Positions 1 to 64,000 of a DNA stretch of 64,000 nt are shown in pieces. The DNA lies in assembly GCF_008326305.1 (NCBI RefSeq), contig NZ_BIXY01000026.1, positions 1-64,000 on the forward strand, written 5' to 3'. The first letter of the stretch is position 1; the number at the start of each line of letters is the position of its first letter. Origin of the DNA: Dictyobacter arantiisoli (GTDB taxonomy: Bacteria; Chloroflexota; Ktedonobacteria; Ktedonobacterales; Ktedonobacteraceae). The position numbers and the translations under genes are program-made. Under the pieces are notes generated by a model. That model did no database searches. It saw only the letters and a program-made list of their open reading frames with translations, and was not told the origin of the DNA.

Positions 1-102
1 GATTGGTTAGGTGCTTCCAACGTTGCAAAGTACATGCGGCATTTCTGTGCTCAGCCTCAAGAAGCAATTCAATTGCTTCTTGACAAGCTTTCGTGGTAAA
101 AC
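1..102 (+). CDS. Possible C-terminal tail of a gene cut by the window start
   Basis: Frame 1 is open from the first base to a TAA at 100-102 and gives 33 residues ending in LLLDKLSW. The composition (amphipathic, helix-like) looks like a protein C-terminus, but no motif is recognisable and the family cannot be named. Bases 103-327 hold no gene I can support. A short ORF in another frame at 11-196 is low-complexity and lacks a ribosome site, so I prefer the tail reading. Weakly supported. Confidence 0.25.
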
Positions 103-327
103 GGGACTACCAAAAAGCCCTGCCTCAAAGGTTCGCCAGCAGTATCGTTTATGCGGAAGAGCCATCAAATCGGGTGAAGCTCATCCGAGCGAATAGGCAC
201 ACAGAGAGACATTTCTCCTACCTGTCACATCAATAACCATCTATGAGAAGTCCATGTGAAATTATTATAAGAGGGAATATTAGTAAAGAACTCTTATCGC
301 ATTCGATAAGTGAAAGGATAACATACG

Positions 328-834
328 ATGTACCAATCACCCGAACAATTTAATTGCCCTGCCTGCGGTGATACAACACATGTCAAAAAGGTCAGTATTA
401 TCGTTGATGAAGGGACCGCCCATCAGACAACGGTCTTTTTTTTTCAACCACGCGTGAGAAGAAATTCATTCCAGGTTCATACTTCCGTTGGAAACACTCA
501 GTCTCAAACAAAACTAGCACGAAAACTGGCCCCACCTCATTCGCTGATGGGCTTTGCTGTGATCACCTTTCTCTTCTGTTTGTTCTATGGCGTTTTTCTT
601 GCCAGTGCAGGAACCTTTGGAGGGTTCGCGGGAGCAAGCTTGATTATTGGCCTTTCAGTCCTATTCCTCTTCTATGCGATCAGCACGTGGCCCGAAGCGC
701 GTAAGAAGAAAGCCAAATGGCAGAAACTCTATTACTGTGATCTTCACGATCTGGTCTTTGAAGTGGGAAAGCAGGAGAAGGCTGTTCCATCGTCAAAAAT
801 GAAATGGTTGCTCAAACAAGACCTTTACCTGTAA
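328..834 (+). CDS. Zinc-ribbon-like two-helix membrane protein, function unknown
   Basis: The 168-residue product opens with a CPACG motif (residues about 11-15) that could be half of a zinc ribbon. A second CxxC pair is not evident, only a lone Cys near residue 139. Two hydrophobic stretches at about residues 75-95 and 98-118 should cross the membrane, followed by a Lys-rich segment and a soluble tail. The ATG at 328 follows AAAGGA at a suitable distance. It stands alone, with a hairpin at 877-897 behind it. I do not recognise the family. The same plan, a Cys motif plus membrane helices, recurs in several proteins of this window. Confidence 0.7.
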   Translation: MYQSPEQFNCPACGDTTHVKKVSIIVDEGTAHQTTVFFFQPRVRRNSFQVHTSVGNTQSQTKLARKLAPPHSLMGFAVITFLFCLFYGVFLASAGTFGGFAGASLIIGLSVLFLFYAISTWPEARKKKAKWQKLYYCDLHDLVFEVGKQEKAVPSSKMKWLLKQDLYL

Positions 835-876
835 AAATGTGAAGGTGATGGTTCTGAGCGTCACCCCCTGACACCT

Positions 877-897
877 GCTCGCTCCTTTGGGGCGAGC
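877..897 (+). terminator. Hairpin terminator after the 168-aa membrane protein
   Basis: Arms GCTCGCTCC (877-885) and GGGGCGAGC (889-897) pair over 9 positions with one T.G wobble and a TTT loop, and are followed by a short TTT. The position 43 bases after the stop fits an intrinsic terminator. The T tract is too short to be certain. Confidence 0.5.
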
Positions 898-953
898 TTT
901 GTGGACGACTCCACCGTAGAACAGTGGCCGCTACGGTGGTTTCCGCCATCCAC
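889..953. repeat. Palindromic dispersed repeat, copy 1
   Basis: The core is CCACCGTAG (911-919), an 11-base centre, then CTACGGTGG (931-939), a perfect 9-bp inverted repeat. The flanks match a second copy at 48919-48977, and an inverted copy lies at 62931-62972. All three sit between genes. Confidence 0.65.
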
Positions 954-1039
954 CTTTTCATTTTTGTACCATTTTTATTTGTAAAAGATCATGCGGCGGC
1001 GCTTGAAAAACCTATGAGATGCATTTGTGCTTGTAGATC

Positions 1040-1068
1040 TTGACAAAAAAATTGCAATAAGTTATAAA
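1040..1068 (+). promoter_or_regulatory. Sigma70-type promoter for the 637-aa membrane protein
   Basis: TTGACA (1040-1045), a 17-base spacer and TATAAA (1063-1068) make a near-consensus promoter about 60 bases upstream of the ATG at 1131. Confidence 0.7.
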
Positions 1069-1130
1069 TAAAATAGCAAAATGTTATTAACTAAATTTTG
1101 TTCCTCTTTTTATCCCAAGGGGTGATAGAT

Positions 1131-3044
1131 ATGGCGATCTTCCTGCTGGCTCTAATAGGAACGCTGATTATAATGGCCTGTCTGACTATTGGACGCTTAG
1201 CTTTTGGACGTGCCGAGCCTTTTCAAGCACGTTCATTTATCCGTTGGTTTCTCTTCTTTTTTGTATTCAATTACCTGTTCTCACTGGCGCAACTCTACAT
1301 ATCCTTACCAGCGCTGGCCGGGCCATTCTGGGGCTGGCAGTGGGTATTATGGCCGTTGTTGATTAGCAGCGTGATTAATCTGTTATCCGTGGCGGGAGGC
1401 GCGGGAGGCGCGCTGGCGATGGGTCTGAGTATCAGTCAGGGTCAGGTCTATACACCGCCGAAGGGGAGTGAGAAGATCTCACGCCGTTCGATCGCGGCTG
1501 GCATCTTTGGGATCGTCGTGGTTGCTGTGCTGGGCATCGCCGCCACCATTCTGATCAACGTCTTTACGACCTGGTTTGATGGGAATGCTAAAGCCCTGGC
1601 CGCCATTCCTCATGTCACGACCGCCGCGACACCCAATCTACCTCCTACGGATGCCAGTAATATTGTGCTGGTGAGCCAGAGCGTGGCATCGTATAAAGGC
1701 CAGCAAATTCTTGGCTCGACCGGACAGAATCTGGGGTCAGCCTACAATCTGGACCCGACCAGCTATACCTTACAATCTATCAATCATCATCTCTATTATG
1801 TCGCGGAACTGAGCTATAACAATCTTTTTGTCAATCTATCCAATCCCACCACGCCGGGTTTTGTGATGGTTGACGCGGAAAATCCTCAGCAGCCGCCACA
1901 ACTGCACACGGAAGCGCAGGCGACGATTCGCTATCTGCCCGGTGCATTCCTGAACCAGGACTTATTGCATCATGTCTACCTCAGTGGCTATGTCTATGGA
2001 CGTCTGGCAGATCCTACTCTGGAGCTAGATGATAGTTTACATCCCTACTGGACCATCTCATTGATGCAGCCAGCGCGTGGGTATACAGGTGATACCTTGA
2101 AGCAGGTCTTGCTGGTAGATGCCCATACGGGGGATATTAAAGCGTATGATCCACAAAATGTACCGGCCTGGGTCGATCGTGTCATGCCTGCTGAAACGGT
2201 CACTCAATACCTGAGCTGGTGGGGACTCTATCACAATGCTCCCTGGTTTAATCCTTCGGGCCTGGGACAACAGGCACCGGCCAGTGCGCCTGAGTTGCTT
2301 TATAATAAAACTGACCAGCCCGTCTGGTTGATTCCGATGACCTCTTCCTCGATGAATGATAATTCCAGTACTGGCATATTCCTGTTTGATACGCATAAAA
2401 ATCAAGCTACCTTTTATGCCAAAGCGGCAGGTCTGGGTATCGGGGACAATGTGACCAGAACCTTCCAATCAACACGCGCCAATATTCGTGGGTATAATGT
2501 CGCCTCGGTCCAACTTTATCAGATCTACAATACCCCTACCTGGGTTGCCATCTATGTGCAAAATACCAGTAGTGGTGACATCTTTCAGGCCGTTGGATTA
2601 GTGGGTGCGCGTCAATTAAATGGCAATAATGTCCAGTTTGATCCCGATCTCGTTTCGGGACTGCGGGATTATCAGCAATGGGTAACCAATCAAGGGGGTA
2701 GCGGTGATAACGGTGGCACGACCAGTACCAAACCACAGACCGTCAGTGGGAAAGTCCTGCGTATCTCTTCGGTCGTCCAGGGAACAAACACCATCTATTA
2801 CCTGCAGATCGCTGGTCAACCGAGCATCTTTACTGCCAATCTTTCCCTCTCGCCCAAGTTACCATTGGTTCAGTCAGGCGATACTGTGTCCATCACCTAT
2901 ATGGCTGGCGGTGGAAATGTTGTCAATCTGCAAACCTTTGATGATACCAGCATCAACCTGGGCAGTGGTAGTGTACCGGCGACACCAGCAGCTCAGGCGA
3001 CGCCTGCCGCCACTCCGACCGTAAAGCCCGGCACAAAGAAATAG
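1131..3044 (+). CDS. Large membrane-anchored protein with extracytoplasmic region, function unknown
   Basis: The product is 637 residues from the ATG at 1131, which follows AAGGGG with good spacing. The open frame continues upstream to a TTG at 1098, which has no ribosome site. About four hydrophobic segments lie in residues 1-150: MAIFLLALIG onward, a stretch near 40, one near 70-100, and one near 135-155. The remaining 480 residues are polar, rich in Asn, Thr and Tyr, and probably lie outside the membrane. The C-terminus has a small beta-rich, OB-like segment (GKVLRISSVV to GGGNVVNLQT) and a Pro/Ala/Thr tail. No catalytic motif is seen. It is monocistronic, with a strong promoter in front and a bidirectional hairpin behind. 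Confidence 0.75.
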   Translation: MAIFLLALIGTLIIMACLTIGRLAFGRAEPFQARSFIRWFLFFFVFNYLFSLAQLYISLPALAGPFWGWQWVLWPLLISSVINLLSVAGGAGGALAMGLSISQGQVYTPPKGSEKISRRSIAAGIFGIVVVAVLGIAATILINVFTTWFDGNAKALAAIPHVTTAATPNLPPTDASNIVLVSQSVASYKGQQILGSTGQNLGSAYNLDPTSYTLQSINHHLYYVAELSYNNLFVNLSNPTTPGFVMVDAENPQQPPQLHTEAQATIRYLPGAFLNQDLLHHVYLSGYVYGRLADPTLELDDSLHPYWTISLMQPARGYTGDTLKQVLLVDAHTGDIKAYDPQNVPAWVDRVMPAETVTQYLSWWGLYHNAPWFNPSGLGQQAPASAPELLYNKTDQPVWLIPMTSSSMNDNSSTGIFLFDTHKNQATFYAKAAGLGIGDNVTRTFQSTRANIRGYNVASVQLYQIYNTPTWVAIYVQNTSSGDIFQAVGLVGARQLNGNNVQFDPDLVSGLRDYQQWVTNQGGSGDNGGTTSTKPQTVSGKVLRISSVVQGTNTIYYLQIAGQPSIFTANLSLSPKLPLVQSGDTVSITYMAGGGNVVNLQTFDDTSINLGSGSVPATPAAQATPAATPTVKPGTKK

Positions 3045-3074
3045 GTCAAATATCTCCAGTTTGTGTGTCATTCC

Positions 3075-3114
3075 GAGGGAGAGTGTATCTCCATATAGCG
3101 ATACGCTCTCCCTC
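3075..3114. terminator. Bidirectional hairpin terminator between convergent genes
   Basis: Arms 3075-3089 and 3100-3114 pair over 15 positions with one G.T wobble, around a 10-base loop. The hairpin lies midway between the membrane-protein stop (3044) and the ppc stop (3140), so it can serve both strands. There is no long T tract. Confidence 0.6.
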
Positions 3115-3139
3115 TTTGCGTTTGAGCCGATGTTTGAAT

Positions 3140-6046
3140 TTAGCCTGTATTGCGTACGCCGGCCGCAATGCCGTTGATAGTGAGTAAGACACCATAGGTC
3201 AGGCGGGCGCGTTCCTTTTCCTCAGCAGTGGCGTCCTTCTCCGTCTCTGGATCGAGCGTCAGGGGACCGCCCAGTTTGCGCAGGCGTTTCAGGAGCACGA
3301 TCTGGAAGTAGCTGAGTGGATCAACATAGGGATTACGCCGTTTGATCGACTCTTGCAGTACCGGGGAGTTATCAAGCAGGTCGTTACCGCCCACAATGGC
3401 GAGAATAGCCTGTCGGGTGCGTTCATATTCCGCCTGGATGGCCTGTGAGATACGTGCGCTGAGTTCTTGATCCTCAACCAGGGTGGCGGCATACTCGTGG
3501 GCAATCCTCATATCAGATTTTGAGAGCGTCATTTGCAAGTTATCGATGAATGCTTTTAAGAATGGCCAGTGCTGGTACATATGCCGGAGCTGGGGCAGGT
3601 TCGCAGGATTCTCTCGTATATGATCCTCGAAGGCTCCGCCAACGCCGTACCAGCTGGGCAGGACGTAACGGCTCTGCATCCAGGAAAAGACCCAGGGAAT
3701 AGCGCGTAATTCTTCAATCGCGCGACCAGCATTGCGGCGCGAAGGACGTGAGCCAATGTTTAACCAGCCAATTTCGCTGATCGGTGTCGCCTGCTCGAAA
3801 AATTTTACGAAGGTTGGATCTTGATAGATCAATGCACGATAGCGTTGCAGGGCATTCTCTGAGAGATCCTGAAGTGCCGTGATCCATTCCTGCCTGGCTT
3901 TTGGATGCACCTGCCTCTCGATGATATCTTGATTTGGGATACTGGATTGTACTGTTCCAGCGACTACCAGTTCCATGTTACGCATCGCGATATCATGGAT
4001 GCCATATTTAAAGGAAAGCATCTCGCCCTGCTCAGTGATGCGAATGCGTCCATTGACGGATTTAGGTGGTTGCGCCAAAATCGCTTCATAGATCGGACCA
4101 CCACCACGGCCAATAGCTCCACCACGGCCATGAAAGATCCTGATGGCGATGTCTCTGCGTTCACTGAGCTCGCCCAATCGGCTCTGAGCCTGATAGAGTT
4201 CCCAGCTCGACGTCAGGATACCACCGTCTTTACTGCTATCCGAGTAGCCAAGCATGACTTGCTGCTCACGCTTGCAATTGTCCAGATAGGCGCTGTAGAG
4301 CGGATTGTTGAAGGCTTGCTCTAGAATAGCGGTGCACTCGCGCAGGTCATTGATGGTCTCAAACAGGGGCACGATCTGTAGATCATAGATGCCGACTTCT
4401 TTGCAGAAGAACTGCACTTCCATGATATCGCTGAGCTGATGCGTCATGCTAATGATATAGCATGTGATAGCTTTTTTGCCAAAGGCCTCGCGGACCTGAC
4501 GGATCGTCTGGAAGGTGCCCAGAATATGGGCCGTATCTGGACTGAGTTCCAGGCCAGGACGAGTCAGTACCCGTGGATCGCGTAGCAAATCTCCCAGCAC
4601 TGCCAGACGTTTCTCTTCATCGAACGTCCTATAGTCATCTTTGCAGACACCAGTGACCTGGAGTAATTCTGCCACCGCAGAGGCATGGCGCTCGCTATGT
4701 TGTCGCACATCGAGAGCCGCGAAATAGAAACGGAACAATTCTACCTTACGCAACAGAGAATGCAGGATACCTCTGGCAATAGCTATCTCACCATCGGCGA
4801 TCAGACTATCCTGGACAAGACGCAAATCGGCGATCAGTTCATCGGCAGAGGTATAGGCAATTGACGGCTGTTCTGGCTGGCTGGCGCCTGATTTCCAGGA
4901 AAAGGTTTCTGGAATGGGCAGATTGGCTTTTGTCTCACCCAGGCGACGCCACATAAATGACAGTTTTGCACGATAGGGCTCGAGAGCTGTTTGAGGTCCT
5001 AATTCCTGGGCATAGTCAGGCATGCTTTCCATGTCTTTTTGTAAAGAAGCCTCAAGTTCTGGCGTGATGGTTGAGTGTTCAATTGACTGTGAACACTCAC
5101 GTGCCAGCGCGAAGAGATCCTTGCGATAGTGGGTAAGTACATAGTTGCGTTGCAGGCTCAGTGCTGTGAGCAAGGTATCCGAGTTAATAAATGGATTCCC
5201 ATCCTGGTCGCCTCCAATCCAGGAGCCAACATGGAGAAATGATGGGACCGTGACATCTGGATAATCCTGCTGTAACAATTCTTCAAATTCCGCATACAGG
5301 TCAGGCAGGGCATCATAGATAATCTCATCCAGATAGTAAATGCCCATTTTGATCTCATCGAGTGGCTTGGGGCGTACTTTGCGTACCGCATCTGTACGCC
5401 ACAAAAGATCGATCACGCTATCCAGTTCCTGCTGCCAGCGTAGACGTTCGCGCTGTGTCATCAAATTGACGTTATCATTACGCGCGAGCAATTCTGTAAT
5501 GTGACGGGATTTCGTAATCAAGCTTCGACGCGTCGCCTCGGTGGGGTGGGCGGTAAAAACGAGATCAATAGCCAGTTGATTGAACAGGGACTGGAGCGTG
5601 GCCGTGTCAAGCTTATTTTGCTTCAGGAACGCGACCAGCGCTTCGAGTGAGCCTCGCTGTAATTTATTCTGAGGATCAAGCTCGTGCGCCCGCTGGCGAC
5701 GGATGCGATGATATTGTTCGGCTGTATTGACCAGATGGAAATAAGTGGTAAACGCTCTGATTGTGTCGATAGCGGTATCTAAATCGCTATCGCTGACAAT
5801 ATGCATGATCTCCTGTTCGAGGCTTGCGATTTCATTTTGAATGCGGGCCTGTTCTTCTTTATGTGCCTGGGCCAGTTGCATGCTACATTCACGCAGACGT
5901 ATACAGGCACCTCGCAACTTTTCCACGGTATCAAAGACTGTGAACCCTTCATGCCGTTGAATTGATAATCCCAATGCATTGGCCAGGATACGAATATCCT
6001 GTCGTAGTGGATTATCTTTCTCGCGGCGGGAAACATGTTCCGACAT
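3140..6046 (-). CDS. ppc: Phosphoenolpyruvate carboxylase
   Basis: The 968-residue product is full length for bacterial PEP carboxylase. This cytoplasmic enzyme joins bicarbonate to PEP to give oxaloacetate, replenishing the TCA cycle. The catalytic-His segment TAHPTEATRRS lies at residues 165-175 (His167). The substrate motifs GYSDSSKDGG and FHGRGGAIGRGGGP follow in the C-terminal half, and the protein ends in the family-typical RNTG. The ATG at 6046 follows AAAGGA at good spacing. It is monocistronic and divergent from the permease at 6627, with 580 bases between. The identification is secure; allosteric behaviour cannot be read from sequence alone. Confidence 0.97.
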   Translation of the reverse strand: MSEHVSRREKDNPLRQDIRILANALGLSIQRHEGFTVFDTVEKLRGACIRLRECSMQLAQAHKEEQARIQNEIASLEQEIMHIVSDSDLDTAIDTIRAFTTYFHLVNTAEQYHRIRRQRAHELDPQNKLQRGSLEALVAFLKQNKLDTATLQSLFNQLAIDLVFTAHPTEATRRSLITKSRHITELLARNDNVNLMTQRERLRWQQELDSVIDLLWRTDAVRKVRPKPLDEIKMGIYYLDEIIYDALPDLYAEFEELLQQDYPDVTVPSFLHVGSWIGGDQDGNPFINSDTLLTALSLQRNYVLTHYRKDLFALARECSQSIEHSTITPELEASLQKDMESMPDYAQELGPQTALEPYRAKLSFMWRRLGETKANLPIPETFSWKSGASQPEQPSIAYTSADELIADLRLVQDSLIADGEIAIARGILHSLLRKVELFRFYFAALDVRQHSERHASAVAELLQVTGVCKDDYRTFDEEKRLAVLGDLLRDPRVLTRPGLELSPDTAHILGTFQTIRQVREAFGKKAITCYIISMTHQLSDIMEVQFFCKEVGIYDLQIVPLFETINDLRECTAILEQAFNNPLYSAYLDNCKREQQVMLGYSDSSKDGGILTSSWELYQAQSRLGELSERRDIAIRIFHGRGGAIGRGGGPIYEAILAQPPKSVNGRIRITEQGEMLSFKYGIHDIAMRNMELVVAGTVQSSIPNQDIIERQVHPKARQEWITALQDLSENALQRYRALIYQDPTFVKFFEQATPISEIGWLNIGSRPSRRNAGRAIEELRAIPWVFSWMQSRYVLPSWYGVGGAFEDHIRENPANLPQLRHMYQHWPFLKAFIDNLQMTLSKSDMRIAHEYAATLVEDQELSARISQAIQAEYERTRQAILAIVGGNDLLDNSPVLQESIKRRNPYVDPLSYFQIVLLKRLRKLGGPLTLDPETEKDATAEEKERARLTYGVLLTINGIAAGVRNTG

Positions 6047-6626
6047 AGTTTGTCCTTTATTAAGTATATTCTAGTGAGAACAGAGCACTCTTATTGCCTA
6101 CGTACACTTCAAAATAGAGCAGCGCATGAGTTGCCTCATGGAACTGCACACTCTGGCTTGTTCTTGTGCACCTCGACACCATTCTAGCACATACCCGCAG
6201 GTCCAATGATATAGTTATTTTGCACAACCAATCAGCGATCGCATAGGCAGGCATGTAAGAACGTTTCGCGCATCCTCACCGGAAACGAGATAGCTTAGCC
6301 AGAACAAATATCTCTTGTACGAAAATTTTTCTTGTGCACAATGTACAAAAAATGACGCGTACACTTCTGCTAATTTGCCTGTTACCATTCAATGCTGCTC
6401 TACGTATACTTCTCTTATTAGTAGTTTTATCTATATCTTTGTAGGGTGTACCGAAGAGACCTCTACCTTACTCTCACACTGTTGATCTCTGCTCAGGGTA
6501 GGAAAACAGAAGTGGAGCAATGAATGCTCTATGTGCTCTGAATGAAGCCGTGTGTGCTCTCTTGTGTGGTAATGAAGCCGCCCATAAAATCTTGAGTAAA
6601 GGATGTATGCGAACAAGGAGAACGAC
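6047..6626. other. 580-base divergent intergenic region, ppc / permease
   Basis: Apart from the ribosome sites on either side I see no gene, RNA or strong operator. AT-rich patches near 6300-6420 could hold the permease promoter, but no -35/-10 pair is convincing. On the minus strand a TAGAAT-like -10 lies near 6183 with only a poor -35. Confidence 0.4.
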
Positions 6627-8177
6627 ATGGCAGCTCAAGCCTCTACTGACACGGGAATGAAGCCTACATTAGGGCTCACCGGTGTCACCATTAACGCAAT
6701 GGCGTTAATCGCTCCAGGCGCATTCCTCTGGACTACTTTTCAATCGCAGGCTGGCACTGGCGCAACCAGTATGTGGTCATCTGTGTTCGTCGCCACAGTT
6801 ATTGCGCTGCTGACCGCCCTGGCTTATGCAGCCCTGGCGAAGCGCTATCCTGAGGCAGGTACGGGAAGTTCTTATTACTTTGCAGAAGTTGCGGTGCTGC
6901 ATAAGGAAGAGCACAAATATTTCAAGTTTGCCCGCTTGAGTAAATTTCTGGTTGGCTGGGCCTCACACCTCTATTATTGGGTCTATCCAGGCGTGATGGT
7001 TGCCTTTATGGGCAGTGTTATCGCCTACATTATCGGTTTTTTTGTACCGGGTTTTGGTACACCAGTACAACTCATCACCATCTGTATCGTGTTTTCGATT
7101 ATCGTAGGTGCGATTGCTTACATTGGTGTCACCGGTTCAACGGTTGCCAACATCGTCATCAATATAATCCAGATTCTGGCGCTCCTCGTTTTCTCCATCG
7201 TTGCTATTGTCTTCCGTCTCAATCATCCGTTTTATCATTACGCGCATCCCAGCGCGCTGAGTGTCCTGATCCCACATGATGGCAATGGTTTCATCTATCA
7301 ATCAACCATTGCAATTTTGTTAGTGGTGGGCTTTGAATCCGCAACGGCGTTAGCGGCTGAAGCGAAGAATCCACAGCGTGATGTTCCTCGTGGCGTGCTC
7401 CTCTCTCTGATCATCCAGGCCGTCATCTTCTACTTTTTTGAATACTTTGCCGCGAACTTCGTGATGGGTGATTTCTATAAGAGTGGTAAAACCGTTGGTT
7501 TTGATGCCGCTGCCGGTTCAATTGCGCCAATCGGAGATCTGGCTCAGATCTTTGGTGGTAGCTCCTTTGGAACGGCCTTCGCCGCGATTCTGGCGGTGTC
7601 GGTGGTCATCGCGTTGCTTGGTACTGCGCTTTCCTGTCTGAATACAGGTGTACGCGTCACCTATGCGATGGGAAAAGATACCGAGCTGCCAGCCGTCTTT
7701 GGTTTCTTGCATGGTCGTTTCCGCACCCCCCATGTGGGCGTGATTGTACTCACAGTCATTTCCGCCGTCATTGGATCGTACGGCGTCTTAAGTAGCAACA
7801 ACCTTGTCCAGGTGGCGCTGATCTCCAATATTGGCACCTTCATTCTCTATGGCCTGACCTGCATTGTTTGTCTGATCGCATTTGCAGGCATGCCAAAGCG
7901 CGGCATCTTAAACACACTGATCGCGCCTATTGCTGGTGCGATATTGAATGTAGCTATGTTGCTCGGCGTCATCTACTTTGCCATTGTTGGGAACTCTGAT
8001 GCCCAGCGCAACGTTATCATCGCAGGAATTTTCGCGATTGCCTGGCTGGTGATAGGCTTTGCCTTCCTCTTCTTCAGAAAGGTTACGAAGGGTATTCCCA
8101 TTTTGCATGCTGAGGATTACAAGCAAAATGTGGGCATAACGCCAGAAGTTTCTGTGGGAACAGCCAGCGGCGAGTAA
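6627..8177 (+). CDS. APC-superfamily amino acid / amine permease
   Basis: The 516-residue integral membrane protein has about 12-13 hydrophobic helices, the usual layout of the amino acid-polyamine-organocation superfamily. The first helix carries GLTGVTINAMALIAPGAF, and a helix with GFESATALAAEAKNPQRDVPRG matches the family-conserved helix 6 to loop region that follows the substrate pocket. The ATG at 6627 follows AAGGAG six bases away; an upstream in-frame ATG at 6603 has no such site. The substrate (amino acid, polyamine or another amine) cannot be told. It stands alone and ends at a hairpin (8221-8256). A role in nitrogen supply next to glutamate synthase is possible but unproven. Confidence 0.88.
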   Translation: MAAQASTDTGMKPTLGLTGVTINAMALIAPGAFLWTTFQSQAGTGATSMWSSVFVATVIALLTALAYAALAKRYPEAGTGSSYYFAEVAVLHKEEHKYFKFARLSKFLVGWASHLYYWVYPGVMVAFMGSVIAYIIGFFVPGFGTPVQLITICIVFSIIVGAIAYIGVTGSTVANIVINIIQILALLVFSIVAIVFRLNHPFYHYAHPSALSVLIPHDGNGFIYQSTIAILLVVGFESATALAAEAKNPQRDVPRGVLLSLIIQAVIFYFFEYFAANFVMGDFYKSGKTVGFDAAAGSIAPIGDLAQIFGGSSFGTAFAAILAVSVVIALLGTALSCLNTGVRVTYAMGKDTELPAVFGFLHGRFRTPHVGVIVLTVISAVIGSYGVLSSNNLVQVALISNIGTFILYGLTCIVCLIAFAGMPKRGILNTLIAPIAGAILNVAMLLGVIYFAIVGNSDAQRNVIIAGIFAIAWLVIGFAFLFFRKVTKGIPILHAEDYKQNVGITPEVSVGTASGE

Positions 8178-8220
8178 GACTGCATACCAATACAACCGCC
8201 CTCCTTTTCTCCTTCTCTGT

Positions 8221-8256
8221 GATAGGTCTCCACCTGGGAATAGGTGGGGACCTATC
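8221..8256 (+). terminator. 15-bp hairpin after the permease gene
   Basis: GATAGGTCTCCACCT (8221-8235) pairs with 8242-8256 over 15 positions with a single wobble and a six-base loop, 43 bases past the permease stop. No U tract follows, so efficient intrinsic termination is uncertain. The rest of 8257-8496 has a possible TATACT -10 at 8340 with only a weak -35. Confidence 0.5.
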
Positions 8257-8496
8257 ATCGTATCTGCTATCAGCAAATATGCTATATGGAAGGAAAAAAC
8301 ATAGCCAATATGTTTCTGGTTTTGCATTCTCGCTTGTGCTATACTTGAGGCAACACGTGGCAGATGGTTGACGGCATGTGATACAGCTAGATTTGCGGAG
8401 CTAACGAGGCTTAAATGTGTTCAGGTGCATTGTCAACAACAGATGAAGTGTAATTTTGATGCAAAAATGATTGTGATTGTGAGCGTGTAAAGACTT

Positions 8497-9483
8497 ATGC
8501 CAATTGCATATACACCAGGGTCACGAATAGATCATTATGAAATAACCCAGATGCTTGGGCATGGGGGGATGAGTCGTGTGTACCTTGCGCGCGATCTGCA
8601 TAATCAACAGACAGTTGTCCTTAAAATTCCCAATGATGACCTGATTGGTAATGTCGGTGTATACGAGCGTTACAAGCGTGAATCTGAGATTGGCAATCGC
8701 GTCAATCATCCCAACGTACAACGTATGCTCAATACTGGTGAGCCACGTAGCGAAGAATATCTTGTGATGGAGTATATTCAGGGTCAGACTTTGCGCACCC
8801 TGTTAGAGGAGCGTGAAGGTAATCCTCTTCCTCCCTCCGAAGCTATCCGCTTGACCTTACAAATTTGTGATGCATTGGCCTATTGTCATGTACATGGGGT
8901 CTTCCATCGGGATATTAAGCCAGAAAATATTATGGTTCAGGATGATGGAACGATCAAGCTGATCGATTTTGGAGTGGCGCTGCTGGCCGGGGCACGCCGC
9001 GTCACCTGGCGCGGACTGACTGGAACGGTGGGTACACCAGATTATATGTCGCCTGAACAGATCCGTGGGGAGCGTGGTACCGCCAGCTCAGATATCTATG
9101 CTGTTGGGGTGATTCTCTATGAGATGCTCTGTGGTCATCCTCCATTTGAAGGCGAAAATGTATTTGCTGTAATGAACCAGCATGCAACGCAAGACCCACC
9201 ATCTATTCTGGATAGCCAACCTGAGCTGTCTCCTGAGTTGGCGACCGTTGTGATGAAGGCGATTCGGCGCGATGCTGATAAGCGTTATAAAACAATGCCC
9301 GATCTCTGTCATGCACTGCAAAATTTGAATGAAGTAATACCGGTACCCTATGAGCCAGAAACACCAGGTCAGAGTACCTGGCGCCATCAGATCCTGCTGG
9401 TCGTATTAATTATCATTGCATTGGCTTTAGTGGTAATTGCGATCGGGGTAGCGGCTCAGATGGTGCATAATACAGCTCACTGA
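8497..9483 (+). CDS. Membrane-anchored Ser/Thr protein kinase (PknB type)
   Basis: The kinase domain covers about residues 12-275 of 328. It has a Gly-rich loop (GHGGMSRVY), Lys43 in VVLKI, HRDIKPEN with catalytic Asp139, DFG at 157-159 and the APE-equivalent SPEQ, so it should be active. One transmembrane helix at about 296-320 anchors it, leaving only some eight residues outside. It therefore has no extracellular sensor domain, unlike PASTA kinases. It phosphorylates proteins on Ser/Thr from ATP at the inner membrane face. It is monocistronic, with no phosphatase beside it. Confidence 0.93.
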   Translation: MPIAYTPGSRIDHYEITQMLGHGGMSRVYLARDLHNQQTVVLKIPNDDLIGNVGVYERYKRESEIGNRVNHPNVQRMLNTGEPRSEEYLVMEYIQGQTLRTLLEEREGNPLPPSEAIRLTLQICDALAYCHVHGVFHRDIKPENIMVQDDGTIKLIDFGVALLAGARRVTWRGLTGTVGTPDYMSPEQIRGERGTASSDIYAVGVILYEMLCGHPPFEGENVFAVMNQHATQDPPSILDSQPELSPELATVVMKAIRRDADKRYKTMPDLCHALQNLNEVIPVPYEPETPGQSTWRHQILLVVLIIIALALVVIAIGVAAQMVHNTAH

Positions 9484-10050
9484 TCCCTTGCCTGCGCGCT
9501 GGTATCTCCTATATGTATGAACCGTCCAGTATCAAATAGAGCTATTGAACATACGCTAAGACCTGTCGGGCTTGCTCATAGGCGACAATAACAGGTTCTG
9601 CATAGCCATAGAGAGCCGAAAAAATCGTTCTTTTGTTATTGTACGCTGGATTGTTTCTTGCATTTTGTTTCTTCTGGATTTGTATACTTTGCCCTGATCC
9701 CCGACTCATTCTGATGGTAATTGGAAAAGGGAGGTAAAAATATACTACCCTCCCTGAAACAGTATAGGCATTTTCAACATATACAAAGCTTGTTTGGATG
9801 CTTATTTGTATGCTATACTCTCAAAACAAGTGATATTGTTACCCTTTTTTAACGAGCTAGGGTGCTCATAATCATCCCAACGTTGCAACAAGGTGCTCCT
9901 TATACCTGAAAACACTGAATGATGTCCCTCTTGCAGTACCCAAAACGCTAAATAGAATTCGACGGTCAACGACTGCTCGTCGAACCCTCTGGCCCCGGCG
10001 CAGGTGCCTCTAAGCATTCGCAAGATAGTCTTTTATTGGGAGAGCAATGC
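9484..10050. other. 567-base region with the long glutamate synthase leader
   Basis: It holds the gltB promoter at 9790-9819 and a roughly 225-base untranslated leader. The leader includes a 7-bp hairpin TTCGACG/CGTCGAA (9958-9964 with 9978-9984). An imperfect hairpin near 9729-9755 could end kinase transcription. No known riboswitch core was recognised and there is no small ORF I would support. Confidence 0.4.
9790..9819 (+). promoter_or_regulatory. Promoter of the glutamate synthase gene
   Basis: TTGTTT (9790-9795), an 18-base spacer and TATACT (9814-9819) fit a sigma70-type promoter. It would start a leader of about 225 bases before the ATG at 10051. Confidence 0.5.
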
Positions 10051-13000
10051 ATGACGCACAAGCATGAAGCCATCGAATCTGCGTGTCAAATGTATCCGCT
10101 TTATGATAGCCGCTGGGAACACGATGCCTGCGGTACCGGTTTTTTAGCGCAAGTTTCTGGAGAGGCCAGCCATACTTTGGTGCAACAGGCTCTCGAAGCG
10201 TTGGCGCGTCTTACTCACCGCGGTGCACAGGATGCAGAAGCAGAAGTCTATGATGGCGCTGGTATCTTAACCCAAATTCCTAGAGCATTGCTTCTTGAGG
10301 AACTTGAGAAACAGCATATTACCATTGCCAATCCGCTTGATCTGGCAGTTGGGATGGTGTTCCTTCCTCCACGTGGGCACGCTCACTCCGCGCAATGTCG
10401 TCAAATTATCGAAGAGGCCCTGACAGAAAATGGGTTAACTGTAGCAGGGTGGCGTACCCCCCCGATTCGTTATGAAGTTCTTGGCGTTCGTGCGAGAGAA
10501 ATAGCACCAGAAATAGCACAGGTGTTGATCTCATGCCCTGCTCACTTTACCTCCGAGCTGTACACAAAGACCTTATATCATGTGCGCCGTTTGATCGAGA
10601 AGCGATTACAAGAGGCACAGATCTCCGATTGTTACATTACCTCACTGTCAAATACTGTGCTTGTGCACAAGGGATTACTTGCTCCCAACGATCTGGCGAA
10701 TTTTTACCTGGATCTGGGTGATCCCCGTTATACGAGCGCATTAGCTGTCTTCCATCAGCGTTACAGCACCAATACTTTCCCTGCCTGGCCGCTTGCTCAA
10801 CCGATGCGCATCCTGGCCCACAATGGTGAAATCAATACCATTCAGGGAAATAGAAATTGGATGAAAGCGCGTGAGGGCTCTCTCTCTACCCCTTATTGGG
10901 ATGAGCAACTTCAGGATCTTTTGCCCATTGTGCAGCCTGGGACCAGTGATTCTTCCCAATTGGATAATGCATTAGAGATGCTGGCAGCCTCTGGCCGCGA
11001 TCTATTGCAGAGCATGCAGATGCTGGTTCCACCAGCCTGGGAGCATGATGATGAGATCGATGCTGCCCAGCGTGCGTGGTGCGATTATCATGCTGGTCTG
11101 GTTGAGCCCTGGGATGGTCCAGCCGCTTTAGTCTTTAGCGATGGACATATTGTTGGGGCTGCGTTAGATCGCAATGGTCTGCGTCCCGCCCGCTATGTCC
11201 TGACGGCGCAAGGTCTGCTGATCGTCGCCTCTGAAGTTGGAGTGGTTTCGCTCGATGCTCCCGATATTGTTGAGAAAGGTCGTCTCGGACCCGGTGAGAT
11301 GCTGGCCGTTGACCTTGAAAATCACGTTTTCTTGCGTGATGCTGCGATTAAAGAAGGGCTTGCGCAACGTCAGCCTTATCAGGAGTGGTTGGATAGCTAT
11401 CGTTTGAGCCTGGCACAATTGCCTGCTCCAGTTGTTGAGCAGTCTGATGCTCGCGATGCTATTGAAAGCAGCGATTTGTTTACACGGCAACAAATCTTCG
11501 GGTATACGCATGAGGATGTCGAGATGGTCCTGCGCCCAATTCTATCGGATAACAAAGAGCCGACATGGAGTATGGGTGATGATGCGCCACTGGCTGTCCT
11601 CTCACAACAACGTCGTTCATTTTCAGATTACTTCCGCCAGCGTTTTGCGCAGGTGACCAATCCTCCGATTGATCCATTGCGCGAACGGGTTGTAATGTCA
11701 CTGGACAGCTATCTTGGCCGTCGTGGCAGCTTATTGACTGAGAGCGCGGAGCATGCACGTCTGATCCATCTGGCGACTCCATTGTTAACAGAGACGCAAT
11801 TAGAGACGTTGCGTAGCTTTGACAATGAGCATTTCCACTCCCGTACTTTACATACAACCTTTGATGTCTCGGCTGGTAGCGGTGCATTAGAGGCCACCCT
11901 GGATCGCCTGGAGCAAGAAGCAATTGCTGCTGTGCGTGACGGAATTACATTGATCATTTTGAGTGATAACAAGGCTTCCGCCACCCACATTCCCGTCCCC
12001 ATGGTTATCGCTGTCGGGGCAGTTCATAGTGCCTTGATTGCACAGGGTCTGCGTTCCAGCGTCTCGCTGATCTGTGAGACAGGAACGGTCTGCGATGTGC
12101 ATCAGGTTTCGCTGGTATTAGGATATGGTGCCGAGGCGATTGTGCCAACGCTGGCTTTCGAGAGCGTACGTGCTCTGGCTGGTGAGCGCCGTCTGGAGCA
12201 TATCACCAAAGAGATTGCGGTTGAGCGCTATATTCATGTGATTGAAGATGGCCTCTGTAAAATTATGGCCCGTATGGGTATCTCGACACTGCGCAACATC
12301 ATTGGTGCCGGTCAATTTGAGATTCTGGGATTGGCCTCTGAGTTTGCTGAGCGCTGCTTTAGCGGTTCGATGTTCCATGCCGGTAAGATTACCTATACGC
12401 TGGTCGCAGAGGAACTGATCAAGCAGTCAGATAGTTTGTGTCAGGAAGTAGTGGCTGCAGAGTCAACGGCAACTGCTCGCAAGCGTAAGCTCGCGGATCT
12501 GGGACGTTTCCGTTTCCGCCGCGATGCTGAATATCATGCCTTTAATCCTTTGATTGTGCGTGCCCTGCAAAAGGCAGCTCAATCCGGCACCAAAGAAGAT
12601 TATCAGCAATATACTTCGCTGGTCTATAACCGTCCCGCTACCGCTTTGCGTGATCTGTTCACCTTTGCGAAGCGCAATCCAATCGCATTGGATCAGGTTG
12701 AGTCGATGGAATCCATTCGTGCTCGCTTCGTGGTTTCGGCCATGTCTGTCGGCGCGTTAAGTCCTGAGACACATCAAACGATTGCCGCTGCTATGAATAG
12801 CATCGGAGGACGCAACAATACCGGTGAGGGTGGTGAAGATCCTGAGTGGTATACCAAGACGTTGGAAGGATATCCCGTCAGCAGTAAGATCAAGCAGATT
12901 GCTTCGGCCCGCTTTGGTGTGACTCCTGAGTATCTGGTGCGAGCGCAAGAGCTAGAAATTAAGATGGCTCAAGGTTCCAAGCCAGGTGAGGGTGGTCAAT

Positions 13001-14595
13001 TGCCACCATTCAAGGTAACCCCATTTATCGCGAAACTGCGCCATACCGCTCCTGGTGTGCAATTGATCTCACCGCCCCCGCATCATGACATCTATAGCAT
13101 CGAAGATATTGCTCAGTTGATGTACGACTTGCATCAGATTAATCCAACGGCAAAGGTTGGCGTGAAGCTGGTTTCGGCTGCTGGTGTTGGTACCATTGCC
13201 GCTGGTGTCGCCAAAGGCCATGCGGATTATGTGTTGATCAGTGGTCATGATGGTGGTACCGGTGCTTCACCGATTCAATCGATCAAGCATGTCGGTATGC
13301 CCTGGGAGCGCGGTCTGGCGGAGGCGCAGCAAGTTCTGGTGAAGAATGGTCTGCGTAAGCGCGTCAAGCTGCGGGTAGATGGTGGTCTGAAAACCGGGCG
13401 TGATGTGCTTGTCGGCGCTCTGTTGGGTGCTGAGGAGTATGGCTTTGGTACAGCGGCCCTGGTTTCACTGGGATGCGATATGGCACGCCAGTGTCACTTG
13501 AATACCTGTCCCGCTGGCATTGCCACACAACGGGATGACCTGCGTGCGAAGTTCACTGGTCGTCCACAGTTCCTGATCAACTACCTGACCCAGGTGGCTG
13601 AAGAGGTGCGTGAATTGCTGGCAGAGCTTGGCTTCTCGCGTCTTGAGGATGTGATGGGTCGTGCCGATCTGTTGCATTGTGAGGAAGATTGCGACCTGGA
13701 TGTTTCCTCCCTCCTGGTCTCGCTGCCGGTCATTTCTGATCCAGCTTACGAAAACAAGCTGCCACAGTCACATGTCGCGGTAGAATTGCTGGAGGAGGCC
13801 GAGCCAGCCTTGAGTGGCGAGCAGAGCATTATCACACAGCATGAGATTCACAACTATGATCGTGCGATTGGCGTGAGCCTGGCGGGCGAGGTTGCCCGTC
13901 GCCATGGCAATAGCGGTCTTTCAGGTGTGAGTATCACAGGAAACTTCACTGGCTCGGCGGGCCAAAGCTTCGGAGCTTTCAATGTTCCTGGCGTTCGTCT
14001 GATCCTCAGTGGAGAGGCGAATGACTACGTGGGTAAGAGTATGGCTGGTGGACAGATTGTGATTACCCCGTCTGCTGGTTCAACCTTTGCGTCACAGGAT
14101 AATATTATCCTGGGCAATACCGCGCTGTATGGAGCGACCGGTGGTTCCCTCTTTGCCGCAGGGCGAGCGGGTGAGCGCTTCGCAGTCCGCAATAGCGGTG
14201 GCTTCGCAGTCGTCGAGGGTGTTGGCGATCATGCCTGTGAATACATGACTGGCGGTATGGTGGTTGTGCTGGGTGATACCGGCCGCAACTTTGGCGCTGG
14301 CATGTCGGCTGGTATCGCTTATGTTCTGGATCGTGACGAGAAGTTTCTGGGACGTTGCAATACGGAAATGGTGATCCCAGGTCGTGTTGAGGATGATAGT
14401 GAGTTGGAGGCTCTACGTGCTGTAGTCGAGCTGCATGCACGCAAGACACGCAGTAAATATGCCGAAGACCTGTTAGCAAATTGGGATCAGATCAGCCATT
14501 CCTTCTGGCGAGTCCAACCCCAGGGCAATACAACCTCGGTGCGTGATTTTGTGGATGCCAATGAGCAAGATGGCTTGCTAAGCGTATCCCATTAA
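10051..14595 (+). CDS. gltB: Glutamate synthase large (alpha) subunit
   Basis: The 1514-residue product is full length for GltB. An N-terminal class II glutamine amidotransferase starts at the mature nucleophile Cys27 (in DACGTGF), so a short propeptide is removed. A central domain, an FMN-binding synthase domain (GEGGEDPEW, SGHDGGTGASP) and a C-terminal Gly-rich beta-helix follow. CDMARQCHLNTC has the three cysteines for the 3Fe-4S cluster. It moves the amide nitrogen of glutamine to 2-oxoglutarate to give two glutamates. The ATG at 10051 follows GGGAGAG at six bases; an upstream in-frame TTG at 10036 does not. No gltD is adjacent, so the electron donor (ferredoxin, or a small subunit elsewhere) is open. 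Confidence 0.96.
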   Translation: MTHKHEAIESACQMYPLYDSRWEHDACGTGFLAQVSGEASHTLVQQALEALARLTHRGAQDAEAEVYDGAGILTQIPRALLLEELEKQHITIANPLDLAVGMVFLPPRGHAHSAQCRQIIEEALTENGLTVAGWRTPPIRYEVLGVRAREIAPEIAQVLISCPAHFTSELYTKTLYHVRRLIEKRLQEAQISDCYITSLSNTVLVHKGLLAPNDLANFYLDLGDPRYTSALAVFHQRYSTNTFPAWPLAQPMRILAHNGEINTIQGNRNWMKAREGSLSTPYWDEQLQDLLPIVQPGTSDSSQLDNALEMLAASGRDLLQSMQMLVPPAWEHDDEIDAAQRAWCDYHAGLVEPWDGPAALVFSDGHIVGAALDRNGLRPARYVLTAQGLLIVASEVGVVSLDAPDIVEKGRLGPGEMLAVDLENHVFLRDAAIKEGLAQRQPYQEWLDSYRLSLAQLPAPVVEQSDARDAIESSDLFTRQQIFGYTHEDVEMVLRPILSDNKEPTWSMGDDAPLAVLSQQRRSFSDYFRQRFAQVTNPPIDPLRERVVMSLDSYLGRRGSLLTESAEHARLIHLATPLLTETQLETLRSFDNEHFHSRTLHTTFDVSAGSGALEATLDRLEQEAIAAVRDGITLIILSDNKASATHIPVPMVIAVGAVHSALIAQGLRSSVSLICETGTVCDVHQVSLVLGYGAEAIVPTLAFESVRALAGERRLEHITKEIAVERYIHVIEDGLCKIMARMGISTLRNIIGAGQFEILGLASEFAERCFSGSMFHAGKITYTLVAEELIKQSDSLCQEVVAAESTATARKRKLADLGRFRFRRDAEYHAFNPLIVRALQKAAQSGTKEDYQQYTSLVYNRPATALRDLFTFAKRNPIALDQVESMESIRARFVVSAMSVGALSPETHQTIAAAMNSIGGRNNTGEGGEDPEWYTKTLEGYPVSSKIKQIASARFGVTPEYLVRAQELEIKMAQGSKPGEGGQLPPFKVTPFIAKLRHTAPGVQLISPPPHHDIYSIEDIAQLMYDLHQINPTAKVGVKLVSAAGVGTIAAGVAKGHADYVLISGHDGGTGASPIQSIKHVGMPWERGLAEAQQVLVKNGLRKRVKLRVDGGLKTGRDVLVGALLGAEEYGFGTAALVSLGCDMARQCHLNTCPAGIATQRDDLRAKFTGRPQFLINYLTQVAEEVRELLAELGFSRLEDVMGRADLLHCEEDCDLDVSSLLVSLPVISDPAYENKLPQSHVAVELLEEAEPALSGEQSIITQHEIHNYDRAIGVSLAGEVARRHGNSGLSGVSITGNFTGSAGQSFGAFNVPGVRLILSGEANDYVGKSMAGGQIVITPSAGSTFASQDNIILGNTALYGATGGSLFAAGRAGERFAVRNSGGFAVVEGVGDHACEYMTGGMVVVLGDTGRNFGAGMSAGIAYVLDRDEKFLGRCNTEMVIPGRVEDDSELEALRAVVELHARKTRSKYAEDLLANWDQISHSFWRVQPQGNTTSVRDFVDANEQDGLLSVSH

Positions 14596-14620
14596 TCCAT
14601 ATCCAAACAGCTACACAACA

Positions 14621-14654
14621 GCGAGCGGAGTGTCAATAAGGACATCCCGCTCGC
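14621..14654. terminator. Hairpin between convergent gltB and the CxxC protein
   Basis: GCGAGCGG-type arms (14621-14634 with 14641-14654) pair at 12 of 14 positions around a six-base loop, 25 bases beyond the gltB stop. It could serve both strands. The U tract is weak. Confidence 0.5.
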
Positions 14655-14726
14655 TTCTGCATGAAATGAACAAGAACGTAGGCCCGCACCTACGTTTTCC
14701 GACATTTTCTATAATCCGTTGCATGT

Positions 14727-15413
14727 TCAGTCAGGGGTGTTTTCACCGGCGACGAGACCGGCTGCCTGTATCCATGAGTGCATTTCTGGGCCGCGTTCCT
14801 CTTCTTTAAAGCGATAATCATGTTTGCGGATAAGTTCTCCCAGTTGCGCATCGAGGCGTTTCAGGCAGGTCAATTGGACCTGGCGCAGGCGTGTCGTCCA
14901 ATCGCCTGGAACTTCGGGGGTCTTTAATTCATTTGCCAGACGAAAATGTTCCAGACAGAGTCCGGTGGTGGATGAGAAGCGCTGGTAGAATTCGTCGTCC
15001 AGCAGGGCCTGGCGGAGAGTATGGATAGTGCGTTCCTCGGCCAGGGCTTTTTGTTTACAGGCAGGACAGATCTGTTTATGCTGGATTGGTCTGGTCTCGA
15101 AGAGACGGTGCAGCAGATTTCCTGAGGATGAAGGCTGTACATTTTGTTGGAGCTGGTCGATCATATCAGAGAGAATATCCCGATAGGCTTGCGCGACCGG
15201 CAAAGTAGCTCCCATGCGTACCAGTTGCCAGGTGTGTTCATGGCAGAATCCTCGCGTATGGCGTAATTCTTGTCGAATATCGATATTCGTGAACAATTCA
15301 TATTTCCAGGCATCGAGATAGCGATGAACGCTTTCCAATGCTCCATTACAAAGGAGACATCCTTCCTGGGAACAGGCACTTAGCAAAGCCTGGTACTCGC
15401 GTGTTTTTACCAT
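14727..15413 (-). CDS. Cysteine/histidine-rich protein with duplicated CxxC...GxCxxH module
   Basis: The 228-residue product contains the same motif twice. Cys19-x2-Cys22 is followed by GFCHEH (55-60), and Cys116-x2-Cys119 by GLCLEHF (151-157), about 35 residues apart in each module. The spacing suggests two metal sites, probably zinc, in a helical protein. It recalls the DUF6062-type family, but that assignment is from memory and tentative. No enzyme motif, signal peptide or membrane helix is seen. It is alone and convergent with gltB. The start ATG lies after a tandem 15-base repeat (15414-15443) that places AAAAGG twice upstream. Confidence 0.7.
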   Translation of the reverse strand: MVKTREYQALLSACSQEGCLLCNGALESVHRYLDAWKYELFTNIDIRQELRHTRGFCHEHTWQLVRMGATLPVAQAYRDILSDMIDQLQQNVQPSSSGNLLHRLFETRPIQHKQICPACKQKALAEERTIHTLRQALLDDEFYQRFSSTTGLCLEHFRLANELKTPEVPGDWTTRLRQVQLTCLKRLDAQLGELIRKHDYRFKEEERGPEMHSWIQAAGLVAGENTPD

Positions 15414-15443
15414 ATATCACAACCTTTTATGTTACAACCTTTT
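15414..15443 (-). repeat. Tandem 15-base repeat carrying the ribosome-site sequence
   Basis: On the minus strand, two units AAAAGGTTGTRAYAT (differing at two positions) abut directly upstream of the start codon at 15413, so the AAAAGG ribosome-site sequence occurs twice. Confidence 0.5.
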
Positions 15444-15517
15444 GATCTGTTATTCGTCTATGTACTAGAAGGCACCTTTTTTCTGAGCAGGTGCTAGCGT
15501 AAGTATCACGAAATGGT

Positions 15518-15538
15518 TATACTGTATTGAGATACAGT
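15518..15538 (+). promoter_or_regulatory. Palindrome overlapping a -10 upstream of the J-domain gene
   Basis: ACTGTAT (15521-15527), TGAG, ATACAGT (15532-15538) is a perfect 7-bp inverted repeat that overlaps TATACT at 15518-15523. It looks like an operator on a promoter, but the -35 is poor and the cognate regulator unknown. Confidence 0.35.
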
Positions 15539-15582
15539 CAGAAATGTTCTTTGATTGTGGCTTGCTCCGTTAGTCGGGTTGA

Positions 15583-16503
15583 ATGGGTTTGATGAATACT
15601 TTTACTGATTACTATGAACTGCTTGGCGTCACTGCTGATGCGCCGCCAGAAATGGTGAAGGCAGCCTTTAAGAAATTAGCGCTACGCTATCATCCTGATG
15701 TCTATAAAGGCGCGGATGCGAATGAGCGTATGAGCCAATTGTTGCAAGCTTATCAAATCCTGAATGATCCTGCTACGCGCAAACAGTATGATGCCCGGCG
15801 CTCGGAGCATCTCTTAGACGGCCACGTTCCAGAGCATGTTTCGGCATCGACTTCGCATAGTGGATCAGCAGCGCCTCCCGCGCAATCTCATCGCTCGCAG
15901 AAGGGAAGTACCGTCTCTCCCGGAGCGCGACGTGATCGACAACGGCATTATGATTTTCCCGCCTTTCCTCCTGGCAAACCAGTCAATATTCATCTGGTTG
16001 ATATTGATTATGCACTCTCCGCAGATGAAGCGCAACAATTGCGCAGCCAGGGGTTATTACGTGGAGTCGCGCACAGCACAAAAGATCAACAGTATTTTTG
16101 TCACCGCTGCCATCATCGTTGGCGCGAGGAACGGGTTGGAGGATCGCAGAGAGCCCCGCGCTATTGTCCTAAATGTCATGCCCTGGATTGGCCTGAGTAC
16201 CTGCTGTTGCGCTGTATGCACTGTCGCGCTGTATTCGAAAGCGAACAGATCCGCTATGAGGTTGGCAGCTATTCCTATGGTGGGGAGCATGGCGCTGACA
16301 AAGGCGGGCTCTGTCCACCGTATGAGCTTTTCCCTCTCTGTCCCTATTGTGCTACGGCGCGCTGGTCCGCAGCTGAGGATGCACGTGTCAGCGACTTACG
16401 GCAAAAAGCGGATCGGCGTGCACTAGCCCTGCGCCTCCTCTGGATCAGCGTCTTTGTGATTATCTTCATCCTGCTGTTACTCTTCCTGTCAGGTCGGTTC
16501 TAA
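15583..16503 (+). CDS. J-domain protein with zinc ribbons and C-terminal membrane anchor
   Basis: Residues 7-70 of 306 form a J domain with the HPD motif at 37-39, which stimulates the ATPase of a DnaK partner. The DnaJ Gly/Phe region, the four CXXCXGXG repeats and the C-terminal substrate domains of true DnaJ are absent, so this is not the general chaperone. A low-complexity linker (about 85-130) leads to Cys pairs (CHRC/CPKC and CMHC/CPYC), likely two zinc ribbons, and one membrane helix at about 283-302. It may recruit DnaK to a membrane client. ATG 15583 and ATG 15592 are both possible starts; no dnaK or grpE is nearby. Confidence 0.82.
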   Translation: MGLMNTFTDYYELLGVTADAPPEMVKAAFKKLALRYHPDVYKGADANERMSQLLQAYQILNDPATRKQYDARRSEHLLDGHVPEHVSASTSHSGSAAPPAQSHRSQKGSTVSPGARRDRQRHYDFPAFPPGKPVNIHLVDIDYALSADEAQQLRSQGLLRGVAHSTKDQQYFCHRCHHRWREERVGGSQRAPRYCPKCHALDWPEYLLLRCMHCRAVFESEQIRYEVGSYSYGGEHGADKGGLCPPYELFPLCPYCATARWSAAEDARVSDLRQKADRRALALRLLWISVFVIIFILLLLFLSGRF

Positions 16504-16693
16504 TCCTAATCCTTAAAAATGCTGTATAATCAAGGAAGCGCTCTGTCGATAGGAGAGAGCGTTGGGGCGAGATGATCGTACAAGTCACGGGAGCATCGGC
16601 CTATGCTGTGCTGTGCTGTGCTTCGTGCTCTGCCCACTTTTTCCAGTATTTTCGATTAAAGAACAATTAGATTTTTGTGATCAGGAGGGGATT

Positions 16694-17611
16694 ATGGCTT
16701 TGTGGGAGGCAGGCGTGCCTGGTGGGATTTATCCGCCGGTGCCGACGTTTTTTACCCGTGATGAAGAGTTGGACGTGGTGACGTTACGACGTCATATTCG
16801 ACGCCTGGCTGATAGCGGTATTGCTGGCTATGTGTTGATGGGCTCCAATGGCGAGGCTGTACATCTGACGGAGGATGAGCGTTTGCAGGTGTTGGAGGAG
16901 ACCAGGGATGTACTGGATGGCTTGCGGAAGCAGATGCCGTTGATTGTGGGCTGTGGTGCTCAATCTACCCGGCAGACGATTGAGCTTTGCCTGCAAGCGG
17001 CCTGGCATGGCGCGGATTTCGTGTTGATCCTGCCTCCAGCCTATTATCCAGGACGGATGGATGAGCGAACATTGCACAATCATTATCGTGCTGTGGCCGA
17101 TGCCAGTCCTGTCCCTGTCTTGATTTACAATATGCCCAATAGCGCGGCTGGCATCAATTTAAAGGCGGATTTTATTTGTTCCCTGGCACAACATCCTAAT
17201 ATTGTAGGGGTCAAAGATAGCGCTGGCGATGTCGCCAAGTTAATGCAGATCGTGGCGCAGGTTTCATCTGACTTTCGCGTCTTTGCCGGGAGCGCTGATG
17301 TGATTTTGCCCGCTTTGATTGGTGGGGCTGTAGGAGCTGTCGCGGCATTAGCCAATGTCTTTCCACAGGCCGTATGCCGTGTTCAAACGCTGGTGGAACA
17401 GGGACTGCTTGAGGAGGCTCGTTTGTTACAGGGCCGTTTGATACCGGCTAATACGGCAGTGACAACGCGCTTTGGGGTGGCAGGTCTGAAGATGGCGTTG
17501 GAACATACCGCTGGCTATGGTGGCCTTCCTCGTCAGCCTCTGCTTCCCTTGACTGCTCCAGAACAGCATAGCTTGCTTGAGATTATTACCACCGTTCCCG
17601 CTGAGGTATAA
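16694..17611 (+). CDS. DapA/N-acetylneuraminate lyase superfamily enzyme
   Basis: The 305-residue TIM barrel starts at ATG 16694, just behind GGAGGGG; the open frame continues upstream without a better start. The Schiff-base lysine is in GVKDSAGD and the tyrosine in LIYNMPNSA, both typical of the class I aldolase family of dihydrodipicolinate synthase. The usual GTTGE of true DapA is GSNGE here, so the substrate may be another 2-oxo acid (for example a hydroxy-oxoglutarate or deoxysugar acid). I leave it unnamed. It stands alone, with no lysine-pathway neighbours, and converges closely on the next gene. Confidence 0.85.
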   Translation: MALWEAGVPGGIYPPVPTFFTRDEELDVVTLRRHIRRLADSGIAGYVLMGSNGEAVHLTEDERLQVLEETRDVLDGLRKQMPLIVGCGAQSTRQTIELCLQAAWHGADFVLILPPAYYPGRMDERTLHNHYRAVADASPVPVLIYNMPNSAAGINLKADFICSLAQHPNIVGVKDSAGDVAKLMQIVAQVSSDFRVFAGSADVILPALIGGAVGAVAALANVFPQAVCRVQTLVEQGLLEEARLLQGRLIPANTAVTTRFGVAGLKMALEHTAGYGGLPRQPLLPLTAPEQHSLLEIITTVPAEV

Positions 17612-17634
17612 ATTTCATCTTCTCTCTCCTGGCA

Positions 17635-18720
17635 TTATTTTACGACTGTGAAAGGGAGATGTTGTATGAAAACCTTGTTGGCACATGCGGTAGTGCTGGC
17701 CCAGTAGACGTCGACTGAACCAGGTCCGATGCCTCCTGGTTTATAGTAGAAATAGGCGTTGGTTTGTGTCAGATAGGCTGCTCCGGTTGGCGCGGCGGCG
17801 GCGGCGTAAGGAATGACCTGTTGGTTGATTGTCCATTGCAGACAGACTGCTCCACTATAGGCTGCTTGCTGAATAGTCATCGTAATATAGACTGGCTGCC
17901 CGAAGTGAAATATGTTGGCGGTTTGTACTGGTTGACCTGTGCCGGTGTTTACAGAACTTGCCAGATTGATATTATGAATGTATGAACCGGCTGCGGCTAC
18001 CGAAGGAGTCGGCGTTACCGATACGGTAGTTGGCGTTATGCCTGGTCTGTGTGATGTATTGGTTGGCTGGATGATAACTTTCGGCCCGTTGGTGCTGCTG
18101 GATGCTGCCGCCTGCTCATTGGTTGCTGGCAGATTCTGGGCCATGATAAAGACAAAAATCATAATCAGTGTGGCTGCCATGAAACACATGCCCGCGACAG
18201 TGTAACCCAGGCGCGTTTTGGGACGTTGTGATAATGAACCACCGCTTTGAAGATAGGGTAAGGACGGAGAATGTTGTGATGATGTTTGAAACGGTGGGGG
18301 CGTAGCTGGTAGCGGAAATGGATTATGAGCGTGTCCTTCCCATATTGGCTGTTGCGGCGTTTGCCATTGATCCTGATAGGGATGCGGAGTCTCTGTAAAT
18401 GCTGCATGCGCAGACGATATGGGTTGAATACCAGCCTGTGGTTGTGTTTCTCGATAGGTATCAGGCGTGGTGCGTACTTCTTGATCGGCTACATCTGCTG
18501 TGTTTGCTGTCGCGCCTCCCCAGGTCTGTGGACGACCATTTTGAGGATAGGTCATGACGGGAGCAGCAGCAGCAGGGGGTGTGTTTGCTGCGTCCTGGCT
18601 TACATGGGTCAATCTGACCTTTCCAGCCGCTCGCAAACTTGATGTTCCAGATGATGCCCCACACCGTGGACAAATAGTACGCGATGGAGAGAGCGGCATG
18701 TCGCAATGTACGCATTTCAT
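17635..18720 (-). CDS. Zinc-ribbon, single-helix membrane protein with exported beta domain
   Basis: The 361-residue product begins with a compact zinc ribbon (MKCVHCDMPL then CPRCG). A long Pro/Gln/Thr-rich linker to about residue 165 and a transmembrane helix at about 173-195 (YTVAGMCFMAATLIMIFVF) follow. The rest contains a Thr/Pro stalk and a beta-rich domain of about 110 residues ending in HLPFTVVK. The topology predicts cytoplasmic zinc ribbon and extracytoplasmic domain. No enzymatic motif is visible and the family is not recognised. The plan resembles the kinases of this window with the catalytic domain missing, so it may be an accessory surface protein. Confidence 0.7.
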   Translation of the reverse strand: MKCVHCDMPLSPSRTICPRCGASSGTSSLRAAGKVRLTHVSQDAANTPPAAAAPVMTYPQNGRPQTWGGATANTADVADQEVRTTPDTYRETQPQAGIQPISSAHAAFTETPHPYQDQWQTPQQPIWEGHAHNPFPLPATPPPFQTSSQHSPSLPYLQSGGSLSQRPKTRLGYTVAGMCFMAATLIMIFVFIMAQNLPATNEQAAASSSTNGPKVIIQPTNTSHRPGITPTTVSVTPTPSVAAAGSYIHNINLASSVNTGTGQPVQTANIFHFGQPVYITMTIQQAAYSGAVCLQWTINQQVIPYAAAAAPTGAAYLTQTNAYFYYKPGGIGPGSVDVYWASTTACANKVFIQHLPFTVVK

Positions 18721-19064
18721 AATTATAACAAAACCTTTATATCAAACAACAACTACACAACATGATCCCGTCCGGGCCTGATTTCCCTGCAATGCCATAC
18801 GTATGAACACGTGCTTTATGGAAAATCCCAGAGAAACGTTATCTATAAGACGAAGCAGGGAATCGCGTAGTAAAAAAAAACAGTTGAGTAGGAGTTTTGG
18901 GATAGTACAATTGGCTGTGGGAGTAATCACCAAAAATTTGCAGTCGGTGGCCGTACCTTGACACTGATAGATAGCCCAACTAAAATACGTTACATGGACA
19001 AAGTATGATGGGTGGTAGATGTATGGCTATTATAGTGTGGAAAGAAGCAGATTAGGAAAAAGGC
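18721..19064. other. 344-base divergent region before the GAF histidine kinase
   Basis: It holds the start region of the minus-strand zinc-ribbon protein and the promoter at 18958-18986 for the plus-strand two-component genes. Nothing else was recognised. Confidence 0.4.
18958..18986 (+). promoter_or_regulatory. Promoter of the two-component pair
   Basis: TTGACA (18958-18963), a 17-base spacer and TAAAAT (18981-18986) form a near-consensus promoter about 78 bases before the histidine kinase start. Confidence 0.7.
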
Positions 19065-21218
19065 ATGATATTAAGCGACAACGTAGAGCAAGTATTACAT
19101 TCTGATATAGTCCGCTTGCAAGCGTGTCTGCAGCGTGTCTCTGGCGATAGTTCTGGACCTGAGGAAGGTAGTGATGCATGGCTTCTGCTCAGCGCCTTGA
19201 TTGGTAATGACGGTGTCACAGATCAATCCTTTGTGGAGCGTTTTGAGCAGTCGGGGCGCTGGCTAGCCGAGCAGGGAGGCAAGCTGGATGGCCGGCTACA
19301 TGGTTTGCAGCAGTACATTGACGCCTTTGTAACTGAGCTGAACGATATATTCCACGATCAGCCACAGATGTTGGCTGAAGCCACTACTCGCCTTTCTCAG
19401 TTACAATCTTCCAGCGCGATTGCGCTGGCTCGCGGCTATCAGGGTGTGACAGATCAATACAAGGTTGACAGCAGCCATACCACGCAACAATTGGAGCATC
19501 GTTTGATTGCGTTACAGCGTATCAATGGCGTCAGTAATTCTGTGATGGATCTGGATCAGACATTAGAGATTACAGCTCAGGCGGTCGCGGAAGAATTACA
19601 TGTCGAACTTTGTTCCATTTTCTTTTATGATGAAGTGCAGCGCGTCCTGACCTTGCGCGCCACCAATGGCCCTCGTCCTCTGGGGGGAATGCATTTTACC
19701 TTGCGTCTGGGTGAAGGATATAGCGGTTGGGTAGCGGACAAAGGGCGTCCATTATTGGTTGGCGATGCGTTGGCGGATGCGAATTATGCCTCCGAGGCTC
19801 ATGCCTATCCAACTGATCTGCATGGCTTGATGGCGTTACCGATAATCTTCTTTGGGAGTGCCGAACGTTTAATTGGTGTGATCAGCGTGCAATCCCTTGA
19901 GCCACGCGAGTTTACTCGCGATGAGATCAGTTTTGTGGAAGTGGTGGCTGGTATTGTCGCGATCAATATTGAAAATGGTCGTCTTTATGAACAGACAGAC
20001 GAGCAATTGCGCCGTAAGGTGCATGAACTAGCCACTATTCATCGCGTATCATCGATTATTGCCTCCACCCTCAATCTGGATGAAGTGCTGCAAATTATTA
20101 CCACGCAGGCTGTTCATCTCTCAGGTGCCGAACGCTCGTGCATTTTTGAACTCGATCAGGAAAGCCAGAAGTTGCATGTGCTGGCGCATTATGGATTGAA
20201 TAGCAATCTCGCCTCTACGATTCAAATTGGGGTTGGGCAATGCTGTGCTGGTCGCTCAGTACAGACGGGACGACCAAGTATGGCGGTAGATTGTTTCCAG
20301 AGCGATGAATCGTGTTTCTTGCGCAATGATCCTTTTGTCTCTTCCGAGATCCACTCGGTCCTGTGTGTGCCGCTGAAGGTCAAACAGAAGATCCTGGGTT
20401 GCATTTGTATCTATAGCAATCATCGCCATCTTTTAAGTCCAGAGCAGATGCAGCTAGTGATTACCTTTGCCAATGAGGCCGCTATCGCAATTGAGAACGC
20501 CCGTTTGTATGAAGAGACGCGCCGTGGTTCTGAATTGAAGTCGGTCTTGTTGCGTGAATTGCATCATCGTGTGAAGAACAATCTTGCCACAGTCGCCGGT
20601 ATTCTTTCTCTCCAGCGCCGCCGTACCAAATCGCCAGAGATTCGTGCCACGCTGGCTGAGAGTGTCAACCGCGTACAAGGATTGGCCTCCACGCATGATC
20701 TCCTGGCGCATGAAGACGTCAGTGAAGCCCGGGTGGATGAGATTGCCCGGAAAATTGTGGGTGTGGCTCATACCAATCTGTGCCCACCGGACAAACGTAT
20801 TACCTTTCAGGTTGATCCCAGCCCGGTTGTGATTCCTTCACGTGCCGTAACGGTTCTGGCACTGGTCATCAATGAGATGATCTCTAATTCGATCAAGCAT
20901 GGTATGAAAGACAAAACAGACGGGGCAATTGTGATTCGTGGGCGAGAGGAGGATGGGACGGTAATTGTGCAGGTTCTCGATGATGGGGTTGGGCCGGATT
21001 TTGAGGTCTCTCTTGGAGAGACGGCCGAACGCAGTTCCGATGGTCTGGGCCTCTCGCTGATTAAGAATCTGATTGCTGATTTACATGGGAAATTCTCATT
21101 GCGACGCGAGATGGTTACCTTTACCCTCTCTGGCCGTAATTCACAGGAAGAAGCAGTTCCTGTTGAACGCACAGTCTCCGAAGTACGTTTCCCACTTACC
21201 AGACATAGCCATTCATAA
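19065..21218 (+). CDS. Soluble double-GAF histidine kinase (HisKA_2 type)
   Basis: The 717-residue product has no membrane helix. An N-terminal helical region is followed by two GAF domains (about 165-310 and 335-485), which bind small ligands or chromophores. Then comes a HisKA_2 dimerisation region with the phospho-acceptor in LLRELHHRVKNNL (about 500-515), and an HATPase domain with the N box INEMISNSIKHG and DDGVGPDF. The HHRVKNNL signature is that of the HisKA_2/HWE-like class rather than classical HisKA. The likely partner is the response regulator starting 51 bases downstream. GAF2 carries several cysteines (for example QCCAGRS) that could bind a cofactor, which is inference only. Confidence 0.92.
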   Translation: MILSDNVEQVLHSDIVRLQACLQRVSGDSSGPEEGSDAWLLLSALIGNDGVTDQSFVERFEQSGRWLAEQGGKLDGRLHGLQQYIDAFVTELNDIFHDQPQMLAEATTRLSQLQSSSAIALARGYQGVTDQYKVDSSHTTQQLEHRLIALQRINGVSNSVMDLDQTLEITAQAVAEELHVELCSIFFYDEVQRVLTLRATNGPRPLGGMHFTLRLGEGYSGWVADKGRPLLVGDALADANYASEAHAYPTDLHGLMALPIIFFGSAERLIGVISVQSLEPREFTRDEISFVEVVAGIVAINIENGRLYEQTDEQLRRKVHELATIHRVSSIIASTLNLDEVLQIITTQAVHLSGAERSCIFELDQESQKLHVLAHYGLNSNLASTIQIGVGQCCAGRSVQTGRPSMAVDCFQSDESCFLRNDPFVSSEIHSVLCVPLKVKQKILGCICIYSNHRHLLSPEQMQLVITFANEAAIAIENARLYEETRRGSELKSVLLRELHHRVKNNLATVAGILSLQRRRTKSPEIRATLAESVNRVQGLASTHDLLAHEDVSEARVDEIARKIVGVAHTNLCPPDKRITFQVDPSPVVIPSRAVTVLALVINEMISNSIKHGMKDKTDGAIVIRGREEDGTVIVQVLDDGVGPDFEVSLGETAERSSDGLGLSLIKNLIADLHGKFSLRREMVTFTLSGRNSQEEAVPVERTVSEVRFPLTRHSHS

Positions 21219-21269
21219 AGTTTTTCAGGCAGGATTGTCGTTGGTGGATAGTTGCTGAGGTGATAGCTA

Positions 21270-21752
21270 ATGTATGATGCAACACAAAAAAGAAGGATTC
21301 TTATTGTAGAGGATGAGAGAGCTATCCAGCAGGTACTCTGCTTCTTTCTGAGGCATCATAATTTTGAGGTTATGGCAGCCTACAATGGTCAGGAAGCAAT
21401 GCGGATGATTCCAGATTTTCAGCCTCATCTCATTATTCTCGATCTGATGATGCATCCCGGCTCTGGTTGGGATGTGTTGCAATGGTTGCGACTCAATAGT
21501 TTGATGCCCCGTATCCCTGTCCTGGTTGTGAGTGCGCTTGTACACCTTTCGGAGCAATTACACGGCTTTGAGGAGGGGGCTATCGAGTATGTAACCAAGC
21601 CTACGCAGCCCAGCGTGCTGGTTGAGCGGGTATGTAGCCTGTTGGAGCTTTCTATCGAACAGCGTATGGTATTACAGCATCAGCGTATGGAAGAACAGCG
21701 TAAGAGGCTCAACCGTCTTTCCGCTCCCCAACCCGATGAATTTGTCTATTGA
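21270..21752 (+). CDS. Single-domain response regulator
   Basis: The 160-residue receiver has the acidic pocket (Glu14-Asp15), phospho-acceptor Asp58 in LIILDLMM, Ser88 at the switch position and Lys110 in VTKP. About 45 helical residues follow with no DNA-binding domain, so output must be by protein contact. It directly follows the GAF histidine kinase on the same strand and is presumably its target. Confidence 0.92.
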   Translation: MYDATQKRRILIVEDERAIQQVLCFFLRHHNFEVMAAYNGQEAMRMIPDFQPHLIILDLMMHPGSGWDVLQWLRLNSLMPRIPVLVVSALVHLSEQLHGFEEGAIEYVTKPTQPSVLVERVCSLLELSIEQRMVLQHQRMEEQRKRLNRLSAPQPDEFVY

Positions 21753-22096
21753 TGCAGCCATATCGTGCCCTATCAAGTAAATTTCGTAATGCAGACTCAA
21801 CTTTCCCTTCTACCCATACGTAGAATTAGTAGCACTCACCCTTCACGGGTAATACCGTTTCAATACGAGGAATGATGAACAAAAACGGAAGGGTATTCGT
21901 ACCCCTGAAATGGTGCCCAGGCATGGTGTCGAGCATTGGGGTGAGATGTTGATACGAGACGAGGAAAGCGCACCTCGGCACGCACCTACACTTCTCTCCA
22001 GTGGAGAAAAACATCTTATCTCGCTCCGCAGGCGATAGAGATAGGTAAATAGGGTAGTCCGTGTTTACATGGATAGATTGAAGAGAGAGGCAGTTT
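21753..22096. other. 344-base intergenic region filled mostly by a dispersed repeat
   Basis: Most of it (21831-22010) is a copy of the repeat family seen at 54060-54185 and 59796-60115. The remaining 85 bases carry the ribosome site of the S9 peptidase (AGAGAGG before 22097). Confidence 0.5.
21831..22010. repeat. Truncated copy of the GTAGGTGCGTGCC dispersed repeat
   Basis: The left end (21841-21895) matches the reverse complement of 60049-60104. The right part (21958-22000), with GAGGAAAGCGCACCTCGG then GGCACGCACCTACA, matches 59970-60015 and 54130-54170. The right terminal repeat is missing, so the copy appears truncated. Confidence 0.6.
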
Positions 22097-23941
22097 ATGG
22101 CAAATGTAACACATACAGAGCTGATCCCGCGCCGTATTTTGTTTGGGAATCCTACCAAGGCCAGCCCGCGTATCTCGCCAGATGGGAAGCACCTGGCGTA
22201 TCTGGCACCGATGGATAATATACTCAATGTCTGGGTTGGTGAGGTTGGTGGACAGGAGTTTCAGCCAATCACCAAAGATAGCGAGCGTGGTATTCGTTTT
22301 TATTTCTGGGCCGCCGACAACAAGCATATCTTGTATATACAAGATACTGGCGGTAATGAAAACTGGCGTCTGTATGCAACTGATTTGGAGACGCATGCGA
22401 CACGTGATCTTACCCCTTTTGAGAACGTGCAAGTACAGATTGTCGATCAGGATAAGCATTTCCCCAATGAGCTACTGATCGCAATGAATAAGGAAAATCC
22501 CCAGGTTCACGATGTCTATAATCTGAACCTGACCACCGGCAATTTGACGCTGGTGGCGCAGAATCCTGGCAATATCGCTGGTTGGGTGGTCGATACGCAA
22601 TTCAAAGTACGCGGCGCTATGGCAGCCCGCGAGGATGGTGGTATCGATGTGTTGGTACGCGATAACGAGGAGAGCGAATGGCGCCATATCCTGGGTTGGG
22701 ATTCAGATGATGCCCTGACCAGCGGAGCTCTGTCCTTTACCAGAGATGGGCAGTCCCTCTATATTCAGGATTCACGCAATGTCAATGCGGGACGTCTGAT
22801 CCGCCTTAATCTGGCAACGAATGAAGAGAGCGTAATTGCTGAGGATGCGCAGTATGATGTCGGGGCAGTTGTTATTCATCCTGATACCTATGAGATCCAG
22901 GCAGTCTCCTTCAATAAAGATCGTGTTGAGTGGCAGGTATTGGATGAGTCAATCGCGCTTGATTTTGATCGCATCCGAGATATTCACGAGGGGGATTTCT
23001 CGATTGTGGGGCGCGATGATGCCGATGAGAATTGGGTGGTTGCCTTTACCGTAGATAACGGTGCGGTTCCTTATTATGTCTATCATCGAACAGCGCAGAG
23101 TGTGGACTTTCTATTTGACAATATGCCCGAACTCACTACCTATAAACTGGCGCATATGGAACCCATCAGTTTTCCCGCTCGCGATGGCCTGGTGATCCAT
23201 GGTTACCTCACGCTTCCGGTAGGTGAGCAGAGCAATCTTCCGCTCGTCGTGGATGTACATGGTGGTCCATGGGCACGTGATAGCTGGGGATTTAATCCTG
23301 AGGCCCAGTGGTTTGCCAATCGCGGCTATGCCTGTTTACAGATCAATTATCGTGGCTCAACCGGGTATGGGAAAGAATATCTAAACGCTGGCGATAAAGA
23401 GTGGGGCCGCAAGATGCATTATGACCTGCTGGATGGTGTTGAATGGGCCATTTCCAGAGGGATCGCTGATGCACAGCGGGTTGCCATTTATGGTGGCTCG
23501 TATGGTGGTTATGCCGCGCTGGTTGGCGCTACCATGACCCCGGATGTGTTCCGCTGTGCTGTAGATATTGTTGGACCCAGCAATCTGATTACCTTGATCA
23601 AAACCATCCCGCCCTACTGGTCTACTGCGCTGGCCTCATTCCAGAAACGGGTTGGCAACGCAGATACAGAGGTCGAGTTCTTGCAATCCCGCTCACCTCT
23701 CTTCCATGTCGACAACATCAAAATTCCGATGCTGATTGCTCAGGGTGCCAATGATCCCCGTGTCAAGCAGGCGGAATCGGAACAGATCGTTGAGGCGATG
23801 AAGAGCAAGGGTATTGCCTATGAATATATGCTTTTCCCAGACGAAGGTCATGGCTTTGCCAAACCAGAGAATCGGATTAAGTTCTATGCTGCCGCCGAGA
23901 AATTTCTGGCGCACAATCTGGGTGGAGACTATGAAGAGTAG
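22097..23941 (+). CDS. S9 (prolyl oligopeptidase family) serine peptidase
   Basis: The 614-residue protein has an N-terminal beta-propeller-like half (residues about 20-340, repeated strands such as SPDGKHLAYLAP) and a C-terminal alpha/beta hydrolase. Catalytic residues are the serine in YGGSYGGYAAL (about 468), the aspartate in GANDPRVKQ (about 553) and the histidine in DEGHGF (about 584). Members are dipeptidyl or acylaminoacyl peptidases acting on short peptides. No signal peptide is seen, so it should be cytoplasmic. It is monocistronic with repeat elements on both sides. The exact peptide specificity cannot be read. Confidence 0.93.
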   Translation: MANVTHTELIPRRILFGNPTKASPRISPDGKHLAYLAPMDNILNVWVGEVGGQEFQPITKDSERGIRFYFWAADNKHILYIQDTGGNENWRLYATDLETHATRDLTPFENVQVQIVDQDKHFPNELLIAMNKENPQVHDVYNLNLTTGNLTLVAQNPGNIAGWVVDTQFKVRGAMAAREDGGIDVLVRDNEESEWRHILGWDSDDALTSGALSFTRDGQSLYIQDSRNVNAGRLIRLNLATNEESVIAEDAQYDVGAVVIHPDTYEIQAVSFNKDRVEWQVLDESIALDFDRIRDIHEGDFSIVGRDDADENWVVAFTVDNGAVPYYVYHRTAQSVDFLFDNMPELTTYKLAHMEPISFPARDGLVIHGYLTLPVGEQSNLPLVVDVHGGPWARDSWGFNPEAQWFANRGYACLQINYRGSTGYGKEYLNAGDKEWGRKMHYDLLDGVEWAISRGIADAQRVAIYGGSYGGYAALVGATMTPDVFRCAVDIVGPSNLITLIKTIPPYWSTALASFQKRVGNADTEVEFLQSRSPLFHVDNIKIPMLIAQGANDPRVKQAESEQIVEAMKSKGIAYEYMLFPDEGHGFAKPENRIKFYAAAEKFLAHNLGGDYEE

Positions 23942-23954
23942 CCTGCAATCCTGA

Positions 23955-24206
23955 ATCATCCCGAACTTTTGAAACAAACGTTCGCTACAATGGGAGTGCA
24001 GAGGGCGAAGCCTTCTGCCGGGGTGTGGGGAGTCCCCACATACTTCTTTTCCCCTTTTTGCATGCCGCCTGCGGCGGCGCGAGGAAAAAGAAAAAAGGGC
24101 AGGGGACACCCCTGCCACCCCGGCAAGGGACGGCGAGCCCCTTGCAACCTCGCTTGCGGAGCGGATTGAAGTGGATCGAATGCCTGTTCGAAAAATTCGG
24201 GATGAT
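23955..24206. mobile_element. MITE-like element with about 30-bp terminal inverted repeats
   Basis: Both ends start ATCATCCCGAA read inward; the 30-base ends match at 24 positions. The interior is GC-rich and folds into several strong hairpins: TGTGGGGA/TCCCCACA near 24030, GCCGC/GCGGC near 24065-24080 and GGCAGGGG/CCCCTGCC near 24100. It has no coding capacity for a transposase, so it fits a non-autonomous miniature transposable element. A target-site duplication was not evident. Confidence 0.6.
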
Positions 24207-24479
24207 CCATATGCTTGGAAAATAGGACATAAAGGCATGCGGTGAGAGACAAGAAGCAGGCATAAATAGTACACCATACCCATAGGTGTGAAATGTTACC
24301 TGGACTGGCGTTCTTCATTGTAGAAGGGCGATGCTCAGTCGATGTCGTTGAGATCAACAGATCGTAGTTACCTGTGAGCACTTCTTATTGATCCCTTTGA
24401 TCCTTGCGCGACAACGAAGGGGTATCCTTAACGATATCCCCTGCGAGCAAAAGGCGGCCAGCCACCACAAAATAGCACC

Positions 24480-24508
24480 ATGACACAAGCGAATGGATGG
24501 TGTATAAT
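24480..24508 (+). promoter_or_regulatory. Promoter of the kinase-FHA gene
   Basis: ATGACA (24480-24485), a 17-base spacer and TATAAT (24503-24508) lie 42 bases upstream of the ATG at 24551, with GAGGAG (24536-24541) as ribosome site between. Confidence 0.7.
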
Positions 24509-24550
24509 GTAGCCGCTAACAGTAGCCTACTATTAGAGGAGTTCACGCCG

Positions 24551-25759
24551 ATGAACGGTGACATGATAGGTCGTGTCATCAAAGGTCGCTATAAGCTTAT
24601 TGACGAACGTGGACGTGGCAGCTTTGCCACCGTTTACATTGTGCGCGACCTGGAAGATAACCGTATTTGCGCATTAAAAGTCATGCACCTGGAGCTTTCA
24701 AGCGATGATGAACTGTTAGCTCGTTTTCAGAGAGAGGCACATATTCTTTTAAATCTCAGTGATCCACATATCGTGCGTATCTTTGATTATGGAAATGACA
24801 ACAATATGCACTACATTGTAATGGATTATATCGATGGACAAAACCTGAAATATCATATGATTAATCAAGGGGCCATGGAGCCATTACATGCGATTGACTA
24901 TGCGCGGCAAATTGCTGAAGGGCTGGATACAGCATACAAGCAAGGCGTAGTGCATAGAGACATAAAGCCACAAAATATACTCATTAATAGCCAGAACATA
25001 GTAAAAATTACCGACTTTGGTCTTGCCCGCGGTCGGGACACTGTTACACTGACGCAATCGAATGTATTTATGGGAACTGCCTACTATATTTCGCCCGAAC
25101 AGGCTGAAAGTGGGCGCTCAGCGGATACTCGTTCGGATCTTTATTCGGTGGCTACTGTTTTGTTTGAGATGTTAGCTGGTCGTCCTCCATACGAAGGGGA
25201 TACAGCGGTAGACATCGTTATCAAACAAATCAATGACAAGGTTCCATCTATTTGCCGCTTACGGCCCGATTTGCCGCCAGAAACGGATGCGTTCATGCAA
25301 AAAGCGCTGGCAAAAGCGCCTGCTGATCGTTTCGCTACGCCGCAGGAGTTCATTGCCTCGCTTGAGCTGCTCACGCAGCTCATGCCACGAGATATACGCT
25401 CCGAGGCTGGGAACCGACCTGTCAGCAAGACGCCAGCACCGGCGCCTCAGGTGAAAGAGGCACGTATCATCGTTCTTTCTAGTGGGCTCATCACGCCTCT
25501 CAAAGGGGAGCAAATGGTTGTTGGTCGGCAAGATCCTACCCTGGGCATTTACCCTGAGATCAGCCTGGCGGATAAAACTGTAGGACGAAGGCACGCATAT
25601 TTGCGTAACCAAAAGGGAACGTATACCGTTGAAGATTTGAATGCTCTGAATAAGACGCGTTTAAACGGAGTAATCTTGACACCACACGAGGAACGCACCC
25701 TCAAAGATGGAGACGTTTTACGCTTTGGGAGCGTCGAGGTACGTTTTGAATTGCGATAA
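24551..25759 (+). CDS. Ser/Thr protein kinase with C-terminal FHA domain
   Basis: Of 402 residues, about 13-275 form a kinase with Lys43, HRDIKPQN (catalytic Asp137) and DFG at 155-157, so catalysis is expected. A short linker leads to an FHA fold (about 310-402; VGRQDP, RRHAYL, LNALNKTRLNG), a phosphothreonine-binding module. The usual SxxH serine is replaced (VGRRHA), so binding may be altered. No membrane helix is present, unlike the kinase at 8497. The ATG at 24551 follows GAGGAG; the frame is open upstream without such a site. It heads a kinase/FHA/kinase block, and binding its own or its neighbour's phosphothreonines is a reasonable inference. Confidence 0.93.
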   Translation: MNGDMIGRVIKGRYKLIDERGRGSFATVYIVRDLEDNRICALKVMHLELSSDDELLARFQREAHILLNLSDPHIVRIFDYGNDNNMHYIVMDYIDGQNLKYHMINQGAMEPLHAIDYARQIAEGLDTAYKQGVVHRDIKPQNILINSQNIVKITDFGLARGRDTVTLTQSNVFMGTAYYISPEQAESGRSADTRSDLYSVATVLFEMLAGRPPYEGDTAVDIVIKQINDKVPSICRLRPDLPPETDAFMQKALAKAPADRFATPQEFIASLELLTQLMPRDIRSEAGNRPVSKTPAPAPQVKEARIIVLSSGLITPLKGEQMVVGRQDPTLGIYPEISLADKTVGRRHAYLRNQKGTYTVEDLNALNKTRLNGVILTPHEERTLKDGDVLRFGSVEVRFELR

Positions 25760-25852
25760 TAGAAAGACAGCTTTTTAGGTTCAACTTTAAAATGATACGA
25801 ATACAAAGTAATATTGCGATCGCAGTGGTGTGAATAGCACTAAGTCGCAGTT

Positions 25853-25963
25853 GTAGGGGTACCCGTATTCCGGGTGCCCGATTCAGATCGGGTGGCAGCA
25901 CATCGCGTCTGCTCTGGCAAAACCGGGCCAGACAATACCAGCGAGATTTATTGCCGCCCCTAC
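25853..25963. repeat. 111-bp inverted-repeat element ending GTAGGGG/CCCCTAC
   Basis: GTAGGGG at 25853-25859 and CCCCTAC at 25957-25963 bound a GC-rich insert with internal hairpins (GGGTACCCG near 25857 and CGGGTGCCCG near 25871). It sits between the kinase-FHA and FHA genes and resembles a small non-autonomous element. No second copy was found in the window. Confidence 0.4.
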
Positions 25964-25983
25964 GCTTAGAGGGGTGAACTGTT

Positions 25984-27261
25984 ATGAGAGAGCCGAATCT
26001 CACAATCCTGGCAGTAATGGGCAGCCTTATCTCGACCCCATTCATTGTCGGAGCTATTGTCGTCCTTGCCATTATCATGGGTCTTGGGGGTCTTTTCATT
26101 TTGCGTAGCGGCAAGAAAAATCCTGTCAAACCGCCTATCTCTGCCAGTGGTACCAGCGATTGGCAGCGCCAGGGACAGCCTGGAGTTGGCGCTGCCTGGA
26201 ATCAGAATCAGCAGGGGTCAGCCGCGGGATGGAACCAACAACCCGGATCATCCGCAGGGTGGAACCAGCAACCCGGACAACAGCAGCAGGCGAATAGCTG
26301 GAATGCTCCCGATATGGCGGGTCAGCAAAATAGCTGGGCTGGTCAGCAGCAAGCGGGCGCGAATGCCTGGGGTGCTGCTCCTGCCCAGCAGCCTGCCTGG
26401 GGTGCTGCTAATGCGCAGCCGCAGCAACCAGCGCCTGCCTGGGGACAGAACGCGGGACAACCAGAGCAGCCGCAATGGGGACAGAATCCCGCGCAGCCCG
26501 CAGCGAATAATTCCTGGAGTGGTATAAATCAACCGCCACAGCAGCAACCATGGGGCAATCAGAACGCGGGTCAGGCCCCCTGGGAAGCCACCGCGCCCGC
26601 GCCACAAGATCCCTGGAGTCAGCCACAGCCTCAGTCACAGCCACAAAGTGGATCTGGTCAGCAATGGGGAGTTGCACCTGTTCAGCAACCACAGCCTCCC
26701 ACCGCCTATGGTAATCCGGCCAATCCGGCTAATCCAGCCTGGAATCAGCCACAGCCACAGACACAAGATCCCTGGGGAGCTACTCCCAGACCACAGAGCG
26801 GCAGTAATTTTGGCAGTCCTGCACCAGCGCCTGTATCACAGGCCCCATCATGGCAGCAGCCACAGCAGCCAGGACAGGATAGTTATGGTCAATATGCGGC
26901 GAATGGAGCTGATAACGATAAAACGATGCTGCGCTCTCCTGGAACGCAATCAGGTGGTGGCATAGGATATGTCCGTGTGGATGAAGGTAAAGAGCCTGGT
27001 CGCATCTATGAGATCCGCAAAGAGTCACTGAGCATGGGCCGTAGCCGTGAAAGTGATATTTTCCTTGAGGATCTGGCCGTATCGCGTTTGCACGCTTCGC
27101 TTGTCAATATGGGAAATGGGAGTTACGCACTCAAGGATGAAGGTAGTGCTAATGGAACCAAGGTCAACGGGCAGTTGGTCAATAAATTCCAGACCTATCC
27201 ATTGCAAGAGGGAGATCGTGTCCAACTTGGCCAAACCGTCCTTGTCTTTGCCAAGAAATAA
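25984..27261 (+). CDS. Membrane-anchored FHA protein with Trp/Gln-rich disordered region
   Basis: The 425-residue product has an N-terminal helix (about 14-38), then about 270 residues of Gln, Pro, Asn, Ala and Gly punctuated by some 18 tryptophans as WG, WN or SW, and a C-terminal FHA domain (about 335-425). The FHA keeps the key residues: MGRSRESD, SRLHASL, and SANGTKVNG. A DKTMLR segment just before the FHA resembles the phosphothreonine motif of GarA-type FHA proteins and could be phosphorylated by the flanking kinases. It probably sits at the inner membrane face as a phospho-dependent scaffold. The role is inferred from domains and neighbours. Confidence 0.85.
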   Translation: MREPNLTILAVMGSLISTPFIVGAIVVLAIIMGLGGLFILRSGKKNPVKPPISASGTSDWQRQGQPGVGAAWNQNQQGSAAGWNQQPGSSAGWNQQPGQQQQANSWNAPDMAGQQNSWAGQQQAGANAWGAAPAQQPAWGAANAQPQQPAPAWGQNAGQPEQPQWGQNPAQPAANNSWSGINQPPQQQPWGNQNAGQAPWEATAPAPQDPWSQPQPQSQPQSGSGQQWGVAPVQQPQPPTAYGNPANPANPAWNQPQPQTQDPWGATPRPQSGSNFGSPAPAPVSQAPSWQQPQQPGQDSYGQYAANGADNDKTMLRSPGTQSGGGIGYVRVDEGKEPGRIYEIRKESLSMGRSRESDIFLEDLAVSRLHASLVNMGNGSYALKDEGSANGTKVNGQLVNKFQTYPLQEGDRVQLGQTVLVFAKK

Positions 27262-27337
27262 GTGGAAACATATCTCGTATCAGCACCATTGCAAATCTAT
27301 TCTACGCTCGCATAACAGCGCCATTTAGAGAGGGAAA

Positions 27338-27408
27338 GGGCCACGAAGGAGTTTGCCAGAACCAGACGCAACATAGGTCTACAGGTATGACAACCCCTTA
27401 CGTGGCCC
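27338..27408 (+). other. Long-range inverted repeat in the kinase leader
   Basis: GGGCCACG (27338-27345) pairs with CGTGGCCC (27401-27408). The second arm ends nine bases before the start codon at 27418, so folding could mask the ribosome-binding region, which has no clear Shine-Dalgarno. Confidence 0.3.
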
Positions 27409-27417
27409 TGGGACATA

Positions 27418-28578
27418 ATGCAGCAAGACGATCTGATTGGAACAACGCTCGGCAATTATCGCATTCTTGAGACACTTGGGCAGGGGGGAATGGCTCGAGT
27501 GTATAAGGCACATCAGGAAAATCTGGGGCGCGATGTCGCTGTAAAGGTTCTACCACCCTGGTATGCCGCTGACCGTAGTTTCGTAGAGCGCTTCAATCTG
27601 GAGGCCAGATTAGTTGCGTCGCTTACGCACCCCAATATTGTGACTGTTCATGATGCAAGCGAACAGAACGGTCATATTTATATTGTCATGCAGTTTGTAG
27701 ATGGTGGTACCCTGAAGCAACGTCTCGATAACTTACTGCTTGAGAGACGAACCATTGATAATGTTGAGCTCATCTCCATCTTTACGCAGCTTGCAGATGC
27801 GTTAACCTATGCCCATGCGCAGGGAGTCATTCATCGGGATATCAAACCCGTCAATGTCCTGATGGATCGTTCGGGACGTCCGATTTTATCTGACTTTGGG
27901 ATTGCCAAAGTGCTGGCCAGCACACAGGCCAATCTAACGCGTCCTGGGGCGGGTGTTGGCACGCCTGAATACATGTCACCAGAACAATGTCAGGGAGGCC
28001 CTGTGGACGGTCGTGCGGACATCTACGCACTGGGTGTGATGCTCTTTGAAGCTCAAACTGGACGCACTCCCTTTGTTGGCGACAATTATCCCGCCCTGGC
28101 GCATAGTCATATTTACGAGCAGCCACCGCGACCAAGATCCTTGAATCCAGCCATTCATCCAGCGATTGAACAAATTATCCTGACGGCCCTGACAAAGAAT
28201 CCGCAGCAACGTTATCAAACAGCTCGCGATATGGGTGAGGCGCTTAATCAAGCATTAGCAATCATCCACAATTCAGCGCCATCAATCAACAATAGTTACC
28301 TGGGGCAGGCGATAGGAGGGCAATTTTTGCCTGCGCACCTGATGCCGCCACATATCATATCACCGCTATTCCAGCCACCCACGCCGCGCACACCAACTAT
28401 GGTAGATAACCGTCAGAGTATGCTCTACACCTGTTTTAACTGTCAGCATCTCAACAAACCGCAGATGCGCTACTGCACACGTTGTGGCTACTTGCTAAAC
28501 CAATGTACCGTCTGTGGTGAGCGCAATCCTGTTGGCAATCGTTTTTGTACCGCATGTGGTCAACCACTGGCTATTTAA
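27418..28578 (+). CDS. Ser/Thr protein kinase with C-terminal double zinc ribbon
   Basis: Residues about 14-280 of 386 are a complete kinase: GQGGMARVY, Lys43, HRDIKPVN, DFG in LSDFGIAK and SPEQ. After a flexible linker the last 50 residues contain four CxxC knuckles (CFNC, CTRC, CTVC, CTAC) forming two zinc ribbons. There is no membrane helix. Zinc ribbons of this kind usually mediate protein contacts. It follows the FHA protein on the same strand by 156 bases and may phosphorylate it. The start context is poor, and the long-range inverted repeat ahead could limit translation. Confidence 0.92.
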   Translation: MQQDDLIGTTLGNYRILETLGQGGMARVYKAHQENLGRDVAVKVLPPWYAADRSFVERFNLEARLVASLTHPNIVTVHDASEQNGHIYIVMQFVDGGTLKQRLDNLLLERRTIDNVELISIFTQLADALTYAHAQGVIHRDIKPVNVLMDRSGRPILSDFGIAKVLASTQANLTRPGAGVGTPEYMSPEQCQGGPVDGRADIYALGVMLFEAQTGRTPFVGDNYPALAHSHIYEQPPRPRSLNPAIHPAIEQIILTALTKNPQQRYQTARDMGEALNQALAIIHNSAPSINNSYLGQAIGGQFLPAHLMPPHIISPLFQPPTPRTPTMVDNRQSMLYTCFNCQHLNKPQMRYCTRCGYLLNQCTVCGERNPVGNRFCTACGQPLAI

Positions 28579-28620
28579 GCCTGTTGAACGTAACGGTATT
28601 CAGCATCCCGTCTCTTCATG

Positions 28621-29736
28621 CTAATTCCCGAGCATGGATTGGTAGGCTTCGTAGGTCTGACGAGCGATCTGGGCCTGAGTATAATGATCCAGAACGCGTT
28701 GTCGGCCGCGCTGTGCCAGGGTCGCGTAGAGGTCGGGATCATCCAGAAGCTGTTGAATACGTCGGCTGAGTTCACGTGCATCACCTTCCGGAAAGATCAG
28801 ACCCGCATCAGCGATCACATAGGGAATCTCGCCGCTGTTAGAGCCAATCACAGGTGTTTCGCAGGACATTGATTCTGCCAGCACGCGACCAAATTGCTCG
28901 GTCCAATTGGGACGTGAGAGTGAAGGAAGGATAAAGGCATCCAACTTTTCCATCTCGCCCGGCACTTGAGCGGTAGGAACGCCCGGCTTGAAGATCACAC
29001 GGTCGCTGACACCCAGACGCCGCGCCTGCTCTTCAAGGATATTTTTCATCGGTCCATGCCCGACAAAAACGACCTGGCAGTAGGCTGGAAGATAGGTCAA
29101 CGCTTCAACCATCAGGGTAAGACCCTTTTCTTCTTTGAGGCGACCGATAAAGCCGAAGCTGAAGGGAGCGTCGCTGGCACGAGGTGTGCGGGTCTGGCTA
29201 CGCTTATAAATATCGGTATCGAAACCAAATTGAGGGATGATACGAATGACACCTTTGTAGCCTTTGCGTTTGAGTACTTCAGCGGCGTCACGATTGCCAG
29301 CCAGCGCCAGCGCGGCATGGCGATAGTTGTAGCCTTCGATCTGGCGAAATGGTGGCGGATAGTTGCGATAAAGATTTTGCCAGGTGAAGAACAGGGCGCG
29401 TGCCTGCTGCTTGTGTGCTAAATACATGGCCTGCAGCGTTGCCAGATTGTACGGCTCCTCGTCGATATGGACAATATCCGGTCGCACCTCTTGCATGATC
29501 TTACCCAGTTGGGGATAGTAGTGCCAGTGAAATTTGCCGTTGAAGGCAATAGGTGTCTCAAGCATGCGATAGCCGCTGGTATAGAGGCGTTCTAGCATCT
29601 GCTTACTACCATCATCGCTTTGCCAGTAGGGAGGAGTCGCCAGGGTTAACTCAACATCGGGAAATTTCGCAATCTCTTCCAATTTGCGTTGCGAAGTGCC
29701 CGCAACCAGGGCTTTAGAAATCATCAATACACGCAT
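28621..29736 (-). CDS. GT4-type glycosyltransferase
   Basis: The 371-residue GT-B protein has the C-terminal donor-binding region of family 4: FGFIGRLKEEKGL, then LPSLSRPNWTEQFGRVLAESMSC, where the EQFGRVLAE stretch is the E-x7-E motif. It transfers a sugar from a nucleotide donor, probably to a cell-surface glycan or lipid. Donor and acceptor are unknown. It is last in a three-gene run, 11 bases after the preceding gene, so co-transcription is likely. It converges with the zinc-ribbon kinase 42 bases away. Confidence 0.9.
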   Translation of the reverse strand: MRVLMISKALVAGTSQRKLEEIAKFPDVELTLATPPYWQSDDGSKQMLERLYTSGYRMLETPIAFNGKFHWHYYPQLGKIMQEVRPDIVHIDEEPYNLATLQAMYLAHKQQARALFFTWQNLYRNYPPPFRQIEGYNYRHAALALAGNRDAAEVLKRKGYKGVIRIIPQFGFDTDIYKRSQTRTPRASDAPFSFGFIGRLKEEKGLTLMVEALTYLPAYCQVVFVGHGPMKNILEEQARRLGVSDRVIFKPGVPTAQVPGEMEKLDAFILPSLSRPNWTEQFGRVLAESMSCETPVIGSNSGEIPYVIADAGLIFPEGDARELSRRIQQLLDDPDLYATLAQRGRQRVLDHYTQAQIARQTYEAYQSMLGN

Positions 29737-29747
29737 AGTTGTTCTTC

Positions 29748-30902
29748 TTACTTCTTCCTTTGTGCCAGAACCGTTTCATAGACCGCCAGGGTTTGTTGTG
29801 CTGCCCGCACCCAATCAAAGCGTCTGGCTTGCTGAAGTGAACGGGCACAGAGATCAGCCCGTAATTCAGGATTAGTGAGCACGCTATACATAGCCGCTGC
29901 CAGCGCCTCGGTATTATCTGGATCGATCTGCAGGGCCGCGTCACCAACGACCTCTGGTAACGAGGTTCGATTTGAGCAGACCACTGGTGCTCCACAGCCC
30001 ATCGCTTCCAGAGGATCGAGTCCAAAGCCTTCATAGAGTGATGGAAAGACAAAGACGCTGGCACCGCTATAGAGTGCTGGCTTATCTTCTTCCTCAATAA
30101 AGTGATAGACAATGCGCTCACTGATGCCCAATTCCCGCGCGAGCGGTCGTGGATCTGGAAAGAGTGGCCCCTTTTTCAAATCGGGATTGCCTGCGATCAG
30201 CAGTTGAAGAGTAGGATCGTTGAGCTGGGCTGTCAGGTGTGCAAAGGCGCGTATCAACTGCAGTACGTTTTTGCGCTGATCCAAACCGCCAAGATAAAAG
30301 ACATAGCGTTCCCCAATGCCATAGCGTGCCTGTGCTGTTGCGATTCTGGCTGGATCAGTGACTGGTTGATATTCCTGGCCCGCAGCTTCATAAATCACAT
30401 CAATCCGCTCGGCGGGAATGTGGAGCGCATCGATGATATCTTGTTTGGCATGCTGGCTGGGAGTAATGATACGGGTCGTATGTCGGGCCGCACGTGCCAC
30501 CAGATTGTTATATGCTTTGATTTTTCCGCTTGCTTGATAGGCTGGCAAACGGAGTGGGATGACATCATGGATGGTCACGACTGTTGGCGTCAGCGGGAAG
30601 AGCGGTGGCGCAAAGTGTGGAATGTGATAGAGATCAACCTTTTCACGCCGGGCCGCCAGGGGGCCGCTGAATTGTTCCCAGAGCACCTTTTCGATGTTCT
30701 CAGACTTCGCGGCTGGCGCTGGCACAGGCCGGGCCAGATAAGGATATTCTGTGACTGGCGGATGAGCTAGCGGCTGTGGACCGAGCAGGACATATTGATT
30801 GTGGTGATCCACTTCGGCCAGGGCCTTCAACAAATGGATGAGATATTGACCACTCCCAGTCGCAGGAAACTGGAAGAAATGTGCATTGACGCCAATTTTC
30901 AT
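29748..30902 (-). CDS. GT4-type glycosyltransferase (mannosyltransferase-like)
   Basis: This 384-residue GT-B enzyme has GLDQRKNVLQLI at the donor domain entry and FPSLYEGFGLDPLEAMGCG, the E-x7-E motif of family 4, with PVVCSN after. Its start ATG overlaps the TGA of the upstream gene as ATGA, indicating translational coupling. It is closely related in plan to the next upstream enzyme, suggesting duplication. Likely cytoplasmic, building a surface polysaccharide or glycolipid. Substrates are not inferable. Confidence 0.91.
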   Translation of the reverse strand: MKIGVNAHFFQFPATGSGQYLIHLLKALAEVDHHNQYVLLGPQPLAHPPVTEYPYLARPVPAPAAKSENIEKVLWEQFSGPLAARREKVDLYHIPHFAPPLFPLTPTVVTIHDVIPLRLPAYQASGKIKAYNNLVARAARHTTRIITPSQHAKQDIIDALHIPAERIDVIYEAAGQEYQPVTDPARIATAQARYGIGERYVFYLGGLDQRKNVLQLIRAFAHLTAQLNDPTLQLLIAGNPDLKKGPLFPDPRPLARELGISERIVYHFIEEEDKPALYSGASVFVFPSLYEGFGLDPLEAMGCGAPVVCSNRTSLPEVVGDAALQIDPDNTEALAAAMYSVLTNPELRADLCARSLQQARRFDWVRAAQQTLAVYETVLAQRKK

Positions 30903-32071
30903 AGTATAATTTCTGCCTTCTCTGCAAAGTTTTGGGTGCCCGCATGGACCTGTTGATAGATGCTCAAGAGCTTCTGTGCTGCCTGTTCCCAGGTATACTG
31001 CTGCACGCGTTGATAGCCTTTCCGGCGCAAATCTTCACGGAGCGGCTCATCCTGTAAAATGCGCGTGATGGCATGGGCCAGTTCATCCACATTGTGAGGA
31101 TCAATCTGTAGGGCCGCGTCTCCCACTACTTCTGGCAGGGAGGATGTGTTTGATGTAATCACGGGCGCGCCACAGGCCATAGCCTCCAATGGTGGAATGC
31201 CAAAGCCCTCAAAGAAGGATGGAAAGGCAAAGACATCGGCCATGCTATAGAGTGTGATCAGCTCGTGATCGGTGACACGTCCTAAAAAGCGCACTTTCTG
31301 CTCCAGCTTGAGCTCGCGCACCAGTTGCTGCGTTTCTTCATACAGCCAGCCAGTACCGCCAGCGATAGCCAGCAGCGCCGGACCCCCTTTTTGCTTCTGT
31401 GCCTGATAGAAAGCCTTGATGAGATTCTTATGGTTCTTGCGTGGCTCTTGCGTTCCTACTGCCAGCACTAAGGGCTGTTTGAGCTTGAACTTATGGCTGG
31501 TGGCTGCCAGTAAGATTGGATCAGTAATACGGCGGAAATAGGGCTGTACCCCGATTGGTACGACCGCCAGTTTTTCGGGCGGCGTATGGAAATGCTCAAT
31601 CAAGGTACGGCTCACCTCGCTGGAGACGGTCACAACGACATCCGCCGCCGCCACCGCTTCTGGAACGACTTTACGGAGATAAGAGGATAATTCCGGCACG
31701 GCGTATTCTGGATGCTCCAAAAAAGCAAGATCGTGAATAGTGACCACTTTGCGTACATGCTTATCGAGTGGAGGCAAGACAAAATCTGGTCCATGATAAA
31801 TATCTGCTGGACCAGTAAAGAGCGTCGCAGGCACGGGGACGCGCCATCGGTACCAGAGAATATTGACATAACGATCCGGCAACCAGAGATGGCGTCCACG
31901 GAGATTGTCGGCATGTGGAAATGGACGCTCCGTTGAGGTGCGTCCACTGGTAAGCAATGTGTAGCGGTTCTCGGTATCCTGAGCGAGCAGTGCGGCAACG
32001 AGGTTACGTACGTAGGCCCCGATACCCGCTCCCTGTCGAATCGCCGCTGTATAGTCAATCGCAATACGCAT
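30899..32071 (-). CDS. GT4-type glycosyltransferase, first of the three-gene run
   Basis: The 390-residue product shows a typical N-terminal acceptor domain ([20 protein letters not shown]) and the donor motif [19 protein letters not shown] with PVITSN. AAAGG lies about seven bases before the ATG at 32071. It overlaps the following gene by four bases (ATGA). Its C-terminal third is strikingly like that of the downstream enzyme ([14 protein letters not shown] occurs in both), evidence of a local gene duplication. Confidence 0.91.
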
Positions 32072-32099
32072 GAAATTACCTTTGTACTGGTGATGCTTC

Positions 32100-32444
32100 T
32101 TAGCCGGGAGGCCAGGTCATGTCGCGGCCACCGAGGAGGTGAAAGTGTAGATGAAAGACACTTTGTCCTGCTTGTCGTCCGACATTGGTCAAGAAACGGT
32201 AGCCCTGTTCCACCCCTGCCTGGCGCGCCACGTTTTGCGCGGCTGCAAAGATAGCGGACATCACAGGCTCATCCTCTGGTGTTAGCTCTGCTATTGAAGC
32301 GATATGGCGTCGTGGAATGAGCAGAACATGTACCGGAGCTTGAGGATTTGTATCCTTAAATGCGACCACTTCATTGTCCTGATAGACAATTGTGCTCGGA
32401 ATTCGACCATCTGCAATTTTACAGAAGATACAATTATTATCCAT
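32100..32444 (-). CDS. HIT-family nucleotide hydrolase (HinT-like)
   Basis: From ATG 32444 the product is 114 residues (NNCIFCKIADGRIPS onward). The CxxC at the N-terminus and the histidine triad HLHFHLL near the C-terminus, followed by GGRDMTWPPG, define the HinT branch, which hydrolyses purine nucleoside phosphoramidates such as AMP-lysine. It acts in the cytoplasm as a dimer. It sits 28 bases ahead of the glycosyltransferase run on the same strand and may share its transcript without a functional link. An upstream in-frame start at 32456 is possible. Confidence 0.92.
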   Translation of the reverse strand: MDNNCIFCKIADGRIPSTIVYQDNEVVAFKDTNPQAPVHVLLIPRRHIASIAELTPEDEPVMSAIFAAAQNVARQAGVEQGYRFLTNVGRQAGQSVFHLHFHLLGGRDMTWPPG

Positions 32445-32535
32445 GTATAACCTCAAAAACCAGATGGAAGAGCTGTTGAGACAGGATCATCCACCTGGCT
32501 GGTCTGGCTAGTTCATTAAAATGACCACGAATGAT

Positions 32536-33810
32536 TTAATCCTTTTCTGAGGTTGAGTTGACATCCGTCACAAGCTCTGGCTGTAACGTATGCTCGCCTG
32601 CAGACACATCCTCTGAAGGTTTCTTCTCCTCCGACTTTACCTCATCCTCAGCATGCGGCTTGTCTTGCGATGTGACTGTCTGTTCCGCTTTTTCATCTGC
32701 TGCTATTTTAGCGGCAGCGGCTAATTTTTTAGCGGCGGCAGCTTCTTTTTTGGCCTGCTGCTTTTTGATGATTTCGGCAAGCTCTTCTTCATGATAGGAA
32801 GGATCATTATATTGTGGCAAATTTAATTCAACACGAATAGTTTTGATCGCTTGATAGACTGTACCTGGTTTCAAGTCTATCGCCTCGGCAATCAGCTTAT
32901 GCACGCCAACGGGTGGAATGGGCAGATACGGCTCATACGTCTTCTTAATACGCTCTAGTTCTTCCTGGCTGCCTTTGTAGGTTTGGATCTCCCACCAGCT
33001 AGGCATATGCTGGCGATCACGTAAGTTTTTAATAATCGTTTTGACTGCTTTTTTCGGAATGCTAAATTCTTTCGCAATCTGCGTACGGATGCCATCGAAT
33101 TCTGTTGGTTGTGCCAGGGCTAGATAGCGCTCTTCAACCCGGGTAATCTGCTCAGGTGTTGGCTCAAATGGCGCTGGTGGTGGTATTTTTTCGCGCCTGG
33201 GCTTTGGTGGTGCTGCTGGTTTGCTCGGACGCTGCTTTTTAAATGGTTTAGTGCCGCCCTGAGGACCACTTTTTGCCCAGGGTTTTGGGCCACTACGGGT
33301 AGGGCCACCTTCAGTGGGTGGTCGATAGCTTTGGGGTGGACGTTGTCCTGGTGAAGGTGCAAGTCCACCACCGTTGCTGACATGGTATGCCCCAGGCCCA
33401 TAACTCCGTGCATCGCGTTTCGTATTGGGACCAGCATTAGCTGCGTTATAGTTGGGGCGATAGCCTCCTGAGCCTCCTGGTCCCGCATTGCGATCTCTTT
33501 GTACAGGAGGTGCCACTTTAGGGCGTTGTGGTGGTTCGTCTGGTTGTCCCACTTTCACATCAGAAAGATTATCGAGCCATTGGTTAGTTCCCCCCTGGCC
33601 CTGTTTCGGTTTTGGTTTGGGTGGTACGACAGGTTTGGCAACATTCTGAACCCCAGAACCTGCAATTTTATTTGACACGGGTGGCGCGTTTTTCGTCGCC
33701 AATTTTTCTTTTCTGGCTTTTTGCGTGCAATCAGGGCAAGTCACTTCTCTAGCATTAGCCGACTGAAACCACTTGCCACAGGTAATGCAGCGCATTTTTG
33801 TTTTGCTCAT
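32536..33810 (-). CDS. Zinc-ribbon protein with disordered linker and duplicated HTH-like module
   Basis: The 424-residue product opens with a zinc ribbon (MRCITCGKW, then CPDC). A Pro/Gly/Lys-rich disordered stretch runs to about residue 210. Two related helical modules then follow: one around RTQIAKEFSIPKKAVKTII, the other around HKLIAEAIDLKPGTVYQAIK. Each has the helix-turn-helix pattern (IAxxFxIxxxxVxxxI) and is followed by a similar short proline-containing segment. The tail is Ala/Lys/Glu-rich coil. The plan suggests a nucleic-acid-binding protein. It lies 219 bases downstream of the helicase fusion on the same strand, possibly a partner. No named family recognised. Confidence 0.75.
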   Translation of the reverse strand: MSKTKMRCITCGKWFQSANAREVTCPDCTQKARKEKLATKNAPPVSNKIAGSGVQNVAKPVVPPKPKPKQGQGGTNQWLDNLSDVKVGQPDEPPQRPKVAPPVQRDRNAGPGGSGGYRPNYNAANAGPNTKRDARSYGPGAYHVSNGGGLAPSPGQRPPQSYRPPTEGGPTRSGPKPWAKSGPQGGTKPFKKQRPSKPAAPPKPRREKIPPPAPFEPTPEQITRVEERYLALAQPTEFDGIRTQIAKEFSIPKKAVKTIIKNLRDRQHMPSWWEIQTYKGSQEELERIKKTYEPYLPIPPVGVHKLIAEAIDLKPGTVYQAIKTIRVELNLPQYNDPSYHEEELAEIIKKQQAKKEAAAAKKLAAAAKIAADEKAEQTVTSQDKPHAEDEVKSEEKKPSEDVSAGEHTLQPELVTDVNSTSEKD

Positions 33811-34029
33811 GCGCGAACTCCCCTGTACTGTCGAAATTTTGAATGTTAAATTATGCGTCGGAATGCACTTCTTAGTATATCAGGTTGTCTTGCACATGTC
33901 ACCTGGATAGGAAGCACATTGAAGGGCTTGTAGTAGCTGTACTTCTTAGTACTTTCTTCTCAGGTAGTGTTTCAGTATTTTTCTAATTCTTCTGAAATTG
34001 GGAGCAATTTCATGGTTCAGGGTGCTCCG

Positions 34030-37000
34030 TTAGGAGTATGGGCTATTTGTTGTGTTTTCCTGCTGTTTGAAGAAACGTTCAACATCGCGAATATTCATGG
34101 TACGAGGGGCAGGTGGTAAGGCGTTGAGCACCATTCGTCCATACCCTTTGGTATGCAAACGCGTATCGAGAATCGCCATCACCCCTCTATCTTCACGCGT
34201 CCGTAGCAGACGGCCAATGCCCTGTTTGAGGCGCAGGACCGCCTGGGGCAGGACATAGATGCCAAACCAGTTCTCACCCGCTGCTTTCATATGTGCGACA
34301 CGTGCCTCATGGACTGGATCATCGGGCGGATCAAAGGGGAGTTTGTCAATCACGACCAGGGAGAGCGCATCACCGGCAATATCCACTCCTTCCCAGAAGC
34401 TTTTCAGGCCAAAGAGTACAGCATTCTCCTCTGCGCGGAAACGGCGTGTGAGCTCAAGCCGCGACATATCGCCCTGTTTAAGCAGGGGATAGGGCAGATG
34501 GGGGGCCATCCATGTATAGGCTCCTTCGAGGACACGCTTACTGGAGAAAAGCAGGAAGGCGCGCCCATGTGAGTATTTGACCAGCCGATACATTTCAAGC
34601 GCCAGATCATGGATATATTCCGCCTCGCCCTGACCAAAGGTGGGTGGTGGAAGGTGACGTGGGGTATAGAGCAGGGCGTTGTTTTCATAATCAAAGGTCA
34701 GAGGCAAGATGTTTTCAATGACATCCGTACGCTCAATTGGATCTAAGCCGATGCGGCGACGGAAATAGGAAAAATTCGGCCCCTTCTCTTCTGGCCGAGC
34801 GGGATTGGGTCCAATCGTTGCCAGGGTCGCTGATGTACTGATTACATTGCATTTATTGAAGAGGCGCTCTTTAAGCCACTCGGTCACATCCAGCGGCGCT
34901 GCCGAGGCCTGTAGTACCGGTCCGCGTGCTGATGAGTTCTCGGCGCGTTCTATATAATAGACAAATTTGTCACGCTCTGCGACCGAAAAGACAATGCGAA
35001 TATTTTCAGCCAGATTCTGGACACGCTTGAGCAATTTATCATAAAGCTGTCCCTCTTTCTCTGGCAGCTCTTTGGGACGTTGTTTGCGCATTGAATCGCC
35101 CAGGTCTGAAATGGCTGTAGCCAGATGCAGACCTTCTTCAAGCGGTATTTCGAGATTGGCGCGTCCTTTAAAGCCAAGATTGATTCCCTGTTCGAGACGT
35201 TGCCAGAGTACCTGGGCGGCGCGCATAGCATCATCTTGCAGGGTCAACTGGCTATGCGTTTTAAGCGCACGCTGGGCCAGCAGTGTCTGGATCTGGGCTG
35301 GATTAATCGTGATCGTAAAGGAGCGGGTTGCCTCTTCTTCTAAATGGTGGGCTTCGTCCAGTACGATCAGATCGCGTTCAGGAAGCAAGAAGCCGCCGAT
35401 GGCAGCATCAAGCAGTAAAAGTGTATGATTGACCACAATGATTTGCGCGGCCTCCGCATTTTCACGCATTTGACGCACATAGCAGTCATCGAAGAAGGCG
35501 CATTTTGACCAGGCACACTGATCACTATCTGTAGCAACCCGCCCGCGTATATCAGCGGATAATTTGAAGCCGAGCGTTTCGAAATCTCCATTGAAATCCA
35601 GGCCAGTTTCAGGATCATGGATAAAATCGTAGAGATGCTGAAAATCTGTGTTTTTGGTATACAGCTGCATCCCCATGCGTTCACTTTCAACGCGATCCAG
35701 ACAAATATAGTTGCTGACACCTTTGACCAGGGCCGCCTCAAAGTGCTTGATATGCTTTTGGACAAAAGGGATATCTTTATAAAAGAGCTGTTCCTGCAGG
35801 GCTTTATTGGCAGTACTGATGATCGCAACCTGTCCCGAGCGCACTACCGGTACCAGATACGCCAGGGATTTACCGGTTCCTGTCGCAGCCTCAATAATGG
35901 CCGGTACTTTTTTGCTGATTGCACGTGAGACCAGCGTCGCCATCTCAATCTGAGCGGGACGTTCTTCATAGCCGGGCAGGCGGCGTGACAGCACGCCACC
36001 CTGGCGTAGATCTTCGGCCACCATCGTGACCAGACGCGAATCTTTGACCGGAGCATCATCTAGATTTGCTTCCTCAGCCTGCTCTATTACGCGCGCCGCC
36101 ACATCCAATGGTAGCAGATTGTTTCCAGCCTCTTCATGCTCGATGATTGGCAAGGATTGGGCTGGGCCCTGGTTTTCATCCTCCTTATCCACCGTAACTT
36201 CCACTTCAGCCTCTACCTGTTCGGTCTTTTTTTTGCGTTTTGACGGTTTCTTCGCGGTTGTTTTTTTCTCGGCTGTTTTCTTTGTTACCCGTGTGATTTC
36301 TAGCGGTAATGGCCCTGTATCTGGCAAATCTGCTGCTGCTGCTGGTGCATCTTCGAGTGCTGCTGTTGGTAGTTCATCAAGAATAGTTGGTACTGTTATA
36401 GGCTGTGTCGTGACTGTTTTGTGAAGAACCGGGGCCGTGGGTACTGTCGCATGTCGGACTGGCGGGGTGATCGGCCTGGAAATTCCGAGCAGAGCATTCA
36501 AGTAAGCATCTGCGAACGCCTTGATATGAGGAAAACGCCGGGTAGGATCAAGGGCCAGTGCTTGCAGCAGGACCTCTTCGACCGTGGCGGAGATTGCGGA
36601 ATTCAGGCTGCGCGGTGGTATGATGACTTCGTGCTGTTGTTGCTGAAGGAGCTGCGTACGGTCGGTGGCTGGATAAGGACGGCGTCCACAGAGCCATTCG
36701 TAGGTAATGACAGCCAGGGCATACTGGTCGCTGGCTCCTGTGAACTGGCCCTGGAGCTGTTCTGGAGCCATATAAGGGACAGCCGCAGTTTCATCCTCCA
36801 GGGCAGGTGTAAAGCCCGGTGGGGTTATCGCAAAGCCAGTCAGCAGAATCTCACGTTGCTTGTCGATCAAAATATTGCCAGGATGCAGGTTCCCATGTAT
36901 GACGTGGAGGCTGTGGGCATAGCTCAAGGCATTTGCTAATGGTGATAAGTAGAGTCGGACATCTACCGGGGTGAGCCATGCGTCAGAGGTAAGCTCCAAC

Positions 37001-37290
37001 TGTTCGTTGAGTGGTGTGCCGGTCGTGTGCTCGAAGACGAGATAGCCATAGTCGCCATCAAAATTAGCTTCTATAAGTGGAACAATCGTGCGAGCCTTTA
37101 CCTTTTTGAGCTGCTTTGTGTGAGCCAGAAAGACAATCTTATCCTCTATAGCCGTAAGGGGAGTCGTAAGCCTTTGAATGAGGACATCTTTTTTACGATG
37201 TTTTCCTGAATACAAGGTGCTCGTAGAACTCTCATGCAGCAGTCCGGTGATATCATATAAGCCGAGCTGCTTAAGCTCTACCTCTGCCAT
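34030..37290 (-). CDS. Degenerate-kinase domain fused to DinG/XPD-type helicase
   Basis: Of 1086 residues, about 10-275 have a kinase-like fold without catalytic residues. The Gly-loop is absent, the VAIK Lys is Gln39, HRD is HGN (132-134) and DFG is TGF (151-153), while APEQ (175-178) and SDQYALAVITYEWLCGRRPY remain. A Pro/Ala then Lys-rich linker leads to a superfamily 2 DinG-like helicase from about 390. This has Walker A EAATGTGKS (about 465), four cysteines for an iron-sulfur cluster (about 530 and 590-601, CAWSKCAFFDDC), DEAH (about 645), and C-terminal motifs FWEGVDIAGDALS and QGIGRLLRTREDRG. The helicase should unwind DNA (5'-3' in known DinG/XPD). The kinase-like part may bind or regulate. 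The promoter is at 37339-37367. Confidence 0.92.
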   Translation of the reverse strand: MAEVELKQLGLYDITGLLHESSTSTLYSGKHRKKDVLIQRLTTPLTAIEDKIVFLAHTKQLKKVKARTIVPLIEANFDGDYGYLVFEHTTGTPLNEQLELTSDAWLTPVDVRLYLSPLANALSYAHSLHVIHGNLHPGNILIDKQREILLTGFAITPPGFTPALEDETAAVPYMAPEQLQGQFTGASDQYALAVITYEWLCGRRPYPATDRTQLLQQQQHEVIIPPRSLNSAISATVEEVLLQALALDPTRRFPHIKAFADAYLNALLGISRPITPPVRHATVPTAPVLHKTVTTQPITVPTILDELPTAALEDAPAAAADLPDTGPLPLEITRVTKKTAEKKTTAKKPSKRKKKTEQVEAEVEVTVDKEDENQGPAQSLPIIEHEEAGNNLLPLDVAARVIEQAEEANLDDAPVKDSRLVTMVAEDLRQGGVLSRRLPGYEERPAQIEMATLVSRAISKKVPAIIEAATGTGKSLAYLVPVVRSGQVAIISTANKALQEQLFYKDIPFVQKHIKHFEAALVKGVSNYICLDRVESERMGMQLYTKNTDFQHLYDFIHDPETGLDFNGDFETLGFKLSADIRGRVATDSDQCAWSKCAFFDDCYVRQMRENAEAAQIIVVNHTLLLLDAAIGGFLLPERDLIVLDEAHHLEEEATRSFTITINPAQIQTLLAQRALKTHSQLTLQDDAMRAAQVLWQRLEQGINLGFKGRANLEIPLEEGLHLATAISDLGDSMRKQRPKELPEKEGQLYDKLLKRVQNLAENIRIVFSVAERDKFVYYIERAENSSARGPVLQASAAPLDVTEWLKERLFNKCNVISTSATLATIGPNPARPEEKGPNFSYFRRRIGLDPIERTDVIENILPLTFDYENNALLYTPRHLPPPTFGQGEAEYIHDLALEMYRLVKYSHGRAFLLFSSKRVLEGAYTWMAPHLPYPLLKQGDMSRLELTRRFRAEENAVLFGLKSFWEGVDIAGDALSLVVIDKLPFDPPDDPVHEARVAHMKAAGENWFGIYVLPQAVLRLKQGIGRLLRTREDRGVMAILDTRLHTKGYGRMVLNALPPAPRTMNIRDVERFFKQQENTTNSPYS

Positions 37291-37338
37291 TCTATACCTC
37301 TCGAAAATAGTGGATCTACATTTTGTTCATAGGTGTGC

Positions 37339-37367
37339 AGTATAACACAGGCCTGCTGTTAGAACAA
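37339..37367 (-). promoter_or_regulatory. Promoter of the pseudokinase-helicase gene
   Basis: On the minus strand TTGTTC (37362-37367), a 17-base spacer and TATACT (37339-37344) lie about 49 bases ahead of the start codon. Confidence 0.55.
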
Positions 37368-37398
37368 ATTTTATAAAGCTAGGAGTTGAGCCAGGAGC

Positions 37399-37427
37399 TT
37401 GACAGACGTATCCTGGTAGAGTATATA
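37399..37427 (+). promoter_or_regulatory. Promoter of the nrtR-like / pncA unit
   Basis: TTGACA (37399-37404), 17 bases and TATATA (37422-37427) form a strong promoter. The palindrome at 37428-37446 begins at the very next base. Confidence 0.65.
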
Positions 37428-37446
37428 TAGTGTATAATATACACTA
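37428..37446. promoter_or_regulatory. Candidate NrtR operator, perfect 19-bp palindrome
   Basis: TAGTGTATA-A-TATACACTA is a perfect 9-bp inverted repeat around one base, lying between the -10 and the expected transcription start of the NrtR-like gene, where a bound repressor would block initiation. NrtR proteins autoregulate from palindromic sites; that this palindrome is the site is inference. A weaker AT-rich copy lies near 37488-37508. Confidence 0.55.
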
Positions 37447-37566
37447 ACTGCAATTGAGATGAGAGTGCACGCATATACGCTTACAATTCTCACACTATAT
37501 AATATATCTGCCATCGAGTAATGTCTAGTTTGTGATTGAGCGAGCGGGCAGTGGTTGTCTGGCGAA

Positions 37567-38364
37567 ATGGAGAATGAGATACCTATGGAAGAGCACAGTG
37601 AAACGATTGGGAGTGGTAACAATGGGATTGGGAGTTTGGAAGAGACGCAAGAAATAAGGCAAAGACGTGCACTGGCGGAATTAGCGGAAGCTGAAGCTCA
37701 TCACTATGATGTGAACAAATATGAACGTCCGTCGGTAACGGTTGATGTGCTCATGATGAGTTTGCGTCAGCGCGATTTACAGATCTTGCTTATCAAGCGT
37801 CGTTCGTGGCCTTACGAGGGAATGTGGGCGATTCCTGGTGGCTTTGTGATGATGAATGAGTCGTTGGAAGCGGCTGCTAAACGTGAGTTGCAAGAAGAAA
37901 CAGGGGTGCAGGATGTGTATTTAGAGCAACTGTATACCTTCGGCGATCCTGGGCGTGATCCTCGCACGCGTGTGGTTACCGTGGTCTATTTTGCCCTGCT
38001 TGACTCTGAGCGCTTGCAGGTCCGGGCTGCCAGTGATGCCACGGATGTAGGCTGGTTCTCGGTGTATGAACTTCCACAACTGGCATTTGACCATCAAGGC
38101 ATCATCGATTATGCCCTGAATCGCTTGCGCAACAAGCTGGAATATACCACTATTGCTTTCAACTTATTGCCAGATCATTTTACCTTGCGGGAGTTACAGA
38201 GCGTATACGAGATCATCCTGCATAAGCGACTGGACAAGCGAAACTTCCGCAAAAAGATATTATCGACCAATGTATTGGAAGATACAGGCGAGAAAAAAAT
38301 GGAAGGAACGCATCGCCCGGCACGTCTGTACCGCTTCAATCCTGAAGCTGAGCATAAGTTATAA
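37567..38364 (+). CDS. nrtR: Nudix-domain / winged-helix regulator, NrtR-like
   Basis: The 265-residue product (start ATG 37567; 37585 also possible) combines a Nudix domain with a C-terminal winged-helix segment (FTLRELQSVYEII ... LDKRNFRKKIL). This is the layout of NrtR, the ADP-ribose-sensing repressor of NAD genes. The Nudix box at 92-114 (GGFVMMNESLEAAAKRELQE continuing ETGV) keeps every consensus residue, so it may also hydrolyse ADP-ribose, unlike NrtRs with degenerate boxes. A nicotinamidase gene follows by 121 bases, and a perfect palindrome overlies the promoter. A plain Nudix hydrolase of the same fold is the alternative. Confidence 0.82.
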   Translation: MENEIPMEEHSETIGSGNNGIGSLEETQEIRQRRALAELAEAEAHHYDVNKYERPSVTVDVLMMSLRQRDLQILLIKRRSWPYEGMWAIPGGFVMMNESLEAAAKRELQEETGVQDVYLEQLYTFGDPGRDPRTRVVTVVYFALLDSERLQVRAASDATDVGWFSVYELPQLAFDHQGIIDYALNRLRNKLEYTTIAFNLLPDHFTLRELQSVYEIILHKRLDKRNFRKKILSTNVLEDTGEKKMEGTHRPARLYRFNPEAEHKL

Positions 38365-38485
38365 CCTGGTCATCTGATCGATTTGTTGGCGGCTGGTTGT
38401 TAGCAAGTCTGTGCAGTCGTGTATAGCTGATTGATCGAGCAAGCAGGGAGTTGTTATCTAACGAGCGAGTAGGAGCGTGAGGCAT

Positions 38486-39214
38486 ATGACAACATCATCA
38501 CTTCCAGAGCATTTTCTGGCCCAGAGTCATCTTTTTCTAGAGCATATGGTGGCGTGGGAGCAAAATTTGTCCTCTCTGACCTGGCAGGAGTTACAGTTGG
38601 AGGCTCAGGCGGGGCAGTGTGCCATTTTTAGTGTGGATATGTTGAATGGCTTTTGTCATGCAGGTGGATTAGCGAGTCCTCGCATCAAAGGGATCATTCC
38701 TGCTGTTGTGGATGTTCTTCAGGGAGCCTATGCTATTGGTGTGCGCGATTTTATCCTGGCTCAGGATAGCCATACTCCCGAATCGGTGGAGTTTGCTCAA
38801 TTCCCACCTCATTGTCAGGCTGGTACCAGCGAAGCCGAGACGATTCCTGAACTGGTGCAATTACCTTTCGCGGATCTTTATCGCGTTATTGCCAAGAATT
38901 CCTTGAATGCTTTTCATGGCACATCCCTGGGGACATGGCTTGAGCAGCGGCATAATTTGCGCACCGCTGTGATTGTCGGTAACTGTACCGATTTGTGTGT
39001 ATATCAGATGGCGATGCATCTTAAATTATATGCGAATGCCCACAACTGGCCGCTGCGCGTGATCATACCGGCAAATGCCGTTCAGACCTACGATATTCCT
39101 GTCACAGTAGCTCAGGAAAGTGGTCTGCTGGCACACGATGGTGACTTCCTGCATCTCACCTTTCTGCATCACATGGCAATCAATGGTATCGAAGTGGTGC
39201 GTGCTATTCAATAA
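38486..39214 (+). CDS. pncA: Nicotinamidase (isochorismatase-like fold)
   Basis: The 242-residue product has the catalytic triad Asp51 (VDMLNGF), Lys137 (VIAKNSL) and Cys171 (NCTDLCV), with metal ligands Asp94, His96 (QDSHTP) and His109 (PPHC). The FPPHCQAGTSEAE segment is typical of nicotinamidase rather than other isochorismatase relatives. It turns nicotinamide into nicotinic acid for NAD salvage. The NrtR-like gene lies just upstream on the same strand, which strengthens the assignment. ATG 38486 is chosen; GTG 38477 is possible. Confidence 0.85.
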   Translation: MTTSSLPEHFLAQSHLFLEHMVAWEQNLSSLTWQELQLEAQAGQCAIFSVDMLNGFCHAGGLASPRIKGIIPAVVDVLQGAYAIGVRDFILAQDSHTPESVEFAQFPPHCQAGTSEAETIPELVQLPFADLYRVIAKNSLNAFHGTSLGTWLEQRHNLRTAVIVGNCTDLCVYQMAMHLKLYANAHNWPLRVIIPANAVQTYDIPVTVAQESGLLAHDGDFLHLTFLHHMAINGIEVVRAIQ

Positions 39215-39269
39215 GGATGAGTGGAGCAGATGGCTCGCAGCATGCGATGCACACGTCCAGTCTGCTGAT

Positions 39270-39974
39270 TTACAGCGCTTTACGCTGTTGTCGTACCGTA
39301 CAATAAGAGATTTGGGCCGGTGCCCAGCCGATACAGTCAATACGTGTGCCGACAGGTGTGTCCAGCAAAGGCCCATCGTTGGGTAGGGGCAGATTATTGG
39401 TCGGGTCCCAGAGGGCAGGCAATTCCTCTACTTTCTCAAAACGCTCTGGTGGTATGTTGACTGGATAGAGGCGGCGTAGACAGGCGTCAAAGAGGTAATT
39501 GGGAAAGTGGAGGATTTCGCGCCGCCAGACAACATATGACTCTTCCTGAAAAATTGGTTCAGGGAGATCTTCATTGGTAGCACTGGCATGGAGGATGGCT
39601 GCAAACTGGTAGGATTGTTGTGGACTAAGCGTGACACGTTCAATATAATGTCCTAGTGGATTGAATGTAGCGATGATCTGAGTACTGATATGCAAGAGAT
39701 AGCGTAGCCAGTGTGGTGGTTCTACCAGATAGGTGCCCCACTCCTGTGCGATGATGGTTTCCCCACGCTGTTCATGACGACTATGCCAGACCTGAAAAAT
39801 GGTTGGCTGCGTTTTGAATTCACAGCGGCACTCCTGCCACGAGGGATAGCCGCGTCGTTGTATCTCATTGCGCACATAACAGACAAGCATAGCGGTCGTG
39901 CCTGCCAGTGTGCCCAGCGAGGCCCCCGACCAGATCAATGCATTGAGATTATGCTTCTTTATGCTCACCTTCAA
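39270..39974 (-). CDS. Single-helix membrane protein, function unknown
   Basis: About 234 residues. A hydrophobic helix near the N-terminus (LIWSGASLGTLAGTTAMLVCYV) serves as a membrane anchor, and the rest is soluble, rich in Trp, Tyr and His with no motif I know. The start is uncertain. TTG 39974 has GGAGG nine bases upstream, and both alternatives (TTG 39983, GTG 39968) overlap the end of the HAD gene as well. The overlap of about 26 bases with that gene suggests coupled translation. Confidence 0.65.
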   Translation of the reverse strand: MKVSIKKHNLNALIWSGASLGTLAGTTAMLVCYVRNEIQRRGYPSWQECRCEFKTQPTIFQVWHSRHEQRGETIIAQEWGTYLVEPPHWLRYLLHISTQIIATFNPLGHYIERVTLSPQQSYQFAAILHASATNEDLPEPIFQEESYVVWRREILHFPNYLFDACLRRLYPVNIPPERFEKVEELPALWDPTNNLPLPNDGPLLDTPVGTRIDCIGWAPAQISYCTVRQQRKAL

Positions 39975-40713
39975 GACGTTCAACCTCCAATATATCGAGT
40001 AGTTCTAGCAGTGAATGAACTAATAGACAATCGAGTGTTTGCGCTGCTACTTTATGTCCACGATCTAACAAGACAGGTGTGATACCAGATGCGCGTGCTC
40101 CCAGCACATCGTTGATGTAAGAATCCCCAATATGGATAGTGTAATCAGGAATAGCATTGGCGCGTTGTAACGCGAGATCATAGAGCATAGGGGATGGTTT
40201 GGCTTCCCGTGCGGCGGCAGAGATAATGACGCAATCAAAATAGGCTGTCAGTTCTAGTTTGTGTAAGATGGGACCCAGCGAGATGCCCCAGTCTGAAATA
40301 ACGCCCAGCGTGTAGCCATGTGCCTGCAGCGTTTTCAGTGTCACATGCACATCGTCATACAGTTGCCAGCTGGTGTGTTTTTCAAATTCATCCTGGATGA
40401 TCGTAGCTAACTGATAGAGATGTTGCTCGTCTTGCTCTTCCACAAATGGTCGTAATAGATGAATATAATATTCGATCCAGAAGGTGTTGATAGCCTGGTT
40501 GTTGGCCCAGATATAGGGATGAGTGCGTACATGGCGAAAATAGAAATCTTCTGCAACCTCGATTTGTTGTTCAATCTGCTCAAGGCGCACATGCAGCGAA
40601 AGTTGCTGGCAGACCTGATGACAAATTTCAGGAATAGAGGGATGAGGTTGTAGCAAGGTAAAACCCGCGTCGAAGAAGATGGTACGGACAGATTGTGGCT
40701 GGTCTAATCTCAT
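39949..40713 (-). CDS. HAD-superfamily hydrolase (HDHD3-like)
   Basis: The 254-residue protein has motif I FFDAGFTL with nucleophile Asp15. The usual second Asp is Gly, as in several HDHD3-type members, so acid-base help may be altered or absent. Motif II is VISDWG, motif III the Lys in AREAKPSP, and motif IV HIGDSYINDVLGA. The helical cap between motifs I and II is of the C1 type. It is a probable small-molecule phosphatase of unknown substrate. It precedes and overlaps the membrane-protein gene on the same strand, 160 bases after prfA. Confidence 0.88.
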   Translation of the reverse strand: MRLDQPQSVRTIFFDAGFTLLQPHPSIPEICHQVCQQLSLHVRLEQIEQQIEVAEDFYFRHVRTHPYIWANNQAINTFWIEYYIHLLRPFVEEQDEQHLYQLATIIQDEFEKHTSWQLYDDVHVTLKTLQAHGYTLGVISDWGISLGPILHKLELTAYFDCVIISAAAREAKPSPMLYDLALQRANAIPDYTIHIGDSYINDVLGARASGITPVLLDRGHKVAAQTLDCLLVHSLLELLDILEVERLEGEHKEA

Positions 40714-40873
40714 GAAACACTACCTATCTGGAAAATACCTGTTGGTCAGTACAGAAAGTCTAGCATGTAGTTTGTCTGGTTGTCAAACCAACAGATGGGT
40801 AACGTCGGCGTTGCGCGAAGGTCGATGCTCCCGTGACCTGTATGCATTACGGGAGCATCATAGAGACCAGATA

Positions 40874-41953
40874 TTAGGATTGGAAGGTGTTTTGGAGTTT
40901 ATCGGCTTGATCGACGGCGATCAGGTTATTGAGGAATTCATCGATATCACCATTCAGGACGCCGGGCAGGTTGTGGCGAGTGAGGCCGATACGATGATCT
41001 GTGACACGATCCTGTGGGAAGTTATAGGTACGGATCTTTTCGCTGCGATCACCGGTTTGAACCTGTGAGCGGCGATTCTTGCTCAGTTCTTCCTGCCGTT
41101 CGGCCTCCTTGAGATCCCACAGACGGGCTTTCAACACACCAAGGGCCTTGGTTTTGTTCTTCAACTGCGACTTCTCATCCTGACAGGTTACAACCAGGCC
41201 AGTCGACAGGTGGGTGATACGGACCGCCGAGTCAGTTGTGTTGACGCTCTGTCCGCCGTGTCCGGTTGAGCGATACACATCCACACGGATATCGTTGTCT
41301 TTCACCTCGATATTAATATCGTCATCCGCTTCGGGCAGGACGATGACTTTCGCGGTCGAGGTATGGATGCGGCCATTGGCTTCTGTCACCGGGACGCGTT
41401 GGACACGATGGGTACCACCTTCATATTTCAGGCGGCTATAAACACCTTTGCCTTTCACGACAAAGGTCACATCCTTAATGCCGCCCTGTTCGGTATCGTT
41501 TATATCCAGCACTTCAATTTTCCAGCGATGATTATCGGCATAGCGGTTATACATGCGATAGAGTTCACCAGCAAAGAGCGCGGCTTCATCTCCACCAGCA
41601 CCACCCTGAATGGTCACGATGGCATTCTTCTCATCCATGATATCTTTGGGCAGCAGAGCGACCTTGACCTCTTCTAATAAGTCGGCTTTGTGCGCTTTCA
41701 GGCTCTCTAGCTCTTCATACGCCATATCGCGCATCTCGCCATCTTCGCTCTCGTAGAGCTCCTGCGCCTCAGTGATCTGTTGATCGGTTGTTTTCAGTTC
41801 ATTATATTTATTGACGACCTCTTCAAGGTCAGAGTGCTCACGGCCATAGCGCTGCAGTAAAGCGATATCTGAAAGCACTTCAGGCTGAGCCATGAGATTG
41901 TTTAGCTCCTCATAGCGTTCAGCTAAACTGGCAAGTTTGCCCATAAAATCCAT
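40874..41953 (-). CDS. prfA: Peptide chain release factor 1
   Basis: The 359-residue product has the GGQ motif ([15 protein letters not shown]), which triggers peptidyl-tRNA hydrolysis, and the anticodon-mimicking tripeptide PVT in [14 protein letters not shown]. That tripeptide marks RF1 (UAA and UAG) rather than RF2. ATG 41953 follows GGAGG at seven bases. prmC, often next to prfA, is not here. Confidence 0.96.
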
Positions 41954-42489
41954 CTTGTTTCCTCCCACTATTCACTATCCGCCGCGTAAGCTGCTTACGC
42001 AGTAGCACATGCAAGGCACAGGGAAGCGGACGTACGAATACAGTGTCAATGATTGTTCTATTCAATGTGTAGAAAATTGTTTGGGTTAGTCTGTATGACT
42101 GATAGTATCTGTTCTTTCTGATAAGAGAACATGCTCAGGCTCATGCAGAAGGAGTATTTTGAGGCAGATGAAAGCGTCGCTACCCTGCGGCAAGAAGGTA
42201 ACGTTCAATCGTAGCACGACGTATATGTATTGAGCGCAATGTACGTGCACGATACGCTATAATCGGTATAGAAAGACACACTGTAGGCGGTAGTAGTATT
42301 TTCACGCCTCCATTATACCATGTTTGCCAGGAGATGGCATAGAGTGTTGGGAGGAATGCTTCCCTTCCCTAATCACTTGGAAGGATAAAGAGCCCTATTT
42401 TTTGAGGAGAGAAGGAGTTTTGTATTTTTGTGCTTTTATTGTGAGAAGTTTGAAATAATTCAAGCCCTTCTTCTGTTATACTTGGTGTA

Positions 42490-42516
42490 TTAGCAATCAA
42501 TGAAAATAAGTGCTAT
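42490..42516. promoter_or_regulatory. CIRCE-like operator 1
   Basis: TTAGCAATC, nine bases, AAGTGCTAT: 15 of 18 arm positions agree with the HrcA operator TTAGCACTC-N9-GAGTGCTAA, with the exact N9 spacing. It overlaps the -35 at 42514. Confidence 0.6.
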
Positions 42517-42542
42517 ACAGTACTAAACTCATGTGTTATAAT
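42514..42542 (+). promoter_or_regulatory. Promoter of the ClpE-like gene
   Basis: TATACA (42514-42519), a 17-base spacer and consensus TATAAT (42537-42542), flanked by a CIRCE-like element on each side. Confidence 0.55.
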
Positions 42543-42547
42543 CGGAT

Positions 42548-42574
42548 TTAGCAGTCCTGTTATCTGTCTGCTAA
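42548..42574. promoter_or_regulatory. CIRCE-like operator 2
   Basis: TTAGCAGTC, nine bases, GTCTGCTAA: 15 of 18 positions match the CIRCE arms and the spacing is exact. It covers the expected start site just after the -10. Confidence 0.6.
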
Positions 42575-42661
42575 CCGGCACCATGTGATCATCAAATATA
42601 TTGGTAGAAAACTTCTACACCTACATAGATACATATATAAGCAGTGAGGAGCAGAAAAGAA

Positions 42662-44908
42662 ATGAAATGCGAACGTTGTCAAAAGAATCCTGCTCGCGTA
42701 CGTGTGGATCAGATGAACGAAGGACGTCGTGAATCCCACTTTCTTTGTCAAAGCTGTGTTGATGAAATGATGAACGCGATGGGCCAGCTCGGCGACATTG
42801 AAGGACAGAGTATCAATGGTGCTCCCTTCGGTTTCTCTGCGAATGGTGGGAAAGCGACATCCGGGAACACTGGCAGTGCCAGTACCACTACGGCTGAGCG
42901 ACAGAAAAAGCAGAGCAAGACTCCTACCTTAGATCAATATGGACGCGACCTGACCGAAGAGGCAATGGAAGGTAAATTAGATCCGGCGGCAGGGCGTGAG
43001 CGCGAATTACGGCGTTTGATTACTATTTTAGGACGGCGGCAGAAGAACAATCCAGTCTTAATTGGTGAGCCCGGTGTTGGTAAGACTGCCATCGTTGAAG
43101 GATTAGCCCGTAAGATCCAGTCTGGCGATGTCCCGGCGACCCTGCGTGGCAAGCGTATTGTTTCCTTGAATATTGGTGGCATGGTGGCGGGCGCAATGTT
43201 CCGTGGACAATTTGAGCAACGCATTAAATCTATTTTGGAAGAACTGCGTCAGGCGACAGAAGTAATTGTCTTTATCGATGAGTTGCATACCGTTGTTAGT
43301 GCTGGAGCGGCTGAGGGTGCGGTTGGCGCGGCGGATATGATCAAGCCAGCGCTGGCACGCGGCGAGTTACGCTGTATTGGCGCGACCACTATTAATGAAT
43401 ATCGCAAGCATATTGAGAAAGATTCCGCGCTGGAGCGGCGCTTCCAGCCGATCATGGTGGATGAGCCCTCGGTAGATGAAGCTATCACGATGCTCAAGAT
43501 GGTGCGTGCAAATTATGAGGCCCATCATGGAGTGACGATTACCGATGAATCCATTGACGCGGCGGTGAAGCTGTCTGATCGTTATATTAATGATCGCTTC
43601 TTGCCTGACAAGGCTATCGATGTGATGGATGAAGCTGGTTCTGCTTTGCGCCTGGAGGCAACTGAAAAAGGCATTATCAGTCCAACCACGATTGCGGACC
43701 TTGAGAAAGAGTTGAGCGAGATCCAGACGCAGAAAGAGGCCGCTGCCAACGCCGAAGATTATGAGCTGGCGGCTCGTATGCGGCAGCAGGAACTGGTGGT
43801 GCTGGGTAACCTTGAAAAGGCGCGTTCTGAGCGTCACAATATGATCTCCTTGATTATCACGCCAGAGCATATCGCTCAGGTAGTCGAGTTATGGACGCAT
43901 GTGCCTGTCAGTCAGATGTTGGAGAGCGAGCGTCAGAATCTGCGCTCCTTAGAAGAAGATCTGCGTAAACGGGTAATTGGACAGGATGAAGCTATCGCTG
44001 CCGTATCCAAAGCTATTCGTCGTTCACGTGCTGGTCTGAAAGATCCCAAGCGTCCGATTGGCTCTTTCCTCTTCCTGGGGCCGACCGGTGTAGGTAAAAC
44101 GGAGCTGGCAAAATCCCTGGCTGCCGAACTCTTTGGCGGTGAAGAGAATCTGATCCGTCTCGATATGTCTGAATATATGGAGCCACATACCGTCTCACGG
44201 TTGTTTGGTAGCCCTCCGGGATACGTTGGACATGACGATGGTGGTCAATTGACCGAGCAGGTACGACGTCGGCCCTATAGTGTGATCCTGCTGGACGAGG
44301 TTGAGAAGGCCCATCCTGAAGTCTTTAACTCCTTATTGCAGATTATGGATGATGGTCGTTTAACAGATGGTCAGGGGCGTACAGTTGACTTCAAGAATAC
44401 CGTCGTCATTATGACGAGTAATGCGGGCAGTGCCGATCTGCGCCGTGCGGCTGGTATTGGTTTTACCCATAACAAAGGCGAGGATGATGAGGTACGCGAT
44501 GAGCAGCACGAGGCAATGCGCTCCAAGGCGATGGATGGCTTGAAAAAGATCTTCCGTCCGGAGTTCATCAACCGTATTGATCAAGTTGTCGTCTTCCATT
44601 CCCTGGGCAAGACTGAACTGTATCACATCGTTGATCTACTGTTACAGCAGGTCCGCAACCGACTGACCGAACAGCACATTGAATTGACGGTCGAGGATGA
44701 AGTCAAAGACTTCCTGTTGAAGGAAGGTTTTGATGAGGAGTATGGAGCACGTCCACTGCGCCGTGCTATTCAGGCACATGTAGATGATGTGTTGGCAGAT
44801 GCCTTGCTGAACAATGAAATCGGCAATGGGCAGGCCGTCGAGCTCACTATGCGCGAAGGAAAAGTTGTCGTCTTACCACGCAACCGTGTAGAGATCCAAA
44901 GTATGTAA
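42662..44908 (+). CDS. clpE: ClpE-like AAA+ unfoldase of the Clp protease
   Basis: The 748-residue product starts at ATG 42662. Cys3, Cys6, Cys29 and Cys32 make an N-terminal zinc domain in place of the paired Clp-N repeats of ClpC, the mark of ClpE. AAA1 has GEPGVGKT (135-142). A UVR-type coiled segment ([20 protein letters not shown]) separates it from AAA2 with GPTGVGKT (about 470). An IGF tripeptide in AAA2 can dock on ClpP, so it should unfold substrates for proteolysis. clpP is not in the window. Two CIRCE-like elements flank its promoter, suggesting heat-shock control by HrcA. The symbol rests on architecture. Confidence 0.88.
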
Positions 44909-44916
44909 GCGCCTCT

Positions 44917-44984
44917 CTCATAAAGAGAGAAAGAAGGCCATGGGATAATTCCTTATCTCATGGCCTTCTTTCTCTCTTTATGAG
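44917..44984. terminator. Very long hairpin, 32-bp stem, after the clpE gene
   Basis: Arms 44917-44948 and 44953-44984 pair over all 32 positions with one G.U wobble and a four-base TTCC loop. The stem is purine-rich on one side. It begins eight bases beyond the clpE stop, so a terminator is likely. The second arm is itself pyrimidine-rich and can act in either direction. Confidence 0.75.
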
Positions 44985-45323
44985 CAACCTCGTTTATTGA
45001 ATCTGGTGGTGGTCATCCAAATAAACCTCCACCTGTAAGCTGTAGAACGGAAGGTACTATATGGGCTTGTACCGCTGCATCTTTTCTTCATCAGATAACG
45101 TACCAATAGTAGAGATTGAATCGAAAAGAGAGCATTTCTTTGCTTTTTTCGGACTTTTTGAACAAGCATCAAAGGGTTCTCATACCAGTACGTATAAGAT
45201 ATGCATTATTTATAGTATCTCGTGTATGTCTTCCAGATGGGGAGGTATGTTCCATGCGCGTGTGGGCCAGTAATTGGGGAGGGATGAAACAGCACGGAAA
45301 CAGCACAGAGATAGTGGTGTAAT
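44985..45323. other. 339-base intergenic region before a histidine kinase
   Basis: A GGTGG.../...CCACC hairpin occurs at 45003-45033. Small ORFs here lack ribosome sites and plausible composition. No gene, known RNA or clear promoter seen. Confidence 0.35.
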
Positions 45324-46376
45324 ATGGAAAATAAAGAAATACCCTGTGGTTTTATGGAAGATATGCAGGCCCGCAAGCTACTTGAGGGGCAGGCTCATCT
45401 CCCGGTTAATCCCCATGCTTCTTCTGATGAGAGTAGTGTGCCAGTTGTGCCGAATGAAGAGAGCCAGCCTGTGAGCGGTGAAGAGGCTGAGTATATTGGT
45501 CATGTGCTAGACTGTCCACCCGTTGGGATGTATACTGTAGAGCCAGAGGGACAAATTTCGCACTTGCTGACTGAACGGGCCGAGTTGCAGGATCAGGTGG
45601 CGGCATTGCGTGAAGCAAATCGGCGCATGGAGGATTTTCTGGGGATTGCGACGCATGAATTGCGGACGCCCCTGACAACGATTAAGGCCAATACACAACT
45701 GGCAATGCGCCGCGTCAAGACGCTCTTACTGGCACCACAATCTGATGTGCCGCCGCTTGAGACTGAGAAGAAGCTGACGTCCACTCTGAATATGTTGGAG
45801 CGGGCCGAGCACCAAATCGAGGTTCTTAATCGGCTGGTTGGGGATATGCTGGATGTGTCGCGTATCCAGACCGGACGGCTACACGTGCACGTACAGCAGG
45901 AGCCAAGCGATCTCTTAGCTATTGTGGATGATGTGCTTCAAGAGCAACGTAAGGCAACCCCGGATCGTATTATAAACGTGCATTTCCCTGATAGTGGGTC
46001 TATTCTCGTCCTGGTTGATCCAGAGCGGATTAAGCAGGTTATTTTCAATTATCTGCTCAATGCGCTAAAATATTCAGAGGCACAGCAGCCTGTGGCTGTT
46101 TCCGTGCAGTTAGAAGCGCAGGCTGAAACTGGCCGCCGGATGGTGCGCGTGCAGGTACAGGATAAAGGGATGGGATTAGAGCCAGAGGAGCAACGACGTG
46201 TCTGGGAGTGTTTTTACCAGTCCCCAAAAGTAAAGGTGTTGAGCGGATCGGGCGTTGGTCTGGGCCTGGGCCTCTATTTCAGTCAGACGCTGATTGAGCG
46301 ACATGGTGGTCAGGTTGGTGTATTGAGTGCGCCACAAGAGGGTTCAACCTTCTGGTTTACCCTGCCGCTGGCGTAA
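45324..46376 (+). CDS. Soluble orphan sensor histidine kinase
   Basis: The 350-residue protein has no membrane helix and no recognisable sensor domain in its first 90 residues. A coiled-coil with the phospho-acceptor His follows (DFLGIATHELRTPLTT, about 110-125), then an HATPase with NYLLNALKYS, DKGMGLEPEE and the G box GSGVGLGLGLY. It autophosphorylates in the cytoplasm. No response regulator is adjacent. Confidence 0.9.
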   Translation: MENKEIPCGFMEDMQARKLLEGQAHLPVNPHASSDESSVPVVPNEESQPVSGEEAEYIGHVLDCPPVGMYTVEPEGQISHLLTERAELQDQVAALREANRRMEDFLGIATHELRTPLTTIKANTQLAMRRVKTLLLAPQSDVPPLETEKKLTSTLNMLERAEHQIEVLNRLVGDMLDVSRIQTGRLHVHVQQEPSDLLAIVDDVLQEQRKATPDRIINVHFPDSGSILVLVDPERIKQVIFNYLLNALKYSEAQQPVAVSVQLEAQAETGRRMVRVQVQDKGMGLEPEEQRRVWECFYQSPKVKVLSGSGVGLGLGLYFSQTLIERHGGQVGVLSAPQEGSTFWFTLPLA

Positions 46377-46439
46377 GTAAGTAGAGCAGAGCAGAGAACC
46401 ACGCCAGATTCTCCATTGATGCATGAGGAAGAAGTATTT

Positions 46440-47432
46440 ATGAAGCCAATGAAGCTACGTAACTGGCTGGCTCTGGGTGGATTTACTGTAGGTTTTATCG
46501 GAGCAGCGGTTGTCATAAGCAGTTTTTTGCCACATCCTTTTGTTCCTGAGCATATTGCTGAACAAAAGGGAGACCTTCTTCCTCCTGTTGCAACCCTGCC
46601 TGATATCGAAGTCAGCTTTTTACGCTGTGGTAGCGTTGTTGTTCCTGAATGGCTCACGGTACGCGGGAAGCTTTCCACTGCATCCCATCGCGTGGCTCAT
46701 AGTGCTGTACTGATCAAGCATCCACGTGGAACTTTTCTCTATGACACAGGATTATGTACAGACCTTCCTCTGTTCATGATGGATCAATCCTTCTTTTTTG
46801 AGCAGACGCTGGGACGCTATGAGCTTGAGCAATCTATCGGGAGCCACCTGGAACGCTTACATCTGACACCCGGGGATCTGGATTTTGCCGTGCTCTCACA
46901 TCTCCATTGGGATCATGTTGCTGGTATCCCGGATCTACCCGGAGTGCCACTGTGGATCAATCGCGTTGAATTTCATGCGGCCAGCCAGAGCCGACTGGAT
47001 AAAAATGAGCACCTGGTTCGTCGGCTCCTGTGCCGCAATTCGATTGAGCTCTTAGATTTCACTGGACCAGCCTATGCAGGATTTCGTTCAAGCTATGATA
47101 TTTTTAAGGATGGTTCACTGGTGCTTGTGCCATTACCGGGCCATACACCAGGACAAGTGGGATTGTTTATCAGACGGGCACATGGTTCAAGTCTCTTTAT
47201 CGTGGGAGATGCGGCCTGGTCGATTGATAATTATGCCATTCCAGCAACCATGCATCCATGGTTCTGGTCCCTGGTCACCAGCGATGATGTAACTGCTAAA
47301 CAAACGCTGATCGATCTGTACCATTTGTCTCATCAACATCCTGAGATAGCAATTATTGGCATGCACGATGCACAGATGCAAGAGGCATTTATGCTGACCG
47401 AGCAGGCCAGACAGAAGATACATAGTATATAA
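46440..47432 (+). CDS. Membrane-anchored MBL-fold metallohydrolase
   Basis: ATG 46440 follows GAGGAAGAAG and gives 330 residues. An N-terminal helix (LALGGFTVGFIGAAVVIS) anchors it, or serves as an uncleaved signal, and the catalytic domain is then outside. The metal motif HLHWDHVAG (HxHxDH), a later His in PGHTPGQVG and Asp in VGDAAW match the two-metal site of the lactonase-type branch. The substrate could be a lactone or another ester and is not determined. It lies between two histidine kinases on the same strand. Confidence 0.85.
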   Translation: MKPMKLRNWLALGGFTVGFIGAAVVISSFLPHPFVPEHIAEQKGDLLPPVATLPDIEVSFLRCGSVVVPEWLTVRGKLSTASHRVAHSAVLIKHPRGTFLYDTGLCTDLPLFMMDQSFFFEQTLGRYELEQSIGSHLERLHLTPGDLDFAVLSHLHWDHVAGIPDLPGVPLWINRVEFHAASQSRLDKNEHLVRRLLCRNSIELLDFTGPAYAGFRSSYDIFKDGSLVLVPLPGHTPGQVGLFIRRAHGSSLFIVGDAAWSIDNYAIPATMHPWFWSLVTSDDVTAKQTLIDLYHLSHQHPEIAIIGMHDAQMQEAFMLTEQARQKIHSI

Positions 47433-47554
47433 AGCTTTGCTTGATGTGATGTGCAAAGAATAGACGTGAGGACGTGGGTAGCTACGTTGATGCAGGTTGG
47501 TAAAGGGTTGCGAGACTTATTTTTGATCTGGCTGTCAGAGGAGATGGGGCGAGC

Positions 47555-48790
47555 ATGAGAGTTGTTCAGGATACTGTTTATGTTGATAAGCGAGGAAGAC
47601 GTTACAAACGCATGAACCTGGAACAGCGGGTACGTTTGCGCAAGGATTATATTGCGCACATCCCTGGATGGCGTCATCCGCTGATTGGTTATCTCGTGAC
47701 GATTCCTGCTACCGTCGTTTTTGTGCTCTGCATATTATATATCTCTCAGCTTTTTGGACAGCTTAGCTTTGCTGGCTCTTTTTGTGTGTTGCCCATCCTC
47801 TTTGCCGCACTCTTCTGGGGAGTAGGACCTGCTCTTCTGGCAATTGTCTTGAATGCTGCCGCCCTTTACTACTTTTTTGTAATGCCCGCCGGCAGTATCA
47901 ACTTCAACAATTGGAATGATATGGTAAACTGGCGCGATGCCACGCAATTGTTGCCCTTCATTGTCTCCGGTCTGGTGATTGCGCTGATTACCGCCCAGCG
48001 CGAACGGGCTCGTCTGCAAGCTATGGTGGTTGAACAAGATTTGCAACTCTACGCGCAAGAATTGGAAGAGAGCAATCGCCTCCTGGAAGATGCCAATCAG
48101 ATGAAAGATCAGTTCCTTTCGATTGCCTCGCATGAGCTCAAAACACCTATTACTACTATCCGTGGGCAGGCGCAACTGACGTTGCGTAAGCTTGCGAAAC
48201 AGAAGAAGCACCTGGGCGAGCTGGATGGCATCTCTACGGCCCTGGAGCGTATCAATGAGCAGACAAGCCGTTTAACCGCGTTGATTGATGAGCTTATGGA
48301 TGTCAGTAGCATGCGTACTGGCAAAGTTGTTTTACATGAGCGTTTGGTCAATATAAGCGATCTCTGTCGCGAAGTTGTCGAAGATCAGAGGCTGCTTACC
48401 GAGCGGACGATCGAATTGCAGGTGCCAGTTGATCCTGTTCCGATGTTGATCGATAGTGATCGCATGACCCAGGTGCTGACAAATCTGGTGAGTAATGCTC
48501 TCAAGTATTCGCCTGATAAAAGTGTCGTCGAGGTCTGCGTGAAGCGCGAGGGCGATACGGTTTTATTGGTTGTACAGGATCATGGTTGCGGTATCGCCAA
48601 AGATCAGCAGGACCATATTTTTGAGAGCTTTTATCGCACGCCTGATGCACAATCCTCATCCAAACGTGGCCTGGGCCTGGGCTTAGCCATCACAAAAGAT
48701 ATTGTAGAGCGGCACCAGGGTCGTATCCGCGTCGAGTCCGAGCCCGGGCATGGGAGCACGTTTATGGTAGAGATTCCGATTAAAGCGTGA
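47555..48790 (+). CDS. Membrane histidine kinase with KdpD-like DUF4118 region
   Basis: Of 411 residues, about 45-150 form the hydrophobic four-helix bundle found in KdpD-type kinases (GYLVTIPATVVFVLCILYIS to LNAAALYYFFVMPAG). A helical linker leads to HisKA (SIASHELKTPITTI) and an HATPase (NLVSNALKYS, DHGCGIAKD, GLGLGLAITKD). The KdpD N-terminal sensor and universal-stress domains are missing, so this is a shortened relative. The signal is unknown, perhaps ionic or membrane-related. No partner regulator is next to it. Confidence 0.9.
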   Translation: MRVVQDTVYVDKRGRRYKRMNLEQRVRLRKDYIAHIPGWRHPLIGYLVTIPATVVFVLCILYISQLFGQLSFAGSFCVLPILFAALFWGVGPALLAIVLNAAALYYFFVMPAGSINFNNWNDMVNWRDATQLLPFIVSGLVIALITAQRERARLQAMVVEQDLQLYAQELEESNRLLEDANQMKDQFLSIASHELKTPITTIRGQAQLTLRKLAKQKKHLGELDGISTALERINEQTSRLTALIDELMDVSSMRTGKVVLHERLVNISDLCREVVEDQRLLTERTIELQVPVDPVPMLIDSDRMTQVLTNLVSNALKYSPDKSVVEVCVKREGDTVLLVVQDHGCGIAKDQQDHIFESFYRTPDAQSSSKRGLGLGLAITKDIVERHQGRIRVESEPGHGSTFMVEIPIKA

Positions 48791-48918
48791 TTTGGGAATC
48801 AGCACCATAAAGTGCCATATCCTGCGCTTGCAGCGTGGACAGAAGTCGTAGGAACATCATGCACCGTGCTATGACCCAACCCCATGACGTGTTCCTCCAT
48901 CGCTTTCTAGCATGTCTT

Positions 48919-48977
48919 CGGGGCGAGGTTTCTGTACGACTCCACCGTAGAACGGTGGCAGCTACATTGGTTTTCCG
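48919..48977. repeat. Palindromic dispersed repeat, copy 2
   Basis: GGGGCGAG...GACTCCACCGTAGAAC...GCTAC.TTGGTTTTCCG matches copy 1 at 889-953 almost base for base. The second arm is degenerate here (CTACATTGG instead of CTACGGTGG). Confidence 0.65.
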
Positions 48978-49051
48978 TTCCTCCCGCCTCCGTTAGACCT
49001 GATGACATTGCCCCACGTCTGAGAATTGGAATGGCCTGTTTATCCCCGGGC

Positions 49052-49079
49052 TTGATGGTGATTGTGGTGTAGCTATGAT
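49052..49079 (+). promoter_or_regulatory. Promoter of the kinase-WD40 gene
   Basis: TTGATG (49052-49057), 16 bases and TATGAT (49074-49079), about 85 bases before the start codon. Confidence 0.45.
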
Positions 49080-49163
49080 AGTATATTCATTAGATATATT
49101 GCATGTATTGAAATCTATTATTTTGCTGAATACTACGCGCTATAGATATAGAGGTAAAAATAG

Positions 49164-51446
49164 ATGGCTGTTGATCCTCTCTTTTGCCCCCGGTGTGGCG
49201 CTGCTTGCGCGAGTGATGCGGCGCTTTGTTCTTTTTGCCAGCATCGCTTGACGGATACTGTTGATGATCGGGATGTTGATGCTGATCAGCCGTTGCTCTT
49301 TGAGCGCTATCAGATTCTGGAGCAGATTGGTTCGGGCGGGTTTGGGGCGGTCTATAAGGCGCGGGATATGCAGGAGCGGCAACGGTTGGTGGCGATCAAG
49401 CAGATCAATCTGCGGGGGTTGACGACACAGGAGATTATCGAGGCGACGGATGGCTTTAATCGTGAGTTGCGTTTTCTCTCTTCGCTCTTTGATCCTCATT
49501 TGCCACAGGTCTATGGGCATCGGACCGATCCGGAACACTGGTACGTGATCATGCAGTATATTGCGGGTGAAACGCTTGAGCAGTATTTACATGATCCAGG
49601 ATCAAAAGATATGCTTCGGGCACTGCCTCTGGATGAGATCGTGGATATTGGTTTGCAGTTGTGCGATGTGCTGCAGTATTTGCATAGCCAGCAGCCTCCG
49701 GTGATCTTTCGGGATCTGAAGCCCGCCAATGTGATGCGTATGCCGTCGGGTGCGCTCTATTTGATTGATTTTGGCATTGCGCGCTATTTCAAGCCAGGGC
49801 AGGTAAAAGATACCATACCCTTTGGTTCACCGGGCTACGCGGCTCCAGAGCAATATGGCAAGGGCCAGACGACGGCGCAGGCGGATATCTATAGCCTGGG
49901 CGCCCTGCTCTACTTCCTGCTCTCACGGCGCGATCCGGCCGAGAATCCCTTCCATTTCACGCCATTGCGCCTCTATGGAGGCGTCGGGTTGCCAGAGATC
50001 GAGGCGTTGATCATGAAGATGGTCGAGTTGGAGACCCATCGGCGTCCCAATCATGTGACACAGGTGGCGTTTGTCTTGCAGCACGTCAAGCATTTGCGCG
50101 AGGAACAGGGATATGCAAACTGGCGGCCATCCTCTCCACCGCCGACCGAGGCGAATCCCGCGCTCTACTGGCAAAGTGCCCCGGTATCGAATGCCAGTCA
50201 GATACCGCAGCAGCAACAACAACAGCAGCAACAAAGGCGGGTGCCACCTGCGCCCCAGACAGCGGGGCAGGCTGGCAAGCAATCTGGCGTTAATCGGCGC
50301 AAATTCGTGCAGGGGGCGCTCCTCGTTGGCACACTGGCGTTCATGGGCCGCTATATCATCCCTGATCTCAACTTCCATTACGGACGGGGCCAGGGTGCCT
50401 ACGAACCTGTAAACAATGAAAAGATGCTGTTCCCGAATATACTGAATAATCGCAGTGCGAAGATGGGGACTGAGGCGGTGACCTGCCTGAGTGCGGCAGC
50501 GCAGGGTCAGGTTTTTGCAACGGCCGATGTCACAGGGAAAATCGTGCTCTGGAGCACGACGACGCTGCAATCCGTCTACACCCTGTCCGTGAAACAGCCT
50601 ATCTCCTCATTGGCCTGGTCAGCGGATAGTACCTATCTGGCAGCGGCTGCGGGGCGGTCGATCTATCTCTGGAAAGTCCCGCCGGTTATTGATTCCGCTG
50701 TCCTTAGTAATATCCCTTATCAGGTGTATGAAAACCTGTTAGCCGGGACTATCCAGACGGTAAGCTGGTTGCCTGAGCCGAATGGGTTAACATTCGCCTT
50801 GAGCGGGAGTGACGGCACCGTGAAGATGGTTACCCTGTCCGAAGATGCGAAGCAGATCAAGTATAGCCAGCAAAAAGTGCATAATGGAGCAGGACCGCTA
50901 AAAACAGGCGCGAATGTTACAGGCGATGGGAGCTTATCCTGGTTTGGTCAACAATATATCGCGCTACAAGACCCGAAGCTCATGGAGATATGGGATACCA
51001 GTAATCTTAACAGTGGGCAGTCAAAAGTGGCTGTTGCTACGATCACGCTCCCGACTGAAGCAAGTCCGGCGCGGGAGATCCATTGGTATCCTGATCCAGA
51101 AAAATTTGGTTCGATGCAGGTGATGATTATACTGAGCATGGACAATGTGATCCATCTGCTGAGTTTACAGCAGAATACCTTGTCCCCTTTGTCCTCTTAT
51201 GATCTGACCGCCAGTGAGATGGTTCAGCACGTTTATGCGGTGACCTGCTCTGACGATGGTCACTATCTGTTTGCTGCCACGGATAAGGGGATTTATGGAT
51301 GGGAAGTGAATGGCGCTAACGCTTTTATCCCTTTTAATGCTTCTCAAGGCAATAGTACCGTGCTCAATTATCTTTCAAATCGAGATGGAATGCTGGTGAT
51401 TGCGGGCAACGATAATGGGGATATCACGATGTGGAAAATAGCTTGA
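49164..51446 (+). CDS. Zinc-ribbon Ser/Thr kinase with WD40-like exported domain
   Basis: The 760-residue product has a zinc ribbon (Cys8, 11, 22, 25), a kinase with Lys79, FRDLKPAN (Asp184; HRD His is Phe) and DFG (202-204), then a Pro/Gln linker with a pure run of glutamines (about 349-357). RRKFVQGALLVG (378 on) at the start of a hydrophobic helix resembles an internal twin-arginine motif. The rest has WD40-type repeats (LAWSADSTYLAAAAG, LWKV, TVKMVTLS) as an extracytoplasmic propeller. The kinase should be active. Ligand sensing by the propeller is inference. Confidence 0.92.
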   Translation: MAVDPLFCPRCGAACASDAALCSFCQHRLTDTVDDRDVDADQPLLFERYQILEQIGSGGFGAVYKARDMQERQRLVAIKQINLRGLTTQEIIEATDGFNRELRFLSSLFDPHLPQVYGHRTDPEHWYVIMQYIAGETLEQYLHDPGSKDMLRALPLDEIVDIGLQLCDVLQYLHSQQPPVIFRDLKPANVMRMPSGALYLIDFGIARYFKPGQVKDTIPFGSPGYAAPEQYGKGQTTAQADIYSLGALLYFLLSRRDPAENPFHFTPLRLYGGVGLPEIEALIMKMVELETHRRPNHVTQVAFVLQHVKHLREEQGYANWRPSSPPPTEANPALYWQSAPVSNASQIPQQQQQQQQQRRVPPAPQTAGQAGKQSGVNRRKFVQGALLVGTLAFMGRYIIPDLNFHYGRGQGAYEPVNNEKMLFPNILNNRSAKMGTEAVTCLSAAAQGQVFATADVTGKIVLWSTTTLQSVYTLSVKQPISSLAWSADSTYLAAAAGRSIYLWKVPPVIDSAVLSNIPYQVYENLLAGTIQTVSWLPEPNGLTFALSGSDGTVKMVTLSEDAKQIKYSQQKVHNGAGPLKTGANVTGDGSLSWFGQQYIALQDPKLMEIWDTSNLNSGQSKVAVATITLPTEASPAREIHWYPDPEKFGSMQVMIILSMDNVIHLLSLQQNTLSPLSSYDLTASEMVQHVYAVTCSDDGHYLFAATDKGIYGWEVNGANAFIPFNASQGNSTVLNYLSNRDGMLVIAGNDNGDITMWKIA

Positions 51447-51526
51447 ACTTCATATAGTTATTTTAAGATGGATGCAACTTGAAGTGGTATTGTTCCCGGA
51501 GGGTGGTTTATGGGGGGTAGGCGTGG

Positions 51527-51532
51527 TATGAT
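51527..51532 (+). promoter_or_regulatory. Extended -10 of the polB gene
   Basis: TGG-TATGAT (-10 at 51527-51532, TGN at 51524-51526) is an extended -10, which can do with a weak -35. It lies directly before the SOS-like palindrome. Confidence 0.45.
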
Positions 51533-51533
51533 T

Positions 51534-51550
51534 AGAACAAACGTTTGCTC
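51534..51550. promoter_or_regulatory. SOS-box-like palindrome on the polB promoter
   Basis: GAACAAAC-GTTTGCTC (51535-51550) is a 16-bp palindrome with one mismatch. The segment 51534-51547 agrees at 12 of 14 positions with the Gram-positive LexA box CGAACRNRYGTTYC, including GAAC and GTT. It sits where RNA polymerase would start transcription. No LexA-bound site is demonstrated. Confidence 0.5.
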
Positions 51551-51579
51551 GATAGTGAGTGAGGAGCGCACACTGGTTT

Positions 51580-54036
51580 ATGCAAGCAGGCAATGATGAT
51601 ATGCTGTCGATTTCGGCTGAGGATGAGTATTTGTTTGGTTGGAATCCTACTCCTGGGATTGTTTCGGTCTGGGCCAGTCGCGATGGGCGGGCTATGGTGT
51701 GGCGACGAGTTGGGGATAAAATTATTCGCTCGTCGGAACGGTATCGTCCCTGGTTGCTGGCGACTTCGCTGCGGGATGTTGAGCATCTGGGTACGGCATT
51801 ACAGCCCCATGATGTGCAGGTGCCTGAGAAGGTGCTGGTGCGCTATCGTGGATTGGAAGGGCCTGCCTCCTCATATGGTTATCTGTTGTTTGCACGCGAT
51901 ACGCGGTCATTGGAACGCTCGATCATGGAAGGGGCCGGGCTGCGGTTGCAGCGGCCTGTGCATACGTTTGCTGATCTCAAGGATGACTATTATCGGGTGG
52001 GGCCGGTTGAGCAGTATTTGATGAGCACCGGGAAGGTCTATTTTCGGGGTCTGGTCTATAATGATCTACACCGCCTGCAATTCGACCTGGAGACCACGGC
52101 CCTTGATCCTCATCGTGGGCGTATCTTTCTGGTTGCGGTACGCGATAGCCATGGTCTGGAGCGCGTATTGGAGGCTCCTGCGCCTGAAGATGAAGCACGG
52201 CTGATCCATGAGTTGTGTGCACTGATTCGGGAGCGCGATCCAGATGTGATTGAGAATCATAATCTGTTTGGCTTTGATCTGCCCTTTCTGGAGCATCGCG
52301 CGGTGGTGCAACGCGTGCCATTGGAACTGGGACGCGAGGGCGGTCCGCTGCTGTTGGATAGCTATCCAGAGACGCTGGCGGTTGGTCCCGATGCGCGCAA
52401 GCGTATGCGCTATAGCGTGGCCGGACGTGAGCTGATCGATACATTGGATGCTGTGCGCCGCCATGATTTTGTAGTGCGCGATATTCCCAGCTATGGTTTG
52501 AAGGAAGTGGCGAAATATTTCGGCCTCGCCTCGCCTGATCGCGTGTATATTGAGGGCGCGGATATCTTCAAGACCTATCAGTCAGATCCTGCTGTGGTGC
52601 GGCACTATGCGCTGGATGATGTGCGAGAGGTGGATGGTCTTTCGTGCAGGCTCTTAGGGGCACCCTTTGCGCTTGCCAGTATGGCTCCCCGGCGCTATGA
52701 GCGTCTGACCTCGGCAGGTCCAGCGATGGGTGTATTGGAACCGATTCTGGTACGCAGCTATTTGCGTATGGGAGCAGCCCTGCCCTATCAGGCGGCCCAG
52801 CAGAGTGCCGAGGCTGGCCTGCATGAAGGTGGCGCGGTCCACCTCTTCGCATCTGGCATCGCTGAGCAGGTTGTCAAGGCCGATGTGGCATCGCTATATC
52901 CCTCCCTGATGCGTACCTTTCGCATTGGACCCTCCTGTGATCGGCTGGGCATCTTCTTAAATATCCTGGGACGCCTGACCGATCTGCGCCTGGAACATAA
53001 GGATCTGGCCCGGCGTGCCGATCCTTTTTCAATCGAAGCCAATCATCATGCCGCCACGCAGGCTGCCATGAAGATCCTGATCAATGCCGCCTATGGATAT
53101 ATGGGCGCAGGCTCGATGGCGCTTTTCGCGGATGGCAAGGCAGCAGGTGAGGTAACACGACGTGGGCGAGCTGTGCTGGGACAGATCCTGGATGCGCTGC
53201 GTCAGCGTGGTATGGCACTGATTGAGGCCGATACAGATGGTGTCTATTTCTCTGTACCCGCCGGTTGGAGCGAGCAGCAGGAACAGGCGCTGGTCAATGA
53301 GATTGGCGCGGGATTGCCCGCCGGGATACATCTGGAATATGAGGGACGCTATCGGGCGATGCTAAGCCATGAGGTGAAGAATTATGCCCTGTTGACCTAC
53401 GGTGGACGCCTGCTGGTTCATGGTGTGGCCTTGCGTTCAAGCCGCGCCGAGCCGTTTGGCGAACGCTTCTTACATCAGGCGCTACAGTGTGTGATGATTG
53501 GGGATGTGGTCGGCATAAGGGCGTGTTATTTACAGACCATTGCTGATCTACGAGATCGGCGTTTGCCAGCATCTGATCTGGCGACCAGGGTCAGGCTCTC
53601 CAAAGCACCGGAGACCTATCTGGCACAGCGACGGACACATACTGAGCCAGCCTATGAGGCGTTACTACATGCCGGAAGAACACAATGGCATGTCGGGGAA
53701 CGGGTGCGCTTTTATCGGACGCGTAAGGGCTATGTCTGGCTACCGGATGAAACTGAAGAGGCGACGGTGGTCACGGATTGGCGCAAGCGGGCCGATGGCA
53801 AGCTTGAGCCACAGCAGAAAAAAGTACTGGTTACCCATCAAGAGGTCGCCGGACGGCGCGATTATGAGGTTGAACATTATGTCCAGTTGTTACGCAACTC
53901 CTATGCCGCCCGTCTGAGCAAAGCATTTTCCAAAGATGCCTTTGAGCAACTCTTCCGTTTTGAGCAGCAGCCCAGCCTGTTTGATGTTGATCCTCCCATC
54001 GAAACCCTGCAACCCCGCTGGATACGCAACCCGTAG
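51580..54036 (+). CDS. polB: Family B DNA polymerase
   Basis: About 818 residues. The 3'-5' exonuclease begins with FDLETTALDPHRG (about 168; Asp and Glu of ExoI). The polymerase motifs are in order: motif A DVASLYPSLM (about 432), motif B KILINAAYGYMG (about 497) and motif C DTDG (about 550), followed by the KNYALL segment. This is a complete family B polymerase, able to extend primers and proofread. Such enzymes are accessory in bacteria (as Pol II in enterics) and often serve repair or damage bypass. The start is uncertain: GTG 51559, ATG 51580 and ATG 51601 are in frame. An SOS-like palindrome overlies the promoter. Confidence 0.92.
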   Translation: MQAGNDDMLSISAEDEYLFGWNPTPGIVSVWASRDGRAMVWRRVGDKIIRSSERYRPWLLATSLRDVEHLGTALQPHDVQVPEKVLVRYRGLEGPASSYGYLLFARDTRSLERSIMEGAGLRLQRPVHTFADLKDDYYRVGPVEQYLMSTGKVYFRGLVYNDLHRLQFDLETTALDPHRGRIFLVAVRDSHGLERVLEAPAPEDEARLIHELCALIRERDPDVIENHNLFGFDLPFLEHRAVVQRVPLELGREGGPLLLDSYPETLAVGPDARKRMRYSVAGRELIDTLDAVRRHDFVVRDIPSYGLKEVAKYFGLASPDRVYIEGADIFKTYQSDPAVVRHYALDDVREVDGLSCRLLGAPFALASMAPRRYERLTSAGPAMGVLEPILVRSYLRMGAALPYQAAQQSAEAGLHEGGAVHLFASGIAEQVVKADVASLYPSLMRTFRIGPSCDRLGIFLNILGRLTDLRLEHKDLARRADPFSIEANHHAATQAAMKILINAAYGYMGAGSMALFADGKAAGEVTRRGRAVLGQILDALRQRGMALIEADTDGVYFSVPAGWSEQQEQALVNEIGAGLPAGIHLEYEGRYRAMLSHEVKNYALLTYGGRLLVHGVALRSSRAEPFGERFLHQALQCVMIGDVVGIRACYLQTIADLRDRRLPASDLATRVRLSKAPETYLAQRRTHTEPAYEALLHAGRTQWHVGERVRFYRTRKGYVWLPDETEEATVVTDWRKRADGKLEPQQKKVLVTHQEVAGRRDYEVEHYVQLLRNSYAARLSKAFSKDAFEQLFRFEQQPSLFDVDPPIETLQPRWIRNP

Positions 54037-54059
54037 CCGCCTCCGTTCATCGTACGATC

Positions 54060-54185
54060 CCCCTGGCCGGAGAATGGTGTCGAGGCATGGTACAGCCTTG
54101 GGGTGAGATTTCGGTGCGAGCAAGAGGAAAGCGCACTTCGGCTGCGACCTCGGCACGCACCTGCACTTCCTCCTTCTCACAAGTC
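54060..54185. repeat. Partial copy of the GTAGGTGCGTGCC dispersed repeat
   Basis: It shares GAGGAAAGCGCAC.TCGGC.GCGACCTCGGCACGCACCT and the upstream GGGGTGAGAT with 21831-22010 and 59796-60115. Terminal repeats are absent. Confidence 0.6.
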
Positions 54186-54238
54186 CCGGTCTGTGCATTC
54201 ATTGTCGAGTGAAACAACAATAGTGCCGGTATATCGTT

Positions 54239-54268
54239 TTGGTGTATCCATCAATGACGTGCTATAAT
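54239..54268 (+). promoter_or_regulatory. Candidate promoter of the men cluster
   Basis: TTGGTG (54239-54244), 18 bases, TATAAT (54263-54268). The start lies about 326 bases before menF, giving a long leader. Confidence 0.45.
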
Positions 54269-54464
54269 ACTACAGGCACTGCTTTGGCTTCTGGCTCTTT
54301 CACCACCGTGGCATATAGCTCCGCTGAGAAGGCTGGCCATACTCCCGTTTAATTGATACTAGACTATCCTCGATGATTTGTGCGGACATGGCCTGGCTGA
54401 CAGGTTAGTAAGTGGCCCCGATGCGGTACGTATATTGAGCGTTGTCAACAGGGGTGTGGCGGCA

Positions 54465-54488
54465 CAGGAGATAGTTCTCTCTTTTTTT
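54465..54488 (+). terminator. Leader hairpin with T tract (possible attenuator)
   Basis: A short GAGA/TCTC hairpin is followed by seven T, with GGAGAT...ATCTCC able to form an alternative outer stem (54467-54506). This suits an attenuator in the men leader but is weak. Confidence 0.3.
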
Positions 54489-54594
54489 GTGGTTTTTTTG
54501 CATCTCCTTACCACTTATCTGGCTCATAGAAGAGTATAGTTACGCTATGATTGCTTTTCGATTTAATACGCAGTTAAAATCCTGGTGAGATAGT

Positions 54595-56076
54595 ATGGAT
54601 ATAGTTTTTACGGATAGTTCGTGTAATACAACCAATACGGAAGCCGCTCTCTACAGTCAAGACTACTTTGTGACAAAGTTCCAGCAGGCCAGGGAACGTG
54701 CAACTCAGTCAGGACACCAGATTCTAGTTAGCGTGACACTTCCAGTTGCTTCCTATGATCCCTTACTTCTCTTCGCGGCTTTTCATGAGCTCGGCCTGGG
54801 TGAGCGTTTCTTCTGGAAGCGGGAGGTGGATGCTCGCGTTCTGGTTGGTATGGGTCAGGCGACGACCATAGAGACTGAAGGAGTTGAACGTATCTCGCGG
54901 GCGGCAACCGCCTGGCGGGAGCTTCGGCAAGATGCGATCATTGAAAAGGTTTCCGATGCCTTGCCCGCTTATACCTCTGGCCCTGTGTTGTTGGGTGGCT
55001 TTACCTTCGATACATTAACGTCCCGCAGTGGATTGTGGGATGACTTTCCCGATGGCCTCTTAATCCTTCCCTACATGCTCTTTCATGCCGATGAAGATAA
55101 GGCTGCGCTGACTGTGAATGCCTTGATCAGCGCTGAGGATGATTGTGAGGCGCGCGCGACTACTCTGTTCGCCGATCTGACGCATCTATGGAATGCGGTA
55201 CAACAGGTACAGGCACAATCTCAGATGGCAACAGCGAGCAGCAGCATGGCACCGCTGACGCATGATCTGTTGCCTGCCGAACAATGGAAGCAGATTGTGG
55301 CACGGGGCGTTGAGAAGATCCGCTCAGGCGCGTTTGAGAAGGTTGTGCTGGCACGTGGCGTGCAGATTGTGCAGGATGCGGCCTTTGATGTCGATGCGAC
55401 CCTGAGACGGCTCGGTGAGGCGTATCCTGGCGCGTATGTCTTTGCGATTCAGCGCGGTGAGCGGTATTTTGTGGGTGCGACCCCTGAGCGGTTGGTGTGT
55501 AGCGAGGATGGTCAGATTCAGACGATGGCTCTGGCTGGTTCGGCTCCCCGGGGCGCGACGGATGAAGAGGATCAGCAGTTTGGAGTTGCCTTGCTGAGGG
55601 ATGGAAAGAATCAGGGTGAGCATCATTTTGTCGTCGAGACGATTCGCGACGCGCTCTTAAGGCTGTGTTCGCGGGTCTGGATGGCCGATGGACCACGTCT
55701 GTTAAAGCTTAAAAATATTCAGCATCTGGAAACCCCAATTATGGGGGATCTTTTGCCGGGACATAGCATCCTGGAAGCGATTGAGCATTTGCATCCGACC
55801 CCCGCGGTGGGTGGCTATCCGCGTCTTCCCGCGCTGGCGGCGATTCGCGAGGATGAGCAACTGGATCGTGGCTGGTACGCCGGACCAATCGGTTGGATTG
55901 GCACTGGCGGCAATGGAGAGTTTGCAGTCGCGCTCCGTTCAGGATTGGTGGATAAGCAGCGGGCCACGCTATTCGCTGGTTGTGGTATTGTGGCCGATTC
56001 TGATCCAGAGAGTGAGTATCAGGAGTCCTGTCTCAAACTTCAGGTGATGCTACGTGGTCTCGGTGGAGAAAAGTGA
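54595..56076 (+). CDS. menF: Isochorismate synthase
   Basis: The 493-residue product is a chorismate-binding enzyme. The conserved KVVLARGV, FVGATPERL and TMALAGSAPRG segments are present, as is the C-terminal AGCGIVADSDPESEYQE. It isomerises chorismate to isochorismate, the first step of the classical menaquinone route. Position 5' of menD settles this over anthranilate or salicylate synthase. The ATG follows GGTGAG. It heads the men cluster. Confidence 0.95.
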   Translation: MDIVFTDSSCNTTNTEAALYSQDYFVTKFQQARERATQSGHQILVSVTLPVASYDPLLLFAAFHELGLGERFFWKREVDARVLVGMGQATTIETEGVERISRAATAWRELRQDAIIEKVSDALPAYTSGPVLLGGFTFDTLTSRSGLWDDFPDGLLILPYMLFHADEDKAALTVNALISAEDDCEARATTLFADLTHLWNAVQQVQAQSQMATASSSMAPLTHDLLPAEQWKQIVARGVEKIRSGAFEKVVLARGVQIVQDAAFDVDATLRRLGEAYPGAYVFAIQRGERYFVGATPERLVCSEDGQIQTMALAGSAPRGATDEEDQQFGVALLRDGKNQGEHHFVVETIRDALLRLCSRVWMADGPRLLKLKNIQHLETPIMGDLLPGHSILEAIEHLHPTPAVGGYPRLPALAAIREDEQLDRGWYAGPIGWIGTGGNGEFAVALRSGLVDKQRATLFAGCGIVADSDPESEYQESCLKLQVMLRGLGGEK

Positions 56077-56085
56077 GAAATTTCT

Positions 56086-57975
56086 ATGGCACAAGCGAAT
56101 ATGGATGCATATGAGTTACATGCGGAGAATCCGACGTATGTGTATATAAATGCTTTTATCGATGAGTTACAACGTTCTAATGTACACAATATTGTGATCT
56201 GCCCCGGCTCGCGCTCAACACCGCTGGCACTGGCAATTGCGGCCCATCCTGGATTGAAGGCCTGGATGCATGTGGATGAGCGTTCGGCGGCCTTCTTTGC
56301 GCTGGGTATGGCCAGGCGTTTAGAACGTCCGGTAGCGGTGGTCTGCACATCAGGATCTGCGGCGGCGAATTTCTTTCCCGCGATTGTCGAGGCTCGACTG
56401 ACGCATGTGCCCTTACTTATTCTGACCGCTGACCGTCCCCATGAGTTGCGTGAGAATGGCGCTCCCCAGGCGATTGATCAATTGCGCCTCTATGGAACAC
56501 ATGTGAAGTGGTTTGCTGAAGTGGCCCTGCCCGAGGCTTCGAATGCCGCACTCCGCTATATTCGTACGCTGGCTGATCGCGTTGCCGCGCTGGCTAGCGC
56601 CGTTCCTGCCGGTCCTGTTCACCTCAATTTTCCTTTCCGTGAGCCGCTGACGCCGGGCCCCCTGGCCGATCAACCCTTGCCTGCTGAGGAGCAGCGTGAT
56701 CCAATTGCCTGGCATGGGCGTCCCCACCATCAGCCCTATATCGCGGTTGAGGATGCGCCGCTGGGTCGCTTAACTTCTGCCGCCTGTGCGCAGATTATTG
56801 AGCAGCTCAAGGATGTCACGCATGGTTTGATTATTGCTGGTCCCTACCATGATGCAGCGTTAACTGCTCCCCTGCTGCAGTTAGCACAGACACTGGGCTA
56901 TCCTATTCTTGCTGATCCCCTCTCGCAGTTGCGCAGCGGCCCCCATGATCATAGTCTGATTGTGACTGGATATGATGCCTTTTTACGCATGGATAGCTTT
57001 ATTGGGCAGCATGAGCCACAGGTGGTGCTGCGCTTTGGCGCGATGCCGACCGCCAAGCCATTACTCCTCTATGTGAAACGCTATGCGGATTGTCCTCAGA
57101 TTGTCGTGGATGCCGATGGTGGTTGGAATGAGCCGACGCAACTGGCAACTCAGATGGTGCATGCTGATCCAGCGCTGTTCTGTCAGGATGTAGAGCAGGG
57201 GTTGCGCCAGCTAGGGCAGGGACACGCTGTGGCCCGTGATGCTGTGGCCCGTGATCAAGCGTGGTTACAACTCTGGCTGAGGACCGACCGTGTAACACGT
57301 GAGGCGCTACTGACGGCGCTGCGCGACTTTCCCGATCTCTTTGAGGGGCGCGTCTTTACTGAATTAAGCACGTTGTTGCCAGAAGGTGCTACCCTGTTCG
57401 CCGGAAATAGTATGCCAGTGCGAGATATGGATACCTTTTTCTGGGGCGATGAGCGGGCGGTGCGGATCGTGGGCAATCGAGGCGCGAATGGAATTGATGG
57501 GATTGTGTCGAGCGCGCTGGGCACCAGTGCGGGCTCCCGCTCACAAGATGGTGAGCAGGAGCAGGAGCAAGGGAAAACACCTACGGTCCTGGTGATTGGG
57601 GATCTCTCCTTCTTTCACGATCTCAATGGGCTCTTAGCCGCCCGACTGCATCAACTGGATCTGGTGATCGTGTTGATCAATAATGATGGTGGTGGAATTT
57701 TTTCGTTCCTGCCTCAGGCTGCGTATCCAGAGCACTTTGAGCAGGTATTTGGCACGCCAACCGGACTGGATTTTCAGCCGGTTGTGCAAATGTATGGTGG
57801 TGCGTATCGGCAGGTCGCCGATTGGAATGATTTCCGGCAAGCCTTTCAGCAGGGTGTCCAATCTGGTGGACTCCATGTGATTGAGGTGCGTACTGAACGA
57901 GTCAGTAATGTGGCTATGCATCGTCAGCTCTGGCAAGTTGTCGAGCGCGCACTTCGCGATCAGGAGGAACAGTAG
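56086..57975 (+). CDS. menD: SEPHCHC synthase (MenD, ThDP-dependent)
   Basis: The 629-residue product has the N-terminal ICPGSRSTPLALA, with the catalytic glutamate of DERSAAFFALG, and a C-terminal ThDP-binding domain. It adds the succinic semialdehyde-ThDP from 2-oxoglutarate to isochorismate. It follows menF by nine bases, so one transcript is expected. Unusual are a 15-base tandem duplication (57226-57255, AVARDAVARD) and a low-complexity DGEQEQEQGK insertion near the ThDP-binding DLSFFHDLNG. Both look like loop expansions and should be tolerated. Confidence 0.95.
   Translation: MAQANMDAYELHAENPTYVYINAFIDELQRSNVHNIVICPGSRSTPLALAIAAHPGLKAWMHVDERSAAFFALGMARRLERPVAVVCTSGSAAANFFPAIVEARLTHVPLLILTADRPHELRENGAPQAIDQLRLYGTHVKWFAEVALPEASNAALRYIRTLADRVAALASAVPAGPVHLNFPFREPLTPGPLADQPLPAEEQRDPIAWHGRPHHQPYIAVEDAPLGRLTSAACAQIIEQLKDVTHGLIIAGPYHDAALTAPLLQLAQTLGYPILADPLSQLRSGPHDHSLIVTGYDAFLRMDSFIGQHEPQVVLRFGAMPTAKPLLLYVKRYADCPQIVVDADGGWNEPTQLATQMVHADPALFCQDVEQGLRQLGQGHAVARDAVARDQAWLQLWLRTDRVTREALLTALRDFPDLFEGRVFTELSTLLPEGATLFAGNSMPVRDMDTFFWGDERAVRIVGNRGANGIDGIVSSALGTSAGSRSQDGEQEQEQGKTPTVLVIGDLSFFHDLNGLLAARLHQLDLVIVLINNDGGGIFSFLPQAAYPEHFEQVFGTPTGLDFQPVVQMYGGAYRQVADWNDFRQAFQQGVQSGGLHVIEVRTERVSNVAMHRQLWQVVERALRDQEEQ
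57226..57255 (+). repeat. Exact 15-base tandem duplication in menD
   Basis: GCTGTGGCCCGTGAT occurs twice in direct succession and adds five residues (AVARD) in frame. Confidence 0.8.
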
Positions 57976-57980
57976 AGACC

Positions 57981-58844
57981 ATGGGAATGCAAGCTCCCTG
58001 TGATAATGATGTGTCACCGATAAGGATTGAGGTTAATGGGATTCATATGGGCGTGCTCCAGCATGGAGATCCCACAGGGCGGCCTGCCCTGGTGTTTATT
58101 CATGGCTTTACCGGTTGTGCGGCTAATTGGGAACCGTTCCTGACGGATTTCGCGCAGCAAGGGATGCGGGTGGTGGCGCTGGATATGCTGGGTCACGGCA
58201 ATTCTGATGCGCCGGAAGATCCCCGGCGCTACGCTATGGAGCACTGTCAGGCGGATATTATTGCGGCCCTGCAAGTGCTGGGGATCGCTGCTGGCGAGGC
58301 CATCCTGATTGGATATTCGATGGGAGGGCGGATCGCGCTGTATACGGCGTTAGCGGGCTACTTCCGGGCGTTGGTCTTAGAGAGCGTTTCGCCAGGATTA
58401 TCTACGGCTGAAGAGCGCGAGCAGCGCTGTCGTAGCGATGTGGCACTGGCTAACTGCATTGATGAATTTGGCCTGGAGGCATTTGTGGATTACTGGGAGC
58501 GCCGTCCGCTCTTTGATACGCAATCCCGTCTGCCGATCAAGAAGCGTGCGGGCTTGCGTCAGCAGCGCTTAAAAAATAGTGAGATCGGTCTGGCGAACAG
58601 CTTGCGTGGCGTTGGGACCGGTGCACAGCCGCCATTACATGAACGTCTCTCGGAAATCACCGTTCCGGTGCTCCTGATCACCGGTGAAGATGACAAGAAG
58701 TTTTGTCAGATCGCGGTTGAGATGGCTGCGAAAATGCCCCAGGCCGAGCATCATGTTATTCCAGGCGCGGGGCATACCACGCATTTTGAGCAGCCAGCTC
58801 TCTTTGAGGTGGTTGTGCGGAACTTTTTTCGTTCTGTGGCATAA
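57981..58844 (+). CDS. menH: SHCHC synthase (MenH, alpha/beta hydrolase)
   Basis: The 287-residue alpha/beta hydrolase has the nucleophile elbow GYSMGGR, HGFTGCAANWEPF as the oxyanion region, an aspartate in TGEDDKKF and a C-terminal histidine in GAGHTTHFEQP. MenH removes pyruvate from SEPHCHC. The assignment rests on its place between menD (five-base gap) and menB, as the fold alone would allow many substrates. Confidence 0.88.
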   Translation: MGMQAPCDNDVSPIRIEVNGIHMGVLQHGDPTGRPALVFIHGFTGCAANWEPFLTDFAQQGMRVVALDMLGHGNSDAPEDPRRYAMEHCQADIIAALQVLGIAAGEAILIGYSMGGRIALYTALAGYFRALVLESVSPGLSTAEEREQRCRSDVALANCIDEFGLEAFVDYWERRPLFDTQSRLPIKKRAGLRQQRLKNSEIGLANSLRGVGTGAQPPLHERLSEITVPVLLITGEDDKKFCQIAVEMAAKMPQAEHHVIPGAGHTTHFEQPALFEVVVRNFFRSVA

Positions 58845-58939
58845 TGTCCTGAGGAACGATGTGTTCCGAACGTAAACACAGCAATATTCTGGCGCGTTTT
58901 TTACGTATACGAAAATAGGTAGTATAGAAGGAGAAGGAT

Positions 58940-59758
58940 ATGTCCGTCGAATGGCAAAAGATTCGTGAGTATCAAGATATTATTTTTGAGAAGGCTGATG
59001 GTATGGGCAAGATTACCATCAATCGTCCCGAGGTACGCAATGCGTTCCGTCCTCAGACGCTCAATGAGCTGATTGAAGCCTTCCACATCTGTCAGGAAGA
59101 TGCTGAGATTGGCGTGGTTATTTTCACCGGCCAGGGTGATAAGGCGTTTTGTTCGGGTGGTGATCAGCGGGTGCGCGGCGAGGGCGGTTACGTTGGCGAT
59201 GATGGTGTGCCGCGCTTGAATGCACTGGAATTGCAGAAGGTGATCAAATATCTGCCGAAGCCCGTGATTGCGATGGTTGCTGGCTACGCTATTGGTGGAG
59301 GACACGTCCTGCATATGCTCTGTGATCTGACCATCGCTGCGGATAATGCTCGTTTTGGACAGACTGGTCCACGTGTGGGCAGCTTTGATGCTGGCTGGGG
59401 CGCGACCTATATGGCCCGTATCGTTGGTCATAAGAAGGCCCGTGAGATCTGGTATCTCTGCCGTCAGTATGACGCTCAGGAGGCCCTGGATATGGGTCTG
59501 GTCAACACGGTGGTTCCTCTGGCTCAACTGGAAGAAGAGACCGTCAAATGGGCCCAGGAGATCCTGGAGAAGAGTCCCATTGCTCTGCGCTTCCTGAAAT
59601 CCGCCTTCAACGCCGATACCGACGGCCTGGCCGGTATCCAGGAGCTAGCTGGCAATGCTACCATGCTCTACTACATGACTGAAGAAGGTAAAGAGGGCAA
59701 GAACGCCTTCCTGGAGAAGCGCAAACCAGACTTCTCCCGCTTCCCGCGCCTCCCATAA
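58940..59758 (+). CDS. menB: 1,4-Dihydroxy-2-naphthoyl-CoA synthase
   Basis: The 272-residue crotonase-fold product has [31 protein letters not shown], and [21 protein letters not shown], all MenB signatures. It closes the ring of o-succinylbenzoyl-CoA. ATG 58940 follows GGAGAAGGAT. It is the last gene before the repeat-filled gap, so menC and menE may be on a second transcript. Confidence 0.97.
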
Positions 59759-59770
59759 TTGAGGAGAGAG

Positions 59771-59795
59771 TGAATTGAATTGAATTGAATTGAAT
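59771..59795 (+). repeat. (TGAAT)5 microsatellite
   Basis: Five exact 5-base units start 12 bases after the menB stop and abut the MITE-like element. Confidence 0.9.
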
Positions 59796-60115
59796 GGGTG
59801 TGGGGACACCCAATACGGTTCACATACCTGGAATGGCAATGGAGAAGTGTAGGTGCGTGCCAGGGCCGCAGCCGAGGTGCGCTTTCCCGTTCACGTCCCA
59901 CCATCTCGCCCCAACGCGCTGGCATGATGGGATCAGATGGGATCAGAGCCTACGGGTGAGCTTCTCGTACGAGACGAGGAAAGCGTACCTCGGTTGCGAC
60001 CTCGGCACGCACCTACATCGCTCCCCGACGCTCTGTCCTCTCCCCTGCGGTACGAATTCCCCTCCCTTTTTGTTTATCATTCCTTTTATTTGAACCGTAT
60101 TGGGGGACACCTCAC
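59796..60115. mobile_element. MITE-like element with long inverted arms
   Basis: CCCAATACGGTTCA (59809-59822) recurs inverted at 60090-60103. Inner arms with GTAGGTGCGTGCC and GAGGT.CGCTTTCC (about 59850-59890) recur inverted at 59976-60016 almost perfectly. The left end has a GGGTGT/ACACCC hairpin, and the centre a GATGGGATCA doublet (59926-59945). No transposase is encoded. Relatives are at 21831-22010 and 54060-54185. Confidence 0.6.
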
Positions 60116-60184
60116 TCCCCGGCAGATGCACGGTGTCCGACCGCAAGGATCGGGCTTTCTGTGTATGAGGGTTAAAGGGTGCAA

Positions 60185-61309
60185 ATGGAGATTGGTGAGA
60201 TCGGGGCGGTGCGCTGGTATGTTTATCGGGTGCCGTTGCCGGGTCAATTGAGCAGCGCGCATGAGACGCTGGCGATACGAGCGGGGGTGATGGTTGAGAT
60301 TGAGACGCGGTCGGGTCTGGTTGGCTGCGGTGAGTGTGCTCCCTTGCCTGCGTTTCGGGGTGGGTCGCTGGAGGATGTGCTGGCACTTTTGCCTGCTGTG
60401 GCTCAACAACTTTACAATCAGACCTTCTATTCCGCGCTGGCGCTAGTCCAACAAACAGGTGAGCTGGCATTGTCCTTTGCGCTGGAGGCGGCGTTGCTGG
60501 ATCTGGCTGGTCAGTACTATCATTGCTCTGTTGCTGCCTTGCTGGCCCTGCCCGATCTCTCTGCTATTCCTCTGAACGCTGAACACAGGCCGATACGCGA
60601 TGTTGTGGCGGTGAATACGGTGATCGGTTCGCAGGAGGTGGGGATAGCGGTACGGCAGGCTGAAGTGGCAGTGGCGGCTGGCTTTACCTGCGTCAAGCTG
60701 AAAGTGGGTCGGGATACGCAGCTGGCGTTGGAGGTGGCGCGGTCGATCAGGGAGGCTCTCGGTCCCGCTATTCATCTTCGGCTGGATGCGAATGAGGCAT
60801 GGAATTTTGAGCAGGCACGCGCTTTTTTACGGGCGTGTGAGCCGCTGAAGATCCAGTATGTTGAGCAGCCTTTGCCACGGGATGATCTGGCTGGGATGGC
60901 TCTGTTACGCAAATGTACGACGATTCCTCTGGCGGCGGATGAGGTACTCTCTGATCTGGCGAGCGCACGTTGTGTGTTGACGGCTCAGGCGGCTGATATT
61001 TTGATTGTGAAGCCACAGTTGACCGGCGGCTTGCTTCTGGCCCGCCAGATGATTCACGAGGCGTCGGTGCAGGGTGTGCGCTGTGTGGTGACAAGTACGA
61101 TTGAGGCGGGAGTCGGGGTGATGAGCGCATTGCAACTGGCCGCCGCCTCCCCTGAGATCCAGTTGGAGTGCGGATTGGCGACGTTGCAGATGCTGGCCGA
61201 TGATTTGATTGTGGAAACCATCCCTGTGAAGCATGGTCATATGGCCCTTCCGGGACAGGCGGGGCTGGGTGTGCATCTGGATAAAGCGGCTCTGGCAAAA
61301 TATCAATGA
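60185..61309 (+). CDS. menC: o-Succinylbenzoate synthase
   Basis: The 374-residue enolase-superfamily product has the KxK base (CVKLKVG), metal ligands in LRLDANEAW, VEQPL and AADEVL, and the second lysine in LIVKPQLTGG. It dehydrates SHCHC to o-succinylbenzoate. ATG 60185 follows AAAGGG at five bases; GTG 60179 is upstream in frame. It lies 19 bases ahead of menE. Confidence 0.94.
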   Translation: MEIGEIGAVRWYVYRVPLPGQLSSAHETLAIRAGVMVEIETRSGLVGCGECAPLPAFRGGSLEDVLALLPAVAQQLYNQTFYSALALVQQTGELALSFALEAALLDLAGQYYHCSVAALLALPDLSAIPLNAEHRPIRDVVAVNTVIGSQEVGIAVRQAEVAVAAGFTCVKLKVGRDTQLALEVARSIREALGPAIHLRLDANEAWNFEQARAFLRACEPLKIQYVEQPLPRDDLAGMALLRKCTTIPLAADEVLSDLASARCVLTAQAADILIVKPQLTGGLLLARQMIHEASVQGVRCVVTSTIEAGVGVMSALQLAAASPEIQLECGLATLQMLADDLIVETIPVKHGHMALPGQAGLGVHLDKAALAKYQ

Positions 61310-61328
61310 GTTAGTTGCGAGGCGACAT

Positions 61329-62927
61329 GTGAACGAAATAGCAGCATTTACAGCAAATACTTTAAATACTCATACTTATACGAATACAGGGACAACCCTT
61401 CTGCCAAACTGGCTCAAGCGCTGCGCGGAAAATACTCCCCGACAGGTGGCTGTCAGTACGCGTGAGGTGAGTTGGACGTTTGCGGATCTGGATCAGCAGG
61501 CCAGCGAGTTGGCGCAGCAGTTTGCGACGCTGGGTATCCAGGAGGGGAGCCGGGTGGGTGTGCTGGCGAGCAATGGTTTACCTTTTATTGCCTGCGTGCA
61601 TGCTTTGATGCGCCTGGGCGCTATCCTGGTTCCGCTGAATGTACGCCTGACCCTGGATGAGCAGCTCTGGCTGTTGCAGGATGTCAGGGCGATGGCTTTG
61701 ATCACGGATGAGCACTATACCATCCGCGCTGATGAGATCACACACCATTCTCCTGCGCTGACCCGTGGGACGGCTGTATGGGATGCCAGTTCTGATCGAG
61801 TGCGCCTGCAGGGGGTGGCGATGAGTCCAACGGCTCCTCTGCGCGCTGAAATTGATCTGTCGGCCATTCAGTCTATTATGTATACTTCCGGTACGACGGG
61901 CATGCCCAAGGGTGTGATGGTAACCTATGGCATGCAGTGGTGGAATGCGCTTGGGTCGGCGCTCAATCTGGGCCATCAGCCGGAGGATTGCTGGCTACTG
62001 TGTATGCCGCTTTTCCATATCGGGGGCCTTTCGATCCTGATCAAGAATGTGATCTATGGGATTCGCATTGCGGTATATGAGAAATTTGATGCACAGGTGA
62101 TTAATCAGGCGCTACGTGAGCAGCAGGTGACAATTATTTCGGTGGTTACAGTGATGCTGCAGCGTATGCTGGCCGCGCTAGATGCTGAACAGGGAGATGG
62201 ACGGTATCCGACATGGTTGCGCTGTGTGCTGTTGGGTGGCGGGCCAGCTCCCAGGACGCTGTTAGAGGATTGTGCCAGGCGCGCGGTCCCGGTGGTGCAA
62301 TCCTATGGCTTAACGGAATCCTGTTCACAGGCGGTCACGTTATCCCCCAGGGATGCGCTGCGCAAGCTCGGCTCGGCTGGTCGCCCACTCTTACCAGTCC
62401 AGTTGCGCATCATGCATGAGGATGTAGTGGCGCAACCCAATCAAGCGGGCGTGATCTGCCTCAAAGGACCAAGCATCACAGGAGGCTATGATCATCGACC
62501 AGAGGCCACCGCATCCACGATTCAGGATGGCTGGCTGGCAACCGGCGATATCGGCTATGTGGATGAGGAGGGCTATCTCTATGTGCTGGATCGGCGCAGC
62601 GACTTGATCATTTCGGGCGGTGAGAATGTCTATCCTGCTGAGATCGAGGCTGCCCTGCTCTCGCATCCAGAGGTCATTGAGGCTGGCGTATGTGGTGAGG
62701 CCGATGCGCAGTGGGGACAGGTTCCCATCGCGTTTGTGCACCTCCAGGCTGGCAGCGCGCTCACGATGGAGGCACTATTGGAATATGTATCGACCCGACT
62801 CGCCCGTTTTAAGCAGCCGCGCCGGATCTATCTGGTTGCGGAACTGCCGCGCAACTCCTCCGGCAAACTGCTCCGACGCGAGCTAAACAAGCTCCTACCA
62901 GCCGCCAGCACACAAGAACCAATGTAA
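61329..62927 (+). CDS. menE: o-Succinylbenzoate-CoA ligase
   Basis: GTG 61329 follows GAGG at six bases and gives 532 residues; the longer open frame overlaps menC without a better site. It is an adenylate-forming enzyme with the P-loop YTSGTTGMPKGV, the YGLTESCSQ segment, GDIGYVDEEG, and the catalytic lysine near the C-terminus (NSSGKLLRREL). It activates o-succinylbenzoate with ATP and CoA, the substrate for MenB. menA and the methyltransferase are not in the window. Confidence 0.95.
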   Translation: MNEIAAFTANTLNTHTYTNTGTTLLPNWLKRCAENTPRQVAVSTREVSWTFADLDQQASELAQQFATLGIQEGSRVGVLASNGLPFIACVHALMRLGAILVPLNVRLTLDEQLWLLQDVRAMALITDEHYTIRADEITHHSPALTRGTAVWDASSDRVRLQGVAMSPTAPLRAEIDLSAIQSIMYTSGTTGMPKGVMVTYGMQWWNALGSALNLGHQPEDCWLLCMPLFHIGGLSILIKNVIYGIRIAVYEKFDAQVINQALREQQVTIISVVTVMLQRMLAALDAEQGDGRYPTWLRCVLLGGGPAPRTLLEDCARRAVPVVQSYGLTESCSQAVTLSPRDALRKLGSAGRPLLPVQLRIMHEDVVAQPNQAGVICLKGPSITGGYDHRPEATASTIQDGWLATGDIGYVDEEGYLYVLDRRSDLIISGGENVYPAEIEAALLSHPEVIEAGVCGEADAQWGQVPIAFVHLQAGSALTMEALLEYVSTRLARFKQPRRIYLVAELPRNSSGKLLRRELNKLLPAASTQEPM

Positions 62928-62930
62928 CCG

Positions 62931-62972
62931 CGGAAACCACCGTAGCGCCACCCTTTACGGGTGAGTTGTACG
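62931..62972. repeat. Palindromic dispersed repeat, inverted copy 3
   Basis: CGGAAACCACCGTAGCG starting at 62931, three bases after the menE stop, is the reverse complement of the 931-946 end of copy 1. The rest aligns to the other copies with small gaps. Confidence 0.6.
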
Positions 62973-63116
62973 ATTATATCGATGTATGAGATGCAAAACA
63001 GACCGTTAATAAGAGCCTCCGAAGGCACATCCGTGTCGCATGAGAGGTTTAAATGAGCAGAGGGAACGTTAGGGATCGCTTCATTTGCGGTAGTATAGTG
63101 GCAGCTTACATAGCGC

Positions 63117-63161
63117 GGCCAACAGAAGAGGTTTCAATGATAGAAATCTCTTCTGTTGGTC
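63117..63161. terminator. 19-bp hairpin without U tract
   Basis: CCAACAGAAGAGGTTTC (63119-63135) pairs with 63143-63159 with one wobble and a seven-base loop, extendable by two more pairs. An A-run follows on the plus strand, so it does not fit a plus-strand intrinsic terminator. It may be a relic of a mobile element. Confidence 0.4.
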
Positions 63162-63178
63162 TAAAAAAATGGCTAGTA

Positions 63179-63421
63179 TCAATACACTCCCCATACAAGG
63201 GCATTTCCTGAATGCCCATCAAAAACCACATCACCTGTATTCGCCGTTGTGGTTGCTTTTATGCCTGGTATATGGGGTGCATGATTTTGCTCAAATTGGA
63301 ATGGACCCTGTACCTTGACGTAGCAGACCAGGTAGTTATCAGGGCGTCCCACCGTTTCTCCTGCCATAAGCGCGCTGGCTTGCTTTGCAGTAACAAATTG
63401 AATTGTTAAGGCATGGTTCAG
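63179..63421 (-). pseudogene. Possible gene fragment, minus strand
   Basis: The minus-strand frame is open without a plausible start codon, apart from an internal ATG at 63367, and reads as natural protein (QFVTAKQASALMAGETVGRP, then FDGHSGNALVWGVY to a stop). It has no ribosome site and lies in a repeat-rich stretch. It may be the 3' end of a gene whose 5' part was replaced by the element at 63437-63545. Family not recognised. Confidence 0.3.
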
Positions 63422-63436
63422 AATGAGCTCAGATCA

Positions 63437-63545
63437 ATGTGACAACTTTGAACAACCCACACTGTGAAAAATAAATCCTGAGAGGGCCTCCTGAGCGGCT
63501 TCAGGATTTATTTGTGGGTGTTTCCATCGTTCACAACTGTCACAT
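63437..63545. repeat. Nested palindromic element, 109 bp
   Basis: ATGTGACA (63437-63444) is inverted at 63538-63545, ACCCAC/GTGGGT nests inside, and AAATAAATCCTGA (63469-63481) with its exact complement (63501-63513) forms the core stem. The ends and nesting suggest a small mobile or attachment-type element. Confidence 0.5.
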
Positions 63546-63769
63546 CCATTTGAACCTTGCCTTAGTATATTAATAATCCCACGTGTGATATGATCCGCCA
63601 ATATTACCAGAACAGCTACAAGGTTGAGCTGCCCATTGACCATAGGGCAGAGGATTTGTGCTGCCATTTATTTGTTCCTACTGATGTTCCACTCTTATCA
63701 TGTTGGCTTTCTTACTTCGATGACAAGTGGCTTACGGACAGGCGTTCAGTACAATGTCCTGGGATTTTG

Positions 63770-63798
63770 TTGACATGCCAGGAATGACCGTTTAGAAT
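63770..63798 (+). promoter_or_regulatory. Promoter of the MBL-fold gene
   Basis: TTGACA (63770-63775), 17 bases, TAGAAT (63793-63798), 58 bases before the ATG. Confidence 0.65.
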
Positions 63799-63855
63799 GG
63801 TTTAGCACAGGGTGTGTTTGGCGCAAGGATTATTGAGAAGAGGGTGAGGGAGCAT

Positions 63856-64000
63856 ATGCAGGTTATCTTCGCTGGTGGCGCTTCTGGTGTGGGTGCCAGT
63901 TGTGTGGCTATCAATATCGCGGAGCAGTGGATTGTGGTGGATGCTGGCGTGCGGGTGGATCGTGCCGCCGATCCGCTGCCTGATCTGGCGCTGTTAGAGG
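63856..64000 (+). CDS. Start of an MBL-fold hydrolase, RNase J/CPSF-like (partial)
   Basis: The first 48 residues are visible; the window cuts the gene. MQVIFAGGASGVGASCVAIN then WIVVDAGVRVD resembles the opening strands of metallo-beta-lactamase-fold nucleases with a beta-CASP domain, which begin with a GG..GVGAS-type segment and an acidic strand. The HxHxDH metal motif lies beyond the window, so the assignment is provisional. GAGGGAG precedes the ATG and a strong promoter lies upstream. Confidence 0.65.
   Translation, partial: MQVIFAGGASGVGASCVAINIAEQWIVVDAGVRVDRAADPLPDLALLE

Follow-up and report, generated by a model that had tools for sequence, protein, structure and literature searches.

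A conserved fusion of a predicted pseudokinase with a DinG-type helicase in the Ktedonobacteraceae

The window analyzed here (64,000 nucleotides of Dictyobacter arantiisoli) carries a gene that joins a kinase-like domain to a DinG-like helicase. We find that this is a real, conserved and lineage-specific fusion, and that its kinase domain appears, from sequence alignment and structural modeling, to be a pseudokinase that has lost the residues required for phosphotransfer. The architecture has been mentioned before; the pseudokinase status, the conservation and the history appear to be new; no report of the catalytic loss, conservation or evolutionary history of the fusion was found in the open-access literature.

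The fusion gene and its parts

The components of the 1086-aa protein are listed in Table 1. The sequence-only reading of this DNA had described a single frame with a kinase-like N-terminus followed by a DinG-like helicase, and this is borne out by the uninterrupted open reading frame, by Pfam (Pkinase at residues 32-258, E 9e-25; Helicase_C_2 at residues 902-1060, E 1.5e-40) and by NCBIfam, whose top match is the YoaA helicase model (residues 427-1075) with 543 bits, below the model cut-off of 680. The Walker A, DEAH box and four cysteines that it had listed are all present, and show little or no variation in an alignment of 13 homologues. A frameshift joining two genes, an artifact that by the same reading would have refuted the fusion, and any other mis-joining can be rejected because about 20 further genomes (roughly 50-73% identity; 70-71% for the orthologues of Dictyobacter kobayashii and D. 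aurantiacus) carry the identical architecture in one frame.

Table 1. Components of the fusion gene, with coordinates in the window
Feature	Position	Strand	Evidence and remarks
Whole fusion gene, 1086 aa	34030..37290	-	ATG start; GAGAGG (Shine-Dalgarno-like) just upstream; orthologues also with N-terminus MAEVELQQIG
Putative pseudokinase domain, residues ~10-268, complete bilobal kinase fold	36487..37263	-	Pfam Pkinase, AF2 model, PknA match
Gln39, at beta3 (VAIK) Lys position	37174..37176	-	Lys in 17/22 orthologues
His57, at alphaC Glu position	37120..37122	-	Arg/His/Tyr in 22/22 orthologues (Arg 18); Glu in 30/30 paralogues
HGN (132-134), at HRD position	36889..36897	-	Asp gone in 22/22 orthologues
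GFA (152-154), at DFG position	36829..36837	-	Gly gone in 22/22 orthologues; Asp kept in 13/22
Disordered Pro/Ala/Glu/Thr-rich linker, residues ~273-415	36046..36474	-	pLDDT <50; length variable, evolves fast
DinG/YoaA-type Fe-S superfamily 2 helicase, residues 416-1086	34033..36045	-	Pfam, NCBIfam, Foldseek
Walker A ATGTGKS (469-475)	35866..35886	-	Invariant or nearly so in homologue alignment
Fe-S cysteines C530, C592, C597, C603	35482..35703	-	All four invariant, 13 homologues
DEAH box (645-648)	35347..35358	-	Homologue alignment
Motif VI QGIGRLLR (1023-1030)	34201..34224	-	Homologue alignment

The C-terminal part has the features predicted for a helicase of the DinG/XPD type (Walker A, DEAH, four Fe-S cysteines, motif VI and a modeled DinG fold), its top Foldseek match being E. 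coli DinG (6fwr, E 8.5e-37), and a C-terminal helix is predicted at 1067-1080. In the full-length model the linker of about 140 residues was disordered (273-415, pLDDT <50). Across the fused proteins its length ranges from about 80 to 165 residues and is poorly conserved. This model (pTM 0.55) renders the N-lobe of the kinase domain poorly, and the placement of the domains relative to each other therefore cannot be taken from it. No helicase surface changing in concert with the gain of the kinase was visible either; the 17 positions specific to fused helicases, considered as a possible interface, are scattered and suggest none. Thr-Pro pairs in the linker were also considered as a phosphorylation motif (44 against 27 expected by shuffling), and this excess was judged too weak for a low-complexity Pro/Thr-rich region.

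Two helicases of different families, one fused (L045 in G017, 1438-aa ORF) and one unfused (L056 in G034, 1098-aa ORF), contain an intein-like insertion of about 400 aa in the Walker A, right after TGTGK, with clear similarity between the two inserts. The window genome (G000) also encodes a third DinG-like protein (L128:3500-7501, contig G000:C47), an open frame of 1856 aa that by eye combines a DnaQ-type exonuclease, a DinG helicase and a RecQ-like helicase; it lies downstream of a type I restriction HsdM-like methyltransferase, and a similar long frame is found in G010.

The kinase domain has a predicted kinase fold and has lost its catalytic residues

The sequence-only reading had called for a structure prediction of the N-terminus and a search for kinase folds. 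AlphaFold2, given residues 1-285 and 11 orthologues, produced a complete kinase fold (pLDDT 85, pTM 0.84 for the kinase domain) whose nearest solved structure is Mycobacterium tuberculosis PknA (4x3f_B, Z 29.8, rmsd 2.2 over 267 residues). Next come Staphylococcus aureus Stk1/PknB and mycobacterial PknB.

For the catalytic residues we compared, in one alignment, the kinase domains of 22 orthologues and 30 further kinase domains of the window genome that have an HRD-like motif, a paralogue set drawn from 50 of about 77 kinase matches. The replacements of the beta3 Lys by Gln39 and of HRD by HGN had been read correctly from the sequence. The DFG motif was indeed replaced, as also claimed, but "TGF" was one residue out of register, the true alignment being G152-F153-A154. 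Two further losses escaped the first reading, those of the alphaC Glu and of the catalytic-loop Lys, the latter being His136 here and His, Tyr or Gln across the 22 orthologues. At the HRD Asp position the orthologues have Asn (21) or Lys (1), within the motifs HGN, HNN, HSN or HGK. Both this Asp and the catalytic-loop Lys are present in 30/30 paralogues, counts to be read knowing that an HRD-like motif was partly the criterion by which the paralogues were selected. The DFG Gly is found in 0/22 orthologues against 30/30 paralogues. The catalytic Asn survives in five orthologues and the Gly of the Gly-rich loop in four, and the structural anchors (APE Glu177, Asp188 and Arg252) are retained in all 22.

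Whether the HGN and TGF changes are conserved can thus be answered in two parts. The loss of the HRD Asp is universal among the orthologues, while the losses of the beta3 Lys and of the DFG Asp are lineage-specific. A homologue that keeps Lys, HRD and DFG together, which the sequence-only reading had named as a refutation, does not occur among the 22. The domain thus has the bilobal fold of Hanks-type kinases and lacks their active residue set (beta3 Lys, alphaC Glu, HRD Asp, DFG), and we reject an active kinase on sequence grounds, with no orthologue carrying the catalytic set. Pseudokinases have been defined by the absence of one or more of the beta3 Lys, HRD Asp and DFG Asp (PMC12599244), and the window protein has none of the three. 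The beta3 Lys and the DFG Asp have been lost repeatedly within the clade, which suggests that selection maintains something other than canonical ATP-Mg binding.

Kinase domains are abundant in this genome, with about 74 Pkinase matches above the cut-off, several of them inside the window (near 8536-9297, 24596-25342, 27457-28221 and 49308-49943). Some of the lower-scoring matches have no recognizable HRD (HGN in L108 and L123, HRG in L110), and further pseudokinases are likely among them.

Distribution, origin and selection

A survey of Chloroflexota for the same fusion, another check that had been proposed, found it only in the Ktedonobacteraceae (family f1) among the 400 genomes sampled. Families elsewhere in the order and phylum have a stand-alone helicase, with the match starting near residue 410-430 of the query. 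All the fused proteins form one clade in the helicase tree (support 100) with a single kinase-less member inside, so that the tree requires one gain and one loss of the kinase. The sister of this clade is an unfused helicase of another family (G030, family f3; support 96) that adjoins the same NrtR and isochorismatase-like genes. Given these shared neighbors, the simplest history is a single gain of the kinase at this locus, in the ancestor of the Ktedonobacteraceae. The pseudokinases form a single clade (support 100), apart from the kinases tested from the window's own genome.

Comparisons within one genus gave dN/dS values of about 0.10-0.20 (pseudokinase), 0.22-0.53 (linker) and 0.036-0.064 (helicase). 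The pseudokinase is thus, by this sequence measure, under purifying selection that is weaker than that on the helicase, and it is not simply decaying, since its values are clearly below those of the linker.

Three natural variants, each resting on a single, unverified assembly, depart from the common arrangement. In G018 (L046) kinase and linker have been lost in frame, the leader ...SGKREEKM being joined directly to PEKTDSTALTRIVEADL...; the helicase lies at the same locus beside ligA and shares 94% identity with the one in its genus mate G006 (L035). In G001 and G007 the linker contains a change of frame, so that the kinase, itself intact, and the helicase lie in separate ORFs. Judging from these variants, retention of the helicase does not seem to depend on the kinase.

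Genomic neighborhood

Divergent from the fusion, upstream, lie NrtR and an isochorismatase-like gene, and downstream, at about 220 bp, a conserved gene for a 424-aa zinc-ribbon protein followed by glycosyltransferases. This gene order is common to much of the Ktedonobacteraceae, as a wholly syntenic block, so that adjacency alone is no argument for partnership. The suggestion that the zinc-ribbon/HTH neighbor could be the partner of the fusion found no support, and we have discarded it as an obligate partner: no match to it occurs in the approximately 20 kb examined around the G006 fusion. Membership in a defense system was discarded as well (PADLOC matches only generic kinase and DinG models and the neighbors look like housekeeping genes), as was a type IV CRISPR CasDinG, the NrtR, isochorismatase-like, zinc-ribbon and glycosyltransferase genes being the neighbors and no type IV cas gene being adjacent.

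The divergent promoter region contains a perfect palindrome, TAGTGTATAATATACACTA, at window positions 37428-37446. About ten genomes have it, in the form TAGTGTA-N5-TACACTA, close to their NrtR/Nudix gene, and it is probably the NrtR operator. NrtR control shared with the helicase was rejected; the palindrome probably belongs to the Nudix gene because in G010 it is separated by about 50 bp from that gene and by about 4 kb from the fusion.

Possible roles of the pseudokinase

We see about an even chance that the pseudokinase serves for docking, as a non-catalytic module on a flexible tether to the helicase. A DinG/YoaA-type helicase would have acquired an N-terminal Hanks-type pseudokinase, and the dead kinase would bind a protein partner, which may be an active Hanks kinase, a phosphorylated protein or a replication or repair factor. 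The flexible linker would let the helicase reach nearby DNA, and docking of the partner might also switch the helicase on or off. We infer a binding of protein by the pseudokinase that places or controls the helicase. In favor are the complete fold with its scaffold preserved, the catalytic loss in 22/22 orthologues against near-complete retention in the 30 paralogues, the purifying selection, the long disordered linker, the repeated loss of the beta3 Lys and DFG Asp (by which canonical ATP binding would not be the conserved function), the single pseudokinase clade, the one gain and one loss on the helicase tree and the apparent absence of the YoaA recruitment route (see below). Against it stand the dispensability of the pseudokinase in G018, its separation from the helicase in G001 and G007 and the small number of scattered fused-specific positions.

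A pseudokinase could also act in cis, folding back on the helicase and holding it inactive, or activating it, until a signal arrives. The JH2 pseudokinases of the JAKs, with the same change of HRD to HGN (PMC6287396) and the same N-terminal position, make this attractive. Nevertheless, we consider a switch of this kind rather unlikely here: the linker is disordered and of poorly conserved length, the fused helicases have no concentrated sequence change and the interdomain model is not confident. Two features make us prefer docking to the cis switch, namely the length and variability of the linker and the lack of visible concerted change in the helicase sequence; a long disordered linker also fits a tether better than a rigid interface.

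The domain might instead be a near-neutral passenger, acquired incidentally, that folds and matters little, which is the view of Cheng 2025 (PMC11981726). The deletion in G018, the splits in G001 and G007 and a dN/dS above that of the helicase go in this direction, but the same dN/dS is well under 1 and under that of the linker, the domain is kept at 64% mean column identity across many genera, and only one loss is seen on the helicase tree, all of which makes the passenger quite improbable.

We regard as decidedly improbable that the pseudokinase is a nucleotide sensor, binding ATP or another nucleotide without phosphotransfer and reporting to the helicase. The retention of the beta3 Lys and of the DFG Asp in part of the orthologues (Table 1) and the example of JAK JH2, which binds ATP despite the HGN (PMC6287396), would agree with such a role; however, the window protein and its nearest relatives have no Lys, most of these relatives have no DFG Asp either, the Gly-rich loop and the catalytic Asn are not conserved, and the alphaC Glu is gone in all. 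Some "pseudokinases", such as SelO and SidJ, have residual or alternative transferase activity, and the orthologues largely agree in the replacement motif HGNLHPG (Asn in 21/22, Gly in 19/22), but an atypical active enzyme is hardly credible when the pocket residues (positions 39, 139, 152 and the Gly loop) vary freely among the orthologues.

A wider and for the moment speculative reading, itself unlikely, is a JAK-like regulation in bacteria in which a dead Hanks kinase, controlled by one of the approximately 75 kinase domains of these genomes, gates or places a DNA-repair helicase. In these soil bacteria, Ser/Thr-kinase signaling would then be wired directly into replication-stress repair. 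To our knowledge, bacterial pseudokinases are largely unstudied by experiment. The fused enzyme should be easy to assay (ATPase, unwinding), the fusion is conserved throughout the family, and kinase-bearing and naturally kinase-deleted relatives are at hand, G018 (L046) and G006 (L035) being a ready-made comparison. The fusion thus offers a direct test of whether a dead bacterial kinase regulates or targets its effector and whether Ser/Thr-kinase signaling reaches DNA repair.

Comparison with known systems

With E. coli DinG and YoaA the helicase part shares the architecture and motifs of Fe-S superfamily 2 helicases; it differs by the additional N-terminal pseudokinase and linker and by its sub-threshold YoaA score. 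Recruitment of YoaA through HolC is known from E. coli (PMC11981726, section 3.2), and a HolC homologue in the same genome serves as a criterion for the YoaA subgroup, as does the C-terminal alpha7 helix of MD2, to which HolC binds (Cheng 2025, PMC11981726). No match to HolC/chi (PF04364) was found in the window genome (7.2 Mb, 97% complete), the E. coli control being positive, and the E. coli-type recruitment route therefore appears to be absent.

The sequence-only reading knew of no standard family joining the two domains. This has to be corrected in view of two reviews of 2025, the only relevant ones that literature searches for such a fusion turned up. In a few lines, Cheng 2025 (PMC11981726, section 3.10, Fig. 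11E) reported that a DinG-like protein of the Ktedonobacterales strain SCAWS-G2 carries a "kinase-like domain", with PknA (4X3F) as nearest fold, and suggested an incidental acquisition. SCAWS-G2 is Ktedonosporobacter rubrisoli (L069 in G008), one of our orthologues, and the protein is the same PknA-like domain fused to a non-exonuclease DinG-like protein. That account places the domain at the C-terminus, whereas of the two Helicase_C_2 proteins that we found in this genome one is the fusion, with the kinase N-terminal. The text makes no mention of the loss of catalytic residues, of family-wide conservation or of selection. The present analysis therefore corrects the position of the domain in the sole published remark that we found on this architecture, and adds the catalytic state.

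The second description is that of the DLHK pseudokinases (O'Boyle et al. 2025, PMC12599244), bacterial Ser/Thr pseudokinases primarily from Proteobacteria that have no transmembrane region, frequently occur joined to DEAD-like helicase or DNA2 domains and keep the HRD Asp while their ATP- and metal-binding motifs are degraded. Both are bacterial Ser/Thr pseudokinases joined to a helicase. Here, however, the helicase is of the DinG type, the host belongs to the Chloroflexota and the HRD Asp is kept in 0/22 orthologues.

The JAKs have their pseudokinase N-terminal to the catalytic domain in one chain. The fusion resembles them in the HGN motif and in the position of the pseudokinase ahead of a catalytic domain, and differs in that the catalytic partner of the JAKs is a kinase and here it is a helicase. 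The shared HGN is a convergence, because the domain is closer to bacterial kinases. In animals, dead kinase domains regulate enzymes, and the fusion is a parallel to these in bacteria.
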